Source: Treponema sp. (GTDB lineage: Bacteria; Spirochaetota; Spirochaetia; Treponematales; Treponemataceae). From it: a stretch of DNA of 64,000 nt. The position numbers were made by a program, and so were the translations under genes. The notes beneath the pieces are model-generated. The model saw only the letters and a program-made list of their open reading frames with translations. It did not search any database and was not told the origin of the DNA. Positions 1 through 64,000 of this stretch are shown here, piece after piece. Location of the stretch: the NCBI GenBank assembly GCA_014803985.1, contig JAAVAO010000006.1, positions 3,469-67,468 on the forward strand. The letters run 5' to 3'. Positions within the stretch are counted from its first letter, which is position 1. Every line of letters begins with the position of its first letter.

Positions 1-630
1 ACGAACGTCACGCTCGATGGAAGAAAAGAAAAAGTCACCGCAAGCGGAGCGCTTTTGGATATCGACGGCTCGACCACGATTGTAACGCTCGGTGACGGTG
101 CGACCGTATGCAATAACAAAAAAATTCTACAGGGGAGCGGAAGCGGTGTTCATATAGGAGACGGCACATTTAAAATGATAGGCGGGACGGTCACTGGAAA
201 CGAGGGACTTCGAGGTTACGGACTAGGCGTTTATATAAACGACAATGCTACATTCGAGATGAGCGGTGGTAAAATAAGTGGAAACAGCGAGAACTATTCC
301 AATGGAGGCGGTGTCTATGACAGAGGCACGTTCATAATGAGCGGAGGTGAAATCAGCGGCAACAAAGTTGGAAGTGGCGGTGGCGTGTACGTTAATGGAA
401 GCAACAGCTATTTCACCATGAGCGGCGGCAAAATCACTGGCAACACCGCGACTACAAGTGGCGGCGGTGTGTATCTCGTTAATAGCAGCACGTTCACCAT
501 GGAAGCCGGCACGATTTCCAGCAACACCGCGACTACAAGTGGCGGCGGTGTGTATGTCGTTAATAGCAGCACGTTCACCATGAAAGTCGGCACAGTCAGC
601 GGCAATTCGCCCGATAACGTTCACCAATAA
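1..630 (+). CDS. C-terminal part of a repetitive surface/beta-helix-like protein (GGGVY-x-TMSGGxIxGN repeats), truncated by window start
   Basis: Frame is open from base 1; repeated motif 'GGGVYVxNSSTFTMxxGxxSxN'; near-identical ~60-bp DNA repeats around 460-590. Confidence 0.7.
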   Translation, partial: TNVTLDGRKEKVTASGALLDIDGSTTIVTLGDGATVCNNKKILQGSGSGVHIGDGTFKMIGGTVTGNEGLRGYGLGVYINDNATFEMSGGKISGNSENYSNGGGVYDRGTFIMSGGEISGNKVGSGGGVYVNGSNSYFTMSGGKITGNTATTSGGGVYLVNSSTFTMEAGTISSNTATTSGGGVYVVNSSTFTMKVGTVSGNSPDNVHQ

Positions 631-723
631 CTTGACGCACCAGTGGCACGGTGCAAGAGGATTAGAGGGCTAGAGTTTGTTCCTAGCGAAACAAACTCTC
701 CGAATATCGTAACGATTTTTTGC

Positions 724-752
724 TTGCAAAAAAATGAAAAAAGGTGTATCTT
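724..752 (+). promoter_or_regulatory. Promoter of short convergent RNA, copy 1
   Basis: TTGCAA - 17 bp - TATCTT; the same arrangement is conserved in copy 2. Confidence 0.5.
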
Positions 753-758
753 ACATAA

Positions 759-845
759 AGAGCGTCCGTTAGTATACGGGCTGTCTCCACTTCTTTAGTT
801 AAAAAGCCGCCAAAGTAAGGGCATCACGGGCGGCTTTTTTTTCTA
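759..845 (+). ncRNA. Candidate antitoxin RNA, copy 1, convergent with the toxin mRNA and sharing a bidirectional terminator
   Basis: Promoter at 724-752, no ORF, hairpin aaaaagccgcc...gggcggcttttttt at 801-842; sequence duplicated at 1142-1228. Confidence 0.5.
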
Positions 846-938
846 CTCTTTTCTTTCTTTTAGAAAGGTGAGAAGCGATATAATAGTTTCAATTATAGTG
901 GCGATACAAATTACCACGCTGATAATTGTTTCCATCAT
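843..938 (-). CDS. Small hydrophobic peptide MMETIISVVICIATIIETIISLLTFLKERKE, candidate type I toxin (holin-like/TxpA-Fst-like)
   Basis: Read directly from the minus strand: RBS 'gggagg' upstream of ATGATG, one hydrophobic helix, charged KERKE tail, followed immediately by a GC-rich hairpin with T-tract; absent from the supplied ORF track because of its size. Confidence 0.65.
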   Translation of the reverse strand: MMETIISVVICIATIIETIISLLTFLKERKE

Positions 939-1017
939 ATCGAGCCTCCCTTCATCATTTATTCAGGCAAAGCCTGTAGAGTTCGGGAGACAGCCGCCAA
1001 CCAACGGACGCACTATT

Positions 1018-1046
1018 ATTGTATAGTACATCCGATATAACGTCAA
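1018..1046 (-). promoter_or_regulatory. Sigma70-type promoter for the small hydrophobic peptide mRNA
   Basis: Minus strand TTGACG - 17 bp - TACAAT, predicted start about 1011. Confidence 0.6.
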
Positions 1047-1106
1047 GTAATTTGTATTGTGTTCTTTTGTATGCGCAGAAAGTAGAAGTGAAGTGCAAAT
1101 TTTTGC

Positions 1107-1135
1107 TTGCAAAAAATTGAAAAAAGGTGTATCTT
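1107..1135 (+). promoter_or_regulatory. Promoter of short RNA, copy 2
   Basis: TTGCAA - 17 bp - TATCTT. Confidence 0.45.
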
Positions 1136-1141
1136 ACATAA

Positions 1142-1228
1142 AGAGCGTCCGTTAGTATACGGGCTGTCTCCACGTTTTTGACTTAAAAAGCCGCCAACGT
1201 GTAGTCAGTACGGGCGGCTTTTTTTCTA
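1142..1228 (+). ncRNA. Candidate orphan antitoxin RNA, copy 2
   Basis: Near-identical duplicate of 759-845, including the gcgtccgttagtatacgggctgtctcc leader and the terminator, while the facing toxin ORF is decayed. Confidence 0.45.
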
Positions 1229-1276
1229 CTCTTTTCTTTCTTTTAGGAAATCAAGTGCCGCAAGTCTTCCGTTTTA

Positions 1277-1352
1277 AACGGGGCGTTGCGGGGTGTCCCC
1301 GCTAGAAGGGGTAGGCCGCAACGAAGTGCGGGCGCAGGGGGAGACTTCCCCC
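1277..1352. repeat. GC-rich nested hairpin element
   Basis: CGTTGCGG...CCGCAACG (1284-1323) enclosing GCGGGGTGTCCCCGC, then GGGGGAGACTTCCCCC (1337-1352). Confidence 0.5.
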
Positions 1353-1412
1353 ACCAATTTACATTGCTTTCATAATACTGCTATTGTTCATACAGGGGTC
1401 AGCATCGCACAA

Positions 1413-3458
1413 TCACTTCAAATATACCATCAAAAGCATTATGTCGCTCGTGCGAATTCCGCTAATTCTTGCGGCTTGTCCCAAAGTGATGGGGCGCACC
1501 TTTTCCAACTTTGTACGACTTTCCGCAGAAAGAGAGGGAATTGCACCGTAATCAAATGCAAGCGGAATTTTCACATTTTCCATTCTATGCATTTTTTCAA
1601 CGCGTTTATCCTGTTTCTCAATGTAATATTTATATTTTAGATCGATTTTTGCCGCCTCCCATATTTTTTCAGGATAACCGGGATTTTCCGCATTTGGGTT
1701 CTTTAAAAGAAAGGCGACAATTTCATCAAGCAGAGCGTATTTTTCTTCAACACGCGCCAACTGTTCTTTTGTTTTCAAGCCCACCTCAAACGCATACCGA
1801 GAAAGTCGGCGGTCGGCGGTGTCGTGGCGAAGTTTCAAGCGATATTCAGCGCGGGCGGTGAACATTCTATAAGGCTCTTTAGTTCCAAGTGTTACAAGAT
1901 CATCTATTAAAACGCCAATATACGCCTCGTCACGCCCTAAAATAAGCGGCTTGTAATCAGGAATTGTATCAAAGGCTGAAAAACCGCCTTGTGTTTGTGC
2001 AATTTTTTCAATTTCATTCAAACGAATGCAGTTTTTTTCGCTCTCAAAATAAAAGAACGCCCGCTCTTCGTTTGTCATTTCCGCTTTTGGAGAAAAACAC
2101 CCTTTTTCACCACTTGAAACAAGTCCGTTCACATCGCTTGGAAGACGGCAAAGCGGTCCGCATAATGCAATGTGAGATTTTGCATACAGCCCTGCATTTA
2201 TTCCAGCGACAAGCCCTTGCCCCGCAGCCTCTTCATATCCTGAAGTGCCGTTTATTTGACCGGCATTAAAAAGCCCCGCAACCCGTTTTGTTTCAAGAGA
2301 TGGGAAAAGTTGCGTTGGTTCAACATAATCATATTCAACTGCATAGCCAGGACGAGACTGCACCGCATTTTCAAATCCTCTCATAGTCCGCATAAAAGCA
2401 TCTTGCACGCTTTCGGGAAGAGATGATGAAAGCCCGTTTAAATAAATTTCATCGGTTTCAAGACCTTCTGGTTCGACAAAAATCTGATGTCTTTCCCTTT
2501 CGGCAAAACGCATAACCTTGTCTTCAATCGACGGGCAATATCTCGGACCTGTTCCACTGATTTTTCCTGAAAAAAGCGGAGAACGATTTATATTCTCACG
2601 GATAATTCTGTGCGTTTCGCTATTTGTATACACAATATGACAAGGCACTAGAGGTCGTTCAATTTTTTCTGTTTCAAAACTAAAGGGTGAAGCCTCTTCA
2701 TCTCCATCGTTCAATTCAAGGAGTGAAAAATCCACTGTGCGGCGTAAAATTCGCGGAGGAGTTCCTGTTTTTAATCTTCCCGTTGTAAAACCTAACTTTT
2801 GCAAACTTGCTGTAAGTCCAAACGCTGCCGCCTCCCCAAGCCGTCCACAGGGAGCATCGTACTCGCCAATAAAAATCCGCCCCCCTAAAAACGTTCCTGT
2901 AGTAAGAACAACTGCTCGAACTGAAATAATGCGTCCGCGCTCCGTTGCAATTCCCGTGATTTTTCTGCGCATTTTTTCATTGGAAGCCCCTCTCTGCTCT
3001 CCAGGAATAGTGCCGCTTTCTGCGCGGCTATCGGAATCTGGCGGAAGGGGGGTGGTAGAAGGAGTGGTAAAAATGTCAACAACAGTGTCCATGAGGGTGT
3101 AGAGATTTTCCGTGGTTTCAAGGGTTTTTCGTGCAAGCCCTGAATACGTTATCTTATCGGCTTGACTTCGTGGTGCTTGAACGGCAGGACCGCGGCTTTT
3201 ATTCAACATACGAAATTGAATCATCGACTTGTCTATAAGGCGAGCCATTTCTCCGCCTAAAGCGTCTATTTCGCGCACTATATTTCCCTTTGCAATTCCG
3301 CCTATTGAGGGGTTACAACTCATTCGCCCGATAGCGTCAATGCTCTGGGTAATCACAATGGTTTTTAATCCCATTCGCGCACACGCAAGAGATGCTTCAA
3401 TCCCGGCATGCCCTGCTCCTACTACCGCCACATCAAAAAAATCATAAAATCCTGCCAT
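1413..3458 (-). CDS. mnmG: tRNA uridine-5-carboxymethylaminomethyl modification enzyme MnmG (GidA)
   Basis: FDVAVVGAGHAGIEASLACARMG and GGEMARLIDKSMIQFRMLNKSRGPAVQAPRSQAD motifs, full-length. Confidence 0.95.
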   Translation of the reverse strand: MAGFYDFFDVAVVGAGHAGIEASLACARMGLKTIVITQSIDAIGRMSCNPSIGGIAKGNIVREIDALGGEMARLIDKSMIQFRMLNKSRGPAVQAPRSQADKITYSGLARKTLETTENLYTLMDTVVDIFTTPSTTPLPPDSDSRAESGTIPGEQRGASNEKMRRKITGIATERGRIISVRAVVLTTGTFLGGRIFIGEYDAPCGRLGEAAAFGLTASLQKLGFTTGRLKTGTPPRILRRTVDFSLLELNDGDEEASPFSFETEKIERPLVPCHIVYTNSETHRIIRENINRSPLFSGKISGTGPRYCPSIEDKVMRFAERERHQIFVEPEGLETDEIYLNGLSSSLPESVQDAFMRTMRGFENAVQSRPGYAVEYDYVEPTQLFPSLETKRVAGLFNAGQINGTSGYEEAAGQGLVAGINAGLYAKSHIALCGPLCRLPSDVNGLVSSGEKGCFSPKAEMTNEERAFFYFESEKNCIRLNEIEKIAQTQGGFSAFDTIPDYKPLILGRDEAYIGVLIDDLVTLGTKEPYRMFTARAEYRLKLRHDTADRRLSRYAFEVGLKTKEQLARVEEKYALLDEIVAFLLKNPNAENPGYPEKIWEAAKIDLKYKYYIEKQDKRVEKMHRMENVKIPLAFDYGAIPSLSAESRTKLEKVRPITLGQAARISGIRTSDIMLLMVYLK

Positions 3459-3641
3459 AATTCACAGTATATCGATTTTTTGCGCATTGGGCAAACACCT
3501 GCGACAGGTGTTTGCAAAGAGGATTACTTTTTTTACACACACCACTCCATACAATGCTTACAATGACAACAAAACTCACACAGATGGCAAAACAAACCGC
3601 TCTACAAAAAATCCTTGTCATTGCAAGCCATTGCGGTATTT

Positions 3642-6227
3642 TTACTCAAACAGCAACTCGTCTTTGCCCGCCTTTACCGTTATTGATGCCCCCTCTGCAA
3701 AGCGACCGGCAAGCAATTCCTTGCTCAATGGATTTTCAACCCATGTTTGAACGGCTCGTTTCACTGGACGCGCACCAAACGCGCTATCATATCCCTTCTC
3801 TGCAATAAAGTCCACCGCACTCTGATCAAAGGAAATAGAAATGTGTCTGTCTGCAAGTCGCTTTGAAACACGCTCCAATTGCAAGCGAACTATCTCAACT
3901 ATAAAAGACTTGTCAAGTCGAGAAAACATCACAATTTCATCAATTCTATTCAAAAATTCAGGACGGAACTTTGTCTTTAAAAGCGAGTCTATTTCAGGAC
4001 GAACAGCCGCCATTTTTTCATCGGTATCGCAATCCAATATCAAGTCGCTGCCCAAATTGCTCGTCATAATGATAATCGTGTTTTTAAAGTCCACAACTCT
4101 TCCCTGTCCATCTGTGAGACGACCATCATCAAGCACTTGAAGAAGAACATTGAACACATCAGGATGCGCCTTTTCAATTTCATCAAAAAGGATCACGCTG
4201 TACGGGCGACGACGAACTGCTTCTGTCAACTGTCCTCCCTCATCATAACCAACATATCCAGGTGGCGCACCGATAAGTCGAGTGACTGAAAATTTTTCCA
4301 TATATTCAGACATATCAATTCTCGTCAATGCCTTTTCGTCATTAAAAAGGAAATCCGCAAGTGTTTTTGCAAGCTCTGTTTTTCCAACTCCTGTAGGTCC
4401 AATAAACAGAAAGCTCCCCAACGGACGATTCGGATCGCTCAATCCGCTTCGGTTTCTTCTGATTGCATCGCTCACACATTGAACGGCTTCATTCTGACCA
4501 ATCACGCGCTTATGTAAAACCTCTTCAAGCGCAAGATACTTTTGTTTTTCGGAAGCAAGCATTTTGCTCACTGGAATACCAGTCCATGTGCTTACAACCC
4601 GCGCTATGTCTTCTTCTGTAACCTCCTGCCTCAAAAGAGACTCCCGATTGGGGTTTTTCTCCATTTCTTTGTTGTGCGCAACAGCCGCTTCAATTTCCTT
4701 TTCAAGATTAGGAATCGTGCTATATTTTAATTCTGCTGCCTTTGCAAGATTTCCTTCTCTAGTGAATTTTTCCTCTTCAAAGCGCGCCGCCTCAAGCTGT
4801 TCCTTCAAATTCCGACTCTTTCCAATTGTTTCCTTTTCGTTTTGCCACTGCAATTTCATTGCATCGCGGCGACTAGTAATTTCCTCAAGCTCTTTTTGCA
4901 GTTTCTCAAGCCGTTCTAAAGATGCCTTGTCATCCTCTTTGCTCAATGACTGCTTTTCTATTGAAAGTTGCAAAATTTTCCGCTCAAGCTGGTCAAGTTC
5001 TGTAGGCTGACTTTCAATTTCCATTTTCAAGCGACTTGCAGCCTCATCAACAAGGTCAATCGCTTTGTCTGGCAAAAATCTATTCGTAATATACCGATTA
5101 GATAAAACCGCCGCCTCCACAAGTGCTTCGTCATTTATTCTAACGCCGTGATGAATTTCATATTTATCACGCAACCCACGCAAAATTGCAATTGTATCTT
5201 CAACGCTTGGTTCATCACAATAAACCTGCTGAAAGCGTCTTTCAAGCGCAGCGTCTTTTTCAATGTATTTGCGATACTCGTCCAGCGTTGTTGCTCCAAT
5301 AACATGGATTTCGCCACGACTTAAAGCGGGCTTTAACAAATTAGATGCGTCCATAGAGCCTTCGGATGCGCCAGCCCCCACAATTGTATGAAGTTCATCT
5401 ATGAAAAGAATAATCTGCCCTTCGGACTTTGTCACTTCAGTGATAACCGCCTTTAACCGCTCCTCAAATTCGCCGCGGAATTTTGCGCCCGCCACAAGGC
5501 TTCCCATATCAAGAGAAAGAAGTCGTTTGTTTTTAAGGCTATCGGGAACATCTCCAGAGGCAATTCGGCGGGCAAGTCCTTCAACAATCGCAGTTTTTCC
5601 AACGCCTGGTTCGCCTATCAAAACAGGATTGTTTTTTGTGCGGCGGCAAAGAACTTGCATAACACGACGGATTTCCTCATCGCGCCCAATGACGGGGTCT
5701 ATTTTATCCTGCCGAGCGGCGAGAGTTAAATCACGACAATATTTTTCAAGCGAGCGAATTTTGCTTTCAGGATCCTGACTATCAACAGTTTGATTTCCGC
5801 GCACCGCCTTTAATGCGTTCAAAACGGAATTTTCATTTATGCCGAATTTTCGGAGCAACTCCCCCGTCCTTGAATCCGATTTTGACAGCGCAAGAAGAAT
5901 ATGCTCGCAAGAAAGATACTGATCCTTGAGCGCAGACATTTCTGCCTCCGCCTTTGCCAAAACCTTTTGCACTTCATTTGAAAAAGTCATATTAGCATTA
6001 CCAGTAACTTTTGGATATGACTTTAAAAGTTCGTTCACCGCAGATTCAAGCGCATTTGAGTCAACTCCAATGCGTTCAACTACAGGAAGAACAATTCCAT
6101 CTTTTTGAGAAAGCAGCGAAATTAAAATATGCTCAAGTCCGATTTCGCTATGATCATTTTTCTGTGCCAGCACGCTCGCATCTTGCAAGCACTCCTGGGC
6201 TTTTAATGTAAAATGTTCGTAATCCAT
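3642..6227 (-). CDS. clpB: ATP-dependent chaperone ClpB
   Basis: Two AAA+ modules ([30 protein letters not shown]), middle coiled-coil, 861 aa. Confidence 0.95.
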
Positions 6228-6509
6228 AGCCTAAAAATAATTAAGAAAATCCAAAAATTCAAGAAAAATTCACAAGGACAAGTGGCAAACAGAATTTCAA
6301 CCTGCAATAATTATTTTGTCCGTTCACGCCTGACCAAAAGATTCGCTCCTGTTATTGTTGACCAGGACTATTCACCGTTTTTATATAAGTAAAACCCGTT
6401 AGCTGGCGAAACTTACGATAGGCATTGGCGTATTGTGTAATATATGATATAATACTGTATACAAACAATCGCTCAAATAGCATAAATGACTTTTTTTGCA
6501 GGGGGAAGT

Positions 6510-7670
6510 ATGAAAATCACTGACGATATTTTATATGCAGGTGTGAACGACACGAAAATCGATTTGTTTGAAGGACAATTTCACGTTCCAAATGGAATGT
6601 CTTACAACTCATATATAATTCTTGATGAAAAAACTGCCGTTATGGACAGCGTCGATCACCATTTTGGAGAAGAATGGATTTCCAATATTGAAAAAATATG
6701 CGGCGAAAAAACGCCCGATTTTTTAATAGTCCATCATGCAGAACCAGACCACAGTGCAAATATCCTGCGATTTGCCGAGCGATTTCCAAATGCAAAAATT
6801 GTTTCAAGCCTAATGGCATTCAATATGTTGAAAAACTACTTTGGCACAGATTTTTCCGACCGTCGTATTATTGTAAAAGAGGGAGACACACTTTCTCTCG
6901 GAAAACACACGCTGCAATTCATCTCCGCGCCAAATGTACATTGGCCTGAAGTTATGTTCAGCTTCGAGCAAACAGAAAAAGTGCTTTTCAGTGCAGATGG
7001 CTTTGGAAAATTCGGAGCGATTGACGAAAAAGATCCTCTTTACGACTGGGAATGCGAAGCACGCCGATATTACTTTGGAATTGTCGGTAAATTCGGAGCA
7101 AACGTTCAGACTGCATTAAAAAAGGCTTCTTCCCTTGACATAAAAATATTATGCCCGCTCCACGGTCCTGTCTTGTCAGAAAATGTAGGCAAGTATATAC
7201 AACTTTATGATATATGGTCGAGTTATGGAGTTGAAAGCGAGGGAATTGCGATCGCATACACATCTGTCTACGGTCACACAGAAAAAGTGGTGAAATCCCT
7301 TGAAAAAAAATTGCTTAACGCAGGCTGTAAAAAATGTGCAGTTTCAGACCTCGCACGATGTGACATTCATGAAGCAGTCGAAGATGCATTCAGATATGGC
7401 ACACTTGTTCTTGCAACAGTAACATACAACTGCGACATTTTCCCCACAATGAAGAATTTTATTGAGGCCCTCAAGGAACGAAACTATCAAAATAGAAAAA
7501 TAGCCTTAATTGAAAATGGCACGTGGGCGCCAGTTGCAGCAAAAAAGATAAAAGCATTGTTTGAAGAAAGCAAAAACATTTCATTTGCAAACACTGTCAT
7601 TACCATAAAAGGAGAAATGACAGAAGAAACAGACACACAAATTGATGCGCTTGTAAAAGAAATAGTTTAA
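6510..7670 (+). CDS. FprA-family A-type flavoprotein (metallo-beta-lactamase fold plus flavodoxin)
   Basis: HHAEPDHSANI metal-binding motif and flavodoxin domain YTSVYGHTEKV; ATG at 6510 after ggggga RBS. Confidence 0.9.
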   Translation: MKITDDILYAGVNDTKIDLFEGQFHVPNGMSYNSYIILDEKTAVMDSVDHHFGEEWISNIEKICGEKTPDFLIVHHAEPDHSANILRFAERFPNAKIVSSLMAFNMLKNYFGTDFSDRRIIVKEGDTLSLGKHTLQFISAPNVHWPEVMFSFEQTEKVLFSADGFGKFGAIDEKDPLYDWECEARRYYFGIVGKFGANVQTALKKASSLDIKILCPLHGPVLSENVGKYIQLYDIWSSYGVESEGIAIAYTSVYGHTEKVVKSLEKKLLNAGCKKCAVSDLARCDIHEAVEDAFRYGTLVLATVTYNCDIFPTMKNFIEALKERNYQNRKIALIENGTWAPVAAKKIKALFEESKNISFANTVITIKGEMTEETDTQIDALVKEIV

Positions 7671-7760
7671 TCACGTCCGCAGACGCTTATCATAAAAACA
7701 GACAGCCTCAAAAATAGCAAAATAACTTTGCCACCATCCCAGTAAAATTTTCTCTTACCA

Positions 7761-8504
7761 TTAAAACAGCTCTCTAAAATATGTCAAAAGGATTTCATCA
7801 GGCTCTTCAAGGATTTCACCGCGCATTTCATAATAGTTCCCTAAATCTCCGTCAATTTTTGGTCTCCAATATTCATATTCCACAAAGCCTGAAGAATGCC
7901 GTATGCGTTTAAAATCAGCTTCATTGCGTTCTTTTGGCTCTTCAGGCCATTTTGTGTCCTTTGAGAATGTCAGACGCTGGTTCTTTTCTGAATCTATCAA
8001 TTCCACTTCTAAATCGGTCTTTGTAATACTGTAATGATAACTGTAGATTCCTTTCAGAAAAAGACTTGGACTCTCCCCTGTCGCTTCGTCTGTATACACA
8101 CCGTTAGCATAATATGTTGTTCGCACTCGTTTTATATAGTCCTCTCTGTCTCCTTCTGGATATGAAAAAACAGCCCACCTCTTGATATGCCCGTCTTCAT
8201 CAAAAAAATAATATGTATGCATATATTTGGAACGCTCCGAATCTCCATAGGTTTTTATCCCCCCTTTCCTCAACTCATATTCGCAGCTTGAAAACCTCAG
8301 TATCTTCCCCTTCAAAGGTTTCAAATCAGTTATATACATGTTCTTTGAATAAAACTTATGCACATACAAAGGGTTTCGCACCATAAACTCATATATCGGA
8401 AGTGTCTTCGGAACAACGTCCTTGAATATATCTTTTACAGCATCTTCAGCATGGACAGAGTGTATCATCACCATCGCCATACACATCATCAATATTCTTT
8501 TCAT
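7761..8504 (-). CDS. Secreted hypothetical protein
   Basis: 247 aa ORF with N-terminal signal-like sequence MKRILMMCMAMVMIHSVHA. Confidence 0.6.
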   Translation of the reverse strand: MKRILMMCMAMVMIHSVHAEDAVKDIFKDVVPKTLPIYEFMVRNPLYVHKFYSKNMYITDLKPLKGKILRFSSCEYELRKGGIKTYGDSERSKYMHTYYFFDEDGHIKRWAVFSYPEGDREDYIKRVRTTYYANGVYTDEATGESPSLFLKGIYSYHYSITKTDLEVELIDSEKNQRLTFSKDTKWPEEPKERNEADFKRIRHSSGFVEYEYWRPKIDGDLGNYYEMRGEILEEPDEILLTYFRELF

Positions 8505-8619
8505 TTTTCTTACCTATCGGACTGTACACTTTCAAATCCAGCAACCCGAAACACTCCATTTTTAAAATCTGCTTGAATCCGTGCATTTTTGAATGCCGCA
8601 TAGAAAACAAGTACGCAAT

Positions 8620-8654
8620 AAAAAAAGTCCGTGCAAAATGCAAGGACTTTTTTT
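8620..8654 (-). terminator. Intrinsic terminator-like hairpin
   Basis: aaaaaaagtcc gtgcaaaatgcaa ggacttttttt. Confidence 0.6.
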
Positions 8655-8663
8655 AACGTATTC

Positions 8664-8993
8664 TTACTCTTTTTTTTGCTCTGCCTTAAGGGATTCTTCC
8701 CGGCTTTTGATTTCAGAGTCAATTCTCTTTATTTCTTCAAGAATTGATGAAACCTCTTCTCCATCGGCAGAAAAGGATGTTTCTCCGCTTAAAAAACACT
8801 TTGCAGCAAGCGCACCCAATTTTTTTACTTCGCCATTTCTTTTTGACTTAAGTTGTTTTTTCTCAATGAGAGTTACGCTCTTGTCGCTAAACCCCTGAAC
8901 CGCCATTCCAGCCTTGCCAAGTGCTTTTTTAGAAGATGAAACAACTTTATCCATTCCCTCTTTAAACTTTGTTTTAAATTCTTCCTTATCCAT
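8664..8993 (-). CDS. Hypothetical small cytoplasmic protein
   Basis: 109 aa ORF, Lys/Glu-rich, followed by a terminator. Confidence 0.6.
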   Translation of the reverse strand: MDKEEFKTKFKEGMDKVVSSSKKALGKAGMAVQGFSDKSVTLIEKKQLKSKRNGEVKKLGALAAKCFLSGETSFSADGEEVSSILEEIKRIDSEIKSREESLKAEQKKE

Positions 8994-9133
8994 ATTTATT
9001 CCCCCATAAACAATTTTTTACGCATATATGCAGTAAAAGCAACTACACTCATAGTAGCCTGCACACTGTATTTAATATAATACATTTTTCGGACATTGAA
9101 AAGCAATGCACCCTCTATTTTACGCAAAACCAA

Positions 9134-11239
9134 TTACGGTCTTTTCAGTGCAAAAATCGTGAGGTCATCTCGCTGGTCATCTTCAAGAACAGTTCTATAT
9201 ATAGTATATTCGCTTTCCGTATCATTTTCTTGAGAAGAAACAGGCGAACAATAGGTTTCGTACAAATTAAAATGATTTTTCAAAAACAAATCGATCTTTT
9301 TATCAACATAAATTCTATCAGAATCGGAAGCAGAAGCCGGCTTGTACATTCTAAAAACTTTTTCAATTGAAACCAATGCAATTATCGCATCACAGCACGA
9401 ACCTTCACAATTGCTAAAATCAAAAACGAGGTTTTCATCCCCAGCAGGATTTTCCTCTTTTTTCAAAACAAATTTCGATCGGGAAAAAACCGCCTCTATC
9501 ACCTGCCCTATACGCTCGCTCCCAAATAACTCTGTTCTTTCAACAACTCTGCAATCTTCAACAGTGTGAACAACTTTATATTTTGCATCCCTCACCAGTC
9601 GCATTGACTCTTCTATTCCGTCCGTATACAAAAATAATATGTCTCCATGTTCAAGCGTCACTTCCTCTTGAACAAAACCCCCGCTTCTATTTACCAAAGA
9701 CGATGAAAACGGACCTGCCGCCGGAGACTCCTTTAAAAACAACGTTTGCATACAAGATTTCTTTGCACGGTAGATATGTATAATATTATCTCCAGCATTA
9801 CACATATATGCCTTGCCGCTTTTAGAGTCATACAAAATTAAAATAATTGTGGCAAATTTTCCATGTAAAGGAAGGGACTCCAAAAAATCATTTATCTGAT
9901 AAACAAGCCTCGTTATATTTTTACCGCCACCGTGAGCCGACCACCCATCAAAGAATGCATTAAACAAAGTGGCAACAACTGTCATTATAAGACCAGCAGC
10001 TGTTCCATGACCAGAAGCATCAGACTTTATAAATGCATACCACCTTTCATTCAATTTTTTATAGTCAAAGTAATCGCCTGAAACACCAGATGCCCCCTCG
10101 TAATAACCAAACGTAATTATATTTTTGTCAGAATAAGAGGCAGTCGTTTTTTGCTCAAGCCCGTTTTTTGTTTCATTGAGTGGCAAGAACGCCTTTTGAA
10201 CAATCTTTCCATCATTCATCAACTTTTCCGCAAGAGCATCGGAAGCCAGCTCCTCTTTCAATTGGTTCATAGCGTCCCCAAGTCGTCCCAACTCATCGTT
10301 TCTATTGATTTTAATATTTTTTCGTTCTCCTGAAAGCGTTTCCTTGTGTTTTTCTGTGGCAATGTGGAGTGCAAACGACTCAAGCAATCGTATTGGCCGA
10401 ACAATATACCTCGCAATCATAAAAAAGCCAAACGCGCAGACTAAAAAAATCAGTGATGCAACTATAATTATAACAGTCATAAACTGCTCAAGAGATTCGT
10501 CAACAGAAGAAATGAGAGAAGAAGTGTCCACCCCCACAAGGACAAGACCATGCACAAAATCCGATGAATGGGGAACATAAAATACTATCGGACGATAAAA
10601 CAAATATGACGTATTTATTGCATGCAAGGCATTAAAAGCAAGCGAAGGAATGCATTGTTTGTCCACAAATTCATCCAACGCTCTATTCAATTTTAAGACA
10701 ACATCATCGTCTTCTATTTTAGAATGTGCGAAAGAATACTGTTCTTTAAGAAACAGAGAAACATCTTCATTCACGCTGCGGCACAATTCATCAAATTGAA
10801 TAAATTGCTCAGAAACAAGACAAGAAACGCCGGGAATAAATTCCTGTGTGTCGATTTTTTGTAAAATAGATTCATCGTTTGTTGTCCACACATGCAAATA
10901 AGAGCGAGCAGAAGACCGATTAGAAAAATCTTGATAAAAGTCATCGTCAATACAAAAACCTGTTACCGTTGTAAATTGTACTTCGGGCATATTTGAAATT
11001 TTGTTTGCCAAGAGGCTTAATTCCATTGTATTTCCCGTCGGCATATACATTTCCGCCCCGACTGATATAGTTGAAAGGAGCATATCTATTCGTGATTGCA
11101 ATTCAAAAGTCAATGTCTTTTCTATTGAATGGATTCTATAGCGTGCAAAAGGAATTAAAATGCCAAGCGTGAATAAAGCAATCAATGTAAAAATACAAGC
11201 GACTATTTCATAAATTAGGCTGCCTTTTACTTTTCGCAC
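9134..11239 (-). CDS. Membrane sensor with HAMP and SpoIIE/PP2C-like serine phosphatase domain
   Basis: Two TM segments, HAMP (IARYIVRPIRLLESF), SpoIIE core (SGVSGDYFDY, DASGHGTAAGLIM, LFLYTDGIEES). The ORF-track start overlaps a tRNA, so a downstream GTG at 11239 is preferred; exact start uncertain. Confidence 0.85.
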   Translation of the reverse strand: MRKVKGSLIYEIVACIFTLIALFTLGILIPFARYRIHSIEKTLTFELQSRIDMLLSTISVGAEMYMPTGNTMELSLLANKISNMPEVQFTTVTGFCIDDDFYQDFSNRSSARSYLHVWTTNDESILQKIDTQEFIPGVSCLVSEQFIQFDELCRSVNEDVSLFLKEQYSFAHSKIEDDDVVLKLNRALDEFVDKQCIPSLAFNALHAINTSYLFYRPIVFYVPHSSDFVHGLVLVGVDTSSLISSVDESLEQFMTVIIIVASLIFLVCAFGFFMIARYIVRPIRLLESFALHIATEKHKETLSGERKNIKINRNDELGRLGDAMNQLKEELASDALAEKLMNDGKIVQKAFLPLNETKNGLEQKTTASYSDKNIITFGYYEGASGVSGDYFDYKKLNERWYAFIKSDASGHGTAAGLIMTVVATLFNAFFDGWSAHGGGKNITRLVYQINDFLESLPLHGKFATIILILYDSKSGKAYMCNAGDNIIHIYRAKKSCMQTLFLKESPAAGPFSSSLVNRSGGFVQEEVTLEHGDILFLYTDGIEESMRLVRDAKYKVVHTVEDCRVVERTELFGSERIGQVIEAVFSRSKFVLKKEENPAGDENLVFDFSNCEGSCCDAIIALVSIEKVFRMYKPASASDSDRIYVDKKIDLFLKNHFNLYETYCSPVSSQENDTESEYTIYRTVLEDDQRDDLTIFALKRP

Positions 11240-11281
11240 ATGTACCTTGACCTTTAGATTTTGTTCGTATTTCCAAGAATT

Positions 11282-11354
11282 TCGGGCAAACAGGATTTGA
11301 ACCTGCGACCTCAACGTCCCGAACGTCGCGCGCTACCAACTGCGCTATTGCCCG
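11282..11354 (-). tRNA. tRNA-Pro(CGG)
   Basis: Minus strand cgggcaatagcgcagttggtagcgcgcgacgttcgggacgttgaggtcgcaggttcaaatcctgtttgcccg; acceptor CGGGCAA/TTGCCCG, anticodon loop TTCGGGA. Confidence 0.9.
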
Positions 11355-11356
11355 TA

Positions 11357-11385
11357 AAAAAAACAGCCTTCCACAGGGAAGGCTT
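11357..11385 (-). terminator. Intrinsic terminator-like hairpin between the two tRNA genes
   Basis: Minus strand GCCTTCC CTGT GGAAGGC TGTTTTTTT. Confidence 0.7.
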
Positions 11386-11386
11386 G

Positions 11387-11460
11387 CGCGAGTGACGGGG
11401 CTCGAACCCGTGATCTCCGGCGTGACAGGCCAGCGCGATAACCAGCTTCGCTACACCCGC
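11387..11460 (-). tRNA. tRNA-Asp(GTC)
   Basis: Minus strand gcgggtgtagcgaagctggttatcgcgctggcctgtcacgccggagatcacgggttcgagccccgtcactcgc; anticodon loop CTGTCAC. Confidence 0.9.
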
Positions 11461-11866
11461 AATGTTGTTATACTATAGCAAACAATTAAAAAAAAATCAA
11501 TAGGATTGCGCTATCTGTCGTGATTTTTTTTCAAAAAAAATCATTGTGTATCGTTTTTTTCTTTTTTGCTTTTATAGTATTCAAGCGGTTTGTTACCTGC
11601 GCTTGCTCCCTCGCAATACAAATTTGCATGCAAAACGAGCGCATGAAGTCGAGGACAATCCACAGAGCAGTTTTGCATAAGCCTTGAGCATTGCGAAAAA
11701 GCAAAACAGGACAAGAGCGGTTTGCCCCGCAACCAAAAGACGAGGAATAAAACGTAGAAGAGCAATATATCTTCCGCCTCTTTACCAGCAACCTACAAAA
11801 TAGTAAAATTTATTGCAAAAATAGTTGACTGAATGAAAACTGTATTTTATAGTTTTAAAGAGGAGT

Positions 11867-12284
11867 TATGATAAAAGCACCGCACAAATGGCGCGATACT
11901 TTTATCATGACAAGTTTCCGTTGGAAACTTGCATATCAAATGCCACTTCTCATTTCATTACGAAGCGGCATAAAAAAGGTGAAAAACAGCAACTGAAATA
12001 GCATTGCTGTTTTTAATAGCGAGTTTTTTTTCAAAAACTCGCTTATCGTACTGCGATTTTCGCTTCGCTACAAAATCGCTTTTTCAGCAATTCCCGAATT
12101 TGACAATTCGCTCATTGCTGAAAATTAAGGAAGGTTTAAAAACAGCAACTGAAATGGCGTTGCTGTTTTTAATGGCGAGTTTTTTCAAAACTCGCTTATC
12201 AACTGCGATTTCTCACTTCGTTACGAAATCGCTTTTTCAGCAATGAAAAAAGTTGACATTTTTTTCATTGCTGAAAAGTAAGGA
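11867..12284. repeat. Nested/serial hairpin array upstream of the acidic ORF; contains a tandemly duplicated module
   Basis: TGATAAAAG..CTTTTATCA, CAAGTTTCC-gtt-GGAAACTTG, GCGAGTTTTT..AAAAACTCGC, CGATTTTcgcttcgctacAAAATCG, CAGCAAT..ATTGCTG; second module copy at about 12137-12284. Confidence 0.65.
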
Positions 12285-12290
12285 AGGATT

Positions 12291-12569
12291 ATGGCAATTG
12301 AAAAAGACGCTTTAGATTCATATTCGTTTGATGATGAATATGACGAAGAATTCAATGATGACGAGTCTGACGAAGACATTGATGATTATGACGAGGATTC
12401 TCAATCGTATGAAGAGGCATTTGAAAATGATTATGACATTGATGATGCCTACGATGATTTTGAAGCGGAAGATGGCTATGACAACTCAAGCTATTACAAT
12501 GGCGAAGACGATCTAGAAAACCCAGACGATGCATTCTTTGATGAAGATGACGAGGAAGAGGATTTATAA
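12291..12569 (+). CDS. Extremely acidic (Asp/Glu-rich) small protein
   Basis: 92 aa ORF, ATG after aaggaaggatt RBS, composition dominated by D/E with almost no basic residues. Confidence 0.65.
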   Translation: MAIEKDALDSYSFDDEYDEEFNDDESDEDIDDYDEDSQSYEEAFENDYDIDDAYDDFEAEDGYDNSSYYNGEDDLENPDDAFFDEDDEEEDL

Positions 12570-12590
12570 TAGCAAGATTCCTTTATTCTG

Positions 12591-12950
12591 CTATTCTTCC
12601 TTGTGGAAGTCAAGAATTTTTCCTGCATGCCACAGTTTTTCAAGGTCATAAAAATTTCTTGCGCTTTCAGACATCAAGTGAACTACAACAGGTCCAATGT
12701 CTATTAAATTCCAGTCATCTCCATCGGGCGACTTTCTATTCGTTTTGTGAAATTCAAGGTCGGCATCCTTTATATAATCCTTTATTTGTTTGTAAAGACC
12801 TTGCCAATGCGCAGAACTTGTTATAGTTGCAATCACAAAATAATCAGTCCAACTGTTCAACTCGGAAACATCAATTAAAACAACATTCCGTCCTTTTCCA
12901 TCTTCCATAAGCCTTGCAATATCAATGGCTTTCTCTTCAATAGTTTTCAT
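12591..12950 (-). CDS. rsfS: Ribosome silencing factor RsfS (Iojap)
   Basis: NSWTDYFVIATITSSAHWQGLYKQI and DWNLIDIGPVVVHLM motifs. Confidence 0.92.
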   Translation of the reverse strand: MKTIEEKAIDIARLMEDGKGRNVVLIDVSELNSWTDYFVIATITSSAHWQGLYKQIKDYIKDADLEFHKTNRKSPDGDDWNLIDIGPVVVHLMSESARNFYDLEKLWHAGKILDFHKEE

Positions 12951-13040
12951 ATCATTCCTCCATACTTTTTTACATTCCGCAAACTCTCATAAAAACTGGC
13001 AACGCTTAATTAGTCGTCAATTTTTATCATTCGCCCTATT

Positions 13041-14273
13041 TTAATTATTTCGAGATGGACGAACATATCGTCCGTCAAAATCCTTGCCTAAAATAATCGT
13101 AAAGTCAACGCTTGCGGCATTCGTTCCAGTCGCATTCAAATTAACTTCCTCCTCAACGATATTTGTGCAATGTATAAAACTTCCAACCATATCCGCCATT
13201 TCCTTGTTACCAATATGATCAATTATAACGGTTTTTTCATAGTCATTAGAATCTGCATTTGTCGCACTCAAAACATCATAACTTGCATTTTGAAATAAAA
13301 TCGCCGTATTATGCGCAAGTCCCTGCACAGTCGTACCATTCTTTATGTCAAGAACATAAATTCGACTCGCCAATGTCCCGCTATTTGAAATCAAAATACT
13401 TGTACTTTGTCTAACCGCTTCCTTTATAAATTCCCCGTTGTTGAGCGGAAAAAGCAACGTTTGATTGTCAACGATCCTATTTCTCCCTGTAACAGTTTGA
13501 CACGCAATTGATTCCGAATCCATATCAGCAATAAGGGAAAGAAGCTGCATATCATCTTGAGACTGTTTTAAATTCACATCAAAAAATCGTTTGTATTCAT
13601 TAAAAAATGCCGTCTTTCCAAAAACAGAGGATTTTTTTTCATGCAAGGAAGTAAAAAATGAAGTTACAACGTTTTGATAGCGTTCTTGCACATCTTCTTC
13701 ATCCTCATCTTCAAGTCGATATTGCAAGTAAACTGAAATTTTATCACCATCAAGGGTTACCACTCCAGACGGCAAAAGCCATCTCTCTCCATTTTCCCCT
13801 TCAATGTCAATCGGGAACGGAACAAAAACTCTCAATCCGCCAAGCATATCCACAACGCGTGTAAAATCCTCAAAACGAATTACGAGTGAAAAAGGTATGC
13901 TCGTTCCCAAGAGATTTGCAACTTCCTCACGGTACGTATCAATCCCCTTTTCCTTATAGACATCATCTATACGGGCCGTGCGTTTAAGGCTTTGATAAAT
14001 TGCGCCCGTATTTCCTGGAATATTCACAGAAGAGGCTTTTTTTGAAACTGGATAATAAATCAAGACATTTGAAAACAACGCCTGTCTTTCATTATCAGAG
14101 CCATTATCAACAACAAAAAGAAGCCTGATAACTTTGTCATCTGAGATTTTTTCAGCAACAACATCAGAACGCATTGAAATCACCACAACGACAACAACCG
14201 CCGCCATTATCAAAAAAATAAGGGCTAAAAATAAAAACCCTTTTTGCTCATCGTTAATCTTTCGTTCCTTCAT
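13041..14273 (-). CDS. LytR-CpsA-Psr family protein with LytR C-terminal domain
   Basis: TM anchor; FEDFTRVVDMLGGLRVFVPFPI pattern; located between yqeK and rsfS. Confidence 0.8.
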   Translation of the reverse strand: MKERKINDEQKGFLFLALIFLIMAAVVVVVVISMRSDVVAEKISDDKVIRLLFVVDNGSDNERQALFSNVLIYYPVSKKASSVNIPGNTGAIYQSLKRTARIDDVYKEKGIDTYREEVANLLGTSIPFSLVIRFEDFTRVVDMLGGLRVFVPFPIDIEGENGERWLLPSGVVTLDGDKISVYLQYRLEDEDEEDVQERYQNVVTSFFTSLHEKKSSVFGKTAFFNEYKRFFDVNLKQSQDDMQLLSLIADMDSESIACQTVTGRNRIVDNQTLLFPLNNGEFIKEAVRQSTSILISNSGTLASRIYVLDIKNGTTVQGLAHNTAILFQNASYDVLSATNADSNDYEKTVIIDHIGNKEMADMVGSFIHCTNIVEEEVNLNATGTNAASVDFTIILGKDFDGRYVRPSRNN

Positions 14274-14877
14274 TTTTGTCCCCAGAGATTTCCACCCCAT
14301 CAAGAGATTTTAAAAACTCCTCTGATTCATACGCTGTCTTTCTGCCCTTCCTGTGAAGATATGCAATATTTTCCTGTAGAACAGTTTTTACAAGAGCGTC
14401 AAGCGGCAGACGATACAGTTTTTTCAAATATGGTTTTGTAATATGCTCACGACCAGGCTCAATTTTATCCGCAGCATACAGCACTTTTGCAAGCGCGCAC
14501 ATTCCCTTTTTTCCTAAAGTGTGGTTTGCAACCGCCTCAATCACATCCTTGTCGTGAAAATCAAATTTCTCTTCAAGAAGAACGGCAGCCGCCCTGCCGT
14601 GAAGAAGCAACGGATTTTCATTTTCAATTTCCGAAACACCCTTTTTGTCTCTTTTCACAAGACAAATCAAGTCCTCCTTGACCATTCCCTTGCACATATC
14701 ATGGCTTAATCCCGCAAAAAAACCTTTGTCCTTGTCAAGTCCATAAAGGGAGCAAAGCGTTCTGCACATCTTTGCAGTGCGCATTGAATGTTCATATCTT
14801 TTTTTTGATACAGAAGAACGAACATATTTTTTCACCTTTTTGATAGGAATTTTCCCTTTTTCATCAACATCGTTCAT
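14254..14877 (-). CDS. yqeK: HD-domain bis(5'-nucleosyl)-tetraphosphatase YqeK
   Basis: RYEHSMRTAKMC..AGLSHDMCKGM..NHTLGKKGMC; adjacent to nadD. Confidence 0.88.
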   Translation of the reverse strand: MNDVDEKGKIPIKKVKKYVRSSVSKKRYEHSMRTAKMCRTLCSLYGLDKDKGFFAGLSHDMCKGMVKEDLICLVKRDKKGVSEIENENPLLLHGRAAAVLLEEKFDFHDKDVIEAVANHTLGKKGMCALAKVLYAADKIEPGREHITKPYLKKLYRLPLDALVKTVLQENIAYLHRKGRKTAYESEEFLKSLDGVEISGDKNEGTKD

Positions 14878-14879
14878 TA

Positions 14880-15557
14880 TTATTCGCTTTTCACCCCGTA
14901 AAGATTATGACTTATAATATACTGAAAAACAACCTCTGGCACAAGGTAACGAAACGCCTTTCCATTTGCCATGCGACTTCGTATCTCCGTTGATGAAACA
15001 GGCAGAACAGGATTTTCAAGCATTATATGAGGGTATTTAAAATCCTTTTCAAAGTCATCCCCCACAAATTCATTTGTATAGCCACGAAGCGCTTTGTTTT
15101 CAAACAGCGAAACATCGACTCCGTTATTATCAGGATGACGGCGAGCCGTTATCAAATCCGCAAGACGCGCAATATCTTCAGCCTTGTGCCACTTGTGAAA
15201 TTGAGCGGCGGTTTCCTGCCCCATAATAAAAGCGGGTTTTCCTTCCAAAGAATCGCCGTATTTTTTTATAATATACAGAAGCGTGTCATACGTATACGAC
15301 GTACCCATTCTTTCAATCTCGCATGCCTCCGCTTCAAAATAGCACCTGCCGTCAACACCTGCACTTTTGCAAAACGCATCAACCATTGCAAAACGCTCTT
15401 CCGCACTCACAAGAGCATTCATCTCCTTATGCGGAGCGATAAAAAGCGGCACAAACAACACCTTGTCATAGTGAAGTTCGCGCACAACGGTTTCTGCAAG
15501 CATACAGTGTCCAATATGCAAGGGGTTAAAAGATCCACCAAGAATAGCGACTTTCAT
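14880..15557 (-). CDS. nadD: Nicotinate-nucleotide adenylyltransferase
   Basis: LGGSFNPLHIGHCMLAE and SSTEIRSRMANGKAFRYLVPEVV. Confidence 0.93.
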   Translation of the reverse strand: MKVAILGGSFNPLHIGHCMLAETVVRELHYDKVLFVPLFIAPHKEMNALVSAEERFAMVDAFCKSAGVDGRCYFEAEACEIERMGTSYTYDTLLYIIKKYGDSLEGKPAFIMGQETAAQFHKWHKAEDIARLADLITARRHPDNNGVDVSLFENKALRGYTNEFVGDDFEKDFKYPHIMLENPVLPVSSTEIRSRMANGKAFRYLVPEVVFQYIISHNLYGVKSE

Positions 15558-16663
15558 TTTTCACTTCCTGGATACTGCACTTCCATATCTTCATCAACAG
15601 AACGAGTCGCTAAAAATTCATTGCGGGAAATTTCAGCCTGCAAAGAACTTCTATTTTCAAGTTGATTTACAAGGGTAATGATAGCGTTTCTTGCTCCGTT
15701 CATTCCCATATTATTTTGAATAGAAATAGGTATAACCTTTGTTTCAGGCTCAATTTTATGTATCGCCTCCACTATTTCAACGGCATTTCGCTCCGCGCCC
15801 TCAATGTCGATTTTATTGCACAAAACAATCCGCGGCTTTTCCATAAGATTTTCAGAATAGTTTTTCAATTCGGAACAGAGTGTTTTATAGGCAGTCAAGT
15901 AATTTTCATCGCTAGCATCGATCATAAAAATCAGGCATGAAGTCCTTGAAATATGCTTTAAAAAATCAAAACCCAACCCCACGCCCTCTGACGCCCCCTC
16001 AATGATTCCAGGAATGTCTGCAATTATTATATCCTCATCATCGTCAACACGAAGAACACCGAGATTTGGAATTTTTGTTGTAAATGGATACGGGGCAACT
16101 TTTGGCCGCGCATTTGTAAAAGCAGTAAGAAGAGAAGACTTCCCTGCATTAGGAAAACCAACAAGCCCCACATCTGCCATAATGCTCATTTCAAGACGGA
16201 GCTTTCTCATTTCGCCAGGAGTTCCGCTGTGAGCGTATCGAGGGGCTTGATTTGTAGATGACTTAAAATGAACGTTGCCCCAGCCTCCTTTCCCGCCTTC
16301 TAAAAACAAAAATTGCTCATTGTCATTTTCAAATGTAAATTCGTGGAGCAATTCATTAGTTTCATAGTCATATATAGCAGTTCCAGGCGGAACAGAAATC
16401 ACCACATCCTCTCCGTCTTTGCCAAATTTATTCCAACCTGAACCATCTCCACCGTTTCGAGCCTTGTAAATTCTGTGATGACGCAGCTTTGAAAGGGTGC
16501 GCATATTTTTCTTCAGGCAAAAAATCACATCTCCTCCACGCCCGCCATCTCCGCCGTTTGGACCTCCGTGCGGAATATATTTTTCCCGTCGAAACGAAAC
16601 GCATCCATTTCCGCCCTTTCCAGAATAAACTTCTATCACCGCCTCATCAGCAAAATGAATCAT
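15554..16663 (-). CDS. obg: GTPase Obg/CgtA
   Basis: MIHFADEAVIEVYSGKGGNGCVSFRREKYIPHGGPNGGDGGRGG; GFPNAGKSSLL. Confidence 0.95.
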   Translation of the reverse strand: MIHFADEAVIEVYSGKGGNGCVSFRREKYIPHGGPNGGDGGRGGDVIFCLKKNMRTLSKLRHHRIYKARNGGDGSGWNKFGKDGEDVVISVPPGTAIYDYETNELLHEFTFENDNEQFLFLEGGKGGWGNVHFKSSTNQAPRYAHSGTPGEMRKLRLEMSIMADVGLVGFPNAGKSSLLTAFTNARPKVAPYPFTTKIPNLGVLRVDDDEDIIIADIPGIIEGASEGVGLGFDFLKHISRTSCLIFMIDASDENYLTAYKTLCSELKNYSENLMEKPRIVLCNKIDIEGAERNAVEIVEAIHKIEPETKVIPISIQNNMGMNGARNAIITLVNQLENRSSLQAEISRNEFLATRSVDEDMEVQYPGSEK

Positions 16664-16744
16664 AAATAATCCTCTCATCACAAAAAAAATACCCGGCGGA
16701 AAATCCAAACCGGGCATCAGACGCAAAGTCTTGCGCTAAAATCC

Positions 16745-17002
16745 TTACGCATTTGCAGTTGTAACAGAAACATACTTTCTGTTTTTTCTCTCGTGGAATA
16801 AAACATTTCCATCTGCAGTTGCATACAAAGTATCATCGCCGCCGCGCTTAACATTATCGCCAGGGAAGAATTTTGTTCCTCGCTGTCTAACAATGATAGA
16901 ACCCGCCTTTACAACTTCTCCGCCATATTTTTTCACGCCCAAGCGTTTTGCGTTTGAATCACGACCGTTTTTCGCGCCGCTTCCACCTCTTGATCTTCCC
17001 AT
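16745..17002 (-). CDS. rpmA: 50S ribosomal protein L27
   Basis: [42 protein letters not shown]. Confidence 0.97.
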
Positions 17003-17083
17003 AGTATTCTCCTATAAAGCCAAAAAAGTTTTAGACTAGTAAATCTTTATCAATGACAAGTGCGTCTCTCCGCAACCATCATC

Positions 17084-17422
17084 TCAAACTTGTTCTTTTA
17101 AGAACGTACCATTGCGCGGATATTCCTTGAACAAGGATTCAAATCCCTCTTCCAAAAAATCCGCTGCAAAGATAAGCTTTTGTTCCAACTCCACTTTGGA
17201 GTCAATACTCTTTATACGAAAAGCCAAAACACCCCGCTCTGAAGTGTTTGACTCAATTTCAATGCCAGCAGTTTTTTCAAGAAGTGCAAGCGTTGTCCTC
17301 AACAAAATTGTTGCTGCACTACAAACTATATCACTTCCCCTTGCGGCATAGTCAGCGTGTCCTTGAGCGAAACACTCAAACAACGCACCGTTTCTTTTGC
17401 GCTTTAAAAGCACAGAAATCAT
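17084..17422 (-). CDS. prp: Ribosomal-processing cysteine protease Prp
   Basis: GHADYAARGSDIVCSAATIL, between rplU and rpmA. Confidence 0.9.
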   Translation of the reverse strand: MISVLLKRKRNGALFECFAQGHADYAARGSDIVCSAATILLRTTLALLEKTAGIEIESNTSERGVLAFRIKSIDSKVELEQKLIFAADFLEEGFESLFKEYPRNGTFLKEQV

Positions 17423-17430
17423 ATAAAAAA

Positions 17431-17745
17431 CTACGCAGTAACAATGTCTTCCACTCGAACATGCGTGTAATGCTGCCTATGTCCGTGAAGACGATGATAA
17501 TCTTTCTTTGACTTATACTTAAAAACAAGAATCTTTTTATCCCTGAAAGAATCTTCAACTACAATCTGAACTTTTGCGCCCTTAACATAAGGAGTGCCAA
17601 GCGACACTTTTTCTCCATCGCTAACAAGAAGAACTGTATCAACATCAATCTTTGAGCCTTTTTCAGCATCGATTTTGTCAACAGTAAGAAGCGCGCCTTT
17701 TTCAGCCTTATACTGTTTGCCTTTATACTCAACAAGTGCGTACAT
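17431..17745 (-). CDS. rplU: 50S ribosomal protein L21
   Basis: MYALVEYKGKQYKAEKG...KYKSKKDYHRLHGHRQHYTHVRVEDI. Confidence 0.96.
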   Translation of the reverse strand: MYALVEYKGKQYKAEKGALLTVDKIDAEKGSKIDVDTVLLVSDGEKVSLGTPYVKGAKVQIVVEDSFRDKKILVFKYKSKKDYHRLHGHRQHYTHVRVEDIVTA

Positions 17746-17932
17746 ATAAACACCTCAACTAAAAAATTACACAAGTCGCCGCAACATTGCAAAAACACAC
17801 TGCGACACTTTTAGCATTATTTGTAGAATGAATAATAACAGAAATCACCATTGCAAGTCAATAGCAACAAAGAAGAATTTATTCGCAGGGCTTTATTTTG
17901 ACTTTGAAAACACATTTTTGTAAATCAAAAGA

Positions 17933-18070
17933 CAAGGGGTTACAACCCACGAGCTGGTTTTGGCAGTGGATTGTAACACTACTAAAGGCGATTCTCACTG
18001 TCGGTAGGGAAACCTGCGAGTTCTGCCTTGCAAAACTCGCAGACTAGCATCTTGCACTGACAAAATGCCT
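17933..18070. repeat. Intergenic hairpin cluster (nested-hairpin family)
   Basis: GCGAGTT ctgccttgc AAAACTCGC; GTTACAAcc..ggATTGTAAC; outer AAAGGC..GCCTTT. Confidence 0.45.
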
Positions 18071-18081
18071 TTGCAAATTCC

Positions 18082-19569
18082 TTAAAACTTATATGTTCCC
18101 GTAGTAATTGTGCCTCCGTTTGCATAGACATCAAAATTCACAGATTTGTCAGCCTTTGAAAGCTCTAAATAGAACTCCTTGAGATTTTTCACAGAATTTC
18201 CATTAACAGCCCTAATCACGTCTCCATCCTGAAGCCGTAATGAGGCGGCAGGCGTTTTTTGCATAACGTTTGTAACCACCACACCTTTTATAGAATCTTC
18301 AAGTTCAAGCTCTTTTTTTAGTTCGCTTGTAATGGGAGAGGCAACAAAGCCCGGCCAAAGCTTTCCATTATCAGAAGACACTTCCTCTGAACGTTCTTCA
18401 ATTGTTATAGGAAGTTCCATTTTTTCCCCGTTACGAATAACAGTAAATTTGGTAACGCTTCCAGCGGCAATTCGCCCAACCTCACGCTGAACCTGCTCCA
18501 CATCTTTTATGGGGTGTCCGTCTACGCTCACAATATAGTCGCCCGCCTTCATTCCGCCCTTTTGTGCAGGAGAGCCGATAAAAAGCTGCGAAACAAGCGC
18601 GCCTTCAGTCTTTTCAACTCCGAGAGCCTCTTTGTAATCGGCATTCACTGGCATAAGAGAAACGCCAAGCCAACCATACACAACTTTGCCACTTTTAATA
18701 AACGAGTCAATCGCTCCCTTTATATTATTTATCGGGATAGAAAATCCAAGACCTTGAGAACCTCCAGACTGGCTTGCAATCCATGTGTTAATCCCAATAA
18801 CTTCGCCATAGATATTGACAAGCGGACCTCCTGAATTTCCTTGATTTATTGCTGCATCGGTTTGGATAAAGTCGTTTATATTTCCAATGCCACTTCCAGA
18901 GCGTCCTTTTGCACTAATAATTCCTTGTGTTACAGACTGGCTGAATCCCAACGGAGCCCCCATTGCAAAGCATATATCTCCTGTCTGAACCGCATCCGAA
19001 TCCCCCAGCACCGCAACGGGAATTTCAGAGTCCTTTGACTCAAACGAAACGAGCGCAACATCCATTCGAGCGTCCGCCCCAACCAATTTTGCTTCAAATT
19101 CACGCCCATCGTTTAATTTCACAGAGATCTTTGTGGCATCTCCAGCAACATGGTTATTCGTAAGCACATAAATTACATCTCCTGTGCGACGCACAATAAC
19201 TCCAGAGCCAAGTCCTTTCGACTCATATTTTCTTTGCCGTCTATTGTTTCCGTCCTCCTGATTCCCAGGATTGCCAAAGAAAAACCTCCTGAAGTCCTCG
19301 AATGGATCTATTGCGTTCACTGTTCGGGTTTCAGTAGTGTCAACTTCAACTACAGAAGGAAGAAGAGCCGTGCTGATTGCGCGGAAAGAATTTTGCAATG
19401 CTTCAACTGACTTAAGAGTTTCTTCCGACATAATTCGGCTTCTCGTTTCAGCATACACAGTTGCCGCATTTCCCTTTACTTCCGTCTTTGCACAGGAAAG
19501 CGTAAAAATGCCAAACGAGAGAAACGCTCCTCCCATCACACACAATACAATTTTTGTCCAAGATTTCAT
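18082..19569 (-). CDS. Periplasmic Do/HtrA (DegP) serine protease with two PDZ domains
   Basis: VLTNNHVAGDA, MDVALVSF, QTDAAINQGNSGGPLVNIYGEVIGIN. Confidence 0.95.
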   Translation of the reverse strand: MKSWTKIVLCVMGGAFLSFGIFTLSCAKTEVKGNAATVYAETRSRIMSEETLKSVEALQNSFRAISTALLPSVVEVDTTETRTVNAIDPFEDFRRFFFGNPGNQEDGNNRRQRKYESKGLGSGVIVRRTGDVIYVLTNNHVAGDATKISVKLNDGREFEAKLVGADARMDVALVSFESKDSEIPVAVLGDSDAVQTGDICFAMGAPLGFSQSVTQGIISAKGRSGSGIGNINDFIQTDAAINQGNSGGPLVNIYGEVIGINTWIASQSGGSQGLGFSIPINNIKGAIDSFIKSGKVVYGWLGVSLMPVNADYKEALGVEKTEGALVSQLFIGSPAQKGGMKAGDYIVSVDGHPIKDVEQVQREVGRIAAGSVTKFTVIRNGEKMELPITIEERSEEVSSDNGKLWPGFVASPITSELKKELELEDSIKGVVVTNVMQKTPAASLRLQDGDVIRAVNGNSVKNLKEFYLELSKADKSVNFDVYANGGTITTGTYKF

Positions 19570-19734
19570 AAATAATTACCTCCACTTATAAAATAATGCA
19601 ATCTTTCATTAATTTTCAACAATAATCGCAGTGAATAACAGTTGCTTATTTTATATAGTCTTTTAAATAAAAAAAACAAAAAGAAAAAAGTTACCCCAAG
19701 CACCGTGAAAAATAAAACAGCCGCACAAATAAAA

Positions 19735-19768
19735 CTCCCCATAGTCATTAACAACAACTATGGGGAGA
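19735..19768 (-). terminator. Terminator-like hairpin downstream of purN
   Basis: ctccccatagt cattaacaaca actatggggag with flanking A/T tract. Confidence 0.55.
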
Positions 19769-19958
19769 AAAGGAGGTGGCATGAAGAACTACAAAAGAAG
19801 CACAAGACAAATGTCCATCTTTTAAAAAGATACTGATTTCTATTTAAAATGGCAATAATTATTTTTAATTATTTATTTTTTATATTCAGTAAGGCAGCAT
19901 TAAACAAAACACATTCAGAAAAAAAGTACGTGTCTCCAAAATTAAAACAGAAAACCCC

Positions 19959-20591
19959 TCACATCATCGCACAAAGCATAAGAAGCCCTTCAACTATCGC
20001 CTTGTGTTCTTCTGGGGCAATTCTTGCATAGAGAGAATCAACATCGTCATCGGCAAGAACAGGAACTTTTTTCTGCACGAGGATTTTTCCCGTGTCGCAA
20101 CCTGCATCAACAAGATGAATAGTGCAACCGCTTTCCTTTTCGCCGCTTTTTAAAACCGCCTCGTGAACATGATGCCCCCACATACCAACGCCGCCAAACT
20201 TGGGAAGAAGAGCGGGATGCACATTTATCATTCTATTTGAAAACGCTTTTATCAATTTTCCAGAATTCACCGTAAGCCAACCTGCAAGCACAATGCCACA
20301 AACTTCGTATTTTTCACAAAGATTTAAAATCCTGTTGCTCACTGCCTCGCGCTTTTCATCTCGACTTGCATTTTTCGCCGCGTCCGCTCCCATAACTGCG
20401 TACGGACTAACAATTTCAGTGGGAATTGACGCTTTTTTAGCGCGCTCCAAAGCAAAAGCGTCTTTATGATCGCTCATCACAACGCAAATTGTATAGGGGC
20501 AATTCTTCGTTGCCCTTTCATAATCAATCAACGCCTGAAGATTTGTTCCGCCACCGCTCACTAAAACTGCAATTTTTTTTGGATTCTGCAT
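19959..20591 (-). CDS. purN: Phosphoribosylglycinamide formyltransferase
   Basis: KIAVLVSGGGTNLQALID; NVHPALLPKFGGVGMWGHHVHEAVL; GCTIHLVDAGCDTGKIL. Confidence 0.95.
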   Translation of the reverse strand: MQNPKKIAVLVSGGGTNLQALIDYERATKNCPYTICVVMSDHKDAFALERAKKASIPTEIVSPYAVMGADAAKNASRDEKREAVSNRILNLCEKYEVCGIVLAGWLTVNSGKLIKAFSNRMINVHPALLPKFGGVGMWGHHVHEAVLKSGEKESGCTIHLVDAGCDTGKILVQKKVPVLADDDVDSLYARIAPEEHKAIVEGLLMLCAMM

Positions 20592-20653
20592 TTCTCTCGC
20601 TCCATAACCACCTTATGGTCGCTTATATCACATTTGTACAAGATCGCTTGTCA

Positions 20654-21751
20654 TCAAACACTTTCAAACAAAACCTGATCTTTTTGCCCGTTTGCCTCTC
20701 CTGAAGCACGAGCAACACGACCAATTTTATATGCCTTCATATCGGGACTGTCATCTCTATGATATTTTGAAGCATTCGCATTAAAATATGCTGCAATTGC
20801 ATCGGCATCTTCATTTTTCACTGCAAGCACAAAGCCAATTCCCATATTGAACGTATTGAAAACAGAATTTTCGTCAGCACCACGGCGAACTAACTCTGCA
20901 AAAATCGGAGGAACATCCCAACTGCCTTTATGTATCACGGAAATCAACTGCCCCTCACCGTCTTTTGCCTTTGGATACATGCGCGGAATATTTTCGTAAA
21001 ATCCGCCCCCTGTAATATGAACCATTCCATGCACAGATTTTCTAAATTTTTCAAGCGCCTCCATAACAGGGCGAACATAAATTCTCGTGGGGATAAGCAA
21101 CGCTTCACCAATCGTTTTAACCTTATATCCATTTCCTGCATTGAACGGCTCATCAAAATCTTGAACCAATTTTCTCACAAGGCTAAAACCGTTAGAATGC
21201 ACGCCTGTCGAACTTAATCCGATTAAAACATCACCCTCTTCTATATTTTTGCCTGTAATCATTTCGGATTTTTCAGCCACTCCGACCGCAAAGCCCGCAA
21301 GGTCATATTTTCCATCGTCATAAAAACCCGGCATTTCCGCAGTTTCTCCGCCCAAAAGAGCGCACCCGGCATCCACACAGCCGTCAGCCACTCCTCGAAC
21401 CAAATCCGAAGCCACATCCGCATCCAACTTTCCGCAGGCAACATAATCCAAGAAGAAAAGGCTTTTTGTTCCCGAGCAAAGAATATCATTTACGCTCATC
21501 GCAACACAGTCAATTCCAACAGTATCATATTTTTTCATCTTGAACGCAATGTCAAGTTTTGTTCCAACTCCATCAGTTCCGCTAACCATAACCGGCTCTT
21601 TTAGCCCCGCAGGAACTGCAAACATTCCGTTAAAACTTCCCAAGTCGGTCAAAAGTCCGTCAATTCGAGTTTTAGCCGCCTGCTCTTTATATTTGCTTAC
21701 CGCTCGATATCCCTCTTCAACATCAACGCCAGACTCTTTATAATTTGCCAT
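20654..21751 (-). CDS. purM: Phosphoribosylformylglycinamidine cyclo-ligase
   Basis: VMVSGTDGVGTKLDIAF; ALLGGETAEMPGFY; HITGGGFYENIPRM. Confidence 0.96.
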   Translation of the reverse strand: MANYKESGVDVEEGYRAVSKYKEQAAKTRIDGLLTDLGSFNGMFAVPAGLKEPVMVSGTDGVGTKLDIAFKMKKYDTVGIDCVAMSVNDILCSGTKSLFFLDYVACGKLDADVASDLVRGVADGCVDAGCALLGGETAEMPGFYDDGKYDLAGFAVGVAEKSEMITGKNIEEGDVLIGLSSTGVHSNGFSLVRKLVQDFDEPFNAGNGYKVKTIGEALLIPTRIYVRPVMEALEKFRKSVHGMVHITGGGFYENIPRMYPKAKDGEGQLISVIHKGSWDVPPIFAELVRRGADENSVFNTFNMGIGFVLAVKNEDADAIAAYFNANASKYHRDDSPDMKAYKIGRVARASGEANGQKDQVLFESV

Positions 21752-21830
21752 ACGCACCTCCTAATAAAAAGTGTAAGAATGATTTTGAAAATCGGTAGTG
21801 GCTCATCTTACCTATCTTTTCATATCTCTT

Positions 21831-22325
21831 TTAACAAAACGCCACCGATTTCTTTTCTGCGTCATCAGCCAGTTTTTTTCTAAATGCACTTATTTTTTCT
21901 TTTAAGTCGGGATATTTTATGCTTAAAATTTGAACAGCAAGATAGCCCGCATTTTTTGCGTTTCCAATGCCAACTGTTGCCACAGGGATTTGCGGTGGCA
22001 TTTGTACAATCGATAAAAGCGCATCCAAACCGCCAAGCCCATTTGAAACGCCTGGAGTTACGCATTCAAGAGGAACTCCAATTACAGGAATAGTCGTAAT
22101 TCCCGCAATCACTCCAGGCAACGCCGCCGCAAGCCCCGCACCTGCAATAATCACTTCGCAGCCATCAGATTCCACCTTGCGAACGGTTTTGTGCAACAGT
22201 TCGCCTGCACGGTGCGCACTAATCACATAAGCGGAATAGTCAACGCCAAATTCCTCAAGAACATCGGCGGCTTTCCGCATCTTCTCCTCATCCGATTGAG
22301 AGCCAAAGAAAATTGCAACTTTCAT
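21831..22325 (-). CDS. purE: 5-(carboxyamino)imidazole ribonucleotide mutase
   Basis: IFFGSQSDEEKMRKAADVLEEFGVDYSAYVISAHR; NAGYLAVQIL. Confidence 0.96.
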   Translation of the reverse strand: MKVAIFFGSQSDEEKMRKAADVLEEFGVDYSAYVISAHRAGELLHKTVRKVESDGCEVIIAGAGLAAALPGVIAGITTIPVIGVPLECVTPGVSNGLGGLDALLSIVQMPPQIPVATVGIGNAKNAGYLAVQILSIKYPDLKEKISAFRKKLADDAEKKSVAFC

Positions 22326-22608
22326 AAAATTCCTCGCTGCTAGACTATATCATTTTTTTGATGTTATTACAATCATATTGTCCAATGCATTATGCATTAG
22401 AGCCTCAATGCGAAAAATCACTCCCTACCGAATTTGAAGAAAAATCACAGTTTTTTCCCGTTTTAAAAAGCCCCTCTTCCCTTGCAACAACCGAAAAAAT
22501 AAAAAGCGTTAAAATGACAACCATTTTCATTCCTGCAATTGCCTTTACAACCACTGCATACCTTGTCATTTTTTTTACAAAATCCATCTATAATATTAAG
22601 CGTAATTT

Positions 22609-23397
22609 TCACCAATTTTTCAGAACATCAACAACATGAGAAGATGCACCCAAAAGCTCATTTCGTTCACACGTTGCAAGATGATATTCAATAAAGTGAC
22701 TAAACAGTTCATCTGTCATCGCATTGAGGGTTTTTCGCATATAGTCGCTTGGTCCGTCCTGCGCAAACATCTTTACCCGCTCAAAGCCGCATTTTTCGTT
22801 CAAAGAATTTATATCTTCAAGACGAACATAACTATAAAGGTCATCATCAGTAGTAATAGTATGAAAATCATCACTCAAGGATTTTTTTTCAAGACACTCG
22901 TTGATTTTTCCCTCTCCAAAACAATATTGTAAAACCGCATATTCGTTCATTATGTAAGCTGCAAAAATAAACCCGTCTTTTTTTGTAACACGATGTGCCT
23001 CAAGCATTGCCTTTGCCCGTTCTTCATTATTGTGCAGATGATACAGCGGCCCGAACATAATTGTAATGTCAAAAGTATTTTCATCAAGAAAAGAAAGATT
23101 TCTCGCATCCCCCTTCCATGTTTTTACATTTTCGTGCTTTGAACGCAAAATTTCCAGATTATGGGACACAAGCTCCACCGCCGTAACGTCAAAACCTTCA
23201 CGAGAGAGAGGAATGGAATATGCTCCAGTCGCCGCCCCAATGTCAAGAATTTTCACATCCCGTCTGTTTCCAATTGCCTCGTGAATATACTTCATTGACG
23301 TGACAAATTCAACCGTGCCATGCCGGGTTCGTAACCGGTTCTCCTCTTTAAATTTTGAATAGTATTTTTCAAGATTTGTCATCGCAAAAAGAGCCAA
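22609..23397 (-). CDS. Class I SAM-dependent methyltransferase
   Basis: VKILDIGAATGAYSIPLSREGFDVTAVELV; DITIMFGPLYHL. Confidence 0.85.
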   Translation of the reverse strand: MALFAMTNLEKYYSKFKEENRLRTRHGTVEFVTSMKYIHEAIGNRRDVKILDIGAATGAYSIPLSREGFDVTAVELVSHNLEILRSKHENVKTWKGDARNLSFLDENTFDITIMFGPLYHLHNNEERAKAMLEAHRVTKKDGFIFAAYIMNEYAVLQYCFGEGKINECLEKKSLSDDFHTITTDDDLYSYVRLEDINSLNEKCGFERVKMFAQDGPSDYMRKTLNAMTDELFSHFIEYHLATCERNELLGASSHVVDVLKNW

Positions 23398-23400
23398 AAA

Positions 23401-24432
23401 CTATTCTCTGCCACGCTTACTCTTAAAAGCGTCTTCAACTGCCTTTGCATATTTTGATTTTTCACTGTCAGAGATAAACAAAGCGTCAAACCCGTTTAAA
23501 ATCACCTTTTTGATTTCTTCAAGCGTAAATCCGCATTCACTGTAAAGTTTCCAATATTCATCAAGAAGAGTTGTTTTAAAGAAAACAGGATCATCGGTGT
23601 TCACCGTAACAGGAAGGTTTAAGTCAAAGAATGTTCTAATTGGATGCTCCGCTATGGACTTAACATATTTTTTCGTAAACACATTGCTCGTTGGGCATAC
23701 TTCAAGCGGAACATTTCGCTTTTTTAACTCTTCCATCAACTTTTCATCTTGAACAGCAGTAATTCCATGTCCTATTCGCTCTGCCTTCAAAAGATCGATC
23801 GCCTCCCAAATAGACTCAGGCCCCACATCCTCTCCTGCATGGGCAACAGCATGGAATCCATCTTGATGAGCCTTCTCAAAAACAGGAACAAAATCACGGC
23901 AAGGACCTTTTGACTCTGCGCCTCCAAGACCGATTCCAATAACATCCTCGCAGGGATATTCTTTTAACAAATTATAGTTATTCATTGCGTTTTCACAGCC
24001 AAACGTTCTAGAAACGTCAAGCAACAATGTAATTGTAATGCCGTATTTTTCCTTTATTTCAGCAATTTTTTTATGAAAAACAGCAATCATCGCAGGATAT
24101 GCAAATCCTTTTTTCAAAAATGCGCTCGGAGCAAAAAACGCCTCGCAGTAAACAATACCGTTATCAACAAGATACTTTGCAAGATCATCAAAAACATAGT
24201 TGAAATCATCCTCAGAAGTAAACATATCCTGCACCTTTAAGAACGCTTGAATAAACCCATTCAAATCATCATAAGAAAAGAGCGCGTTAATTTCCTCGTC
24301 AGAAAGGGACTTTTCAAACCTTTTTTGATACAAAACGCGCAAAGTTTCAATCGTTGGAACAGCCTCAATATGAATATGAAGCTCTGCCTTTGGAACGGCC
24401 TTTAAAAACCCAAAAAATTCATCTTTTGTCAT
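23401..24432 (-). CDS. add: Adenosine deaminase
   Basis: PKAELHIHIEAV; HAVAHAGEDVGPESIW; RIGHGITAVQD; VTVNTDDPVFFKT. Confidence 0.92.
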   Translation of the reverse strand: MTKDEFFGFLKAVPKAELHIHIEAVPTIETLRVLYQKRFEKSLSDEEINALFSYDDLNGFIQAFLKVQDMFTSEDDFNYVFDDLAKYLVDNGIVYCEAFFAPSAFLKKGFAYPAMIAVFHKKIAEIKEKYGITITLLLDVSRTFGCENAMNNYNLLKEYPCEDVIGIGLGGAESKGPCRDFVPVFEKAHQDGFHAVAHAGEDVGPESIWEAIDLLKAERIGHGITAVQDEKLMEELKKRNVPLEVCPTSNVFTKKYVKSIAEHPIRTFFDLNLPVTVNTDDPVFFKTTLLDEYWKLYSECGFTLEEIKKVILNGFDALFISDSEKSKYAKAVEDAFKSKRGRE

Positions 24433-25170
24433 ACATTCTCCCATAAAAAGTCAAAAGCTCTGTGACGGAAAACTTCATTGTCAACACAAAATCACCATTG
24501 ACTTTCTAGCGCGTGCGAACACACACACATAAAATAAACAAGTTCAATCAAAGCACAAACTTGTCAAAAAGCGATTATTATTTTACCATTATTTTTTTTT
24601 ATATACAATATATTTCTTGTCGTTGCGATTGAGCAAGCAGCGTACAGTGCATGGTGTGCGATGCATTTTTTTACAGTACCATACACTTTTCAGCAAATAG
24701 GCATAAAAAACGCGGTTCCTGAGTCACCTCAGAAACCGCGAAGTTCGTTTTCACGAACAATCGGAGAGAGTTTATCAGCTTTTTTACAAGCTGTTTGCAG
24801 TATATTACAAACGTACATAAATGTCAATTACTATTTTACTTTTCTGTTGACAAACGCTCAGTCGCAAGCGATTTTGTCCATCAGAATGAACAGTATTGTT
24901 CCTTACATTAGCGCGCAAATCTTCAGATTCAAGAGGTATTAAAAACGTCGTTTTGCAATGAAATGCTTTCGCAACAAGTACGCAAGACGAAGACTTGCTA
25001 TCGAAGTTTCAAGCGAAAACAGCAGTGGATGAGCGAGTTTACATTGCAAACGAAAATGTGCCTGTTCATTAAAACGCAACCACAAGACAGTGAAATTGAG
25101 AGAATGCTATGAAATTCTGTCCGTATTTAGTTTTTTGCAGAATATGCCGATAATCAATATGGAGTTCTAT

Positions 25171-26625
25171 ATGACAGTAAAAATCGAAGATTTAAAGAAT
25201 GGAGACAGTTTTAAAAGCGACTTGCTGCTGGACAAAAAATTTTTAATTCTTCCAAAGACCGCTGAAATGCCCGAGGAATTTATAAAAGCATTGAAAAACT
25301 GGGATTTTCGCGAGATTATGTACGAGGAAGAAGGTGAAAAAGCAATTAAACAAAACGACAACAATCCTATTATACCCCCCCCCTCCACAGAAAAACACGC
25401 TCCAAATTCTCCTCAAGAGTCGAACACAACCACAAATGCAAGTGGAAAACAAACTACTGTTAACATGAATGAACTCTTTGCCAAAAATGCGGATGACTTT
25501 TCAGATTATATTGACGATAAAACTGCTGAAAAGAACGGAATTCTAGACTCCAATGAACTCAGTCGAATAGAAATTATTCAAAAAAATTATCAAGAGTATA
25601 TGAAATTCATAAACAACATATACACATACTACGCAACGCACAGAAAAATCTCCATAGAAAATCTTACGGAAATGGTAAAAAATCTTTGCGTATTTATAAA
25701 GGACAACAAACGCTATGTTTTTAGAATTACTCCAAGTTCAGAGGCACGGGATAAGAATTTTTTGGTAATTCATTCAATGCGGTCAACTGTCATTGCAATC
25801 ACAATCGGACTTGAACTTCACTTGGAATTTTCAAAGTTGATAGAACTGGGAATTGCAACAATATTGCATGAAATCGGAATGCTGCGCATCCCCCCGCAAC
25901 TATACATAACGAACAGAATGCTCACCCCTCAAGAAAAGGCGCAAATTTCTATGCACCCATTGCACAGTTGCAATATTCTTAAAGAGCAAAACTTTCCATT
26001 AAGCATACAGCTTGGAGTCCTTGATCACCACGAAAAAGAAACGGGGCAAGGCTATCCGCGGCATTTGACAGGAGACAAAATATCCCCTTACGCAAAGATT
26101 ATCTCTGTGGCTTGCTCATTTGAGGCTATCACTGCACCTCGCACGTACAAGACCGAACAAACAACATATGATGCAATGGTTGAAATGCTTCAAAATCCAA
26201 ATCACATGTATGACACAAATACAATTAAGGCTTTGCTTTATAGCATTTCACTGTACACAATTGGTTCTTATGTCTATTTAAATGGTGGAAAGGTTGGGGT
26301 TGTGCTTGATGTGAATCCAAATGACCCTAAAAATCCAATAGTTCAAATGATCTATGAAAAGGATAAAGACGGCTCTCCAAAAACAGTGCAAACCGATGAT
26401 GGTGCAAACAAAATTGAGCGCGTACTTTCTAAAGACGAGCAACAGGAAGTCATAGAAAACATAAACAGGCAAATTGAAACAGAAAAGCGAAAAAAAGAAG
26501 AAAGAGAGAAAGCCGTTCAAGCGGAACGAGAAGCAAGAGCCGCCTCAAATACAAAAGAGCCGGTAGTAAAAAAACAAGAGAAAAAAGAAGCATTCAGCTC
26601 TGTAGATTTGAGTGACTTCATTTAA
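25171..26625 (+). CDS. HD-GYP domain c-di-GMP phosphodiesterase-like protein
   Basis: LHEIGMLRIPPQLY, LDHHEKETGQGYPRHLTGDKISPYAKIISVACSFEAIT; contains a C9 tract at 25375-25383. Confidence 0.88.
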   Translation: MTVKIEDLKNGDSFKSDLLLDKKFLILPKTAEMPEEFIKALKNWDFREIMYEEEGEKAIKQNDNNPIIPPPSTEKHAPNSPQESNTTTNASGKQTTVNMNELFAKNADDFSDYIDDKTAEKNGILDSNELSRIEIIQKNYQEYMKFINNIYTYYATHRKISIENLTEMVKNLCVFIKDNKRYVFRITPSSEARDKNFLVIHSMRSTVIAITIGLELHLEFSKLIELGIATILHEIGMLRIPPQLYITNRMLTPQEKAQISMHPLHSCNILKEQNFPLSIQLGVLDHHEKETGQGYPRHLTGDKISPYAKIISVACSFEAITAPRTYKTEQTTYDAMVEMLQNPNHMYDTNTIKALLYSISLYTIGSYVYLNGGKVGVVLDVNPNDPKNPIVQMIYEKDKDGSPKTVQTDDGANKIERVLSKDEQQEVIENINRQIETEKRKKEEREKAVQAEREARAASNTKEPVVKKQEKKEAFSSVDLSDFI

Positions 26626-26632
26626 TTCACGG

Positions 26633-27394
26633 CTAATTAAAAAATTGGCGAATTTGCTCCACTTCCTTTTTAAATTTGTCGTCAACAAGCGGCGGATGCT
26701 CATTAAAATAAAGGATTTGTCTTAACTCCTCTTCCGTTTGCACTCCCCAAAGCGGTATTACATTTTCAAATTGATGTAAAAATCCAAAGGCGAGCGGTAT
26801 ATTTTCAACTAATCCCCCACACAACGGTTGCATTGCAATAAATCCAACATCGTTGTCTTCGCACAAATGCACTAATTCCATTGCATGTTCAGAGGTAAGC
26901 ATATTAAAAGGAAATTGTATGGTGTCATACAGTCCTGAAGTAATTGCAAGGCGTGCAACATTCAAATCAACAGCCGCAATTCCAATCGCTTTCACTTTTC
27001 CCTGCGCCTTTAAATTGTTCAATGTGTCGTAAATTCGATCGGGAGAACCTTTTTTTGGAAGAAAATTGTCAGTTTCATACTGGTACAAGTCTATTCTATC
27101 AATATGCATAGCGTTTAGACTGGTTTCAAAATCCGCAAGAATTTCATTTCCGCTCTGCGCGCGCGTTTTTGTCGCCACAACAATATTCGCGCGTATTTCA
27201 TCAATGGAATCTCCCAACAATCTTTCGCATTCTGAAGCATCACGAGTTGTGTCAAAAAAATTTATTCCCTTTTCATACGCACTTTGCACAAGAGAAACAG
27301 CCTTTTCTTCATCGTCAATCTTGGCAAGCGACATTGCACCAAAAGCAACGCGACTTACCATAAGATTTGACTTTCCTAGTCGAACATATTCCAT
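26633..27394 (-). CDS. Aldo/keto reductase
   Basis: MEYVRLGKSNLMVSRVAFGAMSL; KGINFFDTTRDAS; RIDLYQYE. Confidence 0.9.
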   Translation of the reverse strand: MEYVRLGKSNLMVSRVAFGAMSLAKIDDEEKAVSLVQSAYEKGINFFDTTRDASECERLLGDSIDEIRANIVVATKTRAQSGNEILADFETSLNAMHIDRIDLYQYETDNFLPKKGSPDRIYDTLNNLKAQGKVKAIGIAAVDLNVARLAITSGLYDTIQFPFNMLTSEHAMELVHLCEDNDVGFIAMQPLCGGLVENIPLAFGFLHQFENVIPLWGVQTEEELRQILYFNEHPPLVDDKFKKEVEQIRQFFN

Positions 27395-28873
27395 CTATTT
27401 ATTGTAGTTCTTGTAATTTTTTATAGCCGCTTGAATATACGCAGTTAAATTATCAACATGAACTCTTTCCTGTTCCATTGTATCACGATTGCGAACCGTT
27501 ACCGTGTTATAGTTTTGACTTTCTTTTGTGATTGTGTCGTAGTCAATTGTCACGCAGAATGGAGTTCCCACTTCATCTTGACGGCGATAGCGTTTTCCAA
27601 CCGTTCCAGACTGATCGTAATCTGTAACAAAGTCCTCTTTCAACAACTGCTGAATTTCCTTCGCTTTTTCCGCCATTCCGTCTTTTTTCATAAGCGGAAG
27701 AACGGCAACTGTAATAGGCGCAAGACGTGGGTGCAAGTGCAATACAGTTCTGTAATCTTCGCCCTCACCTTCCTTTGCAACATTCTGTTCTTCATACGCC
27801 TCGCACAGGAACATCAAGAAGTTTCGGTTTAAGCCCGCAGACGTTTCAATTACATACGGAACATATCGTTTGTTGCCGTCATCTTGGTCAATGTAATGCA
27901 AGTCTTTTTTAGAATACTGTTCGTGCTGACTCAAATCAAAGTCCGTCCTGCTGTGACATCCTTCAACCTCTTCAAAACCAATCGGGAAGTTGTATGTAAT
28001 GTCGTAAGCGTCTTTTGCATAGTGGGCAAGTTTATCGTGATGATGCCACTTCAACTGATTTTCAGGGATTCCATATTTCAAGTAGAAATTCCAGCGTTCT
28101 TTTCTCCAGAATTCAAACACTTCATCTTCTGTTCCTGGCTTGCAAAAATATTCCATTTCCATTTGCTCGAATTCACACGTGCGGAATATAAAGTTTTTGA
28201 AGATAATTTCATTCCGGAATGACTTTCCAACCTGAGCAACGCCAAAAGGAATTTTCATTCTATTTGACTGAACGATGCTCTTAAAATCCGTAAAAATTCC
28301 CTGGCAGGTTTCAGGGCGAAGATACACTAAAGACGCATCTGTTGCAACAGGTCCTTGATGCGTTTTGAACATCAAATTAAACTCGCGAACGTCCGTCCAC
28401 GAATGTTTGCCACACGTCGGACAGTTTATTTTTTCATCTATAAATTTTTTCATCTCCTCATGAGACCATGTGTCAACAGCCTTCATTCCCTTGCTTTCAG
28501 GAGTTTCGCCTGCCTTGTCAAAATAATCTTCTATGATTGTATCGGCGCGGAAACGAGCCTTGCATTCTGTGCAGTCAATCATAGGGTCGGAAAAATGTCC
28601 AACATGCCCTGATGCTTCCCATGTTGTGTGGTGCTGGAAAATCGCACTGTCAAGTCCCACAACATCATCATGGAGTTGCGTCATATAGTGCCACCATTCG
28701 TTTTGTATATTTCGCTTGAATTCAACCCCTAACGGACCGTAATCCCACGCACCTGCCATTCCGCCATAAATTTCCGAAGCCTGATACACAAATCCCCGTC
28801 TTTTACATAATGAAATGATTTTATCAAGTGTGCACGCATGCACGTCACTTGCCGTGTTTTTTTTGTCAGCCAT
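27395..28873 (-). CDS. glyS: Glycyl-tRNA synthetase (single-chain alpha2 type)
   Basis: SLCKRRGFVYQASEIYGGMAGAWDYGPLGVEFKRN; YLRPETCQGIFTDFK. Confidence 0.96.
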   Translation of the reverse strand: MADKKNTASDVHACTLDKIISLCKRRGFVYQASEIYGGMAGAWDYGPLGVEFKRNIQNEWWHYMTQLHDDVVGLDSAIFQHHTTWEASGHVGHFSDPMIDCTECKARFRADTIIEDYFDKAGETPESKGMKAVDTWSHEEMKKFIDEKINCPTCGKHSWTDVREFNLMFKTHQGPVATDASLVYLRPETCQGIFTDFKSIVQSNRMKIPFGVAQVGKSFRNEIIFKNFIFRTCEFEQMEMEYFCKPGTEDEVFEFWRKERWNFYLKYGIPENQLKWHHHDKLAHYAKDAYDITYNFPIGFEEVEGCHSRTDFDLSQHEQYSKKDLHYIDQDDGNKRYVPYVIETSAGLNRNFLMFLCEAYEEQNVAKEGEGEDYRTVLHLHPRLAPITVAVLPLMKKDGMAEKAKEIQQLLKEDFVTDYDQSGTVGKRYRRQDEVGTPFCVTIDYDTITKESQNYNTVTVRNRDTMEQERVHVDNLTAYIQAAIKNYKNYNK

Positions 28874-29060
28874 AAAAACTCCATGCGCTACTGGTTTGCA
28901 ACGCGAATTTAATAAATTTCCGATAGTGTAGCAAATTATACAGATAGTTTCAATGCCACTGTTTTTTACCGTCTACCGTTTTTATTCTCACTTCATAAAA
29001 GGGGAAAGGGAAATCTCTTCGGGTATCTGCTTTTCTAGTCGCTGCTTATTGCGACGAGCC

Positions 29061-30839
29061 TTATGCATTATAAAAAATCACTGCACTATATGGAGCGACT
29101 TCTTCTATGCAGTGTGACAATTTCCCATTTATTTCGACTGCAACATTTTTTGGGACAAAAGCAGACCAATCATCGGTTTCCTTCATTTGGAAAGACTGCC
29201 ACTTGTATGCCTTCCCCTTGTGATATAAAACAACTGCCTTGTCCGTGCAAACGCGCTGCATTTCTAAAATCGCATCGCACGGAGAAAGAACAGCCTCCCA
29301 CGCTCCACACGCAACTGCCACATCAAATTCACCGTCATCAAACGGCAAACACTCCAGGCGCACAACAAGACCGTATTTTTCCTCATTCAAAACAGAAAAA
29401 AACTGCACATTTTTAACTGTCGTTTCATCATTTGGTGAATACGCCCCTGTCAAAACAAGAATTTTGCATTCTGCATTTTCAGATCGCAAAAAATCAACTG
29501 TACGCATCGCACTTGTTTTCTCGTAGGTGGCGCAAATTGCTTTTTCCATTTCATTTGAACAGTTATAAGCACTTATAATTTCCCTTTCATTTACAGTATA
29601 GGCGGAATAAATCCTGCCCCTCTCCCTTTTGTTCATAAGACGATAGAGGTATATATGCGCCGAAACGCTTCTTTCCCACGACCACTTCATTGCAGTGCGA
29701 ACAGCATTGTCTCTAACAACCGTATATAGTTCAAAATTCAAAACGGCATCCTCTATCACGTGGGCTATCCCTTCAATGGTATGTGGAATTTCAAGGCAAT
29801 TCCAGCCAGGAATAGCGTACATATCCATTCCAAGACCTTTCGGCAAAAGCACAAGGCATCCCGCCGCCATCGCCTCAAGTCCTGTAAATCCGAACGGTTC
29901 ATAGCGACTTGGCATAACCACAATATCAGCCCTTCGGTACGCCTCGAAAAGCGCATCTCCCGTCACGCATTCAATTCTATCAAAAAGAGAGGTGTTCAAG
30001 TTAACGTCGTCACTGTCATATCCAAAAATCGAATACTCTATTTTATATTTTCGCTTAAAGGAGATGCCAAGCCTATTCACCGCATAAATAAAGTCATTCA
30101 CCCCCTTTCTAACATTTTCGATGCGCCCAAAATAGCAAATCCGAAGCCGTCGGTTGCGCGCAATTGGTTTCCGCACTTCAAACGCATAGACGGGGGCGGC
30201 GTTATCCGCAACTATCAAACTATCCGCCCTATTCACGCCGTGAACAAAATAGGTGGCGGGCGGACAAGCAAAACGCCCCTTTGAATTGAACTTTCTAAAA
30301 TCAACACCGAGGGGAAGAACAATCGGGGAGCAAAGTCCCCCTGCAATGGAAAGGGCGCTTTTTGCAGCAAAGTCAGAATACACCGCCAAAATCGCGCTGG
30401 ATTTTAACGCGCACCGCTCCATCATCATTTCTTGAAAATACAAATCGTTCATATCCGAATTGGCGCGTAAATTTTCAAAAACTAAATGAGACGAGTAAAA
30501 CACATTCTTGTCGAATCGAAAAGGCAAAAAGGTTTTTCGATCGTTACAATGAATCACATCTGGCTTGAATTCTTGAATCACTGCATCCGTTTGCGCTCTC
30601 AATGATGCTGCGTCCTCCAAAATGCGCGCCTCAGGAGAAAGCGCATCAATTGTTTTAAAAGGGCTAAAAACATAGTCAACGGTTTTATCAGGAATCGGTG
30701 GTTTGCACTTCTGAAAGTGGAAGTACACACAAACCACACTGGCATATTTCCGAAGGCATTGAACATAGTCACGCGAAAACGTTCCAAGCCCGCCAATGTC
30801 AATTGCAGGATGTACGGAAGTTACAAACAATACTTTCAT
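29061..30839 (-). CDS. GT4/GT5-type glycosyltransferase with extra C-terminal methyltransferase-like domain
   Basis: MKVLFVTSVHPAIDIGGLGTFSRDYVQCL; VMPSRYEPFGFTGLEAMAAGCLVL; C-terminal CLPFDDGEFDVAVACGAWEAVL..AILEMQRVC. Confidence 0.82.
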   Translation of the reverse strand: MKVLFVTSVHPAIDIGGLGTFSRDYVQCLRKYASVVCVYFHFQKCKPPIPDKTVDYVFSPFKTIDALSPEARILEDAASLRAQTDAVIQEFKPDVIHCNDRKTFLPFRFDKNVFYSSHLVFENLRANSDMNDLYFQEMMMERCALKSSAILAVYSDFAAKSALSIAGGLCSPIVLPLGVDFRKFNSKGRFACPPATYFVHGVNRADSLIVADNAAPVYAFEVRKPIARNRRLRICYFGRIENVRKGVNDFIYAVNRLGISFKRKYKIEYSIFGYDSDDVNLNTSLFDRIECVTGDALFEAYRRADIVVMPSRYEPFGFTGLEAMAAGCLVLLPKGLGMDMYAIPGWNCLEIPHTIEGIAHVIEDAVLNFELYTVVRDNAVRTAMKWSWERSVSAHIYLYRLMNKRERGRIYSAYTVNEREIISAYNCSNEMEKAICATYEKTSAMRTVDFLRSENAECKILVLTGAYSPNDETTVKNVQFFSVLNEEKYGLVVRLECLPFDDGEFDVAVACGAWEAVLSPCDAILEMQRVCTDKAVVLYHKGKAYKWQSFQMKETDDWSAFVPKNVAVEINGKLSHCIEEVAPYSAVIFYNA

Positions 30840-31008
30840 ATTAAACCTCATATAATAACTCAAGGCTGTCTTTATACTATATATATGAGGTTTTGACCCA
30901 AATTCGGCAAAGATTTTATATTTTTTTGAAAAATTTTTAGAGAAATTGTATACTTTCAGCAAGTTGCACACATCGCCCGTATGTTGCCACGCCCGCAATG
31001 ACGTTCAA

Positions 31009-31557
31009 TCACGATGCCTCAATGTGTTTTGGCACAAAATACGCATTTTTATAGCCGCCCTCAAGCTTTAAAAAATAGATTTTTTTGTCGATGCCGCCCG
31101 CATATCCTGCCAAAGAATTGTTCGCCCCCACAACACGATGACATGGAACGATAAGACTTATATTGTTTTTACCAATCGCCGTGCCAACCGCCCGCGCTGA
31201 CATTTTTTTCAGTCCTCGCCGTTCAGCAATGCACCTTGCAATTTCCTTGTAGGTGGTTGTTTCGCCATAGGGAATTTTATGCAACAAATTCCACACTTCA
31301 ACTTGAAACGGAGTGCCAAGCAAACGTATTGGCGGCTCAAAGCCAGGATTCTTTCCTTGAAAATAACTATCCAGCCAGTACTTACCCTCCTTGATAATCG
31401 GAGTTTCTTTTTGTTCATTTTCTTTATCAAGACAGCGCGCATAGTGTTTTCCGTCTTTAAACCACGCGCCAACTATGCTCGTTTCGTCCGCTGCAAGAAG
31501 CATTTCACCCACAGGCGAAATATACATCGATGTGTAATGCATACGATCCTCCATCAA
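31009..31557 (-). CDS. ogt: Methylated-DNA--[protein]-cysteine S-methyltransferase
   Basis: FQVEVWNLLHKIPYGETTTYKEIA; AVGTAIGKNNISLIVPCHRVVGANNSLAGYAGG. Confidence 0.94.
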   Translation of the reverse strand: MMEDRMHYTSMYISPVGEMLLAADETSIVGAWFKDGKHYARCLDKENEQKETPIIKEGKYWLDSYFQGKNPGFEPPIRLLGTPFQVEVWNLLHKIPYGETTTYKEIARCIAERRGLKKMSARAVGTAIGKNNISLIVPCHRVVGANNSLAGYAGGIDKKIYFLKLEGGYKNAYFVPKHIEAS

Positions 31558-31867
31558 TTGTGATCTTTAATAATGCAAGTATATCATATTTTTATAAATC
31601 ACTAAAACAGGAGAATATATGCGTCAGAGAGGAACAATTATAAAACATTTCACGCGTAAAAAAACACGCTTACACACACTCTTTTTCGACTATATGTTTG
31701 ATAAAAAAAGAGAAAAAGAGCGCACATCCTGAATTCAAAGAGCAGGTTACAAGCCCTTTCCAAAAAATTGCAAGTGATTTTTCAAACTACGGCAAAAGGA
31801 AGATTATGCAGAAAACCTTTTATTCCACTAGTTTTTCAGCGAAATATGCTACTGTTGTAAGGTATTG

Positions 31868-33190
31868 TTATCTTCCACGCCGCTTTTTGTCATCGGGGGT
31901 TATGATTGCATCTATTTTAATGTTCTTTGTGGCGGAAAGTTTTTGCACTAACTCTTTGCTGTACTTTTTTGTGCCACGTGGAACGGGGTGCGGCTGTGCA
32001 TCTCCGATGAGAATTATTTTTTTCATCGCATCTTTATCCCAATCATAGAATTCAAGCGCGCTGTAAAGAGCCTCGTAAACCGCCTCAGGAATATCGCCGC
32101 CTTCATTTCCTTTGATTGTAAAATCATTCAAATTCTTCTGGAAAATCTTTAAATCATCCGTAAAGTCAAAGAATTTTACAGGAAGCCCCCTGTACCTGAA
32201 ATTGTCGCCATAGTCACGATAAAACAAGAGCCCCAATCTCAAGGATTCAAAGCCACCGCATTTTTTTATCAACTCTGGAATCCATCGCTGTCTCAAAACA
32301 ATAATATCATCTTTCATACTGCCCGTTGCGTCAATTGCAAAAACAATGTCCACCTTCTTTTTGCTTGGAATTGTGCCAATCAACTTCATAACGTCATCAA
32401 CGATAGTTTCAGGGCCTTTTGAATATATAAGAAAATCTGAAATTTCAAGGAATTTTTCGCTTGCAATCAAATTATAGTCATCGGTCAACAGAGAATCAGA
32501 AAACTCATCCGTTATATTTGCAGACGACTCTTCATCTTCCGTAAATATATCTTTCACTTCAGTTTCTGGAATGGCATCTAAATCATCATCCTTTGGCTCT
32601 TCCTGTATCTTCTTTGTCTTTGAATGCACAACCCGCTTTTTTCCCAAATCAAACATATATGGATTGTCGTAAAATGAGCCTGTATAATCGGCGTATTTTT
32701 TTGAAAAAGCGCGTATGTTTATAAACGTTCCTCTGCCGATTTTTACCGTTCCACTTCTTGTCCACGGGTAGCCATATTGAATTTCATTTGGAATATAGAT
32801 ATGAAACGCCTCTCCAAACCCCTGAACATATTCAGCATTTGAATCAACAAGACTGTATTTTGAATATTCAGTTTGAAGCGGTTTTCCATCAAGATAGCGC
32901 ATTTCATCTCCATTTATACTATTATATTCAAGCGCGCGGTATGCGTAGTTGTCGCTTATTCCATCTGGATCTCGTGTTGTTTCCGTGAGCATAACCGACT
33001 CAAGCCCCTGCCGCTTTTTTATATATAAATGATAACCTTTTACTTCGTCAAATGATTGGTTTATGCTTTTTGTATAAGATGTATTTTTTTCAGGAACCAA
33101 ACGTATGTCCGCAGGTCTGATTAACAGTGCGTTTTGTGCAAATAACAATGCACAACATAAAAAAAACACGCAAAAAATCAATCGTTTCAT
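31868..33190 (-). CDS. Secreted von Willebrand factor type A domain protein
   Basis: Signal peptide; KVDIVFAIDATGSMKDDI (MIDAS-like), DIPEAVYEALYSAL. Confidence 0.85.
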   Translation of the reverse strand: MKRLIFCVFFLCCALLFAQNALLIRPADIRLVPEKNTSYTKSINQSFDEVKGYHLYIKKRQGLESVMLTETTRDPDGISDNYAYRALEYNSINGDEMRYLDGKPLQTEYSKYSLVDSNAEYVQGFGEAFHIYIPNEIQYGYPWTRSGTVKIGRGTFINIRAFSKKYADYTGSFYDNPYMFDLGKKRVVHSKTKKIQEEPKDDDLDAIPETEVKDIFTEDEESSANITDEFSDSLLTDDYNLIASEKFLEISDFLIYSKGPETIVDDVMKLIGTIPSKKKVDIVFAIDATGSMKDDIIVLRQRWIPELIKKCGGFESLRLGLLFYRDYGDNFRYRGLPVKFFDFTDDLKIFQKNLNDFTIKGNEGGDIPEAVYEALYSALEFYDWDKDAMKKIILIGDAQPHPVPRGTKKYSKELVQKLSATKNIKIDAIITPDDKKRRGR

Positions 33191-33353
33191 ACTCTTTTAT
33201 CGGCAAATTTCCTGCAAATCTATAAAAATATGCAATTTGATTTTTTTGTTTACGATGCTACTACTATCCCTGCCCTATAATCTCTTGCATCTACTATCTG
33301 CCCTTCAGTTTTATTACATTGTAATTTTTTTCCATTTGCTTTATACTAGTAAT

Positions 33354-33920
33354 ATGAGTATGAAAAAGAAAATTTTTGCTTTGTTTTTAACATTTGTCGT
33401 TTTGTCATTCGGCTTTACTCAGAATGATGAAAAGAAGTCTGACGAACAAAAAACTTCTGAAGAAGTGTGGCAAGAAATTGGAGAGCAGGGAAAAAACGCT
33501 CTAATTGAAACTGGGAAATTTTTTAAGTCCGCAGGGGAAGCAATTGGAAATCAAGTGATTGATGCCTTAAAAAGCATTCCGCCCCAAAACTGCGTTGGAG
33601 TGTGGACTTATAATGGTAAAACGGTAAAAACGACACTTTCCTGCAATGAAGACGGCACAATGGAAATCAACCAAAAGTCTGGATTTGACACAGATTACTG
33701 GAAAGGTGTTTACACTTCAAATCTCAACACAATAACTTTTTCTGTAAAGGAAAAAGGACATAAGGCGTTCATTTCTAAAAAGACAGAAACGCTCGATGAA
33801 AACTGGCTTATTCTTTTTTTGGTACTAGATGACGGACAAAAACTCAAAATCACTTCAACAAATATTCCCGCAGACAAGGACGGCACAAAATATTCCGGCA
33901 TTGTTTTTGAAAAACAGTAA
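33354..33920 (+). CDS. Exported protein with lipocalin-like C-terminal domain
   Basis: MSMKKKIFALFLTFVVLSFGFTQ signal; CVGVWTYNGKTVKTTLSCNEDGTMEI pattern. Confidence 0.6.
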   Translation: MSMKKKIFALFLTFVVLSFGFTQNDEKKSDEQKTSEEVWQEIGEQGKNALIETGKFFKSAGEAIGNQVIDALKSIPPQNCVGVWTYNGKTVKTTLSCNEDGTMEINQKSGFDTDYWKGVYTSNLNTITFSVKEKGHKAFISKKTETLDENWLILFLVLDDGQKLKITSTNIPADKDGTKYSGIVFEKQ

Positions 33921-33925
33921 ACAGC

Positions 33926-35614
33926 ATGAAGCCCATCTTCTCTGATACGCGTTTTTTGGAACAAAAGGCAAAGCGCCTCTTTCACTTTCCAGAATACATT
34001 ATGATGGAAAACGCTGCGGCAGCCATGGAAAAAGAAGTCCTTTCTGCTTTAGAAGAAATAGACGAAATAAAAGAAAGAACTTGCGAAAATTGTAGAGGAA
34101 CTAAAAGCAGCAGCGAAAAAAGAGCCCCTCTTGTTGTTATACTATGTGGCAGCGGAAATAACGGCGGCGATGGATACGCTCTTTCGCGCCGTCTTTTCGG
34201 AAAATGCAGCGTTCTCGTTTTATCATTTGGCGGCACAAAAACAGACGAGGCAAAACGACAGGCAGAAATGGCACGTTCGTGCGGAGTGCATATTATTGAA
34301 GCGGAGAGTGCCGCAAGTTGTAATGGTGAAGAGGCTTTCAATTTGGCGCACGTTTTTGTGGACTGTCTTTATGGATCGGGCTTCCATGGAGAATTGAATG
34401 AGAAAACCGCCGCCTTTCTTGAAAAAATAAACAGTATTGACGCTAAAAAAATCGCTTGTGACATTTCAAGCGGCATAGATTCGTTTGGGCGCATTCTCTC
34501 AAAAGATTCCCGCGGAGAACGACTTGCCTTTAAAGCGGACAAAACAATTGCGATGGGTGCATTAAAAACCGCCCTATTTAGCGATGAGGCAAAGGATTTT
34601 ACGGGGCGCATTGAAGTTGCAGAATTAGGAATTGCAAGAAACGTCTTTGAAAACTGTGCTGATTCTGCTTTGTTTGATTCCGCCCCCTCTAATCAATACA
34701 GTCAATCTGAAAATGCAAAGCCCGCCATGCAATCCTGCTCAAACGACTTTGTATGTTCGTCTGAATGCAAGGCATTTCCAGATGCCTATCTGCTTGAAAA
34801 AACAGATATAACGCTTCCCGAACGAAATAAACATAATGTTCACAAGGGGCAGTTCGGGCATTGCGCAGTTGTTATTGGAGAAAAAGCGGGCGCAGCAATT
34901 ATCGCAGGAACAGCGGCTTTAAAAAGCGGAGCCGGGCTTGTAACATGCGTGCATTTTTGCCGCCCCCATACGTTTTTGATGAACCCTGAACTGATGGAAG
35001 ACGCTTCATTTCCTGAAAAAGCCAGCGCAGTTCTTTTGGGATGTGGCTTAGGACGAACAAATACTGCCGCTTTTAACCCCACCCTCGATTTTATTTTTGG
35101 AATGAAAAATCCCGCTTGTGTTTTTGATGCAGATTTTTTTTATTATGACAACATAGGTGACATATTGGAGAAACTATGCAAAACAGAAAACGCCCGCGTC
35201 ATTTTAACTCCTCATCCAAAAGAATTGTTTGCCCTTGCAAAAAACTGTGGCATCAAAGACATAACAGAAAAATTCGCCCTTGAAATGCGCTTTGAAACGG
35301 CAAAAAAAATCGCCGCGCTTTTTCCACGCATCGTTTTAATTGCGAAGGGCGCAAACACGCTTATTGCACGCGGAAATGAACTGTTCGTTTCAGACTTTGG
35401 CTCTCCCGCGCTTTCAAAAGCGGGCAGTGGAGATGTTCTCGCAGGCTTTTGCGCAGGACTTCTTGCACAAGGCTTCAACGCCCTTGAAGCGGCAAAAACC
35501 GCCGTTTATTTACAGGGAAGCGCATCAAGACTTTTTGAAAATCGATGGGAACTTTCCCCACTAGATTTAACGCGGCTATCAACAGCGGAAGATTCATTAC
35601 TCTTCCACCTTTAA
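33926..35614 (+). CDS. nnrD: Bifunctional NAD(P)H-hydrate epimerase / ADP-dependent dehydratase
   Basis: VILCGSGNNGGDGYALSR (epimerase) and GQFGHCAVVIGEKAGAAIIAGTAALKSGAGLVT, SKAGSGDVLAGFCAGLLAQG (dehydratase). Confidence 0.92.
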   Translation: MKPIFSDTRFLEQKAKRLFHFPEYIMMENAAAAMEKEVLSALEEIDEIKERTCENCRGTKSSSEKRAPLVVILCGSGNNGGDGYALSRRLFGKCSVLVLSFGGTKTDEAKRQAEMARSCGVHIIEAESAASCNGEEAFNLAHVFVDCLYGSGFHGELNEKTAAFLEKINSIDAKKIACDISSGIDSFGRILSKDSRGERLAFKADKTIAMGALKTALFSDEAKDFTGRIEVAELGIARNVFENCADSALFDSAPSNQYSQSENAKPAMQSCSNDFVCSSECKAFPDAYLLEKTDITLPERNKHNVHKGQFGHCAVVIGEKAGAAIIAGTAALKSGAGLVTCVHFCRPHTFLMNPELMEDASFPEKASAVLLGCGLGRTNTAAFNPTLDFIFGMKNPACVFDADFFYYDNIGDILEKLCKTENARVILTPHPKELFALAKNCGIKDITEKFALEMRFETAKKIAALFPRIVLIAKGANTLIARGNELFVSDFGSPALSKAGSGDVLAGFCAGLLAQGFNALEAAKTAVYLQGSASRLFENRWELSPLDLTRLSTAEDSLLFHL

Positions 35615-35664
35615 CTCCTTGACTTTCGTCATCAGTTTTGATACCTCGCACGGCAAAGCCCTTC

Positions 35665-35752
35665 TTACCCAGTTTCGTACGCGAGTTTACAACGCAAACT
35701 CGGTAACACTTCCGTAGGAATTGTGTACTTTACGCAAAACTGACCTAGTGGA
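35665..35752 (-). repeat. Nested-hairpin (three-way-junction) element, homologous in inverse orientation to 50998-51072
   Basis: Reverse complement cagttttgcgtaaagtacacaattcctacggaagtgttaccgagtttgcgttgtaaactcgcgtacgaaactg. Confidence 0.65.
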
Positions 35753-35842
35753 TTGTAATTGCATAACGAAACAACAAGCCACCCAAATTATACAAATATA
35801 GAAAACTCAATATTCAATCTTTAACTTAAATCCAAAATGATG

Positions 35843-37198
35843 TCACTTTGACTTTGGAATTGCGTTTGATTCTGCCGCACCAGGAAGCCCTATGTCTGTT
35901 CTGAAAAATGCATCTTGAAAAGTCACCGCATTCACAGCAAGATAGGCATTCTTTCTCGCCTCTTCAAACATTTTTCCAAATGCACTGCACGCAAGAACGC
36001 GTCCACCAGTTGTAACAAGACCTTTTGAGTTTTCCTGATTGTCTAGATTAGCCCCAGCAATAAATATTTTTGCACCACTTTTGTCTATTGTTGCATTGTC
36101 AAATGTAATCGCCTTGCCTTTTTGATAACTGGCAGGATAGCCCCCAGAAACAACAACAGGGGCAACTTGAAATCCGCTCTTCCACTTGAATGTAAAACTA
36201 TTTAAAGAACCATTGACGATTGTGCGGCACATATCCACAAAATCAAAGTCCATAAGCGGTAAAACGGCTTGCGTTTCAGGATCTCCCAATCGCACATTGT
36301 ATTCAAGCACCTTTGGACCGTCTTTTGTAATCATAATTCCAAAGAAAATAAATCCCCGATAGTCAAAGCCCTCTTCTTGCATTCCGCGTAGTGTTGGAAG
36401 AAGACAATCTGTTTTAAACTGCTCCATAATCTCTTCGGTAACATCGCTCAAAGGGCAAACCGCCCCCATTCCTCCCGTGTTAGGACCTTTCGCACCGTCA
36501 TACAGCCTTTTGTGATCTCGAGAAGGTAAAAATGGAACAATCGTTGACTTGCCGGCATCTGTAAATTCTTTTGTCACGGAAACAGCACAAAGAACAGAAA
36601 TTTCAACGCCCTCAAGGTAATCTTCTATTACTAACGTTTCTCCCGCAGAGCCAACTCGTCCGCCTTCCATCAAGTCTGAAACAGCATTTAAAGCGTCCTC
36701 GACAGTTGCCGCGACCACAACCCCCTTTCCCGCTGCAAGTCCATCAGCCTTCACAACGAGCGGTGCACCGTGCTGCCGTATATACTCTTGTGCAGCATTC
36801 TTGTCAGAAAACGTTTTGCTTTCCGCACAGGCAACCCCATATTTTTTCATAAACTCTTTTGAAGTGTTTTTGCTCGCCTCAAGTTGTGCGCCGTCCTTTT
36901 TAGGTCCAATACAAGGAATTCCCGCATTCCAAAAACAATCCGAAAGTCCTTCTGCAAGGGGATCTTCAGGACCGATAACCACCATGTCGCACTGTTCGTT
37001 TTTTGCAATGCAAACATAAGGATTTTCATTTTCTGTGATATACTTGCAATCCTTTATTTCAATATTCACGCATTTTTTTTCAGTTGCAGTTCCTCCATTT
37101 CCAGGAACGCAAACAACTTTTTCAACATCATCGCTTTGAGCAATTTTCCAAGCAATAGCATGCTCTCTTCCGCCACTGCCAACAACTAAAACATTCAT
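35843..37198 (-). CDS. purD: Phosphoribosylamine--glycine ligase
   Basis: MNVLVVGSGGREHAIAWKI; GPEDPLAEGLSD; NTGGMGAVCPLSDVTEE. Confidence 0.96.
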   Translation of the reverse strand: MNVLVVGSGGREHAIAWKIAQSDDVEKVVCVPGNGGTATEKKCVNIEIKDCKYITENENPYVCIAKNEQCDMVVIGPEDPLAEGLSDCFWNAGIPCIGPKKDGAQLEASKNTSKEFMKKYGVACAESKTFSDKNAAQEYIRQHGAPLVVKADGLAAGKGVVVAATVEDALNAVSDLMEGGRVGSAGETLVIEDYLEGVEISVLCAVSVTKEFTDAGKSTIVPFLPSRDHKRLYDGAKGPNTGGMGAVCPLSDVTEEIMEQFKTDCLLPTLRGMQEEGFDYRGFIFFGIMITKDGPKVLEYNVRLGDPETQAVLPLMDFDFVDMCRTIVNGSLNSFTFKWKSGFQVAPVVVSGGYPASYQKGKAITFDNATIDKSGAKIFIAGANLDNQENSKGLVTTGGRVLACSAFGKMFEEARKNAYLAVNAVTFQDAFFRTDIGLPGAAESNAIPKSK

Positions 37199-37275
37199 AC
37201 TGTAACTATACAAAAAAAACAGGTAAAACTCAAGGCAATGGCGGAAGGTGCGTTGATTTTCCAGTTTTTATTCAT

Positions 37276-37362
37276 CGACTTCCGGTCGCAGGGCAAAGCC
37301 CTGCTTACCCAGTTTTGCTACCTCGCAATGCTCGGCCTTACACAAAACTGGCTAGTACATTT
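37276..37362. repeat. Nested-hairpin element
   Basis: GCAGGGCAAAGCCCTGC then CCAGTTTTG ctacctcgcaatgctcggcctta CACAAAACTGG. Confidence 0.6.
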
Positions 37363-37447
37363 GAAAATATAAAAGTCGAAATTAACACATTTTTGCATTG
37401 CTATTTCGTGTGTCAACCCTGATACATCTACCGCACAAATCCAGTTG

Positions 37448-38395
37448 CTATTTTTTCACAAGCTCTAAAACCCTCATTTGCCCTTCCAAATCATTGTAAA
37501 TGTTTTCAACGGAGAAAGCATGTTGGGCGGCAAAATGTGCAGCATCTTGTATATTGTACTCGCCACATTCCATTAAAACAAAGCCGTTTGGTTTTAGATG
37601 AGATGCCGCCTGAAACAAGAGCCGCTTTGGAATGGCAAGACCATCGCCTGAGGTTTCCGGTGGAAAAGCAGCGGTATGTTCAAGCACATCGCCATCAAGG
37701 GCGAGGAGCGGCTCGTTCCGCCCGTCAGAAAGCAGAGCGACTGCGGTGTTATGCGGAATATACGGCGGATTTGAAAGAATTGCGTTGAATTGTTGCGGAA
37801 CATCGCAAAATAAGTCGGAGCGACAAAATCGCACCTTGTGTAAAAATTCAGCAGGAATTAAGGAGGCGGCATTTTTTTTGGCAATACACAGGGCGGCATC
37901 GCTTATATCGCAAAGGGTAAATTCAGGAATTAGGTTATGCGGAATAGAAAGATTATCAATAAGCGAGCGCAAAACGCTTAAAGCCACACAGCCACTTCCC
38001 GTACACATATCGCACACCGCAATGACCGCGTCTTTTCCCTCCCTATTATTTGCATCATTTGAACTGATTTTTTCAGTCAATAAATCAAGTGCACGTTCAA
38101 CAAGAATTTCAGTATCTGGCTTTGGAATTAAAACATCGGGAGTCACCTCAAAATCATACCCGTAGAATTCCTTATGCCCCGTAATGTAAGCAACAGGAAG
38201 CCCTTTTTGCCGCTTTGAAATTGCCTCCGAAAGCCAATGCATTTTTTCTTCAGGGATTTCAAAATCTCTATTTAAAAGAAGGCTCGTTTTTTGCATATCA
38301 AGCGCATGCATAAGAAGAACATCAATATCCAAAGAGACACTTGGAGAATTTTTTAAAGAAGAAAAGCATTGTGTTTTGAATTGCTGAATTGTCAT
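37448..38395 (-). CDS. prmC: Peptide chain release factor N5-glutamine methyltransferase
   Basis: YITGHKEFYGYDFEVTPDVLIPKPDTEILVE; DMCTGSGCVALSV; AILSNPPYIP. Confidence 0.95.
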   Translation of the reverse strand: MTIQQFKTQCFSSLKNSPSVSLDIDVLLMHALDMQKTSLLLNRDFEIPEEKMHWLSEAISKRQKGLPVAYITGHKEFYGYDFEVTPDVLIPKPDTEILVERALDLLTEKISSNDANNREGKDAVIAVCDMCTGSGCVALSVLRSLIDNLSIPHNLIPEFTLCDISDAALCIAKKNAASLIPAEFLHKVRFCRSDLFCDVPQQFNAILSNPPYIPHNTAVALLSDGRNEPLLALDGDVLEHTAAFPPETSGDGLAIPKRLLFQAASHLKPNGFVLMECGEYNIQDAAHFAAQHAFSVENIYNDLEGQMRVLELVKK

Positions 38396-38440
38396 TCTAC
38401 GCTTACTCTATTTCAAAATTCTTACCGTCAAGTTTTGGTA

Positions 38441-38937
38441 GCGGCAGCATACAAAACTGAAGGCGCATGAAAAACCTGTTCTCCGTGAACAAGGAATTCA
38501 GGCATTCGCCACAAGTCGCTTGTCAGTTTTGCGATGCCTGAGCAGTGCGAGGTAGCAAAACTGAAGGCGAATGCAAAACCCGTTCTCCGTGAACAAGGAA
38601 TTCAGGCATTCGCCACAAGTCGCTTGTCAGTTTTGCGTAAAGCCGAGCAGTGCGAGGTAGCAAAACTGAAGACGAATGCAAAACCTGTTCTCCGTGAACA
38701 AGAAATTCAGGCGTTTACCACAATCCTCTAGTCAGTTTTGCGTTAAACCGAGCAGTGCGAGGTAGCAAAACTGAAGGCGAATGCAAAACCTGTTCTCCGT
38801 GAACAAGGAATTCAGGCGTTTACCACAATCCTCTAGTCAGTTTTGCGTTAAACCGAGCAGTGCGAGGTAGCAAAACTGAAGGCGAATGCAAAATCAATTC
38901 TCTGTAGACAAAAAATTCAGGCATTCGCCAACTCACT
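38441..38937. repeat. Tandem array of about 5 units of 105 bp, each a nested hairpin, ending inside prfA
   Basis: gcgaggtagcaaaactgaa recurs at 38547, 38652, 38757 and 38862 (exact 105-bp spacing), plus a divergent first unit from about 38441. Confidence 0.9.
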
Positions 38938-40008
38938 TATATCTGCCTTTAACTGCTCTTCTTTTGCATACACATTCAGTGCATCAAGCATATCGTCCAT
39001 TTCGCCCATCATAAACGATGGAAGATTGTGCTGACTATAGTTGATTCGATGATCTGTCACCCTGTCTTGAGGATAATTATATGTGCGGATTTTTTCGCTT
39101 CTCGCCCCACTTCCAACCATACTCTTTCTCACTCCAGCACGTTCAGACTGTTTTTTGCTCTCCTCAAAATCAAAAAGACGCGCCCGCAAAACTCTAAACG
39201 CCTTTTCCTTGTTTTTAATCTGGCTTTTTTCGTCCTGCTGAATCACCACAATTCCCGTTGGAATATGCGTAAGACGCACAGCGGAATCCGTTGTGTTAAC
39301 ACACTGACCGCCAGGACCGCCAGCACGCATAACGTCTATTCTCACATCGCCAGGCTTTATGTCTATTTCAGTTTCCTCCGCCTCAGGCAAAACCGCAACC
39401 GTCACCGTTGAAGTCTGAAGTCGCCCCTGGCTTTCAGTGGCAGGAACTCGCTGCACCCGATGAACGCCAGACTCCCATCTGAGCGTACCATACACAAATT
39501 TTCCGCTAATTGAAGTGACAATTCTATTAAAGCCCCCCACTTCCGTTTCCTGCGCCTCCATCGTTTCTGTCTTCCAACCACGGCGATCCGCAAGATGCGT
39601 GTACATTTCCCAAATATCACGCACAAAAAGAGTGGCCTCGTCTCCACCAGCCGCGCTTCTTATTTCAAGAATAATATTTTTTTCATCAAGAGGATCAGGG
39701 GGAATGAGCTTTAATTTTATCTCTTCTTCAAGAACAGGCTTCCTTTCTTCAAGCGCGCGCAGTTCATCGCGAGCCATTTCCTTCATTTCCTGGTCGTCTT
39801 CCGCAGTAATCATTTCAGTTGCATCTTTGATTCCCTGCAAAATCTTTTTATACTCATCATAAAGAGAACAAATTTCGGAAAGATAGCCGTTTTCACGCAT
39901 CGTATCCTTATATTTTTTTTGATCCTTTGCCAAATCAGGGTCCATAACCAACCGCTGCACCTCTTCATATCGCAAGGCACAGTCCTCTAACTTCTTCAAC
40001 AAATCCAT
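38917..40008 (-). CDS. prfA: Peptide chain release factor 1
   Basis: RAGGPGGQCVNTTDSAVRLTHIPTGIVV (GGQ motif). Confidence 0.96.
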   Translation of the reverse strand: MDLLKKLEDCALRYEEVQRLVMDPDLAKDQKKYKDTMRENGYLSEICSLYDEYKKILQGIKDATEMITAEDDQEMKEMARDELRALEERKPVLEEEIKLKLIPPDPLDEKNIILEIRSAAGGDEATLFVRDIWEMYTHLADRRGWKTETMEAQETEVGGFNRIVTSISGKFVYGTLRWESGVHRVQRVPATESQGRLQTSTVTVAVLPEAEETEIDIKPGDVRIDVMRAGGPGGQCVNTTDSAVRLTHIPTGIVVIQQDEKSQIKNKEKAFRVLRARLFDFEESKKQSERAGVRKSMVGSGARSEKIRTYNYPQDRVTDHRINYSQHNLPSFMMGEMDDMLDALNVYAKEEQLKADISELANA

Positions 40009-40064
40009 ACGTGCAATACTAGCGTAAATCACGATAAAATTCAATTGAAAAAAACTGGTACATA

Positions 40065-40512
40065 ACAGGGCGCTCCCGGCGAATAATTATAAAAAATGCG
40101 TCTTGTCATCAAGTTTCTATTTTAATGCAAGTTTTGGAAAAATAAAAAACATTCGCAAAGGCGCAGTGAGAAAGACAAAATCGCTCTGATTGTGGTCGCT
40201 GCGATAGCAGCGAAAAAAATCTATGCCACAATCAGCGCGAAATGCGCGAGCGCATGGTTTTGCCTTTCTCACTGGAACTGGAAGAATGTTTTTTATCTTT
40301 TCAAAACTCGCTTATCCATTGCCACACAAACCTCGCCGGTCGGGCTACTCCAGGTTCCGCATTCGCTCCATTGCTTCGCAACGGCTCCGCCGCCTTCCGT
40401 ATCCCTAGCGTGTCGCAGGGCGTTGACATGCTTGCCAAATTTCCACTTGCTCACCCCGCTCGCATTTTTACTCCCCGAGCAAAAACCGTAAAAACTCGAT
40501 GTAAATTTTCAT
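40065..40512 (+). repeat. Left copy of a long inverted repeat flanking the 41-47.6 kb island; interrupted by an extra nested hairpin element
   Basis: cagggcgctcccggcgaa (about 40068) ... tcgccggtcgggctactccaggttccgcattcgctccattgcttcgc...aaaaactcgatgtaaattttcat (40333-40512); reverse complement present at 47693-47900. Confidence 0.85.
40144..40294. repeat. 151-bp nested perfect-stem hairpin element inserted within the left inverted repeat
   Basis: AAAAAACATTC(40144-40154)/GAATGTTTTTT(40284-40294); CAGTGAGAAAG(40164-)/CTTTCTCACTG(40264-); CTGATTGTGG(40186-)/CCACAATCAG(40226-); GCTGCGATAGCAGC(40198-40211). Confidence 0.85.
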
Positions 40513-41028
40513 TTCTACAGGATCAATGACTGCATTGCTGTTTTGCGCCAAAGCCATGATTGACATGAGTCCCCGCTTGCGCTACAATTTTTCTATGCAG
40601 AAAGTCATGAATGGTACAACCTTAACAAAAGCATACCCCCCCCCCATTATGTATAGTATATCCGACATATTCTGCATATAAAAATCATGCACACATTAAA
40701 AAAAGACTCACCTCTCGCACACTGACATTACTGTCACTACGCACGGATTTTTTTTCGTCTCTTAAATCACAGTGTTGCGCATTGCAACACAAATACATAA
40801 AAACTACACTTTATAACTTGCCAACACTCAAAAAATATCTAAAAAACTTTACCTCCCCTTTGGAAATCATATCAAATTTGGTGATTGAACCTGTCGAAAT
40901 CACCGCTAATACTTTTCTCACAATTAAATCACTAGACTCGAAGAGAAATTCGCTCTCACAAGTTGGAAAAATAGTTTCGGAGGAGACGAGATGGCTGCAA
41001 TACATATTCATAAAGGAGGAGACAACGA

Positions 41029-41499
41029 ATGAAACGGTATTTTATCATTCTTGTGGCAGTGATGCTATATTCTGCCGTGTGCGCATGGGCAGAATATAGC
41101 ATGCCCGTTGTTGCAGTAATACCATTTGAAGTAGCAGGCATTGCGCAAAATGACGCAGATGCATTCACCACTCAATTTGCAGAAATACTGGCGACAAACG
41201 GAACAGTTTCTGTTACCGACAGCCGCACAGTGGGAGTGCTGCTTGTACAGCAAGGGTTGACGGCCTCCGAACTGATAGACGCAGAACACGCGACAACGTT
41301 TGCATCGGAAGTGGGCGCAGACTTTCTCATAATCGGGAAACTGTTCGCGCTCGGCAATATGGCAGGCACGTTTGTCACGATAATAGGCACACACCCTGTA
41401 ACGGTTTCCGTTGCCGTGCGCCAAGCGGAAAGCATGAACGCGCTCATGGAAGCAGTGCCGGAGCTGTGCGCAGAACTGCTGGAAAATATAACAAAGTAA
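41029..41499 (+). CDS. Exported CsgG/FlgO-like protein, short form
   Basis: Signal peptide; VVAVIPFEVAGIAQNDADAFTTQFAEILATNGTVSVTDSRTV..ADFLIIGKL pattern; RBS aaaggagg. Confidence 0.6.
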   Translation: MKRYFIILVAVMLYSAVCAWAEYSMPVVAVIPFEVAGIAQNDADAFTTQFAEILATNGTVSVTDSRTVGVLLVQQGLTASELIDAEHATTFASEVGADFLIIGKLFALGNMAGTFVTIIGTHPVTVSVAVRQAESMNALMEAVPELCAELLENITK

Positions 41500-41546
41500 C
41501 AGACGCAAATTAGCGGAGAGAGAGGAAAAAAATTTTGGAGGAAAAT

Positions 41547-42635
41547 ATGAAAAAGAAGGTTGTTGTTGTACTTTTAGCCATGTTAGGGACACTTGGCATA
41601 GGGTATTCTCAGGAAGCACCACGAATTGCTGTTTCCACATTTGACACAAAGGGAAACGTGTCAAAAGATGATGCGGACATCATTACCGAGATGTTTATCA
41701 CGAACCTTGTAAGTCAAGGGGTAAATGTGATTGACCGTGCGAATTTCGACAAGATAATGTCCGAGATGAAATTCCAGACAAGCGACTGGTCGGACAGCGC
41801 GAAAACATCAGAACTAGGAAAAGTGCTGAACGCGACGGCTGTCATACGCGGGCAAATCATGCAGACACCAAGCAATGTAATAATTACGGTGACACTACTG
41901 GATGTAAAAACTGCAAAAATTCTTTCTTCTGCAACTGAGACAGCAGGGAATTTGCAGTACCTATATACAAAATATTATAGCAATTACAGTAGCAGAGATT
42001 ATATCATGGAACTATGCAGAACGATAAAGGCAAAAATCCCTGAACCTGAACCAATTATTGGAACATGGAGAACAGAAACACGGTTTTACGATGATTGGAG
42101 TTGGGGTCGTGTTGGCAGTGCATATTTTGCATGGAGCAGTTATGACAATAAGATAATCGCAAAGACAAAAGGTGAATGTGTCATAGCGTTTGAAAAAGAC
42201 GGCACCTTACAGATTTCTAAACTGACATATCCTGTTGTCGAAGTTACGTGTCCTAAAATTTATGATTACGAAACAAAAGAATCTCTGAAAGAAGTTTCTG
42301 GAAGTGGTTTTTGGAAATTTAGAGAAATAAGGGAAGGTCATAGGTATTATTTGCTACAAATTGTCATTGATGAGAAGAACTACAGTATGACTGTAAAAGT
42401 CAGTAAAAATTCAGCAGGTGTTTATAATGTTGATTCTTCAGAATCGTGCACAATGGAAATGCGCGAAGGTGTTTTGTTTGTTCCCGTAACGACTAAAACA
42501 AACACGGGAACTAATAAAAAACCAGAGTGGAAGTATTCCATCACAAACAAAACAACAGATAACACATCTACAGACCTAAGGTTTATCAACTGGATAAAAA
42601 CAAATGAATACAAAGAAGAGGAGAAATCAAAATGA
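41547..42635 (+). CDS. CsgG/FlgO-like exported protein with C-terminal lipocalin-like domain
   Basis: RIAVSTFDTKGNVSKDDADIITEMFITNLVSQGVNVIDRANFDKIMSEMKFQTSDWSDSAKTSELGKVLNATAVIRGQI; C-terminal IIGTWRTETRFYDD. Confidence 0.65.
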   Translation: MKKKVVVVLLAMLGTLGIGYSQEAPRIAVSTFDTKGNVSKDDADIITEMFITNLVSQGVNVIDRANFDKIMSEMKFQTSDWSDSAKTSELGKVLNATAVIRGQIMQTPSNVIITVTLLDVKTAKILSSATETAGNLQYLYTKYYSNYSSRDYIMELCRTIKAKIPEPEPIIGTWRTETRFYDDWSWGRVGSAYFAWSSYDNKIIAKTKGECVIAFEKDGTLQISKLTYPVVEVTCPKIYDYETKESLKEVSGSGFWKFREIREGHRYYLLQIVIDEKNYSMTVKVSKNSAGVYNVDSSESCTMEMREGVLFVPVTTKTNTGTNKKPEWKYSITNKTTDNTSTDLRFINWIKTNEYKEEEKSK

Positions 42636-43552
42636 GAAATAAAAGAAACGAGATACCTTCATGGCTTAAGATTGCATTTTTTTCGTTTATAATTGTGTTC
42701 TTGGCATCAATTCTAACTTTAAGTGCAATTTCTTTCTTATCGGTATGTGGAAAACTTGATAAGGAAAAAATCAGTTTTACTATTGATGTTTCTTTGCTGA
42801 CAGGCTTTTTGGGAATTGCATTTACGGTTGTGCTTGCGACTCCGCATTTCATAACGAACAATAAAATTGATTCTGTCGTCAGGGAATTTGTCAAGCAGGA
42901 CTTCGGACCAGACTTGCTCAACCGTTCCGAAGAAGTCACCAAACTTGATGCGCATTTGTCCCGCATGGTCGCTTTCATGCTGCTTGAACAAGGATATTAT
43001 GCGTGGGCAATCGGATGGTCATTCCGTGCGCTCAAACGGTACACGGAACTTCATTCCGAATATACCGAGCTTTACAAGGAATTCCATGACTTTGTGCTCA
43101 AACGGATTGTCAGCGAAGCTTTGGATGCAATTGTCGGTGGGAAAAAAGATGCGGCAGAAAAATTCGGAGAAGAAGAGGCATTTAAAATAACCTTGCGAGC
43201 GGCAAAAGATTATGTTGATTTCCGTTATGAGATACAGACATACAGTTCCAAACAGCACGTGCAGGCGATGAAGAATGACTTCTACACCGTTATTGATGAT
43301 ATTTCAAGGAAAATGCAGTTCGTCATTGTATCTCTGTACGAAAGGTGTCCGATTGAGGATTTTGAGACTAACGTAGACGGATTTATTTTTAGAGCATCGC
43401 GGTACAAGCAGGACGGTGAAAACCTGCGGAACTTCTTCTATGAGCATATCTGGAATGAGATTTCCTTTAAAAATTCCGCAAGCCTTGCAAAGAGCGAGAA
43501 GTTTCAAAAGTATCGCGAACTTGTTTTGCACAGATACGGTCACACAGAATAA
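42632..43552 (+). CDS. Two-TM membrane protein of unknown function
   Basis: Two N-terminal hydrophobic segments, long soluble helical C-terminus; stop/start overlap with the preceding gene. Confidence 0.65.
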   Translation: MRNKRNEIPSWLKIAFFSFIIVFLASILTLSAISFLSVCGKLDKEKISFTIDVSLLTGFLGIAFTVVLATPHFITNNKIDSVVREFVKQDFGPDLLNRSEEVTKLDAHLSRMVAFMLLEQGYYAWAIGWSFRALKRYTELHSEYTELYKEFHDFVLKRIVSEALDAIVGGKKDAAEKFGEEEAFKITLRAAKDYVDFRYEIQTYSSKQHVQAMKNDFYTVIDDISRKMQFVIVSLYERCPIEDFETNVDGFIFRASRYKQDGENLRNFFYEHIWNEISFKNSASLAKSEKFQKYRELVLHRYGHTE

Positions 43553-43586
43553 CAATTTATCTACAGTTGCTTAGGAGGAGACAAAT

Positions 43587-44756
43587 ATGAATATACGATA
43601 TTCAGTGTTTTTAAGTTCAACATTTGAGGACTTGAAAGAAATCAGAAAGGAATTGTCCTACTCACTTTTTATGAACGGCTACATGGTCAACAACATGGAA
43701 GCGTTCGGTGCACGTAATAGCGGTGTGTGGGAAGTCATAAAAGAAAGCATTGCGGATTCCGATATGCTTGTCATGGTCATTGCCGGAAGATACGGAAGCA
43801 TAAATCCCGATGAGGGCATAAGTTTTACGGAACAAGAATACAATTACGCCATTGAAAATGGAATTCCTGTACTTGTCTTTATACGGGACAGAAATGCAAT
43901 TTCGATAGCTGACTGTGATACAGGAAAAAAGCAGCGGAAACTGGAAGCGTTCATCAATCGAATTACAGGTGAGCGAACGGTGATGAAAAACTGGACTGAC
44001 GTTGACAGTCTCAAACTTGCCGTGATAACGGCATTGAATAGGGAAAAGAATAATCCAGATATTTTAAAAAAAGGATGGATAAAGAACAGCGCAGCACTTG
44101 AAACAGAATACAAAACAGTTGAGTCAAAATTGAAGTCGGTAAAAACTGAACTGATAAAAGTGGAGGCGGACACAAAGAGAAGCAAACGTCCTACAGAAAC
44201 GGTGATGAACTACTATCATGTACACATCAAGATTCATGGTTCTGTCATAGAGTGTGAGCAGGGACAGGCGGTTGTAACGTACACTGGTTCCGCGCTCGTT
44301 GATGCGCCCGAATACCCCGTCGTGTACCGAGACCGTGTGAGGACAGGATTCGGCATTCAACACCAGCAGTTTTCCCCAAAAGCAACCGTGCGCAACAAGG
44401 ACGAATTCAGAAGAAACCCGATATTGCTTGACTATGAAATCAAAGGTTCTGAAAACGACAAGCTGTTTTTCACTGGCGAAATCGTGACGAACGCGCAGCT
44501 TCGCAAGGACATCGGCGGAACAGGACTGCACATTCCGTACTTTGCGGAATATGTGGCGATTGAACTTGACATATCGACTGTCAGATTCTTCCAAGACTAC
44601 AACGGAAAAGCGTTCTTGCAGTCAGGAGAAAAAGAAACCCCGATAAAGGATGTCCAGTTTTGCACCAACAGCGGGAAATACGTAATTTCTGCAAAAAATG
44701 TTCCAGCAAACTCAAACATCATGTTCAAATGGAACAACGTCAAGTCGGAAGAATAA
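43587..44756 (+). CDS. DUF4062 (TIR-like) domain protein with unknown C-terminal domain
   Basis: IRYSVFLSSTFEDLKEIRKELSYSLFMNGYMVNNMEAF..VIKESIADSDMLVMVIAGRYGS..GISFTEQEYNYAIENGIPVLVFI. Confidence 0.8.
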   Translation: MNIRYSVFLSSTFEDLKEIRKELSYSLFMNGYMVNNMEAFGARNSGVWEVIKESIADSDMLVMVIAGRYGSINPDEGISFTEQEYNYAIENGIPVLVFIRDRNAISIADCDTGKKQRKLEAFINRITGERTVMKNWTDVDSLKLAVITALNREKNNPDILKKGWIKNSAALETEYKTVESKLKSVKTELIKVEADTKRSKRPTETVMNYYHVHIKIHGSVIECEQGQAVVTYTGSALVDAPEYPVVYRDRVRTGFGIQHQQFSPKATVRNKDEFRRNPILLDYEIKGSENDKLFFTGEIVTNAQLRKDIGGTGLHIPYFAEYVAIELDISTVRFFQDYNGKAFLQSGEKETPIKDVQFCTNSGKYVISAKNVPANSNIMFKWNNVKSEE

Positions 44757-44818
44757 ATATTTAGGAGCAGCCTTGCCATTTACGGCAAGGCTGAAAAATA
44801 ACTTCTGGAGGAAACAAA

Positions 44819-45714
44819 ATGAAAACAAAAATCACCATTCTTTCGCTTACCCTCGCCGCGCTTTTCTGTTCTGTCACAATCGCACAGGAGCAGAAAGTCA
44901 TTGCGGTGGCGACGTTCGACATTACGGGAAACGCCGTGACGCAGGACAAGGCAGATGCAATTACGGAGCTGTTCATTACAGAACTCGTTTCCACAGGGAA
45001 AGTCTCCGTGGTTGACCGTGCGAACTTTGACAAAATCGTCAAGGAGATGAAATTCCAGGCAAGTGACTGGTCGGACAGCGCAAAGACGACCGCGCTCGGC
45101 AATGCGGCAAATGCACAGCTGATTTCCCGTGGGCAGATTATCAAACTTGGAAGCAAGCTATACCTTTCTTCGTCAATCATCGACGTAAAGAACGCGAAGG
45201 TGCTAGCCTCCACGCGCGATCAGTTCAATTCTCTTGACGATGTGTTCGGACTTTTGGGGAATTTCGCAAAGAACACAGTGGCGGGGCTCTCAAGGAATAT
45301 TGTTGACAAGACTTCATTAAAAATTGGCGACATTGGTTCAGGTGGCGGACTTGTATTCTCTATATTGAGGGTGACAAGTTCTATGAGGTGAGCGAAGTGC
45401 TTGGAACAGCATCATGGGATGATGCGATAGAATTATGCAAGGCTTATCGTGGCGGGAGATACGATGACTGGCATTTGCCGACAAAAGACGAGTTGAACTT
45501 AATTTATCAAAACTTGAAAAAAAACGAAAAAATTTCCGGGAATGACTGGCATTGGTCGTCATCGCAGGAAAATAGTGATAGTGCATGGTTTCAAAGGTTC
45601 AGTGACGGTAAACAGGATCACTATCTCTACCGTTATGACTATTTCGGCTTCGAGGAAAAGTCCAGTAAAAATAAACACACTGGTTGTTGTGTTCGGGCGG
45701 TCCGGGCTTTTTAG
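44819..45714 (+). pseudogene. CsgG-like protein with C-terminal DUF1566/Lcl-like domain, split by a 2-nt frameshift
   Basis: ORFs 44819-45391 and 45388-45714 restore GGLVFYIEGDKFYEVSEVLGTASWDDAI if one TC of 'ttctctat' is removed; full-length paralog at 45748-46719. Confidence 0.75.
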
Positions 45715-45747
45715 CCGTTTAATAAAGAAATAATTTTGGAGGAAATT

Positions 45748-46719
45748 ATGAAAAAATTTGGAGCAATGGTAATTGCTGTTTTTGTGGTGTCCGCACATCT
45801 GTTTGCAGACACGGTTACAATCGTGCCATTTGCTTATCAGGGAATCTCGCAGGGCGATGCGGAGACATTTACGGAAATGTTCGTCTCCGAGTATGCGAGC
45901 GTAACCCATGATGACGTTGCCGACAGGAGCAATTTTGACGGCATTGCGGAACAGCACAAATTCCAGCTTACAGACTGGTCGAACAACGACAAGATTGCGA
46001 AACTCGGCAAAGCAATGAACGCAGGGAAAATCATCTGCGGTCGCATATCTGTATTCGGCTCCGCCGTGACCTTTACAGGGCGAGTGCTGGACGTAAATTC
46101 GACGAAAGTGCTGAACTCCATAAACTGGAAAGGAAATAGTCTTGAATCATTGCTCTTTGACATTACGAACATCGCAAAGGAACTGGCAGGGGCGTATTAC
46201 ATCGGAGGAAAAGGACCGGGTGGCGGAATCATTTTCTATGAATCGGAAGCAGGTTTTTCCGTGCAGGAAGCAGATGGAACTACGACGACCTGCCATTACC
46301 TTGAAGTGTCCCCGACTGAATTAGGAAGCGTGCCTTGGTGCTGGTGCGGATACTATGGTTATTGTTCTATGCAGACTCTAGAGGGAATTGGAGACGGAAA
46401 ACTAAACAGTCAAAAAATTGTTGATGCGCATAAGGATATAACTGCCCAAAAATGTGCTGCAAAACTTTGTCTGGAGTATTCCACAGGAACGACAAAAGCA
46501 GGCGAATGGTATCTGCCGAGCAAGATAGAACTGAACTTGATATATGAGACCCTGCGAAAAAGCGGAAAGATTGTCAGCGATTCATTGCATTGGTCGTCGT
46601 CGCAGTGCAGTAATGATCATTGTGCGTGGGTACAGAGGTTCAGCGACGGCAATCAGTACGATTACAAATACAACAAGGACTACTACAATGGTTGTGTTCG
46701 GGCAGTCCGGGCTTTCTAG
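45748..46719 (+). CDS. CsgG-like protein with C-terminal DUF1566/Lcl-like domain
   Basis: Signal peptide; CsgG-like N-half; GKGPGGGIIFYESEAGFSVQEADG..EWYLPSKIELNLIYETL..LHWSSSQ..AWVQRFSDGNQYDY..CVRAVRAF. Confidence 0.7.
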   Translation: MKKFGAMVIAVFVVSAHLFADTVTIVPFAYQGISQGDAETFTEMFVSEYASVTHDDVADRSNFDGIAEQHKFQLTDWSNNDKIAKLGKAMNAGKIICGRISVFGSAVTFTGRVLDVNSTKVLNSINWKGNSLESLLFDITNIAKELAGAYYIGGKGPGGGIIFYESEAGFSVQEADGTTTTCHYLEVSPTELGSVPWCWCGYYGYCSMQTLEGIGDGKLNSQKIVDAHKDITAQKCAAKLCLEYSTGTTKAGEWYLPSKIELNLIYETLRKSGKIVSDSLHWSSSQCSNDHCAWVQRFSDGNQYDYKYNKDYYNGCVRAVRAF

Positions 46720-46794
46720 TACGCAAGTCAATATTTGACTTCAAACAGATTTCCGGTTTTGGCAAATCTGAAAAAATAATCAGGAGGAATCCAC

Positions 46795-47574
46795 ATGAAA
46801 ACATTTAAAAAAATCTTTGTTGTGGCAGTTCTTGCAGCACTTCTTGCGCCGCTTTGTGCGCAGACGGTGGCAGTGCTCGGCTTTGAGAGCGACGACTTCT
46901 GTCTTGAAGACAATACTGGAGTGATGAGCGACCTGCTCTCCGATGAACTGGTGCGGATTGAGGGAATCACCGTGGTGGAGCGCAAACGGATTGACCGCGT
47001 GATCGAGGAAATGGACTTCCAAATGTCTGGATGGACGGACGCAAAGACCGTAAAGGCGGCAGGAAAAATGGTGAACGCGGACTGCGTAATCACAGGCTCG
47101 GTTGATACTCTTGGCGCAACGCTGTACGTGACGGCGCGGATGATAGAGGTGGAGAGCGCGAAAGTTCTACACTCGGCAAAGATGACATGCGTTACATGGG
47201 ATGAGTTTTCACGAAAGCTCCCACAGTTTGCGCGCGAGTGCGTCAAGAAAATGCCGTCACCAAACCACTTTCTCGGCACATGGGAGGGCGAAGTGCCTGG
47301 CGGCAGCGTATACGAAATCACATTCGCAGAAAAAGGCGTATGTACGGTAAAGGCTTCCGCAGACGGCGACTTTAGCACAGAGGCAGGCGGAAAGGGTACA
47401 TACTCTTACGACAAGAATTTCCTACGGATAAATGCACGACTTTCATCGTCACGAATAAACTGGCGTAGCGTCTACAAGTTCAACAGCGAGTTCACCTCGT
47501 TCAATATCCTTGTGCCAAAGTCGGACGGCGATGATGAGACTGTACGCATCTCGTTCGTCAAGACTACAGAGTAA
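46795..47574 (+). CDS. CsgG-like exported protein with C-terminal lipocalin-like domain
   Basis: TVAVLGFESDDFCLEDNTGVMSDLLSDELVRIEGITVVERKRIDRVIEEMDFQMSGWTDAKTVKAAGKMVNADCVITGSV; FLGTWEGEVPGGSVYEITFAEKG. Confidence 0.68.
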   Translation: MKTFKKIFVVAVLAALLAPLCAQTVAVLGFESDDFCLEDNTGVMSDLLSDELVRIEGITVVERKRIDRVIEEMDFQMSGWTDAKTVKAAGKMVNADCVITGSVDTLGATLYVTARMIEVESAKVLHSAKMTCVTWDEFSRKLPQFARECVKKMPSPNHFLGTWEGEVPGGSVYEITFAEKGVCTVKASADGDFSTEAGGKGTYSYDKNFLRINARLSSSRINWRSVYKFNSEFTSFNILVPKSDGDDETVRISFVKTTE

Positions 47575-47692
47575 CGCAATCCCAAAAACAAACCGATCGC
47601 ACGAACACACGGACTTTTTAAGTTTGATTGGAAACTTTAATTTCAAATTATACCCTCCCCGCCCTGCGACACACGCAAATATTTTATTCGGC

Positions 47693-47900
47693 ATGAAAAT
47701 TTACATCGAGTTTTTACGGTTTTTGCTCGGAGAGCAAAAATGCGAGCAGGGTGAGCAAGTAGAAACTCGGTAAGCAGGGCAACGCCCTGCGACACGCTAG
47801 GGATACGGAAGGCGGCGGAGCCGTTGCGAAGCAATGGAGCGAATGCGGAACCTGGAGTAGCCCGACCGGCGAAGTTTTCGCCGGGAGCGCCCTGATATTG
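47693..47900 (-). repeat. Right copy of the long inverted repeat flanking the island
   Basis: atgaaaatttacatcgagtttttacggtttttgctcgg...ggcggcggagccgttgcgaagcaatggagcgaatgcggaacctggagtagcccgaccggcgaagttttcgccgggagcgccctg. Confidence 0.85.
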
Positions 47901-48088
47901 ACACGTTTAAAAACAAATAGAACAACGATGAACAAAACGCAACACCTACCCCCCCCCTCCTCTTCACTAAAAATCATCTCTCCATTTCTACCTGACTGTC
48001 CTAAACATATTTTGAAGATAAAATTCTATGGCAAAGATTCTAAATGCGTGGTATGATAGGGTATCTTGACGTTTTATGGGAGGCAATT

Positions 48089-48694
48089 ATGGCTACGGCT
48101 GTTGTTTTTTTGGCTGATGGATTTGAGGAAGTGGAGGCGTTGACCCCAGTTGACTATTTGCGACGAGCAAAAGTGTGCGTTAAAACGGTTGCAGTTCCCA
48201 CTGCGGCGATGAAACAGGAAAATCTTGTAGTTTCAAGTCATCTTGTTCCTGTTGTTGCGGATTTGACGTTTGCTGAATTTGAAAAGGAATTTTCCGTTTC
48301 GGACGAATCGTCTCTTCCCGACTTGGTTTTTCTTCCTGGCGGAATGCCCGGTTCAAAAAATCTTGGGGACAATGAAAAAGTGATTGCGTTTGTGAAAAAG
48401 TGTTTTGAAAGTGGAAAATATGTTTCGGCAATTTGTGCAGCCCCTGCCGTTGCTCTTTCAAAAACGGGTGCGCTAAAAGGTAGAAAGTGGACGTGCTTTC
48501 CTGAAATGAACAAGGACGTTTCCGCTGATTTAGTGAAAGACAGCACGTTTGTTGAAAGTCCATTTGTGACTGATGGAAATGTTATCACGGGGCGTGGTGC
48601 TGGCGCTGCGGAACAGTTTGCTATGGAATTGGTGCGCCTTTTGTGCGGAAAGGAAACGGCGGATTTTCTAAAGGAAAAAACGGTTCAAAGGTAG
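48089..48694 (+). CDS. DJ-1/PfpI (ThiJ/YajL-like) family protein
   Basis: VVFLADGFEEVEALTPVDYLRRA; LVFLPGGMPGSKNLGDN; SAICAAPAVALSKTG. Confidence 0.92.
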   Translation: MATAVVFLADGFEEVEALTPVDYLRRAKVCVKTVAVPTAAMKQENLVVSSHLVPVVADLTFAEFEKEFSVSDESSLPDLVFLPGGMPGSKNLGDNEKVIAFVKKCFESGKYVSAICAAPAVALSKTGALKGRKWTCFPEMNKDVSADLVKDSTFVESPFVTDGNVITGRGAGAAEQFAMELVRLLCGKETADFLKEKTVQR

Positions 48695-48821
48695 CCGCTG
48701 AAAAGGCATTTCATTGGGCAAGAGATATGAGGGGCAGGGAGGAGCATTAGGGCAAAATTCGAGTTTTGCACTGCCCTTATTTGGGCGATTTGCGAACAAG
48801 TAAAAACTTGTGAAACCAATC

Positions 48822-48965
48822 CACTGGCGAGTTTTGCGTTGCAAAACTCGGTAAGCACGGTTTTCCGCGCGACCTTTTCGGGGTTGCGCTATCGTACGCA
48901 ATTCCTGCGGAATTGCTACCGAGTTTGCGATGCAAACTCGCGTGCAAAACCAATAGTGGAAGAAC
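48822..48965. repeat. Nested-hairpin element between the DJ-1 gene and groL
   Basis: CGAGTTTTGC gtt GCAAAACTCG; GCAATTCC tgc GGAATTGC; CGAGTTTGC gat GCAAACTCG; outer CCACT..AGTGG. Confidence 0.7.
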
Positions 48966-49148
48966 AATGAATCTTCCGCCACGCTACTTCCCTACAATCC
49001 TTGCCACATTAAAACTCAAAATTCGACCTATTATTTTTGCGAATTCTCTTGCCAAACATCTCTTTTTTTCTTATTTTAAAATATGTACGATGTCGCTGAT
49101 GTTGCAGCGATTTCAATAAAACTCTTTTATTTTTTTGAGGTATATAAA

Positions 49149-50777
49149 ATGGCTAGACAGTTGTTGTTTAACGAAGAGGCGCGAAAAAAGCTTCTTTCTG
49201 GAGTTGAGCAGATTTCAAAAGCGGTAAAAATCACTCTTGGACCATGTGGAAGAATGGTAATGCTTGACAAAAAGTATGGTGCGCCTACGATTACAAAAGA
49301 CGGAGTTTCCGTTGCAAAGGACATTGAACTTGAAGATCCTTATGAAAATATGGGCGCGCAGTTTGTTCGCGAAGTTGCATCAAAGACAAATGACGATGCA
49401 GGAGACGGAACAACAACATCAACAGTTCTTGCCTATGCACTTGTTAGAGAAGGGTTCAAGGCTGTTGCCGCTGGCATGACTCCTATAGACATTAAGCGTG
49501 GAATTGACAAGGCAGTTGCGACTGCGGTTTCTGAAATCACAAAGAATGCAAAGCCGGTTAAGGATGCCGCTGACATCACAAACATTGCCACAATTTCCGC
49601 TAATAATGATAAGGAAATCGGTTCTTTAATTGCAGATGCAATTGAAAAGGTTGGTAAAGATGGCGTAATCACCGTTGAAGAATCTAAAAATATGGATACA
49701 ACTGTTGATACGGTTGAAGGAATGCAGTTTGACAGAGGGTATATCTCTTCTTACTTTGTAACAGACAGAGAAAGAATGGAGGCTGCATATTCTGATGCTT
49801 ATGTTTTGATTTACGACAAGAAGATTTCTTCAATGAAAGATTTGCTTCCAATTCTTGAGAAGGTTGCAAACGAGGGACGCTCTTTGGTTATCATCGCAGA
49901 AGATGTTGACGGAGAGGCTCTTACAACGTTGGTTTTGAATACGATTCGCGGTACAATCCATGTTTGCGCTGTAAAGGCTCCTGGATTTGGCGATCGCCGC
50001 AAGGATATGCTTCAAGATATAGCGATTTTGACAGGCGGTACTCTTGTAAGCGATGAAGTTGGTCTGAAACTTGAGACATGCGATCTTGACGTTCTCGGTC
50101 AAGCAAAGTCTGTAAAGATTGACAAGGACAACACTACTATCGTTGGCGGCGCTGGTGAAAAGAAAACTATTTCTGATCGTATTGACGAAATCAAAAAGCA
50201 AATTGAAAAAGCAACTTCTTCTTACGACAAAGAGCAGTTACAGAAACGACTTGCAAAACTTGCAGGTGGCGTTGCTGTAATTAATGTTGGTGCAACGACT
50301 GAAACTGAAATGAAGGAAAAGAAATTCCGTGTTGAAGATACAATCGCAGCCACTCGCGCAGCCCTTGAAGAGGGAATTGTGAGCGGAGGCGGAGTTGCCC
50401 TTCTTGATGCTTCAAAGGCTTTGGAAACTGTTCCAGAGAATTTGTCTGAAGACGAAAAGGTTGGCTATAAGATTGTGCGACGCGCACTTGAAGAGCCAAT
50501 CCGCCAAATTGCAGACAATTCTGGTGTTGACGGGGCTGTTGTTGCTGACCGCGCAAGGAATGAAAAGAAAGGCGTTGGCTACAATGCATACACTGGCGAG
50601 TGGGTGAATATGATCGACGCAGGAATTATCGACCCAGCAAAGGTTGCAACATCTGCTCTTAAGAATGCGGCGAGCATTGCAGGAACTCTTTTGACAACAG
50701 AATGCGCTGTAACAGACATTCCAGAGCCAAAAGCACCTGCCGCTCCAGCAAGTCCTGATATGGGCGGTATGTACTAG
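49149..50777 (+). CDS. groL: Chaperonin GroEL
   Basis: [75 protein letters not shown]. Confidence 0.97.
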
Positions 50778-50829
50778 GGCTGACCACTAGTTGATATACC
50801 AAGTTTTATTGGTCGTAGGTCAGCTCGCA

Positions 50830-51135
50830 CTTTTTTCTTGCGAAAAAAGTGCACATTGGTCCTACACTTTTTGATACGTTTGGTTTGTTTTTCTAACAAA
50901 TCAAACAGGGGGCGTATAAAATCCGCACAACATTTTGCGCGAATTTTAACGCCCCTTATTTTTTTTCGTCAAGAAACGTATCTCCACAACCTCCTATTCA
51001 GTTTTGCGCAAAGTACGCAATTCCTGCGGAATTGCTACCGAGTTTGCGTTGCAAACTCGCGAACAAAACTGGCGGCGGAAGTCAAGGAATTATACTCTAA
51101 GAACCAATGTATCTTCCGCCCCGCCACTTCCCCCA
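50830..51135. repeat. Multi-level nested-hairpin array between groL and hisA
   Basis: GCACTTTTTT cttgcg AAAAAAGTGC; GATACGTTT..AAACGTATC enclosing GGGGCGT..ACGCCCC; CAGTTTTGCG [GCAATTCCtgcGGAATTGC][GAGTTTGCgttGCAAACTC] CGAACAAAACTG; GGCGGAAG..CTTCCGCC. Confidence 0.75.
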
Positions 51136-51165
51136 TTCCCCAAAATCTGCTACAATCTTCTTATT

Positions 51166-52530
51166 ATGGTGATTTCTTCTATTGATTTAAAGGACGGACA
51201 CGTCGTTCAACTTAAAAATGGCAAAGAACTTGTGTTGCAGCGTGATGATGCGGATGCCTTGATTGACGAATTTAATAGATATGGCGAAGTTGCGCTTATA
51301 GACCTTGATGCAGCACTCGGAAATGTAAATCCAAAGGGAGATACCGTGAACACAGGGCTTTTAAAAAGTCTTTTGCGCAAAGGGAATGTGCGAACGGGTG
51401 GCGGAATTCACACAATAAAGCGAGCGAAAGAACTCATTAGTTTGGGAGCAGAAAAAGTTATCATTGGTTCTGCTACATGGAAAAAAAATGTTGCAAGCGG
51501 AGAAAGCCCTTTAAATACAGAATTTTTAGAAGAGTTGATTTCAGCTATTGGAAAACAACGCATTATAATAAGTGTAGATGCAATAAACGGAAAAATTGCA
51601 GTCAAGGGCTGGACTGAAACTGTTGACATATCATTGATAGAAGGTGCGCGCGAAGCCGAAAAATACTGCTCTGAACTTCTTTTTACCTGCGTTGAAAAAG
51701 AAGGGTGCATGCAAGGAACAAATATGGAAATGGCACAATCCTTGCGAGAAGCAGTAAGCTGCCGAGTTGTAGTTGCAGGAGGCGTTTCAAGCGAAGACGA
51801 AATCGCCGCACTTGAAAAAATCGGATGCGACGTGCAGCTTGGAATGGCTCTTTACACGGGCAAAGTAAGCCTAAAAAATGCGTTTATCCGTTGCTTGAAT
51901 TGGGAAAAAGGGATGTTTCTATCAAATTCTGAAAATTCAAGCGATTTGTCATTTCAAGACAAACTCCACGATGACAGACACAATTCACTTCTTCCCGTGA
52001 TAGCGCAAAGCGTTAATGGAGAAGTTATGATGATGGGATATGCAAACCAAGAAGCCCTTGCAAAAACATTTGACACAGGAAAGCTTACATTTTTTAGCAG
52101 AACTCGTCACACACTGTGGACAAAAGGCGAAACAAGCGGACATTTTCTTGAGGTTGTTAAACTGCGAGCCGATTGCGATCGCGACACAATTTTGGCAACG
52201 GTAAAACCACATGGTGGGGCGTGCCATACAGGTAGTTGGACTTGTTTTTCAAGCAGAGCAGATGAAAAAAGTTCTATGGAACGCCTGTACGCAACAATTT
52301 CAGAGCGATTTGCCAATCCAAAGTCGGGAAGTTACACGGCAACCCTTGATGACAAGCGCGTTCGTGAAAAAATTGAAGAAGAGGCGGAGGAATTGTGCGA
52401 AGCAGAAGGCAGGGACGAAGTGATATGGGAAGCGGCAGACCTGTTGTACTTTGCAAGCGTTTTGATGTACCGAGAAAATGTTTCTTGGCAAGATGTGTAT
52501 GATGAACTTGATAGGCGGCACAAAAAATAG
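51166..52530 (+). CDS. Fused HisA-HisI-HisE: ProFAR isomerase, phosphoribosyl-AMP cyclohydrolase and phosphoribosyl-ATP pyrophosphatase
   Basis: One ORF with MVISSIDLKDGHVVQL/VRTGGGIHTIKRA/VVAGGVSSEDEI (HisA), MMGYANQEALAKTFDTGKLTFFSRTRHTLWTKGETSGHFLEV (HisI) and EKIEEEAEELCEAEGRDEVIWEAADLLYFASVL (HisE). Confidence 0.9.
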   Translation: MVISSIDLKDGHVVQLKNGKELVLQRDDADALIDEFNRYGEVALIDLDAALGNVNPKGDTVNTGLLKSLLRKGNVRTGGGIHTIKRAKELISLGAEKVIIGSATWKKNVASGESPLNTEFLEELISAIGKQRIIISVDAINGKIAVKGWTETVDISLIEGAREAEKYCSELLFTCVEKEGCMQGTNMEMAQSLREAVSCRVVVAGGVSSEDEIAALEKIGCDVQLGMALYTGKVSLKNAFIRCLNWEKGMFLSNSENSSDLSFQDKLHDDRHNSLLPVIAQSVNGEVMMMGYANQEALAKTFDTGKLTFFSRTRHTLWTKGETSGHFLEVVKLRADCDRDTILATVKPHGGACHTGSWTCFSSRADEKSSMERLYATISERFANPKSGSYTATLDDKRVREKIEEEAEELCEAEGRDEVIWEAADLLYFASVLMYRENVSWQDVYDELDRRHKK

Positions 52531-52622
52531 AAAGATGAAATGATGAAGGGGAAAATATTCCTTAAAGCCTCTGTTTTCACCATAAAAAATTATCTTGTGT
52601 GGCGTGGCAATTTGAAGAAAGT

Positions 52623-52775
52623 GGAGTTATGATAAAAGCCCGCATAAATGGCGCGGACTTTTATCATGTCAAGTTTCCGTATGGAAACTTGCATATTTAA
52701 TGTACATTCTCACTGCGTTGCGAATGTGCGTAAAAAGTCAATCGAAAGTTGAAACTTTCTTCTTGACTTTTTATG
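52623..52775. repeat. Serial hairpin element upstream of hisD, homologous to 11867-11975
   Basis: gagttatgataaaagcccgcataaatggcgcggacttttatcatgtcaagtttccgtatggaaacttgcatat; then AAAAAGTCAA..GAAAGTT ga AACTTTC..TTGACTTTTT. Confidence 0.75.
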
Positions 52776-52783
52776 GGAGAAAT

Positions 52784-54148
52784 ATGATAAACATTTTAAA
52801 ATCAAATGAAATTGAAAAAGACTGGTTTAGCACGCGAGAATTTTCTGGAACAAATGAAACTGTTGCAAAAATCATAGCGGATGTGGTACAAAATGGAGAT
52901 GCTGCGTTAAAAGCATATAGCGAACAATTTGACGTTTCATCGCCAAAAGATTTTTTAATTCCTGAAGACGAACTCCGTACCGCCGCTGAAAAAATGAAAC
53001 GTGAAAAACCCGATGTGTATGATGCAATTTGCTATTCACATGAAAAAGCGTATACATTTGCAATGCGTCAAAAAGAATCATTTGATGACTTTGAAATGGA
53101 AATTGCACCAGGAATGTTTACCGGTCAAAAAACAATTCCCGTAAAAAAGGCGGGGGTTTATGTACCTGCGGGGCGTTTTCCGCTTCTTTCAACAGTCGTA
53201 ATGACTGTAACGCCTGCAATTGCCGCAGGGGTTGAAGACGTTATTTTATGCACGCCACCTCGCGTTCATCCAGATGATACAAAGATTGCCGCCACTAAAA
53301 ATGCTGAAGGACAGCACACTGCGTTTTTAAATGGAAAACCTTATGCAGATGAAGGAATTATGGCAGCGGCGTATATTTGCGGAGTGAAAAAATGCTATGC
53401 GTGTGGCGGAGCGCAGGCTATTGCAGCGTTGGCGTATGGAACAGAATCCATTCCTGCAGTTGACGTAATAGTAGGACCTGGAAATAGATTTGTGCAAGCG
53501 GCAAAAAAAATGGTTTTTGGCAAAGTTGGAATAGACATGGTTGCAGGTCCAACAGAAGTATTTATAATTGCCGATGGCTCTGCAAATCCCGCGTGGGTTG
53601 CAGCAGACTTGCTTGCACAGGCAGAACACGATGTTATAGCGCAACCAGTTTTGGCAACGACAGATGCCTTGCTTGCCGAAAAAGTGCGCAATGAAATAGA
53701 GCGACAACTACTTCTTTTACCAACGGAAAAAACGGCTCGTGCAAGCATAGATTCTTACGGAAGAATTATCATTTGTTCATCGCTTGATGAAGCGGCACAA
53801 ATTGCAAACAGAAAAGCCCCGGAACATTTGGAGCTTGCTATGGAAGAAGGCAAAGAACGCGATGCCATTCAAAAGAAAGTGCATAATTTTGGCTCTCTTT
53901 TTATAGGTCACTATTCGGCGGAAGTTTTTGGCGATTATGCGGCAGGCTTAAATCATACGCTTCCCACAAGCACATCGGCGCGTTACACAGGCGGCTTGAG
54001 CGTTAGGGTGTTTTTAAAGACGGTCACAACGCTCCGCGCAGAAAAAAAGAGCGATGGAATGAAAAACACTGCTTCCGCCGCTATTGCATTGGGAAATGCC
54101 GAAGGTCTTTCCGCCCATGCCGCAGCCGCAAAAATACGGTTAGAGTAA
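52784..54148 (+). CDS. hisD: Histidinol dehydrogenase
   Basis: IPVKKAGVYVPAGRFPLLSTVVMTVTPAIAAGVEDVILCTPP; VDVIVGPGNRFVQAAKK; GLNHTLPTSTSARYTGGLSV. Confidence 0.96.
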   Translation: MINILKSNEIEKDWFSTREFSGTNETVAKIIADVVQNGDAALKAYSEQFDVSSPKDFLIPEDELRTAAEKMKREKPDVYDAICYSHEKAYTFAMRQKESFDDFEMEIAPGMFTGQKTIPVKKAGVYVPAGRFPLLSTVVMTVTPAIAAGVEDVILCTPPRVHPDDTKIAATKNAEGQHTAFLNGKPYADEGIMAAAYICGVKKCYACGGAQAIAALAYGTESIPAVDVIVGPGNRFVQAAKKMVFGKVGIDMVAGPTEVFIIADGSANPAWVAADLLAQAEHDVIAQPVLATTDALLAEKVRNEIERQLLLLPTEKTARASIDSYGRIIICSSLDEAAQIANRKAPEHLELAMEEGKERDAIQKKVHNFGSLFIGHYSAEVFGDYAAGLNHTLPTSTSARYTGGLSVRVFLKTVTTLRAEKKSDGMKNTASAAIALGNAEGLSAHAAAAKIRLE

Positions 54149-54574
54149 AAGAGATTCTCACTGGTATGTTTGATTCTTCGGAAAATGGTCTTGCACAAAA
54201 ACAGAACGGTTCTAACACATTTTTATGTGAATATTCTTTTAGGTCAAATATCAAGTTTTATTGCGACAAAGTTGTAGGGGCTTGACAAAGCCAGTTCCGT
54301 AAGAATTGAGCGATAGCGCACCCCACGAAAAACTTGATTATTGCGCAGTATAACGTAGTAACAAGCCACCCTATACTGCATCGTGCACTTTTTTCAGAGG
54401 TCTTTTCGTCCTGTCTAACAGGAACAAGCGAAGTAAGTATGAAAAAATGTTTTGGCGTGTTAAAAGAAGAAGTCCGCAGGCCCTAGCACTGCAAAAAGCA
54501 GGAAAAGGAATTCTGCGGCTCACGCTAATAATATACTGGACGAGATGAAAAAAGTCAAATAAAATGTTTTAGAT

Positions 54575-55282
54575 ATGGAAAAAAAATTTTACGAAGATTT
54601 TTCCTCTGAAATCACACAAGAACGTCTTTCGGTGTACAGAGCGGACGGTTGCGATGATGAAACCGCTCTTGCTCGCTATCTCTACAACATCAAACTGTGC
54701 AAGTCTCTTTATTCGAGCCTTAATATGTTTGAGATTGCGCTCCGCAACTCCGTTGACAAGGCTCTACAAAATTTTACGAGTACAAGCGACTGGTTCGAAA
54801 AACTAAGGCTTGTCAGAGAATGTACAAAAAGCATTGAATCGGCGAAAGAAAAAATACAAAAACGAAAAAAGCCCATAACTCACAATAGGGTTATATCCGA
54901 ATTGACTTTAGGTTTTTGGACTTCTCTTTTTTCCAAGCGATATGCGCAAGAAAAATGTCAACCATATATAATAAAACAGTGTTTTAGGAACGTACCAAAA
55001 GCAGAAAGGTCGGCAACATCTCTTTGGAATAATTTTGAAAAAATACGACACTTGAGAAATCGAGTGTTCCATTACGAAAGACTGATTCACTGGAGAGATC
55101 TAAAAGAGAGACACGAAAAGTTGCTTGAATTCACAAAATTGCTTGCTCCAAACTCATATACAATTTTGTTAAAAACGGACGAATTCTCTATAATTTACAG
55201 CGCAGGAATAACATCGACACTACAGTCTGTAAAAGACAATTTCAACAAGGATGATTTAGACCTTGAAGCGGACAAACTATAA
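54575..55282 (+). CDS. Abi-like (Abi_2/HEPN-type) abortive-infection protein
   Basis: RYLYNIKLCKSLYSSLNMFEIALRNSVDKAL; LTLGFWTSLFSKRY; IRHLRNRVFHYE (RNxxxH HEPN-type motif). Confidence 0.78.
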   Translation: MEKKFYEDFSSEITQERLSVYRADGCDDETALARYLYNIKLCKSLYSSLNMFEIALRNSVDKALQNFTSTSDWFEKLRLVRECTKSIESAKEKIQKRKKPITHNRVISELTLGFWTSLFSKRYAQEKCQPYIIKQCFRNVPKAERSATSLWNNFEKIRHLRNRVFHYERLIHWRDLKERHEKLLEFTKLLAPNSYTILLKTDEFSIIYSAGITSTLQSVKDNFNKDDLDLEADKL

Positions 55283-55652
55283 TAGTTTACCGAATGCTCT
55301 CTCTTTTGTATAATTATGGTGGGTGAAAAGAGCAGAAAAAGAGAAGGAAAATATTGCCTTTTTTCACACGCAAGGGATTGGAGGGGCGGCGCAGCCGTTC
55401 CGAAATGAAATGGAGGAATGAAGCGATAGCGAAACCCCGCAAAGCCCGGTTTCGTTCGCAAGGGTAAACCTTGTGAACGAAATGCGCCCTTATACAAAAT
55501 TTGTTTTGAAAGAGGAGGGGGTACTTCTTCAAGAATGAGAGTAGTCGCCTAAAATAGTGTTTTCGGCTTTTGGTTATCGGCACTATATAACTCTTTTTTT
55601 GTTGGAACGGGCAAACGTTGTATCTTCCCGTAATTTTTGATACAATAAAAAT

Positions 55653-56273
55653 ATGAAAAAGATTTTTTGTGCGTTTTTTTGTTTTTTTTTAGGTTTGTCG
55701 CTTTTTGCGGAAGTCAATTTTAGTGATATTTGTAAAAAGCTTGCTTCTCGCCCAAATATGACGGGTACTTTTATTCAGGAAAAAACAATCACTGCTATAA
55801 ATCGAACGCTCAAATCTTCAGGCAATTTTGTGTTAAGTCAAGACGGAATTGCATGGAACACTTTAAAACCGTTTCCGTCAACGCTTGTCGTTGGAAACAC
55901 ATTTGTTATGCAAATAAAACCCGATGGCTCACAAACAGTAATAGATGCATCTTCAAATCAAATTTTTTCAAGCATTTCATCTGCGCTTACCGCAATGTTT
56001 TCGGGGAATTTTTCTGTGCTTGAAGAGGCTTTTTCAATACACTTCACGTTATCATCGCAAAATTGGATGGCAACGCTTGTTCCTAAAGACAGCGCAGTCT
56101 TGGCAATTTTAAAGTCAATAACGGTATCTGGAATTGCAAATGAAAATTCTGCCGAATTAAAACAAATTGTCATGACAGAGCCATCGTCCGACGCTATAAC
56201 ATACACGTTTACAGAGCAACGTTATCCAAAGGAGCTTTCTGATGATGAAAAAGCCTTTTTCATTGAAAAATAA
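55653..56273 (+). CDS. LolA-like outer-membrane lipoprotein carrier protein
   Basis: Signal peptide; FSDICKKLASRPNMTGTFIQEKTITAINRTLKSSGNFVLSQDGIAWNTLKPFPSTLVVG; adjacent to an MMPL exporter. Confidence 0.75.
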   Translation: MKKIFCAFFCFFLGLSLFAEVNFSDICKKLASRPNMTGTFIQEKTITAINRTLKSSGNFVLSQDGIAWNTLKPFPSTLVVGNTFVMQIKPDGSQTVIDASSNQIFSSISSALTAMFSGNFSVLEEAFSIHFTLSSQNWMATLVPKDSAVLAILKSITVSGIANENSAELKQIVMTEPSSDAITYTFTEQRYPKELSDDEKAFFIEK

Positions 56274-58614
56274 ATCCTTCTTACAACTATGGCTTGCGTA
56301 TCATATTGTAATACTTTTGATTTTTAGCATAATGCTCGTTAAAAATGGTGGAAAAATAAAAATTGATGCAGATTTGTTCAATATGCTTCCAAAACCAATC
56401 GCAGAAAAAGCAGTTTCCGTAGCGGAAGCACGGCTCAATGAATTAACTGGTGAAAACCTTATAATCCTTGCAACATCCGATGACTTTTTGGCTGCAAAAA
56501 CCGCCGCAGAAACAGTTTTTCATTCTTTAAATGGAGACTGTCGATTTAAATCTGTTTCTCTTTATACAGAAAATTCTTATTTTTCAGAAATGGTTGAATT
56601 TATACAAAAATATCGCTGGAATCTTCTTGATGACAAGGCAATCTTCGATTTAAATCAAAATGGGGGTGCAGAAGCATTTGCTCAAAACGCCCTTGCAACA
56701 GCGTATAGTGCGTTTACTGTTGTTCCGCTTGAAAATCTAGAGAGCGACCCTTTTCTGCTTTCCGAATACACCATTCAAAACTATCTCGCCTATTTGCAAA
56801 ATTCCAGTTCCTCAATGAGTTTGAAAGACGGGGTAATGGCAGCCTTTGCAAACGACAAATGGTATGTGATGATTCGTGCCGCATTGAGTAAAGAAGGATC
56901 TGCATTAGCAAGCAAGACAAACGGCGTTGCCCTTGTCCATTCAGTTTGTGAAAATCTTGAAAAAGACGGCGTGCGCTTTGTGTATTCAGGAACTCCGTTT
57001 CACAGTTACAAAAGCTCTACAAATGCATCGAGAGAAATCACGTTGATTTCAGGGATTTCAATGCTTGCAGTTGTTATAGTGCTGCTTTTGATTTTTAAAA
57101 CGCCACGTCCAATTCTATGTTCTGTTGGCTCAATTTTAATTTCAACGCTCACCGCTATTATGGCTACGCTTGGCATTTTTGGAAAAATGCATATCCTCAC
57201 GCTCGTTTTTGGAACATCTCTCATCGGTTCGTGCATCGACTACAGCCTGCACTATTTTATTTCGTGGAAAGCAGATGAAAGCCTAAAATCTGGCGATGAA
57301 ATTAGGAAAAAACTTTTCAAAGGATTGACTTTATCCCTTGTTTCAACCGTCATTTGTTATTTTGTATTGCTCTTTGCCCCGTTTTCTCTTTTAAAGCAAA
57401 TTTCCGTTTTTTCTCTGTCAGGAACGATAAGTACATTTTTATGTGCCATTTGTCTTTATCCGTACCTTCCACTTCCTTCGTCAAACAGAAACATTCCATT
57501 GGTGAAATTTTTTAAAACACCTCGTTGGTACAATAAAAAGGTGGTCGGTCGAATTGTTATAAGTCTTATGTTCTGTCTTTCTCTCATTGCGCTTGTTGTT
57601 TTTAGAAAAAATTTTAAAGTGCAAAATGATGTTTCAAAATTGTATAAGATGGAAGGACGCGAAGCAAAAGATGAAATAGAGGCGGCAACGATTTTGCATT
57701 TTACTCCAAGCGGATACTTTATTGTAAGCGGTGAAACGCCTGAGAAAACGCTGCAAAACGAAGAAAAAATAACGATGAAATTGCAGGAAATGAGCAAAGG
57801 ACAAAAGCGTTCCGGCTATATATGCACATCCGCATTCATTCCGTCAATAGACAAGCAAAAAAAATCTCGCTCCGCCTGTAAAAATCTTCTTCCTTTAAGT
57901 TCAAGCCAATATGAAGCACTCGAATTTGATGGGGGGCTTTCAAAATCGCTGGAAACGGCATTCTTTGCAACGGAAGATGATTTTATTGAGATGGAGAAAA
58001 ACGTTCCTGAATATCTTGCATCTTCTCTTTCTTCTGCATGGATTGGTAAAATCGATGGAACATATTATTCTGTCGTTCTTCCCGTTTCAGCATCAGACTC
58101 AAACGTCTGTTCTAAAATCGCTGGCGAAATTGACGGCGTTTATTATGTGAACAAAATTCAAAGTCTAAACGCTGATTTAGACAAACTTTCAAAAATGATT
58201 TTAACTCTATTCCTTATCGTTTTTGGTGTGATTTTTATTGTTTTGAAATTTTTCTACACGTGGAAGCAATCGTTAAAAATAATTTCTGTTCCTCTGTTAA
58301 TCGTTTTGTCTATTTTCGCGATTTTTTCTGCATGCAATATACGTTTGGAATTTTTTTCAATTGCAGGACTGGTTTTAGTATTTGGACTAGGACTTGACTA
58401 TATCATTTATATGACGGAAAACGAAAAGCGAAAAACGGACGGGGAAAATGCACGTCTAGAGCCGTTTGCCATTGCCCTTTCGTTTTTTACAACTGCAATT
58501 TCATTTGGTGCGCTCGCCTTGAGTACATTCATTCCTGTTCACACAATTGGCCTTTCAATTTTTATAGGTCTTGTCGTGGCATACGCAAGTACATTTTTCT
58601 ACGGGCACAAATAG
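56245..58614 (+). CDS. MMPL/RND-superfamily exporter
   Basis: Two blocks of TM helices with large extracytoplasmic loops; FGTSLIGSCIDYSLHYFI and VFGLGLDYIIYMTENEKR motifs. Confidence 0.85.
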   Translation: MKKPFSLKNKSFLQLWLAYHIVILLIFSIMLVKNGGKIKIDADLFNMLPKPIAEKAVSVAEARLNELTGENLIILATSDDFLAAKTAAETVFHSLNGDCRFKSVSLYTENSYFSEMVEFIQKYRWNLLDDKAIFDLNQNGGAEAFAQNALATAYSAFTVVPLENLESDPFLLSEYTIQNYLAYLQNSSSSMSLKDGVMAAFANDKWYVMIRAALSKEGSALASKTNGVALVHSVCENLEKDGVRFVYSGTPFHSYKSSTNASREITLISGISMLAVVIVLLLIFKTPRPILCSVGSILISTLTAIMATLGIFGKMHILTLVFGTSLIGSCIDYSLHYFISWKADESLKSGDEIRKKLFKGLTLSLVSTVICYFVLLFAPFSLLKQISVFSLSGTISTFLCAICLYPYLPLPSSNRNIPLVKFFKTPRWYNKKVVGRIVISLMFCLSLIALVVFRKNFKVQNDVSKLYKMEGREAKDEIEAATILHFTPSGYFIVSGETPEKTLQNEEKITMKLQEMSKGQKRSGYICTSAFIPSIDKQKKSRSACKNLLPLSSSQYEALEFDGGLSKSLETAFFATEDDFIEMEKNVPEYLASSLSSAWIGKIDGTYYSVVLPVSASDSNVCSKIAGEIDGVYYVNKIQSLNADLDKLSKMILTLFLIVFGVIFIVLKFFYTWKQSLKIISVPLLIVLSIFAIFSACNIRLEFFSIAGLVLVFGLGLDYIIYMTENEKRKTDGENARLEPFAIALSFFTTAISFGALALSTFIPVHTIGLSIFIGLVVAYASTFFYGHK

Positions 58615-58669
58615 TCGCCCCCTCCTCTCCTCCCCCGACAAAACAGCAGGGGTGATGGGTAACACCACA

Positions 58670-59974
58670 TTAAAAGCCGATGCAAACCGTAGCATACGCT
58701 CCAACGCCAGCTAATTGCACGCTCGGAATAAATGATCCTGCAACAGCAGAAACGCCGACATTCACTTCCACTGCCCGTAAGTTAATCATCACAGCAAGAG
58801 AATGCTTGAAAACCTCGTCTATACGTCCCGTTGAGAATTTTATACCAAGCATATCCCAGTTTTTAATGAACAAATCCGTGCTAATGGAAAAATTGTATTC
58901 AAAAAATGCATGGAAGTCGTTCGTGAATGGTTTTTTAACCCCCAATCCAATCATTGCATCGAGTACACACCACTTTCCAAACGGCCGCCATGCAACTTCT
59001 GTTCCAATTTTAAATGGTCTGTGAATTTTAAACGTTGTTTTTTCATGCTCAAAGTCTTTGCTTTCAAAATTATTTTTTATAGAACCCGAGCCAGAAAAGA
59101 GGGATGTTAATTTTTCAATTTCAAATTCAGATGCAAATTCAGTTTTGGCAACATAGTTTAATTGTCCAGGAACTATTGGAAATCGTGAGTAAAGTTTTCC
59201 AACTAAAGAGCGAAAAATAGGATGCTCTATAGACGAGTATAAGTCAAAGCCCCAGCCTTTCTTTAAGTTTTCAAGCATAGCATCTATATCTAGCTTCATA
59301 AAAGACTCTAGATCTAGGAATGAGTAGCATGCAAGAGTTGCAGATGCCGTTGCATTTATAAAAGTGTCGTCATTGTTTGAAAATGTTGCCTTTCCATTGC
59401 TTGTCTCCACATGAAAGATAGGCATATACAGAGAGGGCATCAATTCAATGTGGTAATCCTGTATATTTAATCCGAATGCAGTTCCTATATATGCAAATAC
59501 ATCTCCGCTTATTCCTAAATCAATGTCAACATCTTTGTTTAATTGCTTTCCGTTGCCTAACAGATCAAAAAGTCCTTTTCCGATATTTACCCTGCCATAC
59601 GATTCAATGCCTGTAGAAATGTTAAAATGAAATCCATTCTTCAAATTTAAGTTTATAAAAAAGCTTGGAGAAACATTTACATTAACTAAAAAACCCGCTT
59701 TTGAAATGTTTTTGGCAATCTCGGTAAAGTCAATGACAATATGTTCTTTAAAGATATCTTTGATGTTAAAATAATTGTTTGAAATGTCAAAATCTACAGT
59801 CCATCCCATTTCAAAAAACCTATGAGGCATTTCTATTCTTTTTACAAAGTTGTTTTCCCGCTTCTTCTCAATTTCTGAAAAACCAGATGGGTCATCCTGC
59901 GGACTATCGCTTTGTGAAAAGCAAGGGATTGCACTAAAAAACAGCGCGATACACAATATAGTAATGCGTTTCAT
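58670..59974 (-). CDS. Exported, probably outer-membrane beta-rich protein of unknown function
   Basis: Signal peptide MKRITILCIALFFSAIPCFS; alternating hydrophobic strands and terminal aromatic (ATVCIGF). Confidence 0.55.
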   Translation of the reverse strand: MKRITILCIALFFSAIPCFSQSDSPQDDPSGFSEIEKKRENNFVKRIEMPHRFFEMGWTVDFDISNNYFNIKDIFKEHIVIDFTEIAKNISKAGFLVNVNVSPSFFINLNLKNGFHFNISTGIESYGRVNIGKGLFDLLGNGKQLNKDVDIDLGISGDVFAYIGTAFGLNIQDYHIELMPSLYMPIFHVETSNGKATFSNNDDTFINATASATLACYSFLDLESFMKLDIDAMLENLKKGWGFDLYSSIEHPIFRSLVGKLYSRFPIVPGQLNYVAKTEFASEFEIEKLTSLFSGSGSIKNNFESKDFEHEKTTFKIHRPFKIGTEVAWRPFGKWCVLDAMIGLGVKKPFTNDFHAFFEYNFSISTDLFIKNWDMLGIKFSTGRIDEVFKHSLAVMINLRAVEVNVGVSAVAGSFIPSVQLAGVGAYATVCIGF

Positions 59975-62829
59975 TTTTTATCTCCAAAAATAAGAATTTC
60001 TTCATTGTTGAATTTTGTCCCCAACTCCATTTTCAATTCATATTCAAAGTTATGGCGAATATAAAAACTTCCTTTTGGAATGACAAACTGTATGTCAGGG
60101 GTAAATGGACATTCTCCAAGAATTTTTGAAAAATCATCCCCAGATATTTCAACTGGCTTCTTGTTTCCCATATCTAGTGTATATTTGCCGTCTATTCCAT
60201 CGATTTTAGGGTCTATTTCCACTCGCACGTTGGTTGTTGTGTCTTCATCTCCCTCTGGAATAAAATATTGGATTACACTTGGGCTTTTTGGAAAATAGGC
60301 GTTTAATCGGGCGTATTCCAAAGTGTTTATGAGATCTTCAATAGTGTCATTGCTTGTTGCTTCATCTCTGTTGAATAAATCGTTACCATCTTCTTTGTTG
60401 AGAAGTTTTGCAAATGAAAGGTTTATATCGTCGGCTGCTTCGATTTCCAATGGAATGACAAGTCGTGCATGGAATTGGATTTTAGCAGGTTCTGAATCGC
60501 CATTGCTCGTAAGTTTTAGTTTTTCAAGTTTTATAGGTTCACCCTCTCCCCCTCCTAGTTTCATTCCATATTCAAATATAATATTAGAGCCACTATGCAA
60601 ATTAAATAAATCTGCAATATCAACTGACTCAGGGTCGTCTTCGCTTTCTCCAATCGCTGCAATTATCATTTCTGCTTCATCATCAGAATCCTCTGGGGGT
60701 TCTTTAAATTGCAATTTTGGCAGAGATCCTGTTGTTTGTAAGGGTTTATATTTGATCTCTCCTCCTTGTTCTTTTTCTCCAACAATAGGTGTAGGATTTT
60801 CTGTGGAACTCCTTGTAGGAGTTGTTTCCCAAATTGGTTTTCCGTCTTCTATATTTCCAGTTCCAACAGCGATTTTTCCTTGTAGTTCAATGCCGTCGCT
60901 AAAAGGCATAATGCAGTAAAAATAGAGGGGCATGTTAATAAGTTGTATCTCTTCGATAATACTTTCACCGTCTGAGCCGACTAATTTTTCTTCAAATGAT
61001 TCGAACATGCCGTTAAAATTCAATCCAGTGTTTACTGCTCCCTCTTCCGTAATGCCATTTGCCTTTATTTTCACATAATCCCAATTAACAATCGGAGAGA
61101 CGGTAACTTTTAGTTCGTACGTTTCCCCCATTTTGAGGTTTTTCAAAATAACGCATTCAGGGTTGTCTGAATCCTCTCCGCGTCCTGGTATTTTCCATTT
61201 TATATTGAAGTCTATTTTATCGCCTTCATTGATTTCTTTTTCCTTAAAAGTTTCAGGACTGGTGATTTTTGTGTTTGTACCTGTTTCGCCGGCTTTCAAT
61301 TGTTCGTTGCCGTTTATCTGAAAAAACTCTGATTTTACATCAAGATCTATGTCGTTTCCCTTTGGCAGGGTGTTTATATAATCCACGTTGAGTTCAAAAA
61401 GTCTATAGTCGTCTTTGGGGTTATCGATTCCAAATGCCACTATGTATTTTGTAATTTCGCTTCCAAGATTCTCTTCTTCATTATAGCCATCTAAAACATC
61501 ATCGTCTGCAAGTTTAAGCCACAACTTTGCAATCTCTTTTATATTGCACGTTGGTTTTACAATAATCGTGTCGTCTTCATTCTCCGTAAATTGAATATTT
61601 GCATTTTGTATGTTTACATCAACAGAACCTTTGACTATTATTTTTTCATTGTTGTGATAGGTGACGCCGTTAAGCGACTTTGTACGGTAGATAAAATAGT
61701 CTTTTCCCTCTCCCTCTTTCTCCACGTCCTTTTTAAAGTTTTCAGGCGAGGCTGTTATTGCCCCTTCAAGTTTTATTTTTGGCTCTATTTTAACGCCAGT
61801 CCACTTTTTCCATGTTTCGTTTTGTTCTGCTATGATGTCAATCGAACCTTCGCCAATTTCACATTTTGGAGATTTTCCTATATCTATTGTTATGTTTATT
61901 CCTGTGTCGCCACCAATAGGCACTGAAATGGGGTCACCAATCGTTAAGTTTGTTACCCTCTGTATTTTTACATTATTTAACTTTGATTCAAGATTGTATG
62001 TTATAGGTGAACCATCGTTGCTGAAATTATTTGCAGTGCCAGATATAACCTTTATGTATAGGGTTTGCTTTATAGTTTTACCATTGAGCGGAAAACTAAA
62101 TGCACGGTCTGGAAGATCAACATTTTCGATTTTGCTGATAGGCTCGTTTTCGCCTTCGTTAAAAAGTCCAAGCGTTAGATTTGTTGAAAAACCCTGTTCA
62201 TCATTAGCATTTTCAGGCGTTGCCGTGAAATCTATTCTCGCTTCGTAGAATTGCATTTCATCAAAAGTTGGAGACAGTATTTTTATCGTTGCCGTCATAG
62301 ATTCCAGCACTTCTTTTGGAAATCCGTTTTCTCCTCCCGTTTTCGGGATGGTAACAGCGCATTTTATGAGATTTGCCGATTCTTCAATCTTTTTGTTAAT
62401 GTCAGGTTTTACGGTTATGGGGTCTATATCTTTTATATTGAAGTTTTTTAAGTCAATAATGTCAGGCGCAAAACTCATTTTTTCAAGTGCTGTTGAAAAA
62501 TCCATTTCTTTTAAGTGATCGTTTATGTCAAGCGTAACTGTTTTGATCGGAAAGTCAATCAAAAATTGTTGCATTTGACGGGCTTTAGAGTTAGAATAGG
62601 CAGGGTAGTAGTCATATATTTTAAAGTCAAAGTCAGCGTCTGAGTTGCCAAGAGATTCGGTCAATGTTTGAACTGAAAGATATTCTGAAAGGTTTCCTGA
62701 AAATGTTCCGAGCGAAAATTCATATTTTGCTCCTGTTTTTATACCAATGGATTTCGGAAGTTCAGCGTCGGACCAGTTGCAAGAAAAAAATGGCACTGAT
62801 ACCAAAAGAAAAAAAGCAATTCTCTTCAT
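59971..62829 (-). CDS. Large surface lipoprotein of unknown function
   Basis: MKRIAFFLLVSVPFFSC lipobox; stop/start overlap with the downstream gene. Confidence 0.65.
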   Translation of the reverse strand: MKRIAFFLLVSVPFFSCNWSDAELPKSIGIKTGAKYEFSLGTFSGNLSEYLSVQTLTESLGNSDADFDFKIYDYYPAYSNSKARQMQQFLIDFPIKTVTLDINDHLKEMDFSTALEKMSFAPDIIDLKNFNIKDIDPITVKPDINKKIEESANLIKCAVTIPKTGGENGFPKEVLESMTATIKILSPTFDEMQFYEARIDFTATPENANDEQGFSTNLTLGLFNEGENEPISKIENVDLPDRAFSFPLNGKTIKQTLYIKVISGTANNFSNDGSPITYNLESKLNNVKIQRVTNLTIGDPISVPIGGDTGINITIDIGKSPKCEIGEGSIDIIAEQNETWKKWTGVKIEPKIKLEGAITASPENFKKDVEKEGEGKDYFIYRTKSLNGVTYHNNEKIIVKGSVDVNIQNANIQFTENEDDTIIVKPTCNIKEIAKLWLKLADDDVLDGYNEEENLGSEITKYIVAFGIDNPKDDYRLFELNVDYINTLPKGNDIDLDVKSEFFQINGNEQLKAGETGTNTKITSPETFKEKEINEGDKIDFNIKWKIPGRGEDSDNPECVILKNLKMGETYELKVTVSPIVNWDYVKIKANGITEEGAVNTGLNFNGMFESFEEKLVGSDGESIIEEIQLINMPLYFYCIMPFSDGIELQGKIAVGTGNIEDGKPIWETTPTRSSTENPTPIVGEKEQGGEIKYKPLQTTGSLPKLQFKEPPEDSDDEAEMIIAAIGESEDDPESVDIADLFNLHSGSNIIFEYGMKLGGGEGEPIKLEKLKLTSNGDSEPAKIQFHARLVIPLEIEAADDINLSFAKLLNKEDGNDLFNRDEATSNDTIEDLINTLEYARLNAYFPKSPSVIQYFIPEGDEDTTTNVRVEIDPKIDGIDGKYTLDMGNKKPVEISGDDFSKILGECPFTPDIQFVIPKGSFYIRHNFEYELKMELGTKFNNEEILIFGDKK

Positions 62830-62873
62830 AAAAAAACACCTCATTAAAAAAGTCAAAAAACCATAATGCGCTT

Positions 62874-63014
62874 TTATGATATTGTAAAACACGAAAAATA
62901 ACAACAACCAAATATATAGGTATCTTGTGATTTAGAATCATTTTTGCAGGACACGACTAGTAGAATTGCGGAAAGTGCAAGCGCAGCCCCAAAAAAGTGT
63001 TTAATGCTTTTCAT
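62874..63014 (-). CDS. Small lipoprotein-like ORF MKSIKHFFGAALALSAILLVVSCKNDSKSQDTYIFGCCYFSCFTIS
   Basis: RBS aaggag upstream of ATG; lipobox LLVVSC; below the size cutoff of the ORF track. Confidence 0.45.
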   Translation of the reverse strand: MKSIKHFFGAALALSAILLVVSCKNDSKSQDTYIFGCCYFSCFTIS

Positions 63015-63354
63015 ACATATTGCTCCTTGTATTGATTTCTTCGCATAGAGGAATACAAAACCTTTAATTACTATACAAAAAAAAAACTATTATGTCAAGC
63101 CATATCAGTTTTTTGCTCTTATTTTTTCACAATTTTCGTGCGGCTTTGTAATAAAAGAACAGATTTTTCGTCAGACGGAGAAGGTGTAAATCGAGCAAAA
63201 AACGAGTTTTTGTTTGCTCTCGCCCGACCATCAGTTTCTATTTCAGTTATTGTTAATGTGAGGGCAGGTCAAGGAATGACTTGTCCGCGTAATTAACTGA
63301 TTGAGAGAATCTCAACGCAGACAAGCCATTTCAAGGTTGGTTTCCAAAACTTTT

Positions 63355-64000
63355 TTATATTTCCTTTGAGTTTTCCACAAGAGGACGCTTTTTACCGACC
63401 ATAAACATACTAAAACAAAGGGCAATCATATATAAAATGCCCGTCACATACAGTACTGTTTGATAGCCGACAGGGTTCACCATCTCGCCGTGAACTTCAA
63501 CATGCTCACCAAAATGGCTTACTATCCATGTTGCCATTTGATTTCCTGTCAATCCCGCTATTGCCCATGCAGAAAGCGTTATTCCATGAATCGCGCTGAT
63601 ATTGCTCATCCCGTAATGATCGCTCAAAAGAGTCGGAACATTGCTAAATCCGCCGCCGTATCCTGCATTCACTACAAAGAGCAAAATCAATACAAGAGCG
63701 AGGAGCAATTTGTTTTCTCCATGGTTTGCAATTCCCCCAGTGGCAACTACTAAGGCAGTTGCCGCAATGGAAAGAATAAAAATCAATTTGTAAATTGTGT
63801 TGCGGTCTTTCATAGAGTCAGCAAGGGCGGAAAATCCCAGTCGCCCACCCGCATTGAAAATCGCGGTGATGGAACTTAAAAGCCCCGCATAAGCGGCAAG
63901 CCCCACGCACTTTTCAATCATTTTTTCTTGAGAAATAAGCGCAAGTCCACAAGTGATATTGATATAGAACATAAACCAAATTCCTATAAATGTCACTGGA
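63355..64000 (-). CDS. MFS transporter (oxalate/formate antiporter-like), N-terminus beyond window
   Basis: Multiple TM helices; GGRLGFSALADSMKDRNTIYKL; VNAGYGGGFSNVPTLLSDHYG. Confidence 0.8.
   Translation of the reverse strand, partial: PVTFIGIWFMFYINITCGLALISQEKMIEKCVGLAAYAGLLSSITAIFNAGGRLGFSALADSMKDRNTIYKLIFILSIAATALVVATGGIANHGENKLLLALVLILLFVVNAGYGGGFSNVPTLLSDHYGMSNISAIHGITLSAWAIAGLTGNQMATWIVSHFGEHVEVHGEMVNPVGYQTVLYVTGILYMIALCFSMFMVGKKRPLVENSKEI

Follow-up and report, generated by a model that had tools for sequence, protein, structure and literature searches.

A candidate type I toxin-antitoxin module with a conserved facing RNA in Treponema, described by comparative sequence analysis

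The 64,000-nucleotide stretch of Treponema sp. DNA analysed here (the window) carries a convergent pair of small genes which is very probably a chromosomal type I toxin-antitoxin module; this is the best explanation of its anatomy and evolution, from which we infer its function. A sequence-only reading of the window had already proposed a toxin/antitoxin pair at this place. Comparison with relatives lends strong support to that proposal through a conserved two-gene unit, coding selection and a closed ribosome-binding site, and adds a conserved antisense RNA structure, a second peptide weakly resembling Hol_Tox, and solo antitoxins without the converse. According to a 2025 paper, no phyla other than Proteobacteria, Firmicutes and Tenericutes had yielded type I toxin-antitoxins until its own cyanobacterial case (PMC12390103), and we found none in spirochetes in the literature searched. 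Judged by its sequence, the module very probably belongs to a new family of RNA-controlled toxin-antitoxins, with no counterpart in that literature either by sequence or by phylum. If it is of type I, it would open up a further phylum; the RNA model, which has 140 copies in a single genus, can be used for searches. Its solo antitoxins and swapped toxins amount to a natural experiment on the origin and decay of such systems, and a 5' element that has the same orientation in the two RNAs is a testable puzzle.

On the minus strand, the toxin promoter TTGACG-17-TACAAT (1018..1046) is followed by an mRNA leader of about 72 nt (939..1011), which consists of a 5' element (about 1011-985, its 3' end being CTGTCTCCC), an internal hairpin and the Shine-Dalgarno sequence GGGAGG (945-950; CCTCCC on the plus strand). 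The putative toxin ORF (843-938, minus strand) has 31 codons and encodes a hydrophobic peptide, MMETIISVVICIATIIETIISLLTFLKERKE, of what we call family A; with a 19-aa Kyte-Doolittle mean of 2.62, it falls among small proteins (<60 aa) with one membrane helix. Facing it on the plus strand, the promoter TTGCAA-17-TATCTT (724..752) precedes an ORF-less antitoxin RNA of about 83 nt (about 759-841), which comprises, in order, a 5' hairpin, CTGTCTCCAC and the terminator. This terminator is a two-way hairpin common to both RNAs (801..839; stem 801-811/829-839, 11 pairs, with T-runs flanking on both sides), and constitutes their 3' overlap. Both RNAs fold better than their dinucleotide shuffles, with z -3.2 for the toxin mRNA and z -2.5 for the antitoxin RNA. 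All the parts that the sequence-only reading had named on either strand are present, its estimate for the facing RNA having been about 85 nt; beyond these we observed a second RNA gene (1100-1226), two further modules in the same genome and the same-sense 5' element of both RNAs.

That reading had also suggested a tblastn search of the genus genomes, which finds the peptide in 43 of 200. A profile search extends family A to other genera of the same family and to one genome assigned to another family (G259). The named records carrying it are from Treponema or from Spirochaetaceae/Spirochaetales/Spirochaetia and are nearly all metagenome assemblies, mostly from animal guts where a source is named; Treponema sp. 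C6A8 also carries the peptide. The arrangement hardly varies among 74 non-redundant loci. The promoter is followed by the GGAAATGCC hairpin, GTCTCCC, a hairpin, GGGAGG, ATG, the peptide and the GCCGCC terminator, beyond which the opposite strand carries the antitoxin and a promoter for it. The family A consensus is MTxExxIAVVTCVATVIxTVIAxLSYLKxK. Purifying selection on the peptide is evident from 26 non-overlapping pairs (pS 0.25, pN 0.060, pooled dN/dS 0.21), which hold 145 synonymous and 113 non-synonymous substitutions against a neutral expectation of about 3.3 non-synonymous per synonymous; we read this ratio and these counts to mean that the peptide is translated. The promoters, recognised by their sequence, also keep a -10-like hexamer (>=5/6) in relatives: just upstream of the toxin RNA start it is found in 80% of 61 relatives (32% in shuffles), and on the antitoxin strand in 79% of 67 (29% in shuffles). 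The anatomy of the locus is thus beyond chance, given the unit conserved at more than 70 non-redundant loci, compensatory pairing, dN/dS and the promoter hexamers.

Searches for known relatives of the peptide returned little. The window peptide matches no toxin family in Pfam and NCBIfam, and none of 27 family A members matches Fst or Ldr there at E<=10. PADLOC defence profiles gave no match, and the solved-structure search yielded two matches only, both weak and unrelated. No relatives were found among the phages, plasmids and viral contigs searched, which gives no support to a location on a phage or plasmid. Two further observations were made in passing. The G259 modules (L038 and L056) closely resemble those of genus g1, and one of their peptides is the same in sequence as that of L008 of G080, the DNA differing by synonymous changes only; either transfer or contamination of the assembled genome could account for this. 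At seven loci (L019, L065, L081, L083, L086, L092, L096), unrelated or repeat sequence stands in place of the toxin promoter and 5' element while the ORF and antitoxin are kept, and these toxins are perhaps silenced.

The facing RNA has a conserved structure of its own. A plain MAFFT alignment with RNAalifold showed little beyond the terminator, because the length of the hairpin loop varies; folding of single heads together with a hand-placed structure resolved the 5' hairpin. It has the form GGA.AUG.CCGA-loop-UCGG.YRU.UCC or a near variant, and folds in the heads of 67 relatives with a median z of -2.8. Both-side changes were seen in 10 of the 19 pairs of the 5' hairpin and terminator. Compensatory cells numbered 43 against 8.9 +- 2.8 in shuffles (0/500 reached this number), and 88% of cells were pairing, against at most 57% in slid controls. 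R1, a covariance model of the facing RNA built from the hand-placed 5' hairpin and terminator structure, matches the window RNA with E 1.1e-5 and detects 140 RNAs in 61 of 196 genus genomes; in a sample of the phylum, 17 of 393 genomes have matches, mainly within the same family. Rfam contains no corresponding family. The RNA itself is predicted; it is complementary to the toxin mRNA over the terminator, and its structure and promoter motif are conserved.

The toxin mRNA is predicted to be translationally shut by its own structure. In the 61 loci with a placeable RNA start, the Shine-Dalgarno sequence is nearly always predicted to pair with the leader's own CUCCC, the predicted median accessibility being 0.0 for the Shine-Dalgarno sequence and 0.02 for the AUG. 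With CUCCC folded in this way, the full-length mRNA would be silent until processed or refolded. It would be closed even if the antisense RNA were absent, which is a point against the type I reading. Closed leaders that open on processing are described for type I toxin mRNAs such as tisB and zorO (PMC7708055; PMC11264685).

Transcription, RNA pairing, toxicity and neutralisation would then proceed as follows. The minus-strand mRNA would encode a single-helix membrane peptide with a basic tail. The facing RNA, with its own promoter, a conserved 5' hairpin cap and full complementarity to the mRNA over the terminator, probably begins to pair at the terminator loops and thereby eliminates the mRNA or keeps it locked. 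Decay of the duplex by RNase III is favoured by a slight balance of probability and is somewhat likelier than direct blocking of the ribosome site. Should the RNA become scarce, the peptide would enter the membrane and growth would stop. Repression within a type I system could instead act mainly by blocking translation directly, in a par-like manner, with the CUCC of the antitoxin (which equals the closing element of the mRNA) binding the Shine-Dalgarno sequence in trans. We consider this a serious but distinctly less probable course. CUCC is found in nearly every antitoxin and GGAGG in nearly every toxin, and the GUUAG subfamily allows about 9 pairs to form. However, this predicted pairing was not above composition-shuffled controls, cognate partners paired no better than non-cognate ones in the same genome, and the UCC of the antitoxin is already paired in its own 5' hairpin. 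Since the CUCC pairing does not exceed controls, the terminator overlap is the only certain complementarity.

The 5' elements of the two genes are inverted in the DNA, and the toxin mRNA and antitoxin RNA therefore start alike, in the same sense, with GCGTCCGTT....CGGCTGTCTCC. In genomes with several modules, and with an extraction rule that admits a few doubtful elements, a toxin element is closer to that of its own partner than to those of others (7.64 vs 7.37 +- 0.07 of 10 positions, 0/5000 shuffles); either joint gene conversion or joint constraint could give rise to this likeness. A tentative reading, less likely than not, is that the antitoxin frame (5' hairpin, CUCC and terminator) is specific to spirochetes and carries interchangeable membrane toxins. 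On this reading the same-sense 5' element would serve in recognition or decay, its two copies in a module would evolve jointly, and it would act by mimicry rather than by 5' complementarity. To our knowledge, such 5'-element mimicry has not been described for type I systems.

The module is present at two more places in the source genome (three in total), each with a facing RNA, and the peptides of these copies are 97% and 81% identical to that of the window. At E <= 1e-4, R1 finds five antitoxin RNAs in this genome, three opposite toxins and two solo, one of the latter in the window (1142-1221) and the other on contig C10. The solo gene in the window, identified by its R1 match, has a promoter, the RNA and a terminator on the plus strand (1100..1226) and adjoins a toxin remnant on the minus strand, FLKERKE* (1228..1252), which was recognised by sequence and by repeat comparison. 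Since these are the last codons of the toxin, the solo gene is a module that lost its toxin.

All three modules adjoin genes for repeat-rich GGGVY..TFTMSGG (beta-helix-like) proteins (window 1-630; L002 1-1430; L003 about 1926-3370, minus), the one in the window being the upstream neighbour, which ends at 630. The resemblance between C3 and C10 starts at the end of the beta-helix gene and runs on from there, so this end was probably duplicated along with the module. At 673-719 the window has a hairpin, GAGTTTGTT-cctagcg-AACAAACTC, followed by ATCGTaACGATTTTTT; the C10 copy has the hairpin too, and it is likely the terminator pair of the beta-helix gene. On the other side, between the solo antitoxin and a minus-strand gene (1413-3458) that we read from its translation as encoding an MnmG-like protein, a GC-rich palindromic stretch at 1257-1360 (GCGGGGTGTCCCCGC.., GGGGGAGACTTCCCCC) looks like a dispersed repeat.

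The fate of the toxin was followed at 78 RNA matches lying mostly away from the family A set. At 34 of these the RNA faces an ORF with a Shine-Dalgarno sequence and a membrane segment, many of which form a second family, B (MTIYEIISLAINLAILILTALSYLKDRKS). At least 22 have no membrane ORF, and half of those retain the 3' tail of the toxin; the ORF lacks a Shine-Dalgarno sequence at a further 17, although L203 and L205, at the least, seem to be intact. In the other direction, an RNA match accompanies 82 of 85 family A toxin loci. The three others are a locus at a contig end (L018), one whose 3' side is rearranged (L026) and one whose head is recognisable by eye (L076). Such one-way decay, with the toxin lost and the RNA kept, would be expected if the peptide were costly without the RNA. 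A precedent for solo antitoxins is provided by the 'orz-only' loci in E. coli (PMC11264685).

The sole Pfam match of family B is Hol_Tox (PF16935, a putative holin-like toxin), found for 12 of 19 members with a best E of 5.6e-5, the scores shown lying just below the gathering score (21.4 vs 23.3 bits). The window peptide has no match to PF16935 at E<=10, and family A gave one match among 27 members (E 1.8). Comparison of the two family profiles returned a probability of 93%, which for peptides so short and hydrophobic is only suggestive of kinship. Tandem modules about 350-400 bases apart were observed at L183, L009, L014, L063, L066, L077, L188, L191 and L196, some of these arrays placing family A beside family B toxins. 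At L208, L195, L200 and L034 the same RNA frame holds yet another form of the peptide, MTLEYVLVAAAIISCIASVIGTVYAALTYHKKK and related ones, whose N-terminal part is longer. At L175, L143, L171, L179, L210, L212 and L213, a small palindromic repeat (..GCGAGTTTT...AAAACTCGGTAAGCAAGC...GCTTGCGACC.. or a variant of it) takes the place of a large part of the toxin ORF opposite an intact antitoxin. This may be an element that spreads and inserts itself in silenced toxins.

Among the single-helix peptides of bacteria there are many regulators, and toxicity here is something that we infer; the window peptide also bears a weak likeness to the NCBIfam 'small membrane protein' NF033853 (E 0.0066, below the threshold). 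The product could accordingly be a small membrane protein that is regulatory and not toxic, with an antisense RNA controlling its translation and with a role other than growth arrest. We regard this as unlikely, since the module is scattered over the genus (43/200 genomes) and has several copies, which often stand in tandem with other toxin sequences, since the coding part has repeatedly been lost while the RNA was kept, and since the sister peptide resembles Hol_Tox. That the locus is a spreading MITE- or REP-like repeat with an incidental ORF, as several copies per genome, inverted terminal similarity and solo partial copies might suggest, is very improbable in view of the dN/dS of 0.21, the conserved Shine-Dalgarno sequence and start, the promoters conserved on both strands and the lack of a common target-site pattern.

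A type I toxin-antitoxin module being our preferred explanation, we compared it with characterised systems. The sequence-only reading had likened it to par/Fst and txpA/RatA; the geometry bears this out, but the absence of a family match and the same-sense 5' repeats indicate that it is a member of neither. Like par of pAD1, it has a single-helix peptide with a charged tail, convergent RNAs, a two-way terminator and an RNA overlap that stops short of the coding region (PMC4147584). In par, however, the two RNAs are complementary near the toxin start by virtue of the direct repeats DRa/DRb, which block ribosome binding (PMC4147584), whereas the 5' repeats of this module lie in inverted orientation in the DNA and the RNAs have the same sequence. 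The Fst/Ldr family is marked by a P/D/S/TxxxG motif and usually a tryptophan (PMC8147318); the family A alignment has neither a conserved Trp nor xxxG. The txpA/RatA pair of Bacillus subtilis is likewise convergent with a 3' overlap, and duplex decay has been proposed for it (PMC4147584), but its toxin has 59 aa and its overlap is about 75 nt, as against 31 aa and about 40 nt here; the window peptide has no Pfam match and Rfam gave no RatA match. Hol_Tox resembles family B, which sits in the same RNA frame, and differs in that the window (family A) peptide does not match it. The zorO/orzO and zorP/orzP pairs of E. coli are not convergent and have no common terminator. Their likeness to the module lies in tandem copies, a processing-dependent ribosome-binding site and solo antitoxin loci (PMC11264685).
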